This document shows positions 1-24,746 of a stretch of DNA of 24,746 nt, one piece after another (positions within the stretch are counted from its first letter, which is position 1; each line of letters starts with the position of its first letter). Origin of the DNA: a virus. Under the pieces are notes generated by a model. That model worked only from the letters and a program-made list of their open reading frames with translations, was not told the DNA's origin and did not search any database. The position numbers and the translations under genes were made by a program. The stretch is from IMG/VR virus record IMGVR_UViG_3300037840_000553, positions 1-24,746 of that record; one strand, given 5' to 3'.

Positions 1-180
1 GTAGACGGGGGCCTTGAGCGCGCGCGCCAGCGGCCACCCCAGGCCAATGTGGCGCTTGTACACCGTGGGGTAGCTCAGGCCAGCCTCGCGGGCCAGGACG
101 CACAGGGGGCGGCGCCGGCCGCGGTGAATGACCATTACGGTGTGGGGGCGGCCACGGGGGCGGGGTTTGGGGGCGGGCAT
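1..180 (-). CDS. Small DNA-binding repeat protein (3' end outside window)
   Basis: Leftward reading frame starting at the ATG complementary to 178-180 and running off the left edge. After a basic Pro/Arg-rich start (MPAPKPRPRGRP) comes a module reading LCVLAREAGLSYPTVYKRHI followed by GLGWPLARALKAPV. It matches both modules of the protein at 868-1476, sharing the LAREAGL-like helix, a Tyr-containing turn and the GWP-x-x-RAL ending. The pattern looks like a short helix-turn-helix, so DNA binding is inferred, not shown. The start codon directly abuts the stop of the gene at 181-393, suggesting one leftward operon. Function is otherwise unknown. Confidence 0.6.
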   Translation of the reverse strand, partial: MPAPKPRPRGRPHTVMVIHRGRRRPLCVLAREAGLSYPTVYKRHIGLGWPLARALKAPVY

Positions 181-393
181 TTATGCCGTTCTCCTAAACA
201 ACCTGATTGCCTCGGTTATTTTTATCTTATTCTGTTCGTTGGCAACCTTGCCCCGGCCAAGCACCAAAATATATTCGACAAGGGTTTTGCCCGAGGTCTT
301 CAGTTTTATGTGATGCTCCGTTAATCTTTTCTCTATGCTATCCATCCGGTGGCGAATCACCCCAAAGTCGTCGGCTGCGCCGGATCGGGTCAT
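181..393 (-). CDS. Hypothetical small basic protein
   Basis: A 70-residue leftward frame (MTRSGAADDF...), with possible alternative starts at a TTG at 405 and at an internal ATG giving MDSIEKRL. The sequence is charged and helical in appearance (DSIEKRLTEHHIKLKTSGK, then KITEAIRLFRR), with no cysteine motif or membrane segment. Its stop codon touches the start of the next leftward gene. No clear ribosome binding site supports any of the starts. I do not recognise the family; it is called from its length, codon quality and operon position. Confidence 0.45.
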   Translation of the reverse strand: MTRSGAADDFGVIRHRMDSIEKRLTEHHIKLKTSGKTLVEYILVLGRGKVANEQNKIKITEAIRLFRRTA

Positions 394-442
394 GATGGGT
401 ACCAAGTGGCGTGAGGCAGCCTCAGTTGGCGGCCTCTATTCC

Positions 443-622
443 TTATCCGATGAGGCCTTCCTCAGACCCGCCGTCATCCACGTCAGCCAAGATTTCCTTG
501 TCGAGTTCCAACTTCTTGATAAGCCGCTCAATTTCCTTCTCCCCAACGCGCCCGCTGACAATCAGCCGAAAGCTGGCCCCTTTGGATAGGAGACCGGTAG
601 TCAGTTCGCGTTCGCCTGCCAT
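443..622 (-). CDS. Hypothetical small protein, helical
   Basis: Leftward frame of 59 residues starting MAGERELTTGLLSKGASFRL; an alternative ATG four codons upstream at 634 gives MVLLMAGE. The middle reads RLIVSGRVGEKEIERLIKKL and the tail ELDKEILADVDDGGSEE, an amphipathic helix followed by an acidic end. This style resembles small phage proteins found next to regulators, but I cannot name the family. It heads the leftward group 622 to 1 and faces the rightward gene at 667 across a 45-nt gap. Confidence 0.5.
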   Translation of the reverse strand: MAGERELTTGLLSKGASFRLIVSGRVGEKEIERLIKKLELDKEILADVDDGGSEEGLIG

Positions 623-666
623 GAGAAGCACCATTCTGGTTTTGTTTGCTGGCCGGAGATTATTTT

Positions 667-855
667 ATGGCAGACACCAACGAATCACCAAAAACGCCGC
701 CAGCCCAACCGCCAAGTAAACCGCCGCCTTTGCCCCCAGAAGAAAATCATGCGCTGAGTCATAGAATTCTTGTTCGGTGGTGGAGGGTTGGGCTCGCATT
801 TGTTCTGACCGGTGGCGCCATATACGGCGTTGGTGCCACCATTCGCAAAGTCTGA
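667..855 (+). CDS. Small single-span membrane protein
   Basis: Rightward frame starting MADTNESPKTPPAQP. The N-terminal third is Pro-rich (PPSKPPPLPP) and probably disordered. A single hydrophobic stretch (WRVGLAFVLTGGAIYGVGAT) near the C-terminus is a likely membrane span, ending in a short basic tail. A GGAG about ten bases upstream supports the ATG at 667. It sits alone between two leftward gene groups. Function unknown; a phage membrane accessory role is only a guess. Confidence 0.5.
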   Translation: MADTNESPKTPPAQPPSKPPPLPPEENHALSHRILVRWWRVGLAFVLTGGAIYGVGATIRKV

Positions 856-867
856 TTGGTTCAATCA

Positions 868-1476
868 TTAGTGGCCCATCTTGCTGACGACAGTGGCCAG
901 CACCTTGCGCTTCCTGAACACGGGCTGGGATAGGGCGCGCTCCAGTGGCCAGCCGAGCTGGATCACGCGCGCATAAAGGGCCTGGTAGGGGATGCCGTTG
1001 GCGCGCGCTATATCGCGCAGCGGCTGGGGATCACAGGCGCCGCCGTACTTGAGGCGGACGGTCACGGGACGGCCGCGCGGGTTCTTGTCGTAGGTATATT
1101 TGATCGGCGCAGGCGGCCTGGGGGCGGGCGGGGAGGTATCGGCTCGGCGCGCCGTCAGCTCCTCTGGGGTGAGCTGGCGACGCTTGCGCAGCGGCGGTGT
1201 GGCCAGAGCGCGCTCCGGCGCCCAGCCCATCACAAAGATGTGCTTGTAGATACGCTGGGCGGGGACTTTGTGGGCGCGCGCCAGGTCGGCAAGCGGGGTG
1301 GAGCTGCCGTGATATTCGACGGTCAGGGTTGGCGGCGGGCCACGGCGCACGCCCGATTTGCGCCTCTTGGGCTTTGGCGGCGCGTCAGGGTCCAGATAGC
1401 GCGCGATGCGCTCAATGTGCTTGCGATGGGTGGTATAGATAGGTTTGCGCGATGGGCGATAAAGGGAGCGGGTCAT
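868..1476 (-). CDS. Two-module helix-turn-helix-like regulator
   Basis: A 202-residue, very basic protein. It holds two copies of one module: PLADLARAHKVPAQRIYKHI then MGWAPERALATPPLRKRR, and PLRDIARANGIPYQALYARV then LGWPLERALSQPVFRKRK. The modules are separated by a Pro/Ala/Arg-rich linker. The layout (short helix, turn, recognition-like helix, Gly-Trp-Pro, basic tail) is typical of phage DNA-binding repeats; DNA binding is inferred. The gene has its own promoter complementary to 1487-1515, of the same family as four others in the window. The protein could therefore regulate that family, or its own synthesis. Strong similarity to the partial gene at 1-180 points to duplication. Confidence 0.7.
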   Translation of the reverse strand: MTRSLYRPSRKPIYTTHRKHIERIARYLDPDAPPKPKRRKSGVRRGPPPTLTVEYHGSSTPLADLARAHKVPAQRIYKHIFVMGWAPERALATPPLRKRRQLTPEELTARRADTSPPAPRPPAPIKYTYDKNPRGRPVTVRLKYGGACDPQPLRDIARANGIPYQALYARVIQLGWPLERALSQPVFRKRKVLATVVSKMGH

Positions 1477-1486
1477 GATGGTGGTT

Positions 1487-1515
1487 ATTTTAACCCGGTG
1501 GCGCGGCGGGGTAAA
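1487..1515 (-). promoter_or_regulatory. Promoter, TTTACC-17-TAAAAT, leftward
   Basis: On the minus strand TTTACC (complement of 1510-1515) is followed by exactly 17 nt of GC-rich spacer and TAAAAT (complement of 1487-1492). The ATG of the two-module regulator lies ten bases beyond the -10 box, so the transcript would be nearly leaderless. Confidence 0.65.
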
Positions 1516-1974
1516 GCTTGGGCGGGGGTTTACTTTTGGCGCCGTTTGGGGCAGGCTTGCGGGTCGTTGACTTTGTTTGCGGCGAACTAAGCTTACGGTT
1601 TATCCCTGTAAAATTGCAACCTGAGCCCACAAAAAACAGCACTTAGCGGTTTTTAGTTTTAATGGCTACGCTTTATTTGCAAAGGTAATGTGGCTCAGTT
1701 GCGGTCGTTTGATGGTTTTTCAACAAAAAGACAAGGAAAAGCCATCGTAACTTTGCAAATGTTTACGCATGACTAAAACTAAGTCCAGCTACACGTGAGG
1801 GAATCAAAAGGGAATTTTGTTTAATGCGAAAAAGTACGGCTTTGGGAGGAGTGAATTCGATTACATGATTCCGTATGCTCACGTATACAGGCATTCGGGC
1901 ATAAAGCGTTTTTGGGAACCGGTACCCCCGTTCAAGGGGTGCCAGAGGCATGGGTAGGTGCCGGTATGCCCCGC
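1516..1974. other. Intergenic region with inverted repeat
   Basis: No convincing gene. The stretch is much more AT-rich than its surroundings. It carries an inverted repeat with arms at 1675-1695 and 1740-1760, both beginning or ending with the ten-base match ATTTGCAAAG and a terminal TGGCT, around a 44-nt loop. A second hairpin at 1920-1942 (GTACCCC against GGGGTGC) precedes the promoter of the NusG-like gene. Confidence 0.45.
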
Positions 1975-2003
1975 TTTACATTGCGCGCGCGCCGCGCTAA
2001 GCT
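1975..2003 (+). promoter_or_regulatory. Promoter candidate, TTTACA-17-TAAGCT
   Basis: TTTACA at 1975-1980, preceded by GC as in the other family members, then exactly 17 nt of almost pure G+C and TAAGCT at 1998-2003. The -10 is poorer than in the other copies. It lies 48 nt upstream of the NusG-like start. Confidence 0.45.
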
Positions 2004-2050
2004 CCCCGGCAATGGGTCGCCGCGACGCGGCCCTATGGGAGCTTGCCGGG

Positions 2051-2581
2051 ATGCCTTGGGCTGTTGCTCAGACGGTGCCAAACCTGGAGCGGAAGGCCGA
2101 GCGTGCCCTGGGCGACCAGGGCTACGACCGGTTGCTCCCTGAGATCGAGCACTATCGCATTTTGCGAGGCAAGCGCGTCAAACGATCGCTGATCCTTTTC
2201 CCCGGCTATTTGTTCCTGCTCATTGAGCACAGCTGGCCCGACTTTGAGCGCATCCCCGAGATTATTCGGCTGGTCATGGTTGCGACCGGGTTCGGCGATG
2301 ATGGCCTGGAGCTGCCGCCGCGCTTGGCCCTAATCCCCGCAAGTTATGTCGCTGCCATGCGCGCCGTGATGAATGAACATGGCGGCGTGCTGCCGTTGCC
2401 CCAGCGCACCAAGTTCAAGACCGGCCAGCGCGTGCACGTCAATAACGAATTTCATTCGTTCTATGGCCATGATGGTTTCTATGATGGCCAGCAGGATTCG
2501 GAACGGCTCCGCATCCTGTTCGACCTGATGGGCCGGCGCGTGCCGGTGACGATGAGTGAGAGGGACTTGATCGCTGCTTGA
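2051..2581 (+). CDS. NusG/RfaH-like transcription elongation factor
   Basis: A 176-residue protein whose start aligns with the NGN domain of the NusG family: PWAVAQTVPNLERKAERAL, then GYDRLLPEIE, KRSLILFPGYLFL and a conserved region around IIRLVM. The C-terminal part (FKTGQRVHVNNEFHSFYGHD, later ERLRILFDLMGRRVPV) fits a KOW-type domain. The ATG at 2051 was chosen because it falls where NGN domains begin and has GGGAG nine bases upstream; an ATG at 2012 would add 13 residues. NusG paralogs bind RNA polymerase and promote processive or antiterminated transcription. In this position it may control the long rightward late operon, which is inference. Confidence 0.75.
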   Translation: MPWAVAQTVPNLERKAERALGDQGYDRLLPEIEHYRILRGKRVKRSLILFPGYLFLLIEHSWPDFERIPEIIRLVMVATGFGDDGLELPPRLALIPASYVAAMRAVMNEHGGVLPLPQRTKFKTGQRVHVNNEFHSFYGHDGFYDGQQDSERLRILFDLMGRRVPVTMSERDLIAA

Positions 2582-2828
2582 TGGGTTTTCCTTCTTCGGC
2601 GGGGAAACGGATAGCTTAGGCTAGCTTAGGACTAACCCGGCCGCGAGGCCACGATGTCCAACCCAGCAGGTAGGTCCTGGCTGAAAGCGAAATCTCGAAT
2701 GGGATGGCGACGGCAAAGCTTTGGGGGTTGTAAGTGAACAAATATCGTAAGCCACAAAAACAATGGCGATTATAACTTTAACAAACCCAAATCAGCCAAC
2801 CCCTTGCAATCCTTAGAAGAAAAATAAC
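2582..2828. other. Intergenic region, no gene seen
   Basis: About 250 nt between the NusG-like gene and the next promoter. Both strands are full of stops and the composition turns AT-rich after 2700. A weak hairpin follows the NusG-like stop (TTTTCC near 2585 against GGGGAAA near 2600) without a T-run. Nothing else is recognisable. Confidence 0.4.
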
Positions 2829-2857
2829 TTTACCCGGCCGCGGGTTGCAGGTATAAT
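2829..2857 (+). promoter_or_regulatory. Promoter, TTTACC-17-TATAAT
   Basis: TTTACC at 2829-2834, a 17-nt GC-rich spacer, and a perfect TATAAT at 2852-2857. It is the strongest promoter of this part and points at the small ORF at 2893. Confidence 0.7.
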
Positions 2858-2892
2858 GGTTAGGAATAGAATCTAAAGATAGGAATAGAGAG

Positions 2893-3054
2893 ATGTCGCG
2901 GCAAAAACCTATCGTTTGGTTTGCAACCGCTTCTGAGCTAGCTGATGCTCTACGGGCGCTAGGGCCGCCAAGAATTCGGCGCCGTCCATCTCAAGGTAAA
3001 CTGTCTCACCTGCAGAGGATAGACAAGAAATTATCGCGCGGCGTTGGCCGATAG
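2893..3054 (+). CDS. Possible small basic protein
   Basis: A 53-residue frame starting MSRQKPIVWFATASELADAL and ending in a basic tail (PPRIRRRPSQGKLSHLQRID, then KKLSRGVGR). It lies 35 nt downstream of a strong promoter, with purine-rich GGAATAGAGAG just before the ATG. The next frame continues open past the stop, reading ALADSPGRLRALADFQDRFL and ending ARKYLTAC at 3165-3167. This could be a remnant of a longer gene broken by a frameshift. Not recognised. Confidence 0.4.
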   Translation: MSRQKPIVWFATASELADALRALGPPRIRRRPSQGKLSHLQRIDKKLSRGVGR

Positions 3055-3439
3055 CCCTGGGCGGCTTCGCGCTCTTGCTGATTTTCAGGATCGTTTCCTA
3101 CGGCGCCAAGGCACTAACGTCGTGCCGATAAATGAAGAGGCACGCAAGTATCTTACAGCTTGTTGAATAGGAGGTGGTTGTGGTAGTGCCTCAATCGGGG
3201 AGCGCGGGCGTCGGTTGCTCTTAGAAAAGTTTCCTCCAGTCAACCACCTTTGTTTGTGCATATCCTGGACAAGGAAGCTAACCCGCGCACAATGATTTAG
3301 TCCCATCGGGGCAGGTGTACACCTCCCCTTATGGGTATCACCGGGCGCATTTGGCGATGCACCTGGGCCTCGGCGATGGGGCGCCAATCCTATCGCCGAG
3401 GTTATATCCTTCGCCAACTGAAGGAATAGTTTGCAGACC
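3055..3439. other. Leader region of the cold-shock gene
   Basis: About 385 nt without a convincing gene. It contains a hairpin with a perfect 10-bp stem, CCTCGGCGAT at 3368-3377 and ATCGCCGAGG at 3392-3401, about 40 nt before the cold-shock start. No T-run follows, so this is not a typical terminator. A structured leader would suit post-transcriptional control, known for cold-shock genes in general. Confidence 0.4.
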
Positions 3440-3712
3440 ATGACCACCGCAGCAGCATCCCGAACCGTAACCCCCCCGCCCACGTCCCCCATCGCCAAGC
3501 CCGAACGCCTCAGTGGCCACGTCAAATGGTATGACACCAAGAAAGGTTTCGGCTTCATCGTTCGCCCCGGCGAAAAGGACGTATTCGTCCGCTCCAGCGA
3601 CCTGCGCAAGAGCGGCGTGGACGAGGATCTGGCCGAGGGCGAGCCGGTGACCTTTGAGCTGGGGGTATCGGCCAAGGGGCCGAAGGCGGTGGGGATTAGG
3701 CGGGGGCTGTAG
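3440..3712 (+). CDS. Cold-shock domain protein
   Basis: A 90-residue protein with a short Thr/Pro-rich N-terminal extension and one cold-shock domain. RNP1 is clear (GHVKWYDTKKGFGFI) and RNP2 reads DVFVRSSDL, with Arg where His is usual. The domain ends VTFELGVSAKGPKAVGI. Such proteins bind single-stranded nucleic acid and act as RNA chaperones or antiterminators. ATG 3440 is preferred over an in-frame TTG at 3431; AAGGAA lies about a dozen bases upstream. The next gene starts four bases after its stop, so it opens the downstream transcription unit. In a phage it may help expression of structured late RNAs, which is inference. Confidence 0.9.
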   Translation: MTTAAASRTVTPPPTSPIAKPERLSGHVKWYDTKKGFGFIVRPGEKDVFVRSSDLRKSGVDEDLAEGEPVTFELGVSAKGPKAVGIRRGL

Positions 3713-3715
3713 GGT

Positions 3716-4309
3716 GTGGCCGCCTCTTGTAGCACCTGCTTCTATTTCCGCGCGCCAATCGGCCAGGACGCTGAATCCGGTCTGTGCCGCCGTGCGCCAC
3801 CCGTAAATCTTGCCGGATCCGGCGGTCTATGGCCGCCCGTAAAGCCCACCGATTGGTGCGGCGGCTTTAGCGCCAGCGACCCCGCCATTTATGCGGGGAG
3901 CACTACCGGGCCGACCGGCCTACAGGGCCTTCAGGGTTTTACAGGCATCGGCTTTGACGCCAAGTGTGTAACCTATGCTGATACGCTGACTACTACCGAC
4001 ATCGCGACCCATGTCATTCGATCTGTCCCGGTGCCTATCAACTCGATCGTCTATATCGAGGCTATCATTTCGGGTGTGGCTTCCATATTCCTGACCGGCG
4101 CTTATGGCTTCCTTATTGGCGCTTTTGGCCGTGCCGGCGGCAATGTGTTGCAGATGGGTGTACCTAACCTGATAACCGCGTACAGTTTGACCGGCGTGCC
4201 GGCCATGACGCTGGTGGCCAATGTGTTGACCCAGACCGTTGATGTGACGATAAAGGGCAACGGCGTGAGTGTGACTTGGTCATCTCTCATTTTGGCGAGG
4301 ACCAACTGA
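3716..4309 (+). CDS. Collagen-like structural protein with Cys-rich N-terminus
   Basis: A 197-residue product from a GTG start. The N-terminus has a small Cys cluster (SCSTCFYFRAP, then GLCRRAPP and WCGGF) that could bind metal. A short run of Gly-X-X triplets follows (TGPTGLQGLQGFTGIG), as in phage fibre and head-decoration trimers. The C-terminal 120 residues are beta-rich and hydrophobic, ending TIKGNGVSVTWSSLILARTN. The stop overlaps the next ATG (TGATG), so both are likely co-translated. A fibre, spike or decoration role is inferred. Confidence 0.65.
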   Translation: MAASCSTCFYFRAPIGQDAESGLCRRAPPVNLAGSGGLWPPVKPTDWCGGFSASDPAIYAGSTTGPTGLQGLQGFTGIGFDAKCVTYADTLTTTDIATHVIRSVPVPINSIVYIEAIISGVASIFLTGAYGFLIGAFGRAGGNVLQMGVPNLITAYSLTGVPAMTLVANVLTQTVDVTIKGNGVSVTWSSLILARTN

Positions 4310-4674
4310 TGTCCGAGACCATCAATGGCTGGGAGACCGTGGACGTTGCGGTTGCGCCCTTGGCCGTTGGCGTTAATGTCGGTGTGCCGTGCGGGCGCTA
4401 TGTGGCCATTGTTCCAGCCGCTAACGGCGATAGCATTGCTTCCTTTGCCGAACCACCTGATACCGGATCGTTTTGGCTGATGGAGGTGGCCAATGCCGAT
4501 CCCACGCTGGCCATGACCATCGCGCTGACGGTTGGCACCGTTGGCCAGTCGCCGCCGCAGATTTTGTTTCCCGGAGCTTACACCAGGACTGTGCTGGCCC
4601 CTGGCCTCACGCAGCGTTTGGTCTATGATCCGGGTGGGGGCTGGTCGGTGCTGCTGCCGGGGACGCCATCATGA
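4309..4674 (+). CDS. Hypothetical structural protein, beta-rich
   Basis: A 121-residue protein starting MSETINGWETVDVAVAPLAV. It is rich in Val, Gly and Thr with alternating hydrophobic residues and no charged helices, typical of small beta-sandwich virion proteins. It overlaps the collagen-like gene by one base, suggesting a partner of that protein, such as a second head or tail surface component. I do not recognise the family. Confidence 0.55.
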   Translation: MSETINGWETVDVAVAPLAVGVNVGVPCGRYVAIVPAANGDSIASFAEPPDTGSFWLMEVANADPTLAMTIALTVGTVGQSPPQILFPGAYTRTVLAPGLTQRLVYDPGGGWSVLLPGTPS

Positions 4675-4688
4675 GGAAAGATTAACCG

Positions 4689-4934
4689 ATGCCCATTAAG
4701 CCGCCACATACCTCAGCCGAGCGCAAGGCCGTTGTCGGCCAAGAAATGCATAAATTTGGCCAGGGCGCTCTGCATAGCGGCAGTAAGCAGGGGCCGGTGG
4801 TGACGAATAGAAAGCAAGCCATCGCGATCGGTTTGTCGGAGGCCGGCCTTTCCAACCGTCAGCCCCACGGCTTCCATGGCCATAAGCCGGGCGGCCATAG
4901 CGCCGGCCATCGCGTTGGGCAGAGGGGCAAGTAA
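4689..4934 (+). CDS. Small conserved phage protein (DUF6496-like)
   Basis: An 81-residue basic protein starting MPIKPPHTSAERKAVVGQEM. The central signature is MHKFGQGALHSGSKQGPVVT followed by NRKQAIAIGLSEAGLS, a short conserved block I associate with small phage and proteobacterial proteins of unknown function. The tail is His/Gly-rich (HGFHGHKPGGHSAGHR). AGGAAAG lies seven to eight bases before the ATG. Function unknown. Confidence 0.65.
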   Translation: MPIKPPHTSAERKAVVGQEMHKFGQGALHSGSKQGPVVTNRKQAIAIGLSEAGLSNRQPHGFHGHKPGGHSAGHRVGQRGK

Positions 4935-4936
4935 GC

Positions 4937-5245
4937 GTGCGCGTGCAGCCAAAGCAGCTTCTGACTGAAAATGGTTTTGCAAAGTTTGGCGAGGCCTTTG
5001 TTGAGCGGCTTGTTCGTCGGGAATTTTGCGAGCTGGCTGATGTCCTGACATGGAAGCCGAAGGAGCGATTGTTCTTGGTCACTTGTATCAAGGATATCGA
5101 ATCTCCTTGGACGGTTTGTATCAGTACGGACGGCCTCGAATCCTTGCAGTCCAGTAACGAGGCGCTGCTTGATTTGTTTGAGGCGCGTGTGCATAATGCG
5201 GCGGCGACAATGCGCGAAGGCTTGGCCCGGATGGAAGCGGCATAG
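4937..5245 (+). CDS. Hypothetical protein sharing its 3' end with the next gene
   Basis: A 102-residue frame from a GTG two bases after the previous stop. The sequence (LTENGFAKFGEAFVERLVRR, then ELADVLTWKPKERLFLVTCI) looks like a small mixed alpha/beta protein. Its last 23 nt are identical to the last 23 nt of the next gene, so both proteins end LARMEAA. That points to local duplication or recombination. Not recognised. Confidence 0.5.
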   Translation: MRVQPKQLLTENGFAKFGEAFVERLVRREFCELADVLTWKPKERLFLVTCIKDIESPWTVCISTDGLESLQSSNEALLDLFEARVHNAAATMREGLARMEAA

Positions 5246-5531
5246 GGCAAATGACCATAGTGCCGATGCAATCATGGCAGAAGCCGTATCTGGTGTGCCC
5301 AAAGCCTTTGCGCCCTGGCCGTTGGCCTAGGTACAAGTTTCCCATGAAGTGGGAAATGTGCGAGCGGGTATGGGCAACAATCCCGAAAGAGCTTCGCCCT
5401 TGGCCGTTTGAGGATGCTGAACGCTATGTTTGTTCAAGCAGCACGGAGATGTTGCTCAAGGGTTGGCTTAGACGGGAAAAGAACGGCCGCGCCGTTGGTG
5501 AAAATTGGTTGGCCCGGATGGAAGCGGCATA
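5222..5531 (+). repeat. 23-nt direct repeat at two gene ends
   Basis: TTGGCCCGGATGGAAGCGGC followed by ATA occurs at 5222-5244 and again at 5509-5531. Each copy encodes the LARMEAA end of one gene. The first 13 bases also occur near 11784. Confidence 0.8.
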
Positions 5532-5532
5532 A
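5251..5532 (+). CDS. Hypothetical protein
   Basis: A 93-residue frame starting MTIVPMQSWQKPYLVCPKPL, rich in Trp and Pro, with a basic segment KGWLRREKNGRAVG before the shared LARMEAA ending. It follows the previous stop by five bases. Outside the C-terminus it does not resemble its neighbour. No motif or membrane segment. Confidence 0.45.
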   Translation: MTIVPMQSWQKPYLVCPKPLRPGRWPRYKFPMKWEMCERVWATIPKELRPWPFEDAERYVCSSSTEMLLKGWLRREKNGRAVGENWLARMEAA

Positions 5533-5609
5533 GAATTTGACAGAGAGTCCAAAGAGTTATACGGGGCGAAGGCGGCTTACCAAGCTGGTAACCGGCATGA
5601 TATAGCTGT

Positions 5610-5701
5610 TGGTGCCCCCGCCGGGGATCGAACCCGGACAGGCCTCTTGGGGCCTACCAGCATCCAAAGCTGGCCCGTCTACCGAATTCCGGCACGGGGG
5701 C
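5610..5701 (-). tRNA. Leu-type (class II) tRNA with UGG anticodon
   Basis: On the minus strand the acceptor GCCCCCG pairs with CGGGGGC, followed by A73 and an encoded CCA. The D region (CCGGAATTCGGTAGACGG) and the 19-nt variable region with a 5-bp arm (AGGCC/GGCCT) are those of a leucine tRNA. The T arm is CCGGG-TTCGATC-CCCGG. The anticodon stem CCAGC/GCTGG closes the seven-base loop TTTGGAT, giving anticodon UGG, which reads proline CCA. The body and discriminator therefore say leucine and the anticodon says proline. One change from UAG would explain it. Confidence 0.85.
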
Positions 5702-5706
5702 GAAAG

Positions 5707-5783
5707 TGGCGGCCACGCCGGGATTCGCACCCGGGACCTGGGGGTTACGAAACCCCCGCTCTTTCTGGCTGAGCTACGTGGCC
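5707..5783 (-). tRNA. tRNA-Thr(CGT)
   Basis: On the minus strand the acceptor GGCCACG pairs with CGTGGCC, followed by G73 and an encoded CCA. D stem GCTC/GAGC. The anticodon loop TTCGTAA followed by the AGGTC variable loop resembles bacterial tRNA-Thr(CGT). Oddities are a U-C mismatch at the base of the anticodon loop, a D-loop lacking the usual GG, and TGCGAAT instead of TTCGAAT in the T loop. It lies five bases before the Leu-type tRNA and both are antisense to the surrounding genes. Confidence 0.8.
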
Positions 5784-6072
5784 GCTGTAAGTGTCAAATG
5801 GGGAAACCCACCGGGGAGGGCGGTGCTAGTAACACCGCCTTTCCCGGCCCGACCCAAGGGTAGGGCCCGTCGCGCAAGTCGGACTTTTCGAGGCGCGCCG
5901 GGCGATCAGTTAGGTGGGTTCACATCCGCTCTTTAAGTTTGTAAAGTGCATAATTCCGAAAACTTTCGCCCCTCAGCGGTGGTCATAGATCGCGGCGGTT
6001 TTTCTATGGGTCTCCGCTGCGATCTTTTTTTAGTGGCGCTGTTCCCGCGCATTTTCAGCGGTGACAGTGATC
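5784..6072. other. Intergenic region between tRNAs and next unit
   Basis: About 290 nt without a gene. It holds a hairpin with a 7-bp stem (GGCGGTG at 5819-5825, CACCGCC at 5833-5839) followed by TTT, and the strong terminator listed separately. I see no clear leftward promoter for the tRNAs. Confidence 0.5.
5987..6031 (+). terminator. Rho-independent terminator
   Basis: AGATCGCGGCGG at 5987-5998 pairs with CCGCTGCGATCT at 6014-6025, a 12-bp stem with one G-U pair and a 15-nt loop. A run of seven T follows at 6025-6031. It ends the rightward unit starting at the cold-shock region. Confidence 0.85.
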
Positions 6073-6101
6073 TTGCGGGGGTGTATTGACGTGGTTATAA
6101 T
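6073..6101 (+). promoter_or_regulatory. Promoter, TTGCGG-17-TATAAT
   Basis: TTGCGG at 6073-6078, a 17-nt spacer, and a perfect TATAAT at 6096-6101, just after the terminator. The -35 differs from the TTTACC family, so it may belong to another regulatory class. Confidence 0.65.
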
Positions 6102-6145
6102 CCGCGTATAAACTGTTGGAAGAGGCAAACTACGAGGCGGTTCTT

Positions 6146-6364
6146 ATGGAAGGCGATTATGCGGGGCTTGCTGCGAACTTAATATCACCAATAATTGCGC
6201 TCATCGGCTTGGTAATCGTTATTGCCAGCGTACCAATACTTAAACTGTGGCACTCGCCATTTGCTTGTTTTCCAGCGGGATTGTGCATCATTTTTGGAGG
6301 TATCGTGGTCACCGTTTGGCTGATTTTTTGGCTTTTTCCTCCACAGCTGTCTGCTGGTTTCTAG
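6146..6364 (+). CDS. Small membrane protein, two spans
   Basis: A 72-residue product starting MEGDYAGLAANLISPIIALI. Two hydrophobic stretches cover most of it (LISPIIALIGLVIVIASVPI and LCIIFGGIVVTVWLIFWLF), separated by a short loop with Trp, His and Cys. GAGG lies eight bases before the ATG; a TTG at 6116 in the same frame is less likely. It is the first gene after the 6073 promoter. Size and topology fit a holin-like or other phage membrane protein, but there is no adjacent lysin. Confidence 0.6.
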   Translation: MEGDYAGLAANLISPIIALIGLVIVIASVPILKLWHSPFACFPAGLCIIFGGIVVTVWLIFWLFPPQLSAGF

Positions 6365-6515
6365 TAGGCCGGGGTGGATCGGCCCGTTTGGACGTTGCAA
6401 ACTCAGGCTGGCGGCTGTGAGAGGGCGCCGGCCGGTTTGTGCTGTCTTGATAACATTCAGGCAAAACATGACAGAACTCATTCCAATGGGTAGCGCCTTG
6501 GCGGCGTTTAAGGAG

Positions 6516-6737
6516 TTAACCGAGCTTGCTGTAGGGGACTTGGAGACTGTTGCAGGTCTCTGCGAACTCATCAACGTAGGTGATACTCTCTTTCGAGCAG
6601 ATCACTGTGTGACAATGGGGGCAGGTCGCGCTGCGGTGTTTTTGGAGCCATCTGACCGTTTCTATGAACTCTTGGCGGCAGCTCGGATTCGTGCACGGAA
6701 CCGGCAACCCGAGGTAAGGGATAGGGATTAATAACAT
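6516..6737 (-). CDS. Zinc-ribbon protein, leftward
   Basis: A 73-residue frame starting MLLIPIPYLGLPVPCTNPSC, with Cys pairs PCTNPSC and CPHC spaced as in a zinc ribbon (TCPHCHTVICSKES). These motifs make it more convincing than the overlapping rightward frame at 6417-6731, which has none. Its ATG shares a CATG palindrome with the rightward gene at 6736, so the two starts overlap head to head. No good ribosome binding site is visible. A role in nucleic acid binding is possible. It is the only leftward protein gene in the structural region. Confidence 0.5.
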   Translation of the reverse strand: MLLIPIPYLGLPVPCTNPSCRQEFIETVRWLQKHRSATCPHCHTVICSKESITYVDEFAETCNSLQVPYSKLG

Positions 6738-7329
6738 GGCAAAGGAATACAGCAGCGAGGCCCACAAGGGTGCCGGCAAGTCGCAGAAACTTCTGCCCCC
6801 CGCCGCCGGCACCGGCTGGAATAAGCCCACGCGCGATGCCTCCAGGTCGCCCGAGGGCGGCAGGGAATATGAAGCCAGCGCCCATGAGGGTAGCGGCAAG
6901 CGCCAGAAGTTGACCAAGCCCGCCGTGGGCACCGGCTACAACAAGCCTACACCCAACGCTGCCAAGGCCCCCGGGGATGGCAAAAAGGGCTACGAGCTGA
7001 ACGCCCATAGCGAGGCCTATCATGGCAAGTCCGGGGAGGCGGTTGGCGAGAAACGCGACGCCGCGCCTATGGACTATGGTCGCAAGACCTGGGCCGAGGG
7101 CGCCAAGAGCCAGCCGGTGGCGGGGCATGAGGGGCTGAGCGGATCGAGCGGCGTCGGAATGGCGGAGCATCATGTTGGACATGATGGGCATGGCGGCGCC
7201 GGGCATCAGTTTCCGAAGGCCAGCGGAAGCGGGGGGCACTCATTCGGACATCCCGCAGACCTGCGGCGCGGGGCGCTACGCCTTAGCGGCCATAGTGGGG
7301 CACATCGGATTGGGTCCGGTAAAAAGTAA
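6736..7329 (+). CDS. Low-complexity Gly/His/Lys-rich protein with internal repeat
   Basis: A 197-residue protein. Two tandem units near the N-terminus read EYSSEAHKGAGKSQKLLPPA and EYEASAHEGSGKRQKLTKPA, each continuing into GTG(W/Y)NKPT. The C-terminal half is Gly/His/Ser-rich (HHVGHDGHGGAGH) and probably disordered. It has no hydrophobic core segment. Such proteins occur among phage virion-associated products, but I cannot assign a role. The start overlaps the leftward zinc-ribbon gene. Confidence 0.6.
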   Translation: MAKEYSSEAHKGAGKSQKLLPPAAGTGWNKPTRDASRSPEGGREYEASAHEGSGKRQKLTKPAVGTGYNKPTPNAAKAPGDGKKGYELNAHSEAYHGKSGEAVGEKRDAAPMDYGRKTWAEGAKSQPVAGHEGLSGSSGVGMAEHHVGHDGHGGAGHQFPKASGSGGHSFGHPADLRRGALRLSGHSGAHRIGSGKK

Positions 7330-7357
7330 ATAACGTTCGTCTCGTCAGCGGCGGCCA

Positions 7358-7399
7358 TTGCCAGAGTGGCGTAGCTTGTTCAAATCCTGTCTTTGGCAA
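7358..7399 (+). pseudogene. tRNA-like remnant lacking the anticodon arm
   Basis: TTGCCAGAG at 7358-7366 pairs with CTTTGGCAA at 7391-7399 like an acceptor stem. Between them lie a D-arm-like GTGGCGTAGC and a T-loop-like TTCAAAT with flanking CC. The anticodon arm and variable loop are missing. It looks like a tRNA gene with its middle deleted. Confidence 0.4.
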
Positions 7400-7421
7400 G
7401 GGTGTTTTTGGAGGATACAGC

Positions 7422-7577
7422 ATGCCCGATACATCAACCTTTGAAGATATGGTCACCGCGATCGATACGGCCAGCTCCGCATTTGAGCTGGCCGATGATA
7501 TGCAGGTATTCAAGGATGGTCTGGCCGACCTGCTTAAGCGTTTGCAGGCCCTTGAGGCCGCTGCAAAAGCCAAGTAA
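7422..7577 (+). CDS. Small helical protein
   Basis: A 51-residue frame starting MPDTSTFEDMVTAIDTASSA and ending RLQALEAAAKAK, predicted to be almost entirely helical and probably coiled-coil. GGAGG at 7410-7414, seven bases before the ATG, is a strong ribosome binding site. Its stop overlaps the next ATG (TAATG). Not recognised. Confidence 0.65.
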   Translation: MPDTSTFEDMVTAIDTASSAFELADDMQVFKDGLADLLKRLQALEAAAKAK

Positions 7578-7810
7578 TGGCGGGTCCAATGTTGGTTGAC
7601 AGTGTGATTGCTGAGAGTTGGAGTATTCAGAACGGAAAGAAAGTGTATCCTTTGCATTTGGGAACAAGTGACATTGAAGGGATACGGCTTTCTTTGCGGG
7701 AAAATGGTTTTTATATCATTTATGGTGTCTCGGGGTTTTATTACTGTATTCTTTTGGGTGTGTTCCTGGGCGTGACGCTGGGGTTGTTTATTTCGGATGC
7801 TTTGAAGTGA
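7577..7810 (+). CDS. Small protein with C-terminal membrane segment
   Basis: A 77-residue product starting MAGPMLVDSVIAESWSIQNG. The first 45 residues are polar. The end is a long hydrophobic stretch (YYCILLGVFLGVTLGLFI), a likely membrane anchor. It overlaps both neighbours by a few bases, indicating translational coupling in a three-gene run 7422-8511. Function unknown. Confidence 0.6.
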   Translation: MAGPMLVDSVIAESWSIQNGKKVYPLHLGTSDIEGIRLSLRENGFYIIYGVSGFYYCILLGVFLGVTLGLFISDALK

Positions 7811-8511
7811 GTTCCGGCCACCATCACGTTGTGGGCCTTGGCCTGGGTGCTCAGGCCCTTGACCGTTTGCAGCGCGATCCGGCGGTGCGCAACGAGCTAT
7901 ATCATTACCGGCGCCTCGACCGGAAGCATGATTTGCCCTATCTAGGAGGATATAGCCGTAACGGCGAAACGATCTATATAGATCGCCATTTGCCCGAGGA
8001 GCTGGAGTACGATCTTGACGGCCGCAAGCGCAAATTCAGGCCGGATCGATTCCTTGAGATGCATGAAAGCTGGGAAAAGACATTGATTGACCGGTGTGGG
8101 TACACTTACGACGGAGCCCATCGCGTTGCCACCGGCGTAGAGCGTCGCGCTGTGCTGGCCGCCGGGCTTGATTGGAGCGCTTATAGCAACGCCTTGAAAC
8201 CTTTCATCAAGGCGGATGAGCGCGAGCGCCTGGAGAAAGTGCCGGCCGATTTGGACATGACACCATATCAGAGTCCTCCGGTCGACCACGCGCTGGTCGA
8301 GCGCATGCAGGCCGCCATGGGCGCCGAGCGCAAGTATTCCAAGGCCGAGGCGTCATATGCGGACAATCGCGGCAGCGGTCCCAGGCATTGCGGTCCGCGC
8401 CGCGGCTGGGTGTCCGGCGCCTGCGCCCATTTCGAGGTGCCGCGCGCCTGCGAGCTGGTGCGCGGGGTGATCGTGCCGGAAGGTTTGTGCAAATACTGGG
8501 AAGCGAAGTGA
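7807..8511 (+). CDS. Conserved phage protein with HiPIP-like Cys end
   Basis: A 234-residue protein from a GTG that overlaps the upstream stop. The N-terminal two-thirds are charged and conserved in style: YLGGYSRNGETIYIDRHLPE, RFLEMHESWEKTLI, then VLAAGLDWSAYSNALKPFIK. The C-terminus holds spaced cysteines in short motifs (RHCGPRRG, GACAHFEVPRACELVRG, PEGLCKYWE), recalling high-potential iron-sulfur protein patterns found at the ends of some phage proteins. Metal binding is inferred. The N-terminal part could be an enzymatic or head-associated domain; I cannot decide. Confidence 0.6.
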   Translation: MSSGHHHVVGLGLGAQALDRLQRDPAVRNELYHYRRLDRKHDLPYLGGYSRNGETIYIDRHLPEELEYDLDGRKRKFRPDRFLEMHESWEKTLIDRCGYTYDGAHRVATGVERRAVLAAGLDWSAYSNALKPFIKADERERLEKVPADLDMTPYQSPPVDHALVERMQAAMGAERKYSKAEASYADNRGSGPRHCGPRRGWVSGACAHFEVPRACELVRGVIVPEGLCKYWEAK

Positions 8512-8529
8512 ACCTGAAAGAATAATAAC

Positions 8530-8754
8530 ATGCACTCCATCGGTGTAATTGTCGGCATCATCTTGGTCCTGATCTTCCTTGGCGTCCTGTTCTGGGCGGG
8601 CAAGCAGATATTCGCCTTGATATCACCCTATGTAGGCGAGCCGTTCATGACCCTGATCAGGATCGCCTTTGTTATCCTGCTGGTCTGCATCTGCATATGG
8701 GTGGTGGTTGAGCTGCTGTCGTTGGGTGGCATCGTGGTGCCGTTCTTTCGCTAA
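8530..8754 (+). CDS. Small membrane protein, holin-like
   Basis: A 74-residue product with two hydrophobic spans (IGVIVGIILVLIFLGVLFWA and LIRIAFVILLVCICIWVVVE) joined by a short amphipathic loop. Size and topology fit small phage holins, but no endolysin lies beside it, so this is only one possibility. Purine-rich GAAAGAATAATA precedes the ATG. Confidence 0.6.
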   Translation: MHSIGVIVGIILVLIFLGVLFWAGKQIFALISPYVGEPFMTLIRIAFVILLVCICIWVVVELLSLGGIVVPFFR

Positions 8755-8767
8755 GGGGATATGGTTG

Positions 8768-9064
8768 ATGTCGGATTTAATGCGGGTTTGCAAGCCCACC
8801 GAACCTGTGATGGTTGCTTGGAAGGAATACCAAGGCACCGGGGATTTTGCCAATTCCAAGAAATGGGCAATCCACACCGAGCATGTGCAAGGTTCCATTT
8901 GGGCCGCGTTTTCGGCTGGGTTTGCGATGGCGACCGAGCGCGCCGCAATGCTCCATGAGAGCGTCAACCCGGCATCGGACGATGAGCGGTTGAACCATGT
9001 TCCTGGCGCGGGCGGGATGGGTGCCGTTATCCAGTATCGCGATATGATCCGGGCGATTGATTGA
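8768..9064 (+). CDS. Hypothetical protein upstream of terminase
   Basis: A 98-residue frame starting MSDLMRVCKPTEPVMVAWKE. Features include a Trp/Lys-rich middle (YQGTGDFANSKKWAIHTEHV) and a helical region (AAFSAGFAMATERAAMLHES), ending GAVIQYRDMIRAID. The longer upstream frame is rejected because it overlaps the membrane gene. Its stop is directly followed by the terminase small subunit ATG, so it belongs to the packaging operon. Not recognised. Confidence 0.6.
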   Translation: MSDLMRVCKPTEPVMVAWKEYQGTGDFANSKKWAIHTEHVQGSIWAAFSAGFAMATERAAMLHESVNPASDDERLNHVPGAGGMGAVIQYRDMIRAID

Positions 9065-9625
9065 ATGGCCGTCGACCACCGCTCCCCGCCCGCCACCCTG
9101 TACCTCAAGGCCTACGCCGCCGAGGCCAGGGAGCTTTGCGGCCGTGGCGCCTGCGAGGGCGATCTGGCGCGCCACTTCCGGTGCACCCTGCATGACATCC
9201 GGCTCTGGTGCGCCGTGCATAAGGAGTTTGGTGCCGCGGTGCGCGTGGGCGGCGACGCCGCCGATGAGCGGGTCTGCATGGCGCTCTATCAGCGCGCCAC
9301 CGGCTTTAGCTATGACGAGGTAAAGACGGCCACGGTGCCGGGCGGCCTCGACGATGACGGCAACGAGCTGCCCGAGCGCGAGGTGCAGACCGTGACGCGC
9401 AAGTTTGTGGCGCCGGATGCCGGGGCGGCGCAGTATTGGCTGGAGAACAGGCGGCCGGAGGAGTGGGTCAATCGCGTGAAGGTCGATCATAAGTTTGATG
9501 GCTCAGATATCAGGGAAATCTCAACCAAGGAACTTCTCCGCATCGCAGCGATGGACTCCGCCGGAGGCGGCGAGGGAGGTGTTAAACAGATACTCGGCCC
9601 AGGCAAGCCTGATCGGGTTCACTGA
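9065..9625 (+). CDS. terS: Terminase small subunit
   Basis: A 186-residue protein with the usual small-terminase plan. An N-terminal helix-turn-helix region carries ELCGRGACEGDLARHFRCTL and DIRLWCAVHKEFGAAVRVG. The family-typical RVCMALYQRATGFSYDEVK follows, then the oligomerisation and tail region (AAQYWLENRRPEEWVNRV). It recognises phage DNA and loads the large subunit for packaging. The start is the ATG immediately after the upstream stop. The 3' end overlaps the large subunit reading frame, typical of TerS-TerL pairs. Confidence 0.85.
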   Translation: MAVDHRSPPATLYLKAYAAEARELCGRGACEGDLARHFRCTLHDIRLWCAVHKEFGAAVRVGGDAADERVCMALYQRATGFSYDEVKTATVPGGLDDDGNELPEREVQTVTRKFVAPDAGAAQYWLENRRPEEWVNRVKVDHKFDGSDIREISTKELLRIAAMDSAGGGEGGVKQILGPGKPDRVH

Positions 9626-11033
9626 ATATACTTTCCCTCGTTATAGGCCCGCGCCGCACCATCGTAGGATTGCTGAGCAGCTTGAGCGCGTGGAGCGCGG
9701 TGAAGTCGATCGGCTTATGTTGCTCGTGCCGCCGCGCCATGGGAAGTCAGAGCTTGCATCGCGCCGCTTTCCGGCGCGCTATCTGGGCAAATTTCCGCAT
9801 CGCCAGATTATAAGCGCCAGCGCCAGCTCCGAGCTTGCGGTCGATTTCGGCCGTGACGTGCGCAACATCATCGGAAGCGTTGAGTATGGCCATTTGTATG
9901 ATACGCGATTGTCCAGCGATAGTCAGGCCAAGGACAAGTGGCATACCCAGCAGGGCGGTTTCTATATTAGCATTGGCATCGGCTCCGATGTCATGGGACG
10001 CGGCGCCCATTTGTTCATGATCGACGATCCGTTCGGCACCATGGCCGAGGCGCGTAGCGAAACGCAGCGCCGTGCCGTGTGGTCGTGGTATAGCGGCACG
10101 GCCTACAATCGTTTAGAAGAGAATGCTGCGATTGTTCTGATCAATCATCGCATGCATGAGGATGATCTCACCGGTATGCTGCTTGCCCAGCAGGCGGCGG
10201 GCGGGGATCGGTGGGAGGTGGTAGAGCTTCCCGCCATCGACGATGATGGCGTTGCGCTGTGGCCGGAAAAATATCCGATCGATGCCCTTGAGCGTATCAG
10301 GCGCAATATCCAGGCGGTCGATTGGTCGGCGCTTTATATGCAGAACCCGACCCCGGATGAAGGAACGTTCTTCCTCCGCGATTGGCTGCGTCCCTATATC
10401 GATGTGCCCGAGCGCAGCACGCTCCAGGTTTACGGCGCCAGCGACTTTGCGGTTACCGACGACGGCGGCGACTGGACCGTGCACGGCATCGTGGGCATGG
10501 ACCCCGAGGAGCGCCTATATCTGCTCGACCTTTGGCGCGGCCAGACCGCCAGCGACCAATGGGTCGAGTCCATGTGCGATCTAATCAAGTTGTGGAAGCC
10601 GCTCGGATGGGCGCGCGAGCACGGCCAGATCAAATCTGGCGTTGGGCCGTTCCTCACCAAGATCATGGAGGAGCGCAAGGCCTATGTGGCCTTTGCCGAT
10701 TTCCCGACGCGCGGCGACAAGCGCGTGCGCGCTCAGTCGATCCGGGGCCGCATGGCGATGAAGGGCCTCTATGTACCGGCCCATGCGCCTTGGTATGCAA
10801 CATTCCAGCAGGAGTTGCTGGCCTTTGACGCTGGCAAGCATGATGACCAGGTGGATATGCTAGGCCTGATCGGTCAAATCATAGACAAGATGGTCCCCGG
10901 CCGCCTGCCCGTATCCGTTAAGCCGCGTCCGGTGGTCGGCGTGGGCGCCGGTCAAAGCACCGCCTCGCTCAATGATCTTTGGGCCAATCGCGATATCCAG
11001 GGGCGCAAGCGAACGGCCGGGAGGATACGCTGA
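9579..11033 (+). CDS. terL: Terminase large subunit
   Basis: A DNA-packaging motor of 484 residues from GTG 9579; an ATG at 9498 would add 27 residues that overlap conserved TerS sequence, so I prefer the GTG, which has GGAGGCGGCGAGG upstream. The ATPase domain shows Walker A VPPRHGKSE (near residue 55), Walker B HLFMIDDPFG, and RRAVWSWYSGTAYNRL. The C-terminal nuclease domain begins YGASDFAVTDDGGDWTVHGI, with acidic metal ligands, and ends KHDDQVDMLGLIGQ. Length and motif order are normal. It works with TerS and docks on the portal encoded downstream. Confidence 0.93.
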   Translation: MLNRYSAQASLIGFTEYTFPRYRPAPHHRRIAEQLERVERGEVDRLMLLVPPRHGKSELASRRFPARYLGKFPHRQIISASASSELAVDFGRDVRNIIGSVEYGHLYDTRLSSDSQAKDKWHTQQGGFYISIGIGSDVMGRGAHLFMIDDPFGTMAEARSETQRRAVWSWYSGTAYNRLEENAAIVLINHRMHEDDLTGMLLAQQAAGGDRWEVVELPAIDDDGVALWPEKYPIDALERIRRNIQAVDWSALYMQNPTPDEGTFFLRDWLRPYIDVPERSTLQVYGASDFAVTDDGGDWTVHGIVGMDPEERLYLLDLWRGQTASDQWVESMCDLIKLWKPLGWAREHGQIKSGVGPFLTKIMEERKAYVAFADFPTRGDKRVRAQSIRGRMAMKGLYVPAHAPWYATFQQELLAFDAGKHDDQVDMLGLIGQIIDKMVPGRLPVSVKPRPVVGVGAGQSTASLNDLWANRDIQGRKRTAGRIR

Positions 11034-11344
11034 TCGACCCTACCACCCTCGCCCCCACCATCAAGGCCCTGCGCACCGGCCGCATCACCGCCGACCACCA
11101 CCCCGCGCGCATTGCCGACTTGCTCGAAGCGCTGGCCCAGGCCGTTACCGACCAGCGCGCCCATATCGATGAACTGGAGCGCACCTACATGACCCCAGCC
11201 ACCAATGCCGCGATGCGCACCGAGTATGCGCGCGGCTTTCGCGCGGCCCAGTATCAGATGGCCGCGAAGTGCCCGGATATGGAGCCATTGATCTTTAGCG
11301 TTGGGCCGCATTTTGCGGCGGCCAGCGAAGGTTCAGCGGGATGA
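11030..11344 (+). CDS. Hypothetical protein, possible CTG start
   Basis: A 104-residue frame overlapping the TerL stop. No ATG or GTG lies near its start. A CTG at 11030 has GGGAGG five bases upstream, the best signal; a TTG at 10979 inside terL is the alternative. The protein is helical and charged (RIADLLEALAQAVTDQRAHI) with a conserved-looking EYARGFRAAQYQMA. It overlaps the next gene by four bases (ATGA). Not recognised. Confidence 0.5.
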   Translation: MIDPTTLAPTIKALRTGRITADHHPARIADLLEALAQAVTDQRAHIDELERTYMTPATNAAMRTEYARGFRAAQYQMAAKCPDMEPLIFSVGPHFAAASEGSAG

Positions 11345-11634
11345 AGGAATTGACCAAACAGTTTCCTTGGTATGTGCCGCCCCGTGGCGCCGAGCCCATA
11401 TTCAGCACCGACCTGCCCGAGACCCTGGGCATCCGCAAATTTCTTGAAATGTCCATGGCCGACCTGCGCGAGCAGATAAAGCACGCGTCCAAGGACTCAT
11501 CCATATCGCCCAAGCGCTTCCGCCAAATGAAGACGCACGCCACCATCCTGACCGTCTGGATGGTCAGCGCCCTGGAGATGGTCGACAACATGCTATCCGA
11601 GGCCAAGGCGCGCGAGCCGGTGCAGCCGCAATGA
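11341..11634 (+). CDS. Hypothetical protein
   Basis: A 97-residue frame starting MKELTKQFPWYVPPRGAEPI. It is mostly helical after residue 30 (RKFLEMSMADLREQIKHASK) with a hydrophobic middle (ATILTVWMVSALEMVDNML) too amphipathic to be a clear membrane span. It overlaps both neighbours by four bases, so translation is coupled from terL onward. Not recognised. Confidence 0.55.
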   Translation: MKELTKQFPWYVPPRGAEPIFSTDLPETLGIRKFLEMSMADLREQIKHASKDSSISPKRFRQMKTHATILTVWMVSALEMVDNMLSEAKAREPVQPQ

Positions 11635-11867
11635 AGGAATTTGCCGAATATCGCTTTGGCGATTGCGGTTACGACCTGCGCAAGGAGTATGGGTTTGACC
11701 CGCGAAAATTCAGCCAGGAGCTGGCCCGCAGCGTGGCGAGGAGCAACACCATACTGCGCAAAATGAAAAACGAATCCATCTGTTGGCCCGGATGGGTAGC
11801 GCGTTCGCCAGGGGGGCCCGGATGGGTAGCGCGTTCGTCAGGGTCCATCGACACAGGACAATTTTGA
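11631..11867 (+). CDS. Hypothetical protein with duplicated tail motif
   Basis: A 78-residue frame starting MKEFAEYRFGDCGYDLRKEY. The first 48 residues form a charged helical protein. The end carries PGWVARS twice, ten residues apart, encoded by a 30-nt-period repeat. This C-terminal segment may be a recent insertion extending the frame to the overlap with the next gene. Not recognised. Confidence 0.5.
   Translation: MKEFAEYRFGDCGYDLRKEYGFDPRKFSQELARSVARSNTILRKMKNESICWPGWVARSPGGPGWVARSSGSIDTGQF
11785..11837 (+). repeat. 23-nt tandem repeat, period 30
   Basis: GGCCCGGATGGGTAGCGCGT followed by TCG occurs at 11785-11807 and 11815-11837. It encodes the doubled GWVARS motif at the end of the 11631 gene. 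Confidence 0.85.
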
Positions 11868-12247
11868 TGAGCCTTTCCCGTCACCCCCTACCCTGGGTGC
11901 TGGCAGCCGCCGGCATCCTCGCGCTCTACGCCGCTACCGCGGTCCCCCCGCCCATGCCCGCCGCCGCCCAGCAGCGCTCCCAGCCCCAGGTGGCCAATGG
12001 CTATCAGCAGATTACCAGCCTGGGCTCCGCGACCGCGCTGACCATCCCAGCCGGCAGCAGCTATGCGGTAGTGTGCGTGGAGACCCAGGCGGTGCGATGG
12101 CGCGATGATGGCACCGCGCCCACCTCCACCGTAGGCATGCCCATCCCCGCCGGCAACTGCATGCAGATCGTGATCTTGGTGCCCACCAAGCTGCAGTTCA
12201 TTCAGCAGGCGTCGTCGGCCACCATCGATGTGAGCTATTATCAGTGA
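11867..12247 (+). CDS. Exported beta-rich protein
   Basis: A 126-residue protein starting MSLSRHPLPWVLAAAGILAL, with a Sec-type signal peptide ending near PMPAAAQQ. The mature part is small and beta-rich (QITSLGSATALTIPAGSSYA, then VRWRDDGTAPTSTVGMPIPA). This recalls domains of phage structural or host-surface proteins that present a ligand-sized beta-sandwich. The ATG overlaps the preceding stop. An export signal is unusual for a virion protein. Confidence 0.6.
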   Translation: MSLSRHPLPWVLAAAGILALYAATAVPPPMPAAAQQRSQPQVANGYQQITSLGSATALTIPAGSSYAVVCVETQAVRWRDDGTAPTSTVGMPIPAGNCMQIVILVPTKLQFIQQASSATIDVSYYQ

Positions 12248-12273
12248 GGGCGCTTTGATGAGGCCTGGTGTTG

Positions 12274-14790
12274 ATGGCCGATGATTTGGATACCAGGGAA
12301 CAAAACCCTCCGGCCGAGCCCGCTGTCTCCGAATTTGACCTGATGGGCGAGCGGTCACGCCGCCTTGCCGCCTATTGGAAGGAACAGATCAGGTCGGTCG
12401 ACGACGATCGCCAGCGCTGGCTGCGCCGCGGGCGCATGATCGAGCGCCGCTACCGCGATGAGCGTAGCCGCGTGGACGAGGAGGGCGTCAAGCGATATGC
12501 GGCGCTCTGGTCCAACGTGGATATTCTCTATCCGGCCATCTTTGGCCGCACCCCGGTGCCCATTGCCGAGCGCCGTTTCCGCGACCGCGATCCCGCCGGA
12601 CGCGGCGCCGCGCAGATGCTGGAGCGCGGCCTGCGCAATGAGATCGAGATTAACGGCTTCGGCGAGGCCATAGGCCAGGCGGTGCTGGACTATCTGCTGC
12701 CGGGGCGCGGCCAGGTCTGGGTGCGTTATGAGCCGGAGATCGAGGAGGGCGTCAGCATCCCCGCCGAAACCGGCATGGACCTGCGAGATGCGCGCGGCGA
12801 TATTGAGGAGGAGGATGATAGCGAGGCCGAGGAGAAATTCCGCTATACCGGCGATAGGGTGGTGCGCGAGAGCGTTCCGGTGGACTATGTGAACTGGGCC
12901 GATTTCCGCATGTACCCCGCCAAGGCGCGCGTGTGGAAGGAGGTTTCGGCGGGCAGCAAGACCGTGTTCATGACCCGCGACGATATGGTGCGGCGTTTTG
13001 GCGACGAGATCGGTTCCAAAATTCCGCTCCAGCGCGAGGACCCTGAGCGCCGCGCCCAGCGCGGCAGGCCGCCCAGCGCGGAGAGCGAGGCCGAGGACAA
13101 AGGCGAGATAACCGAAATCTGGTGTCGCACCGACCAGATGGTCTACTGGGTGGCCGAAGGTTACGATTATCTTTGCGATCGCCAGCCCGATCCGCTCAAG
13201 CTGGAAAATTTCTTTCCGTTCCCCAGGCCCATCGCCGCCAATGCCACCAACAATAGCCTGACCCCGGTGCCAGACTATATGCAGTACCAGGATCAGGCAT
13301 TGCAGATCGACCAGCTGGTGCAGCGCATCGATATGCTCACTCGCGCCTGCAAGGTGGCCGGGGTCTATAACGCCGCCGCCAAGGACATTATGCGCCTGCT
13401 GGATGAGTCGGTGGAGAACGAGCTGCTCCCGGTCGATGCCTGGGCGGCCTTCGCCGATAAGGGCGGCGTCGCCGGCCAAGTGAGCTTTTTGCCGCTCCAG
13501 GAGATCATGGGCGTCATCAACGAGCTGCAAACCCAGCTCGAAAAGGTGATTGCGCTCATGGACCGCCTGACCGGCATTACCGACGTGATGCGCGGCACCG
13601 GCGATGCCCGAGAGACGCTCGGGGGCCAGCGCCTCAAGACCAATAACGGCGGAACGCGCCTCACGCGCCGTCAGAACGAGGTGGCGCGCTTCTGCCGCGA
13701 TGTGGTGCGCATCATGGCCGACATCATGTCCACCCATTTCAGCCCGCAATCGCTGATTGAAGCGAGCGGCGCGCTGCTGGAGGAGGGGCTGGGTGCGGTG
13801 GATATGCCTGCAATGACGGCGCTGCCTTTACCTGGGCGCGCGTCCGCGCTACAATTGCCGCCTGCCCAGGTTACTGGGCAATTGCCGGGGCAGCCCCCTC
13901 CCCCCCCTCTCCAAGGGCTCCCTGGTGCGCCGCCCGGTATCGGCTCTCCTATCGCGCCGGGCGGCGCCTCTAATATTGTGCCGTTCCCTGGTGCGTCACC
14001 CTCCGGGACAACGCCAGGAATGGCCATGGCGGGGGGACCTTCGGGGGCAACACAGCCAAGCCCCCCGCCAGAGTTCCAGTCAAAGCTGGAGGCCTTGCAG
14101 CGTATCGCCGCCGCGATCAGGCTGCTGCGCGATGAGCGCCTGCGTGGTTTCAGGGTCGATATCGAGGTGGACACCACTATCTTTGGCGACGCTGTCCAGG
14201 AGAAGGCCGATCGGGTGGAGTTTTTGACCGCCACCACCAAGTTTTTGCAGGTGGCCCAGCAATTGGCCATGCAGGACCCCAAGATGGTGCCGCTGCTCGG
14301 CAAGTTCCTGCAGTTTGGAACGCGCGGCTTCCGGGTCGGGCGCGATTTGGAATCGGCGATCGAGGACTTCGTGGACGAGGCCGAGCGCGCCGCCAAGGCG
14401 CGCGAGGGCCAGCCTCCGCCGCCCAATCCGGCGGCCGACAAGGAAAAGGCCCTGGCCGCCAAGGCCATGGCCGATGCCCAGGGCGTGCAGCAGCGCAACG
14501 CCATCGATGCCCAGAAGGGCCAGATCGATTTGCAGGTTGCCGGCATCAACGCCCAATCCGACCGCGCCAAGGCCCAGGCCGAGGTGCAGCGTCAGCAGGT
14601 GGAGGCCCAGAGCGAGGCAGTCAATAGCCAGGCCGACCTGCAGCAGGCAGCTGCCGACCTGGAGATGCGAAAGCTGGAAATGCAAATCGAGCATATGCGC
14701 TTGCAGATCGAGCTTGCCAAGCTGCACGGTCAGGCGCAACAGCAAGCCCATGAGCGCGCCATGCCGCAACAGGGAGCGGGGGGCTTATGA
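12274..14790 (+). CDS. Portal protein
   Basis: A large protein of 838 residues between terL and the scaffold gene, where the portal is expected. The N-terminal part is typical of long (P22-type) portals: LAAYWKEQIRSVDDDRQRWL, RRYRDERSRVDEEGVKRYAA, then NVDILYPAIFGRTPVPIAER. The middle (ALWSN, RLKTNNGGTRLTRRQNEVAR, IMADIMSTHFSP) fits the wing and stem region. A Pro/Gly-rich linker (GQLPGQPPPPPLQGLPGAPP) precedes a C-terminal Gln/Ala coiled coil, as in portals with a barrel. The dodecameric portal ring is the DNA channel and docking site for terminase. ATG 12274 is chosen over a GTG two codons upstream. Confidence 0.9.
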   Translation: MADDLDTREQNPPAEPAVSEFDLMGERSRRLAAYWKEQIRSVDDDRQRWLRRGRMIERRYRDERSRVDEEGVKRYAALWSNVDILYPAIFGRTPVPIAERRFRDRDPAGRGAAQMLERGLRNEIEINGFGEAIGQAVLDYLLPGRGQVWVRYEPEIEEGVSIPAETGMDLRDARGDIEEEDDSEAEEKFRYTGDRVVRESVPVDYVNWADFRMYPAKARVWKEVSAGSKTVFMTRDDMVRRFGDEIGSKIPLQREDPERRAQRGRPPSAESEAEDKGEITEIWCRTDQMVYWVAEGYDYLCDRQPDPLKLENFFPFPRPIAANATNNSLTPVPDYMQYQDQALQIDQLVQRIDMLTRACKVAGVYNAAAKDIMRLLDESVENELLPVDAWAAFADKGGVAGQVSFLPLQEIMGVINELQTQLEKVIALMDRLTGITDVMRGTGDARETLGGQRLKTNNGGTRLTRRQNEVARFCRDVVRIMADIMSTHFSPQSLIEASGALLEEGLGAVDMPAMTALPLPGRASALQLPPAQVTGQLPGQPPPPPLQGLPGAPPGIGSPIAPGGASNIVPFPGASPSGTTPGMAMAGGPSGATQPSPPPEFQSKLEALQRIAAAIRLLRDERLRGFRVDIEVDTTIFGDAVQEKADRVEFLTATTKFLQVAQQLAMQDPKMVPLLGKFLQFGTRGFRVGRDLESAIEDFVDEAERAAKAREGQPPPPNPAADKEKALAAKAMADAQGVQQRNAIDAQKGQIDLQVAGINAQSDRAKAQAEVQRQQVEAQSEAVNSQADLQQAAADLEMRKLEMQIEHMRLQIELAKLHGQAQQQAHERAMPQQGAGGL

Positions 14791-15092
14791 CAGCCTATTG
14801 GCTCCAGTCTGGGTTAAGGGTGCGCAACCTAGTGACTACCACCATGCGCAATCATCCCAAGGATTGCATCTTCAAGCCTGGCGCTATCGACCGTATAACG
14901 GTGCGCGGCGAGGCGGCCCTTGCATCTGGCCAAAAACTGATTGATGCCATCGAGGCCGGCTTCCTTGAAGAGGAAATTTATTGCCCGCACGAGGGCATTG
15001 ACAAGCGCGCCGAGTACTATGCCGGCAAGGCCGTTGAGGGTTGGATAGAATGGTCGCGCCAAATGGCGCTTGACGTGGATATGTTTGCATGA
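14787..15092 (+). CDS. Hypothetical protein
   Basis: A 101-residue protein starting MTAYWLQSGLRVRNLVTTTM, overlapping the portal stop by four bases. A helical acidic segment (KLIDAIEAGFLEEEIYCPHE) is followed by GIDKRAEYYAGKAVEGWIEW. The Cys-Pro-His could be part of a metal site but no partner is obvious. Not recognised. Confidence 0.55.
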   Translation: MTAYWLQSGLRVRNLVTTTMRNHPKDCIFKPGAIDRITVRGEAALASGQKLIDAIEAGFLEEEIYCPHEGIDKRAEYYAGKAVEGWIEWSRQMALDVDMFA

Positions 15093-15466
15093 AGTTTTTA
15101 CTGCTGTGGATTTCGCTATCCTCCCTTGCGACTTGGCGTCCTGAGTATGCCCAGTTGAACGACGCGCAGCGCCAATGGTTTAAGGACCAAAAGAATCCAA
15201 AGACGAAAATTCCATGCTGCTCCGAAGCTGATGGCGCGCAGGCGCAGGAAGATATAGCGGACGGCCACTACCGTGTCCGCTTCGTGGCGCGTACTTTCAC
15301 CAGTGCCCCAGATGTTGATAGCGGTTGGATGGATGTCCCGGATGAAACCGTGATTCAGGAACCAAACAGGCATGGTGCTCCGGTGGTTTGGTACTATTGG
15401 AAGCAAGGTAGCAATAGTCCATTGATTTTGATGATTCGCTGCTATGCACCTGGGGCCAAGGGATGA
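15089..15466 (+). CDS. Exported protein with CC motif
   Basis: A 125-residue product starting MKFLLLWISLSSLATW, a short Sec-type signal. The mature protein begins YAQLNDAQRQWFKDQKNPKT and then IPCCSEADG, followed by HYRVRFVARTF, a WMDVP segment and PVVWYY, ending in MIRCYAPG. This arrangement matches a family of small exported proteins common in Rhizobiales and their phages, of unknown function. It overlaps the previous gene by four bases. Confidence 0.65.
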   Translation: MKFLLLWISLSSLATWRPEYAQLNDAQRQWFKDQKNPKTKIPCCSEADGAQAQEDIADGHYRVRFVARTFTSAPDVDSGWMDVPDETVIQEPNRHGAPVVWYYWKQGSNSPLILMIRCYAPGAKG

Positions 15467-15762
15467 CCGCAACGCGACGTGATCTTTTTGCCCTGGGTGG
15501 CCTCGCCGCGCTGGGCTCTATCGGTCCGGTCGAAGCGGCGGATCTGGATGTGCGCAGCAGTAGCGCGCTGCGCATCAGTGTGGTTTTTGAGCACGGCAAA
15601 TGGCAGGTCGCGGTGCCCGATTTTGAGTCCATGGCCTATGGCGATGCCCACGGTTGGGGCTGGCGCCCTGGCATGGCGATGCAATACAAGTGGGTGCCGC
15701 TCGAAGAATATTTGGCCCAGGTCGAGGAAGTTTGCGGCCTGCGGCCAAAGGCGGAGGGCTGA
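15463..15762 (+). CDS. Exported protein with Tat-like leader
   Basis: A 99-residue protein starting MTATRRDLFALGGLAALGSI, a short leader with a twin-arginine-like TRRDLF motif and a likely cleavage at EAAD. The mature part is a small beta-rich domain (LRISVVFEHGKWQVAVPDFE) and a Trp/Gly-rich middle (GDAHGWGWRPGMAMQYKWVP). It overlaps genes on both sides by four or one base. Not recognised. Confidence 0.6.
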   Translation: MTATRRDLFALGGLAALGSIGPVEAADLDVRSSSALRISVVFEHGKWQVAVPDFESMAYGDAHGWGWRPGMAMQYKWVPLEEYLAQVEEVCGLRPKAEG

Positions 15763-16070
15763 TGGCCACTTTTGTGATGCGCAAAGGCCGCTTGGTGCGC
15801 AAGGAACGCGCCGCGCCGCCGTCGGGGGCCTTCGTCATCAGCGATGAGATGGCGCCGACGCGGCATATGGCGGATGGCAAGCATTATACATCGAAAGCGA
15901 AATTTCGGCAGGCGACGCGCCGCGCCGGGTGCATAGAGGTAGGCAATGAGACTACCACCTTGCTAAAGCCGCGCCGCACCCCGGCCTTCGACCGCGAGAC
16001 CCGGCGCGCCGAGGTGCGCCAAATGCTACGCCGGCAGCTGCGCGGCGAGACAATGCGCAGCCAAGATTGA
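15762..16070 (+). CDS. Conserved small phage protein
   Basis: A 102-residue basic protein starting MATFVMRKGRLVRKERAAPP. The central block FVISDEMAPTRHMADGKHYT followed by SKAKFRQATRRAGCIEVGNE is a pattern I know from small proteins in phage head gene clusters. The C-terminus is Arg-rich. Its ATG overlaps the previous stop. A connector or head-assembly role is possible but not shown. Confidence 0.6.
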   Translation: MATFVMRKGRLVRKERAAPPSGAFVISDEMAPTRHMADGKHYTSKAKFRQATRRAGCIEVGNETTTLLKPRRTPAFDRETRRAEVRQMLRRQLRGETMRSQD

Positions 16071-16082
16071 GGGGGCCACACC

Positions 16083-16589
16083 ATGCCCTACATCACCCGA
16101 TCGAATGATGACAAGGCACGTCAGGATAAGGAATTTGAGACAATCGCCGAGGCCAATAAGCAGGAGTGGCTTGCCAAGGCGCGTCGTGGCGCCGCCGAGG
16201 ATGACGCGCGCAACGAGATGATGGCCGAGGCCCAGGACGAGGTCGCCGCCGCCTTCCCCAATGACAGCAAGGGCCACGCCGAGGCCATGTTGCGCAGGCG
16301 CGCCGCCATCGACGCTCAGCTTGCCAAATGGCGCGAGACCGGCGAATGGCCGCTCACGCGCGCCGAGCACGCGGTGCGCGATGCCGGGATCAAGAAGGCC
16401 GATGATGAAGTCCGCGCCAAGATGGACGCCGAGGCCAAGGCCAACGCCGCCAAGGCGGCGAAGCCGGTGCCCGATGCCACCACAACCACCGCCAAGCCCT
16501 TTTGGCCTAAGGCCAAGACCATTGAGGCCGACCGCAAGGCCGCGGCCGATGCGGAGGCCAAGCTGGCGGCGGATGAGAAGGATGAATGA
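16083..16589 (+). CDS. Charged Ala/Lys-rich protein
   Basis: A 168-residue protein starting MPYITRSNDDKARQDKEFET. Nearly all of it is a long charged helix, with heptad-like Ala/Lys/Glu runs (KADDEVRAKMDAEAKANAAK) interrupted by one Pro/Thr segment (PVPDATTTTAKPFWPKAK). The stop overlaps the next ATG. Such proteins accompany head assembly genes; a scaffold-like or internal-protein role is speculative. Confidence 0.5.
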   Translation: MPYITRSNDDKARQDKEFETIAEANKQEWLAKARRGAAEDDARNEMMAEAQDEVAAAFPNDSKGHAEAMLRRRAAIDAQLAKWRETGEWPLTRAEHAVRDAGIKKADDEVRAKMDAEAKANAAKAAKPVPDATTTTAKPFWPKAKTIEADRKAAADAEAKLAADEKDE

Positions 16590-16845
16590 TCCGCGCTATG
16601 CAGTCGCCGCGGTCTATCACCTCCAAATCAAGGAGGCGGTATGGCAGGCCTTTGTCGGGCAATTTAAAGCCATAAGCGCCAAGTCCGGCGTTGATTTTGG
16701 CTTGCTCAATAAGGCCGCGTTCGCTGCGTTCGTCGATTGCGCCGCGCGCATCGCGGTGGATGATGGCATAAGCGCAGATGACATGGTGCAGATCGTGCGC
16801 AGGGTGCATCAGGATGCCTATGCGCGGGCGCCTAAGTTTGGGTGA
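16582..16845 (+). CDS. Hypothetical helical protein
   Basis: An 87-residue protein starting MNDPRYAVAAVYHLQIKEAV, helical throughout (AAFVDCAARIAVDDGISADD, then MVQIVRRVHQDAYARA). It overlaps the end of the previous gene by eight bases. No motif recognised. Confidence 0.55.
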   Translation: MNDPRYAVAAVYHLQIKEAVWQAFVGQFKAISAKSGVDFGLLNKAAFAAFVDCAARIAVDDGISADDMVQIVRRVHQDAYARAPKFG

Positions 16846-16848
16846 TGT

Positions 16849-17286
16849 ATGCGTGACCTGGATTGGATTATGCGGGAATACCTGCCGCGCCAGCTTGAGG
16901 CCCAGGGCTTTGCCGAGGAAGCTCGTGCTTTGCGGGGAATGGGTGTTTTTGTGGACCTTGATAAGGCCATCGAGGCCCTGGGTGCGGTGTCCCATGTTGA
17001 ATGGGAATGGCCCGAGGGCGAAAGGCATGTGACGGCCAAGGAATGGAAGCCATTCCGTGTGGCGATCATGGAGAACGATGAATATGCTGCGGCGGTGGCG
17101 GCCGTCATAGACAAAGCCTGGGAGCCATGGCGCATTGCGCGCGGCGGTGCTGACCGCAAGGCCGTTGCCGAATGCGCCAAGGCTGGGGGTAGGTCCAATA
17201 TGTTCGTGTATAATATTGGCGGTGTCCTGAGCGAACTTTCCTTATGCGCGGCCTACCGCCATAGAAAACTGGGGATTGCAGCATGA
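16849..17286 (+). CDS. Hypothetical protein
   Basis: A 145-residue protein starting MRDLDWIMREYLPRQLEAQG, with an acidic and aromatic middle (VEWEWPEGERHVTAKEWKPF) and a C-terminal Gly-rich segment. Its stop overlaps the next ATG. No domain recognised; the size and operon position suggest a structural or assembly accessory. Confidence 0.5.
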   Translation: MRDLDWIMREYLPRQLEAQGFAEEARALRGMGVFVDLDKAIEALGAVSHVEWEWPEGERHVTAKEWKPFRVAIMENDEYAAAVAAVIDKAWEPWRIARGGADRKAVAECAKAGGRSNMFVYNIGGVLSELSLCAAYRHRKLGIAA

Positions 17287-17843
17287 TGCTCCGTCGTACC
17301 TTCCTTAAATTGTTTGGCGGCCTGCTTGCGCTGGTTGCCACCAAGCCGGTGGCCGACGCCATTGCGGCACCGGCTCAACCGAGCCCCCCGCTTGAGCACT
17401 TTGCCATTGTGCTGCCGCCCTGGTGCCCGCAGGGCTTTGTGCCCGAGGTCGGCCAGACCATATCGGCGCGCCAGTTCCCGGCGCTATTTGAGCGCGATGG
17501 CAAATTTTGGCCGCCTTATCATGGCAAGCAATTTGCTACGCTGCCTTATAATGTGACATGGCCCGATTTGTCCAAACCATGGGCGCATGGATATCAGGAC
17601 CGCCTCACGCGCGTGGCACGTTTCAAGCCTGATGATAGGGTGATGGTCGGGCTGGTGGCCACTATGGTGCAGATCGCCTCCAATGGGCGCCGGCTCAAGC
17701 CGGGCTGGGGCGTTTCTATTTTGGTGCCGCCGGAGGATTTTTTGCGCGCTTATTTCGATGCTGGGCCGCAGGGTCCGGTGGCCAATTCCGTCATGGAATA
17801 CTTTGATGGATATGAGAATGTGAATCTTGGCACGCGTACCTAA
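17283..17843 (+). CDS. Exported protein with Tat leader
   Basis: A 186-residue protein starting MMLRRTFLKLFGGLLALVAT. The RRTFLK motif is a close match to the twin-arginine export consensus, and cleavage near AIAAPA is likely. The mature domain has conserved-looking aromatic segments (LPPWCPQGFVPEVGQTISAR, LPYNVTWPDLSKPWAHG) and ends in VMEYFDGYENVNLG. Function unknown. Being exported to the periplasm in folded form would suit a protein acting on the host during infection. Confidence 0.6.
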   Translation: MMLRRTFLKLFGGLLALVATKPVADAIAAPAQPSPPLEHFAIVLPPWCPQGFVPEVGQTISARQFPALFERDGKFWPPYHGKQFATLPYNVTWPDLSKPWAHGYQDRLTRVARFKPDDRVMVGLVATMVQIASNGRRLKPGWGVSILVPPEDFLRAYFDAGPQGPVANSVMEYFDGYENVNLGTRT

Positions 17844-18015
17844 CGCCAAGTTCTCATTCCTCAGCACCGGCGAGATAGCCGAGTTGCGCCTGACCGATGA
17901 CTATGAGCGCCATTTGCGTGCCGTGCAGGCCGAGCGTGATAAGGACCGCGAGGCCGCGGCCCAGGATAGGCGCGATGCGCTGCGGGCGCGTGAACGGGAT
18001 AAGAGGATAGAGTAG
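17827..18015 (+). CDS. Small charged protein, TTG start
   Basis: A 62-residue frame from TTG 17827, overlapping the previous gene by 17 bases. It is almost all charged helix (DDYERHLRAVQAERDKDREA, then RRDALRARERDKRIE), probably coiled coil. No better start is visible. Not recognised. Confidence 0.45.
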   Translation: MARVPNAKFSFLSTGEIAELRLTDDYERHLRAVQAERDKDREAAAQDRRDALRARERDKRIE

Positions 18016-18068
18016 CGTGCATATTATGAGGAAAGGGCCGCACCCGCCGCCCCAACGGAGACCGGTGA

Positions 18069-19403
18069 ATGATTTTGTTTCATAAGTATGGCTTCCCCGA
18101 GATTATGCGCATGTCCGATACCCAGGGCGCGGCAGAGCCCGATGCGGGCGGCGCAGCGCCGCCCGGCGGCGATGGCGGCGGCGCGGAGCCCTTTGCGCGC
18201 GACCCGCTCGATACCGAGCGCTCCAAGGGGCGCATGGGCATCCGCGAGTCGCTGGAGAAGGGTTTCTCGGACGCGCGCAAAACGCCCGTGGAAGAGCGCC
18301 CCAGCCGCGGCGGCAAGGAGGGGCGCTTTGCGGCGGGAGGGCCGAAGGCGAAGGGCGCTGGGGAGTCAGCGGAGGGTGCGGCGACCGATACCGATGCCGA
18401 TAAGGCAGCGTCACCCGCCGCCGTTGTCGATGGAGGTGGTGAGGCCGCAGCGGCGGGTGACGCTGCCAAGTTGGCATTACCGGCGACCCTCAAGAACAAC
18501 GCCGAGGCCGCAGCCGAATGGGAAAAGTCCCCGGCGCTCGCCGCCGCCTATGCGCGGCGCGAGGAGGAGATGGCCAAGGGCGTGGAGAAGCTCAAGGCCG
18601 CCCATGCCGAGGTCGACACCGCCATTGCGCCGCACGCCGAGGCCATCCGCCGGCACGGACACACTCCGGGACAGGCAGTTTCGCAGCTTTTTTCATGGTT
18701 TCAATCGCTTGCCGCCAACCCCAAGGTCGCCTTCCCGGCGCTGCTGCAATCGTTCAACGCCAAGCCGGAGGATATATTCCCGCAACTTGCGGGGCGTGCG
18801 GCGGCGCCGGTCGCGCAGCAGGCAGCGGCGGCGGTGGCCGGTGATCAGGCACCCCCGGGGGGACAGCAGGCCGCGCCTGCCTTTGAGCTGCCCCCCGAAT
18901 ACAAGCAGCTCATGGATGGCACCTTTCAGAAGATGACCGCGCTTGAGCAGCAGGTTCAGCAGTTTGTGACCAGCCAGCAGGCTCAGCAGCAGCGCGCCAC
19001 CGAGCAGATCGTGGGCGACTGGTCCAAGGGCAAGCCCCACTTCGAGCGGGTGCGCGGCCAGATGGCCAAGCTGATCCAGTCGGGGGTGGTGGGCCTCAAG
19101 GCCGATGGTGGCGTGGATTTGGACGGCGCCTACGAGGCGGCGGTATATGCCGACCCCGAGCTGCGCGGTACCATGATGCAGGCTGAACAGAAGAAGGCCC
19201 AGGACGCCGCCGCGGCGCGCGTGGCCGCCGAGCAAAAGGCCCAGGCCGATGCCGCCGCCAAGGCGCGCGCCGCATCAAAGTCGCTGGCGCCTAGCGCGCC
19301 TGGTGCTTCGCCAGTCAACGGGGCGGCGCAGCAGCGTAAGAAGGGCGAGAGCGTGCGCGAGTCGATTGCGCGGGCGCGCGAGGAAGTGGCTTCGAGGGCG
19401 TAG
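18069..19403 (+). CDS. Head scaffolding protein
   Basis: A 444-residue, Ala/Gly/Gln-rich, acidic protein just upstream of the capsid gene, where scaffolds sit. The first 150 residues are disordered (Gly/Ala/Pro/Asp). A helical core follows (AAEWEKSPALAAAYARREEE, then AEAIRRHGHTPGQAVSQLF) and a domain WSKGKPHFERVRGQMAKLIQ. The end is a basic coiled coil (RKKGESVRESIARAREEV), as needed for coat binding. GGAG eight bases before ATG 18069 supports that start; an internal ATG at 18111 (MSDTQGAA) is the alternative. It would direct assembly of the intron-interrupted capsid protein. Confidence 0.75.
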   Translation: MILFHKYGFPEIMRMSDTQGAAEPDAGGAAPPGGDGGGAEPFARDPLDTERSKGRMGIRESLEKGFSDARKTPVEERPSRGGKEGRFAAGGPKAKGAGESAEGAATDTDADKAASPAAVVDGGGEAAAAGDAAKLALPATLKNNAEAAAEWEKSPALAAAYARREEEMAKGVEKLKAAHAEVDTAIAPHAEAIRRHGHTPGQAVSQLFSWFQSLAANPKVAFPALLQSFNAKPEDIFPQLAGRAAAPVAQQAAAAVAGDQAPPGGQQAAPAFELPPEYKQLMDGTFQKMTALEQQVQQFVTSQQAQQQRATEQIVGDWSKGKPHFERVRGQMAKLIQSGVVGLKADGGVDLDGAYEAAVYADPELRGTMMQAEQKKAQDAAAARVAAEQKAQADAAAKARAASKSLAPSAPGASPVNGAAQQRKKGESVRESIARAREEVASRA

Positions 19404-19405
19404 GC

Positions 19406-19636
19406 ATGCGCCACCTTTTCCTGGGCGCATGCCTATTGTTTTTAACGGGCGCAGCCAAGCTGCCTGAGCCCGCCGCTAATGAGGTGGCGGCCTGCATCGC
19501 GGACGTGCTGCGCCTGTGCAGCGAGCATATCCCCGATCGCGCGCGCATTGTGGCCTGCCTGGCGCGCGAGCATGGGCGGGGAGAGCTGAGCGCGGCGTGC
19601 AGGGCTGTGCTGGATGCGAGGCGCGGGCACAGGTAG
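19406..19636 (+). CDS. Small exported protein with repeated Cys
   Basis: A 76-residue protein starting MRHLFLGACLLFLTGAAKLP, a signal peptide or lipoprotein-like leader. The mature part holds cysteines in VAACIADVLRLCSEHIPDRA and RIVACLAREHGRGELSAACR, probably forming disulfides or a helical hairpin. It starts two bases after the scaffold stop. Role unknown. Confidence 0.55.
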   Translation: MRHLFLGACLLFLTGAAKLPEPAANEVAACIADVLRLCSEHIPDRARIVACLAREHGRGELSAACRAVLDARRGHR

Positions 19637-19637
19637 C

Positions 19638-19666
19638 TTTACCCGGGCGCGGGCGTTGGGTAAAAT
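19638..19666 (+). promoter_or_regulatory. Promoter, TTTACC-17-TAAAAT
   Basis: TTTACC at 19638-19643, preceded by GC, then 17 nt of nearly pure G+C and TAAAAT at 19661-19666. The ATG of the next gene begins only seven bases after the -10, implying a leaderless or near-leaderless transcript. Confidence 0.65.
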
Positions 19667-19672
19667 GGCTTT

Positions 19673-19888
19673 ATGGTCCAGATTTCAATAGAGTTTGTCA
19701 TTGGCTTTACGGGCAATGCGCAGAGCCTATCGGTTTATTTTAACCCGTTTGTGTGGAGATGGGGAAGGGTTGATCAACATAAGATAGAGAATAAGGTTGA
19801 TGGGCGCGCGAGCGAGGTGGAAACATATTTTATTGAACGAATTGGTTATAGGATTGGACCATTTACGGTATATGCTTCTCGCAGGTGA
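19673..19888 (+). CDS. Hypothetical protein with own promoter
   Basis: A 71-residue frame starting MVQISIEFVIGFTGNAQSLS, with aromatic and charged residues (YFNPFVWRWGRVDQHKIENK). The composition is more AT-rich than its neighbours. It is served by the 19638 promoter and seems leaderless. Its stop overlaps the zinc-finger gene. Not recognised. Confidence 0.5.
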   Translation: MVQISIEFVIGFTGNAQSLSVYFNPFVWRWGRVDQHKIENKVDGRASEVETYFIERIGYRIGPFTVYASRR

Positions 19889-20100
19889 TGGCATCTATGG
19901 TGGATGATCGCGATACTATCAAGCCGCGCCGTTGCCTCAGCTGCCGGTGCGAATTCATGAGCCGGCACGTCGGCAACCGCATATGCCCCAGGTGCGCGGA
20001 CATCAAGGACAAGGGGCCGGAGCGGCGGTCCGTTACCGGGGGTGCTGGTGAGATGTTGTATGGCGGGACGCGGGTGCCGCAGCGGAGGGTCAATGGTTAG
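19888..20100 (+). CDS. Small zinc-finger protein
   Basis: A 70-residue protein starting MASMVDDRDTIKPRRCLSCR. A four-Cys finger is clear: CLSCRCEFMSRHVGNRICPR followed by C, i.e. CxxC ... CPRC. Small proteins with this RCLxC...RICPRC pattern occur in phages and bacteria and may bind nucleic acid. Overlap with the previous stop suggests co-translation, so both may be regulators placed just before the capsid gene. Confidence 0.6.
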   Translation: MASMVDDRDTIKPRRCLSCRCEFMSRHVGNRICPRCADIKDKGPERRSVTGGAGEMLYGGTRVPQRRVNG

Positions 20101-20105
20101 GGTTG

Positions 20106-20200
20106 GTTTTGGCGAGCTCGCCGTGTGCAGGGGTCCCCTTGCGGCAACGGGGGGATCGAGCCGCCGGGTGACCGCGGCTTGCCGGCGGGCTCACCAAAAC
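20106..20200 (+). ncRNA. Structured RNA element, copy A
   Basis: GTTTTGGCGAGCTCGCCG at 20106-20123 pairs with CGGCGGGCTCACCAAAAC at 20183-20200 (18 positions, one C-A mismatch, one wobble). Inside is a GC-rich hairpin and a second one, AGCCGC...GCGGCT closing GG-GTGA-CC, a GUGA (GNRA) tetraloop. Copy B at 20214 has the same plan. Confidence 0.55.
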
Positions 20201-20213
20201 TGGTTTGGGGATG

Positions 20214-20306
20214 GTTTTGGTGAGCCTGCATGATTGGACAGCCTTCTTCCGCAGCGGAGATGGTGAGCCAAGGGTGACCTTGGCTTGTATGCAGGCTCTC
20301 CAAAGC
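20214..20306 (+). ncRNA. Structured RNA element, copy B
   Basis: GTTTTGGTGAGCCTGCAT at 20214-20231 pairs with ATGCAGGCTCTCCAAAGC at 20289-20306 (18 positions, one U-U mismatch, one wobble). The inner hairpin AGCCAAGG-GTGA-CCTTGGCT keeps the GUGA loop of copy A while the stem bases differ in a compensating way (GC in A, AA/TT here). A short hairpin TCCG-CAG-CGGA sits between, giving a three-way junction in both copies. Confidence 0.55.
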
Positions 20307-20549
20307 TTGATATCAAAACCAGCCGTGGGAGAGGGTGATTCGCCCTACCCCGAAAGAATAACGGCCTTGATTTGCATCTACGGCGACACCGCCGGGGGTG
20401 CCTAGTACGCAACCGACCCTTGCTCTTTGCCGTCCTTATGGGGCTCCGACCGCGGGGCTTCGCTGGCTTGCCGGGCGCCTACAAGCGCGGGCGGGCTGGG
20501 GGTGGTGGAGCGGGTTCAATATCAACCAATGCTCAGAGGAGAAATGCAA
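20307..20549. other. Capsid gene leader, no gene seen
   Basis: About 240 nt without a convincing gene or promoter. It has GC-rich short hairpins (for example around 20380-20400) and ends with the capsid ribosome binding site AGAGGAG at 20535-20541. The capsid mRNA therefore seems to have a long structured leader if transcribed from upstream. Confidence 0.4.
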
Positions 20550-23500
20550 ATGGCATTTCCAAATTTGAGCGAGATCGTCACGACGACCCTGCGCAATCGC
20601 ACGGGGGAGTTGGCTGACAACATGTCTTAAGCGGGACATGTCAAACTTGGCGGATTCAGTTCTAACGCTGCGGCATAGCGCAACAACGCAGCACTGCTGC
20701 GCCTTACAAGGCGTGGTGATTGAGTTTGCCACGTAACCGGGTGAATTCGGTGGACCCCCGTTCGCGCGGGCAATACCGAGCCGAGCCGCCATGGATACAA
20801 TTTTGGTGGAAGGCGTAACGCACAGGCCGTGAGTTCCAACAATACTCGGCCCATGAGCGCCCGGCGATTTGTTTAGATCGAAGATATGTGCTGGACTGCT
20901 CCGGTGACGGGCAGATGCGCGCGGATTAAATGCCGGGCGCGGTAACAAAGCGAATCTCAAGACGTTCTCTGGCGGTCGCACGATCGTTCAGGAACTGAAC
21001 TATGCTGATAACCAGACGTTTAGCCAACTAGCGCTCGCCGCTTAAGCAGCTCTAGGTAAAGCGCGTAATCTTTCTCCCAAAACTTTTTCCGGTGCGCTTT
21101 TCCATAAGTGCCTCTGCAAGGGTGACCGTAGTTTGGTTATCCTAATTTAAGCGAGCGACCGTGTAAAGGGCGTCTTAAAACTTCCTCTGATTGACTTGGA
21201 CACCCGGCAGCGGGCGACAAGGCGGAAGGCGCAAGCCACCGTGAACGACTGAGTGAGGAAGCGGCGCAAGCCGATGCGACAGTCTGACCCCCGGCCATAA
21301 CAAGCGAAACCGGGGAGGTGCGTTCGAAGTGATGCGCCCGCGCAGCCGATGCGTAGTAACAATGTGCCAGTGGTACTCAGGTTATCAGACTCTGAACATT
21401 GCTCCGTCGCAGGTCTTCTATATGGAGCCGCACCAGTATCAAGATGCTGGTGACGGAATGTTGGCGAAATCGGTGGACCCCCGCTTATGGGCTATACCGA
21501 GCCAAGCTTGGCCTGTCCAAGCGTGTGTAACGAGCATGTGCCAACCCCGAAAGGGAAGATGTGCTCTGCTCTGCGTAGCAATGCGCAGTTAAACAGAATA
21601 GGCACCGCGGCAGAGTATCCCATCCGCCAGGCTGCAGTCGCAGTTTCAATCTCCGGCCTGGAGGAACTTCAGAATAGTGGTGAAGAAGCAATCATCGATC
21701 TGCTAGAGTCGCGGATCATGAATGCAGAAGACACGTTCATGAACGGTTGAAAGGCCGTTTTAAAACCGGGTGAATTCGGTGAAATTCTTAAAGTGCGGAT
21801 GCTGTCAGATGGACCCCCGCGTAATGGCTGCGTCCATCAAGGCATATCGCAAGGCAAATCCCAATGTTGGCGCGAATTGGAGTTGGAGCGTCAAACACAA
21901 CGTACGGGAATGCCTTGCCGCACAGAAAGAAAATATCGAGCCAAGTCGCAAGCCCAGTGCTGCGGAAGGTGTAGAGACTAACAGCCCCCGGCGGCCCCCG
22001 CAAAGGGCCTGATGATATAGTCCGATCTAGGCAGCAATGCCCAGCTAACAGGGAAAGCTTTCCCAAGGCGTCTACGGCGACGGCTCCGTCACCAACAGCG
22101 TCGGCGGCCTCCAGCTGCTTGTCGCTTCCAGCCCGACCACGGGCGTTGTCGGCGGGATTGATCGAAGCATATGGTCATTTTGGCAAAATCAGGCTTGGTC
22201 CGCCGGTGCCAACGGCGGCACCGTGCTGTCATCCTCCACCATCCTCCAGCAGATGGACTCGCTCTGGGTCCAGCTGGTGCGCGGCCGGGACTTCCCGGAT
22301 CTGATCGTGGCCGATAACAACACCTACAAGTATTACCTGAATGCGCTTCAGTCGATTCAGCGCATCCAGACCGAGAACGGCGCGCCGGACATGGCCGAGG
22401 CCGGGTTCCAGTCGCTCAAGTACCTCAACTCCGATGTGGTGCTTGACGGCGGGTTCCAGGGCTTCCAGGCCGATCCGCTGCCGCCGCAGCTGTCTTCGTC
22501 CACCTCGGCGGTGGGCGGGGCGCCTGCGACTACGATGTACTTCCTCAATACCAAGTACCTAAATTCATTGGGCTTTTTCGCAGTAAGGCCCTCCAAGGCC
22601 ACAGGGCGAAAACAGAATGCCAGCAAAGTCGGCGGATACCCGCAAGGGCAATGCCGAGCCAAGCAGGGGCGCAAACCCCGGGCGTGTGTAACGAGCAGAT
22701 GCTGGCCTCGGAAGAGAAGGTGTGCTCTGAGCTGCGCAGCGATGCGCAGAGGCGTGCGCAAGCACAGCCCCCTGGCCGCGTCCGGGAGCAACATATCTGG
22801 CACTGGCGTCCGCACGCGCGGCGCAACATGGTTCAAGCCGAGCCTCAAGCGGGGGCGACCCCGCGCTGATAATTGGGTGAATTCGGGGAACCCCCACTTA
22901 GGGCAATCCCGAGCCAAGCTGCTGAAAAGCGGAAGGTGTAGAGACTAAGAGCGCCCAACATCCCCAGCGGATGAAGATATAGTCCGATCCAGCCGGCGAC
23001 GGTTGGCTAACGCAAATGACCGCTTGATCCTGACCGTTTCTCAATTAATCAGGACGCGATGATTTTGGAATAAAACTTGGTCATCGTTAAACTGGGTGAA
23101 TTCGGGGAATCCCCCTCTCAAGGGGCAATCCCGAGCCGAGCCGCGAGAGCGGAAGGTGTAGAGACTAGCAGCGCCCGGCGCCCCATAGGGGGCGATGATA
23201 TAGTCCGAACAACCGTGTGAACGGTTGATGAAGAACACAACGCAGGTTGATTGGATGGGCCGGTTTGTCATAGAGCCGGCATTAAATCGGGAGAATTCGG
23301 TGGAACCCCGCAAGGGCAACGCCGAGCCGAGCCGCGAGAGCGGAAGGTGTAGAGACTAGGCGCAACCGCGCCCTCGACCCCCCGGCGCCGCAACGCGAAG
23401 ACATAGTCCGTTCTGCATGGAAATGTGCAGTTAACACCTGAAGAATATGACCCTGTCCAATGCGTGAGATTGCGCTCCGGTGAGCGAAAAGCCGCCGGCA

Positions 23501-23676
23501 AACATTGGGTGAATTCGGGGAACCCCCGCAAGGGCAATCCCGAGCCAAGCCGCTAATGGCGGAAGGTGTAGAGACTAGCAGCGCCCAACGCCCTTCACAG
23601 AGGCGATGATATAGTCCGAGCTGCGTGGCGACATGCAGGTAACGCAACTGTCCTCCAGGGCATCCTGACGGCCTAG
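20550..23676 (+). CDS. Major capsid protein, eleven exons
   Basis: Exons: 20550-20627, 20679-20717, 20953-21020, 21367-21417, 21603-21747, 22058-22560, 22800-22832, 23019-23063, 23243-23264, 23444-23465, 23645-23676. Joined length is 1038 nt, one open frame of 345 codons plus stop. The product reads as a phage coat protein: MAFPNLSEIVTTTLRNRTGE, LADNMS/RNNAALLRLTRRG, LKTFSGGRTIVQELNYADNQ, TF/QWYSGYQTL, AAEYPIRQAAVAVSISGLEE, LQNSGEEAIIDLLESRI, YFLNTKYLHWRPHARRNMVP, LDPDRFSINQDAMIRLIGWA, GNMTLSNASTVLQGILTA. It follows the scaffold gene, as expected. ATG 20550 has AGGAG eight bases upstream. Boundaries were set by requiring U before each 5' site, G at each intron end, frame, and family continuity; the exon 6/7 junction could shift by one base without changing the protein. 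Without splicing, translation stops after 26 codons. Confidence 0.93.
20628..20678 (+). ncRNA. Intervening sequence 1: core-less group I intron remnant
   Basis: Only 51 nt. Exon 1 end ACATGTCT (20620-20627) pairs with 20634-20641 in an 8-bp P1 with U-G at the splice site and a six-base loop. The loop GCG can pair with the first bases CGC of exon 2 (P10). The next bases (AAACTTGGCGGATTC) resemble the stretch after P1 in intron 8 (AAACTGGGTGAATTC), but are directly joined to an intron-end-like AGTTCTAACG. Q, R, S and P4-P8 are all missing. Confidence 0.75.
20718..20952 (+). ncRNA. Group I intron 2 of capsid gene
   Basis: 235 nt. P1: exon CGTGGT (20712-20717) with GCCACG (20728-20733), ending in U-G. 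Core: GGTGAATTCGGTGGACCCCC, Q-like CAATACCGAGCCGAGCC near 20771. P7 forms between GCACA (20820-20824) and TGTGC (20887-20891), within GTAACGCACAG and AAGATATGTGCTGG. P10 pairs exon 3 AATCTC with GAGTTT (one mismatch). The omega G is 20952. Confidence 0.85.
21021..21366 (+). ncRNA. Group I intron 3, divergent subtype
   Basis: 346 nt. The core differs from the others: GTGAACGACTGAG and GATGCGACAGTCTGACC give P7 GACTG (21247-21251) with CAGTC (21280-21284). The best guide for the 5' site is far away: exon AGACGTT (21014-21020) pairs with GGCGTCT at 21169-21175 in seven pairs ending in U-G, so about 148 nt sit in the P1 loop. Omega G is 21366. The insert has no ORF. Confidence 0.75.
21418..21602 (+). 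ncRNA. Group I intron 4 of capsid gene
   Basis: 185 nt. A P2-like hairpin CACCAG/CTGGTG follows the P1 region. Core: AATCGGTGGACCCCCG, Q-like CTATACCGAGCCAAGC, P7 GAGCA (21532-21536) with TGCTC (21562-21566). P1 is short, exon CTT with GAG plus GG/CC across a bulge. Omega G is 21602. Same R/S type as introns 2 and 6. Confidence 0.8.
21748..22057 (+). ncRNA. Group I intron 5, with insert and small ORF
   Basis: 310 nt. P1: GAACGGT (21741-21747) with GCCGTTT (21754-21760), ending in U-G. P10: exon 6 CTTTC with intron GAAAG (21749-21753), both textbook. P7 GACTA (21976-21980) with TAGTC (22018-22022) in GTGTAGAGACTAAC and GATGATATAGTCCG. About 130 extra nt lie between the P4 5' strand and ATCGAGCCAAG, that is in P5, and hold an open frame from ATG 21812 (MDPRVMAASIKAYRKANPNV) to 22012. 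The ORF product is not recognised. Confidence 0.88.
22561..22799 (+). ncRNA. Group I intron 6 of capsid gene
   Basis: 239 nt. Core: Q-like CAATGCCGAGCCAAGC near 22641, P7 GAGCA (22693-22697) with TGCTC (22723-22727) within GTGTGTAACGAGCAG and GAAGGTGTGCTCTGAG. P1 is weak (exon CCT with GGG). The end is long after S, about 70 nt. Splicing gives TKY-L-HWRPH, continuous with the capsid family. Confidence 0.82.
22833..23018 (+). ncRNA. Group I intron 7 of capsid gene
   Basis: 186 nt. Core: GGTGAATTCGGGGAACCCCC, CAATCCCGAGCCAAGC, P7 GACTA (22943-22947) with TAGTC (22980-22984). P1: exon TGGT with GCCG (22837-22840), four pairs with terminal U-G and a four-base loop. Omega G is 23018. Splicing joins MV and PLDPDRF. 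Confidence 0.85.
23064..23242 (+). ncRNA. Group I intron 8 of capsid gene
   Basis: 179 nt. P1: exon GCGATGAT pairs over eight positions with GTCATCGT (23080-23087), ending in U-G. P10: exon 9 CAGGTT with AACTTG (23074-23079), six pairs. Core CAATCCCGAGCCGAGCC; P7 GACTA (23163-23167) with TAGTC (23201-23205); a P9 hairpin CAACCG/CGGTTG follows. Confidence 0.9.
23265..23443 (+). ncRNA. Group I intron 9 of capsid gene
   Basis: 179 nt. P1: exon GCCGGT (23259-23264) with GCCGGC (23275-23280), six pairs ending in U-G. Bases TATGAC of exon 10 can pair with GTCATA (23267-23272). Core GCAACGCCGAGCCGAGCC, close to the well-studied Azoarcus intron; P7 GACTA (23354-23358) with TAGTC (23404-23408). Omega G 23443; 23440 would add one Lys codon. 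Confidence 0.88.
23466..23644 (+). ncRNA. Group I intron 10 of capsid gene
   Basis: 179 nt. P1: exon GCGT with GCGC (23472-23475), four pairs ending in U-G. Core CAATCCCGAGCCAAGC; P7 GACTA (23573-23577) with TAGTC (23612-23616); P9 hairpin CTGCGTGG...CATGCAG. Omega G 23644. Splicing joins SNA-S-TVLQGILTA and the stop. Confidence 0.87.
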
Positions 23677-23712
23677 TAAGGGCTTTACACAGGAACCCTA
23701 ACATGCTTTAGG

Positions 23713-23749
23713 TTGGGGGCATCAACGGATAAATCCCAGATGCCCCCAA
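23713..23749 (+). promoter_or_regulatory. Start-codon hairpin of the HNH gene
   Basis: TTGGGGGCAT at 23713-23722 and ATGCCCCCAA at 23740-23749 are a perfect 10-bp inverted repeat. The second arm begins with the HNH gene ATG, so folding would hide the start codon. GGAT/ATCC can form a smaller nested stem in the loop. Confidence 0.6.
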
Positions 23750-24195
23750 TCGAACTTGACTTGACTGGAATGGTTTTTGGCAGCCTGCGTGTTCTCAAGC
23801 GCAGCTACTTTTCCGAGCGTAAACACTGGTACTGGCTTTGCCGGTGTGATTGCGGCAACGAGCTTGAAGTACGGGACACGCGCCTAACCGGCGGCAACCG
23901 GCGTTCTTGTGGCTGTCAGGCCAGCTACCGTACCCATGGCATGACTGGCACGCGCACCCATAAGACCTACGAAACCATGATGTCGCGCTGCTATGTCGAA
24001 ACCGACTCCAGCTACGATAGCTACGGCGGCCGGGGCATTACGATTTGCGAGCGCTGGCATAAATTCGAAAATTTCCTTGCCGACATGGGTGAGCGCCCCC
24101 AGGACCGAACTCTTGACCGCATAAAGAATGATGAAGGTTACAGCAAGGAAAACTGCCGCTGGGCAACGCTCGGAACAGCAACTCAACAAGCGTAA
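23740..24195 (+). CDS. HNH endonuclease, homing-type
   Basis: A 151-residue product. The N-terminal part has a small Cys ribbon (WYWLCRCDCGNELEVRDTRL, then NRRSCGC). The C-terminal part is a phage HNH pattern: TYETMMSRCY, YGGRGITICERWHKFENFLA, DMGERPQDRTLDRIKNDEGY, then NCRWAT. Free-standing genes of this type cut DNA and often mobilise themselves or nearby introns. ATG 23740 is used; a TTG at 23713 in frame would start inside the hairpin. It follows the capsid stop by about 60 nt, so it could serve the capsid introns in trans. The frame ends abruptly after NCRWAT, with an extension in another frame. Confidence 0.8.
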   Translation: MPPIELDLTGMVFGSLRVLKRSYFSERKHWYWLCRCDCGNELEVRDTRLTGGNRRSCGCQASYRTHGMTGTRTHKTYETMMSRCYVETDSSYDSYGGRGITICERWHKFENFLADMGERPQDRTLDRIKNDEGYSKENCRWATLGTATQQA

Positions 24196-24431
24196 CCACT
24201 GGATCGACGGCACCGTCAAGCCGCATGGCCGCCCGACCCAGGACCTGATCGGAGAGGTTTTTGGCAAATTGACCGTAGTTGAACGTCTCTACATCCCCGG
24301 TCGCGGCAATCTTTGGAAGTGCTTCTGCGAATGTGGTGGTCAGGCACTTTGCCTTAGCTTTAACCTCACCAGAGGGTAATTCCAAGACCTGTGGCGATCG
24401 CAAGGTCCACAAACCGAATCGCACGTTGTAG
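24167..24431 (+). pseudogene. Frameshifted C-terminal extension of the HNH gene
   Basis: From 24167 another frame continues the HNH protein: RSEQQLNKRNHW is the usual follow-on to NCRWAT. It then repeats the ribbon domain (DLIGEVFGKLTVVERLYIPG, LWKCFCECGG, LSFNLTRG). This stops at 24379, but skipping one T restores NSKTCGDRKVHKPNRTL to the stop at 24429-24431. Two shifts in the same direction, about 210 nt apart, suggest decay or sequence errors. Confidence 0.65.
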
Positions 24432-24432
24432 C

Positions 24433-24461
24433 TTTACCCCGCCGCCCCGCCCCCTTATAAT
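24433..24461 (+). promoter_or_regulatory. Promoter, TTTACC-17-TATAAT
   Basis: TTTACC at 24433-24438 preceded by GC, a 17-nt spacer made almost only of C and G, and a perfect TATAAT at 24456-24461. It lies 30 nt before the next gene. Confidence 0.7.
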
Positions 24462-24491
24462 ATCCGCCAATCACCGGGGAGCCACCACCCA

Positions 24492-24722
24492 ATGTCCATA
24501 ACCGTTTTCATCGCCGAAACGGAAGCTCACAGCAAGCTATGTTGCTTGCCTAATGCCGAAGACGATGCAATTCGTCAGGGCTGCTGCGTAGGCTTAAATT
24601 GCATGGCGTGGCGATGGGCCATGACCAACATCTTCAGCGAAGATAACAGTGGTGCCAGCATGCCAAGCGGCGACACCCACGGATATTGCGGCCTTGCCGG
24701 AAAACCCTGGGGCGTCACATGA
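24492..24722 (+). CDS. Small Cys-rich phage protein
   Basis: A 76-residue protein starting MSITVFIAETEAHSKLCCLP. Cys and Trp positions (GCCVGLNCMAWRW, later GYCGLAGKPWG) follow a pattern known from small phage proteins that probably bind metal; function unknown. GGGGAG ten bases before the ATG and the 24433 promoter support expression. Its stop overlaps the next ATG. Confidence 0.65.
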   Translation: MSITVFIAETEAHSKLCCLPNAEDDAIRQGCCVGLNCMAWRWAMTNIFSEDNSGASMPSGDTHGYCGLAGKPWGVT

Positions 24723-24746
24723 CCCACCCTACAGCCGACAAGCTTG
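24719..24746 (+). CDS. Start of next gene (partial)
   Basis: An ATG overlapping the previous stop (ATGA) opens a frame MTHPTADKL that runs off the right edge. Too short to identify. Confidence 0.4.

Follow-up and report, generated by a model that had tools for sequence, protein, structure and literature searches.

The window, by which is meant the whole stretch of DNA that was analysed, is a 24,746-base IMG/VR virus fragment of 60% G+C that carries phage head genes for the small and large terminase, the portal and the major capsid protein. In the phage collection that was searched, known phages gave no DNA match to the window, and the tRNA at 5610-5701 was likewise without a DNA match in known phages and plasmids. 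This tRNA gene and a second one, separated by 5 nt, are encoded on the minus strand, with the head genes on the other, and a weak scan of 5400-6200 found no promoter-like site on the tRNA strand. The features on which the analysis draws are the following.

5610-5701, minus strand: class II tRNA with a Leu-type body, anticodon UGG (Pro, codon CCA), A73 and an encoded CCA end, identified by ARAGORN, Rfam, sequence, masked comparison and covariation
5662-5668, minus strand: anticodon loop UUUGGAU of this tRNA (U34 G35 G36 A37), from sequence
5707-5783, minus strand: second tRNA, 5 nt upstream of the Leu-type tRNA, with an Arg(CCU)-like body and the loop UUCGUAA, giving anticodon CGU (Thr, codon ACG), identified by ARAGORN, RF00005 and homologues
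9495-11033, plus strand: large terminase (phrog_38, E 1.6e-101), used in the codon test
12268-14790, plus strand: portal protein (phrog_12082, E 9.4e-171), used in the codon test

The major capsid gene (20538-23677, plus strand) is interrupted by many group I introns, three of which score above the Rfam cut-off (22823-23006, 23029-23227 and 23445-23638) and two below it (23255-23430 and 21692-22044). Judged by homology to the unsplit capsid of contig L024, its coding sequence would be in about 10 pieces, some as short as 14-27 nt. An HNH endonuclease gene (23713-24195) comes next after the capsid region.

ARAGORN calls the first of the two genes tRNA-Pro(tgg), c[5610,5701], 92 nt, a label that arises because the program goes by the anticodon, and RF00005 matches 5613-5701 with 49.6 bits (gathering score 29, E 5e-8). 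The acceptor stem has 7 bp (GCCCCCG/CGGGGGC), the D arm is of the Leu type by sequence, the anticodon stem (CCAGC/GCTGG) encloses the loop TTTGGAT, and the T arm reads CCGGG-TTCGATC-CCCGG. The variable arm, TAGGCCCCAAGAGGCCTGT, contains a 5-bp stem (AGGCC/GGCCT) and has the length of a class II arm, and all stems of the molecule are fully paired. The earlier note had described a leucine-shaped tRNA with a proline anticodon here, and ARAGORN, RF00005 and the sequence bear this out, together with its coordinates, the reading of TTTGGAT as UGG, the long variable arm and A73, the gene lying on the minus strand. For the unmodified RNA the calculated minimum-energy fold is -49.1 kcal/mol versus -43.8 kcal/mol for the cloverleaf, such that the predicted optimum is a non-cloverleaf structure.

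Which amino acid is such a molecule likely to carry? The determinants of E. coli LeuRS are A73, A15-U48, G18G19, A20a and contacts between the D and T loops, with the anticodon being irrelevant, while C2-G71 acts against SerRS (PMC9976931), in agreement with the earlier assertion that E. coli LeuRS does not rely on the anticodon. All of the LeuRS determinants that can be read from a sequence are found in the 5610-5701 tRNA (A73, A14, A15-U48, G18G19, A20a, G18:U55, G19-C56 and U54:A58), and C2-G71 is also present; A35, which is common to all E. coli Leu isoacceptors, is replaced by G35 in UGG. Isotype was also compared, with the query anticodon masked, using profiles built for the purpose from the tRNAs in the collected loci. 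The 5610-5701 tRNA scores 22.7 bits with Leu and 14.4 with Ser, with Pro outside the top six, and its relatives similarly score Leu first. As a control, a class II Pro tRNA of phage contig L090 comes out with Pro on top, and the masked comparison can therefore separate Leu from Pro. As the profiles are small (41 Leu and 35 Pro sequences), charging by LeuRS, which the earlier note had advanced, is something that we infer, soundly, from the identity elements rather than report as a result.

A pattern joining Leu-type D and T arms to an NGG anticodon hit viral contigs at 67 stretches and genomes at 106. Requiring the same arm pattern and no fewer than 80 nt, ARAGORN confirmed UGG tRNAs in 8 viral and 20 genomic cases, along with some that have AGG. 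The 5610-5701 tRNA sits within a rare sub-family having the D arm GTGCCG...CGG, where the other UGG members are a viral one (L082) and two from MAGs (L227 and L236), and the AGG members come from alphaproteobacteria (L155, L177 and L185). The closest of these, in a Rhodospirillaceae MAG (L236), shows 90% identity along the full 92 nt, and relatives at 79-90% identity keep a Pro anticodon, either UGG or AGG. Across six members of the sub-family, 99.3% of stem cells are paired and 8 pairs are changed on both sides, in four of the five stems, namely the acceptor, anticodon, variable and T arms; this level of covariation was reached by none of 500 shuffles and also exceeds all slid controls. The covariation and the retained Pro anticodon favour the view that selection has kept the tRNA functional and, because the anticodon is kept while the stems covary, a sequencing or base-calling error or a fresh mutation is unlikely.

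Besides the 90% identical gene, the Rhodospirillaceae MAG encodes an ordinary class I tRNA-Pro(UGG) with C1-G72 (L442), a tRNA-Pro(GGG), and ordinary Leu tRNAs with the anticodons CAA, UAG, CAG and GAG; its Pro tRNAs carry C1-G72. The Leu-shaped UGG tRNA of this organism is therefore an extra gene, one that would compete with the normal tRNA-Pro at CCA. To judge from the similarity of the tRNAs alone, the host of the window phage may be the same kind of bacterium.

In three of the six aligned members (L082, L177 and L236) a transposase of the IS1595 type is encoded no more than about 2 kb away, but the idea of a transposon passenger is rejected, as no terminal repeats with a target duplication were found around the tRNA. 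Copying of an ordinary host tRNA-Leu by the phage is also unsupported, with none of 289 alphaproteobacterial genomes matching at E 1e-4 apart from the genome that holds the UGG relative. A related small gene with no assigned function follows the Leu-UGG tRNA in L429 (the L082 contig) and L227 (..KRKRGPEPERVKIDEDW.. / ..KRKPGPEAERVKIEGDW..), and an HTH-ImmA/IrrE gene is found just upstream in L082. The AGG members L155 (1448-2044) and L177 (2763-3434) have a common upstream gene for a HARE-HTH-like protein (..TNLAS.LS...FRSVIYK...WWLT..), with the Pfam HARE-HTH match seen for the L155 copy only and not for that of L177. Truncated 5' parts of relatives occur in the viral contig L427 (1480-1533) and in L609, whose 35-nt exact match to the L227 tRNA breaks off directly behind the anticodon.

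The neighbouring tRNA at 5707-5783 has an anomaly of its own. It scores 58.2 bits with RF00005, has G73 and an encoded CCA, and leaves ARAGORN undecided between Arg and Thr, while the masked isotype comparison gives Arg. Matches at 73-78% identity were found in 35 of 190 alphaproteobacterial genomes, and the ten homologues examined are all tRNA-Arg (nine CCU and one UCU). A single C35G change converts the Arg(CCU) loop UUCCUAA into the UUCGUAA of the phage gene, and thus into CGU (Thr). Both phage tRNAs, then, combine the body of one amino acid with the anticodon of another, and both have G35; the mismatch of the neighbour is new relative to the earlier note, and the parallel between the two genes is one of sequence only. 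As ArgRS of E. coli recognises C35 whereas ThrRS recognises G35 and U36, the neighbour, unlike the Leu-type tRNA, may now truly be Thr-specific. It has also lost G18 and U55, having A18 and G55 instead, and contains a U31.C39 mismatch; decay is another possibility.

The tRNA structure, the Pro anticodon and the Leu identity elements of the 5610-5701 gene can be established from its sequence, and the explanation that best accommodates them, to which we give a probability of about 0.55, is that of a Leu-charged accessory tRNA that could mistranslate Pro as Leu at a low level. Such a gene would derive from a tRNA-Leu whose anticodon became UGG while its leucine identity was kept, and since that identity is kept LeuRS should charge it with leucine. 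Once transcribed, matured, charged by LeuRS and admitted to the ribosome, the tRNA would compete with host tRNA-Pro(UGG) at CCA and, should U34 be modified, perhaps also at CCG and CCU, with Leu being inserted for Pro at some low level. The tRNA may or may not act as the recoding or host-interference device, misreading CCA, that the earlier note suggested. Recoding itself finds no support, as CCA is neither enriched in the phage nor placed at Leu columns: it makes up 6 of 144 Pro codons in the homology-supported core genes, not different from the 79 of 1133 for other A-ending four-fold codons (p 0.28), and in alignments to relatives, with just 15 cells available, it meets Pro in 8 and Leu in one. 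In the terminase core CCA is used in none of 27 Pro codons, the third lowest of 81 relative to other A-ending codons, which is at most a hint of CCA avoidance; low CCA use would limit self-damage to the phage. The absence of a recoding sign in CCA use joins the predicted non-cloverleaf fold and the lack of a promoter-like site in the weak scan as points against a Leu-charged tRNA, and the lost elbow bases of the neighbour could mean that the cassette as a whole is decaying.

An alternative, which we regard as unlikely, takes up this last point and considers the gene to be a relic from a bacterial or mobile source that is short-lived and either poorly expressed or kept out of translation, its structure persisting because the decay is recent. 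Consistent with this are the missing G18 and U55 and the 31:39 mismatch in the neighbour, the weak calculated fold, the truncated 5' pieces in L427 and L609, and a patchy distribution: no such Leu-shaped tRNA is present in the stretches examined from 80 terminase relatives (L002-L081), and the D-arm pattern occurs in just one of 385 alphaproteobacterial genomes, that one being the reference genome itself. However, the fully paired stems and encoded CCA of the tRNA count against this, as do the compensatory changes of the sub-family in its acceptor, anticodon, variable and T arms with the Pro anticodon kept.

Less probable again is a role as a decoy or replacement against a host anticodon-loop nuclease directed at tRNA-Leu or tRNA-Pro, which the altered loop would titrate or evade. 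Phage tRNAs with anticodon-loop changes have indeed been proposed to escape host tRNA nucleases (PMC10264068), and both tRNAs of the window have altered loops. Yet as a rule phages do not encode tRNAs whose cleavage site is in the anticodon itself (PMC10264068), a replacement must decode the right codon whereas the 5610-5701 tRNA restores no Leu codon, and a nuclease of this kind is not known from the host.

It is very doubtful that the gene is a remoulded Pro tRNA, charged with proline despite its shape and supplementing CCA decoding. Bacterial ProRS uses G35, G36, A73, C1-G72 and the G15-C48 Levitt pair (PMC9976931), and the UGG tRNA does have G35, G36 and A73; moreover, the phage contigs L090 and L119, in which some 20 tRNA genes together serve most amino acids, have as the sole Pro tRNA found in them a class II molecule with C1-G72, and class II shape alone therefore does not forbid Pro identity. 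The A73 is, though, common to Leu and Pro, and the other ProRS determinants outside the anticodon are absent: there is G1-C72 in all six aligned relatives in place of the C1-G72 that the bacterial enzyme needs and that the genuine Pro tRNAs of the closest-relative MAG have, and A15-U48 in place of G15-C48. The variable arm is long, unlike a class I loop, and the masked comparison keeps Pro out of the top six. That the two tRNAs form a deliberate mistranslation cassette (a Leu body on Pro CCA and an Arg body on Thr ACG, both via G35), expressed in infection and altering host or phage proteins at chosen codons, is just as improbable.

Odd anticodons recur on this body. With the same arm pattern, the viral contigs contain 8 tRNAs with UGG, 8 with GUG (His) and 7 with UUA (ochre), next to no fewer than 119 Leu tRNAs of the canonical NAG type; UGG, GUG and UUA all being found, the idea that UGG is unique to the Leu-like body is rejected. 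Class II tRNAs with the His anticodon occur in L287, L297, L301, L306, L309, L312 and L314, and most have an extra 5' G and C73, features suggesting that they are truly His tRNAs despite the Leu-like body. Leu-shaped ochre tRNAs in L336, L349, L358, L370, L378 and L414 are probable stop-codon suppressors. Many of the viral CGG matches are hairpins with a UUCG tetraloop rather than anticodons. The tRNA-like genes concerned, in phage contigs L098, L112, L122, L125, L126, L131, L134, L136, L146 and L147, combine a Leu-like D arm and a long variable arm with the hairpin CTCCC-TTCG-GGGAG in place of the anticodon loop, and ARAGORN reports them as Arg(tcg) or Pro(ggg).

What would such tRNAs mean for the phages that carry them? 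If the UGG tRNA is charged with leucine, the phage would possess an adaptor of natural origin that violates the code at Pro codons, and the repeated occurrence in phage contigs of Leu-shaped tRNAs carrying other anticodons would open mistranslation driven by phages to experimental test. Should it stay idle, it would show that some phages keep tRNA genes whose activity would do harm, and that an anticodon-only annotation gives such genes the wrong label, as with the tRNA-Pro call of ARAGORN.

Mismatches between body and anticodon are already known in nature, from nev-tRNAs, tRNA-ProX, allo-tRNAs and the CUG-Ser tRNAs of yeasts, while the open papers, a limited literature, yielded no report of a phage-borne Leu-type tRNA with a Pro anticodon. 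The best natural analogue is provided by the nematode nev-tRNAs, nev-tRNA-Gly(CCC) and nev-tRNA-Ile(UAU), which are leucylated in vitro but give no detectable misincorporation in vivo (PMC4300185), a precedent that would weigh against mistranslation by the phage tRNA. They are nuclear eukaryotic genes with other anticodons and demonstrated charging, whereas the phage gene lies on a phage contig, has UGG and takes its identity from sequence; it is thus not a nev-tRNA, and the likeness is at most one of working. The tRNA-ProX of Streptomyces and Kitasatospora is also a natural bacterial mismatch (PMC11415595), but one that runs in the opposite direction, with a Pro body carrying an Ala, Asn or Thr anticodon, and is not phage-borne; its A33, A15-A48 and G21 contrast with the U33, A15-U48 and Leu body of the phage tRNA, which falls outside this group.

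The metagenomic allo-tRNAs have many non-cognate anticodons, with some near transposon genes and the amino acid set by the body (PMC7609411). However, they possess a 12-bp acceptor branch arranged as 8/4 or 9/3 and are mostly Ser, in contrast to the normal 7/5 arrangement and apparent Leu identity of the phage tRNA, which does not belong with them. The CUG-Ser tRNAs of yeasts, like the phage tRNA, are class II and place one amino acid on the codon of another (PMC11415595), but theirs is a genome-wide change of the host code that puts Ser on a Leu codon, and no code change is seen in the phage. Finally, as a precedent in favour of mistranslation, an engineered yeast tRNA-Ser(UGG) is class II, has the same UGG anticodon and mistranslates CCA, although it is artificial, eukaryotic and carries serine; it is lethal in yeast unless weakened, and the weakened forms mistranslate CCA at 0.4 and 5.2% (PMC6827378).
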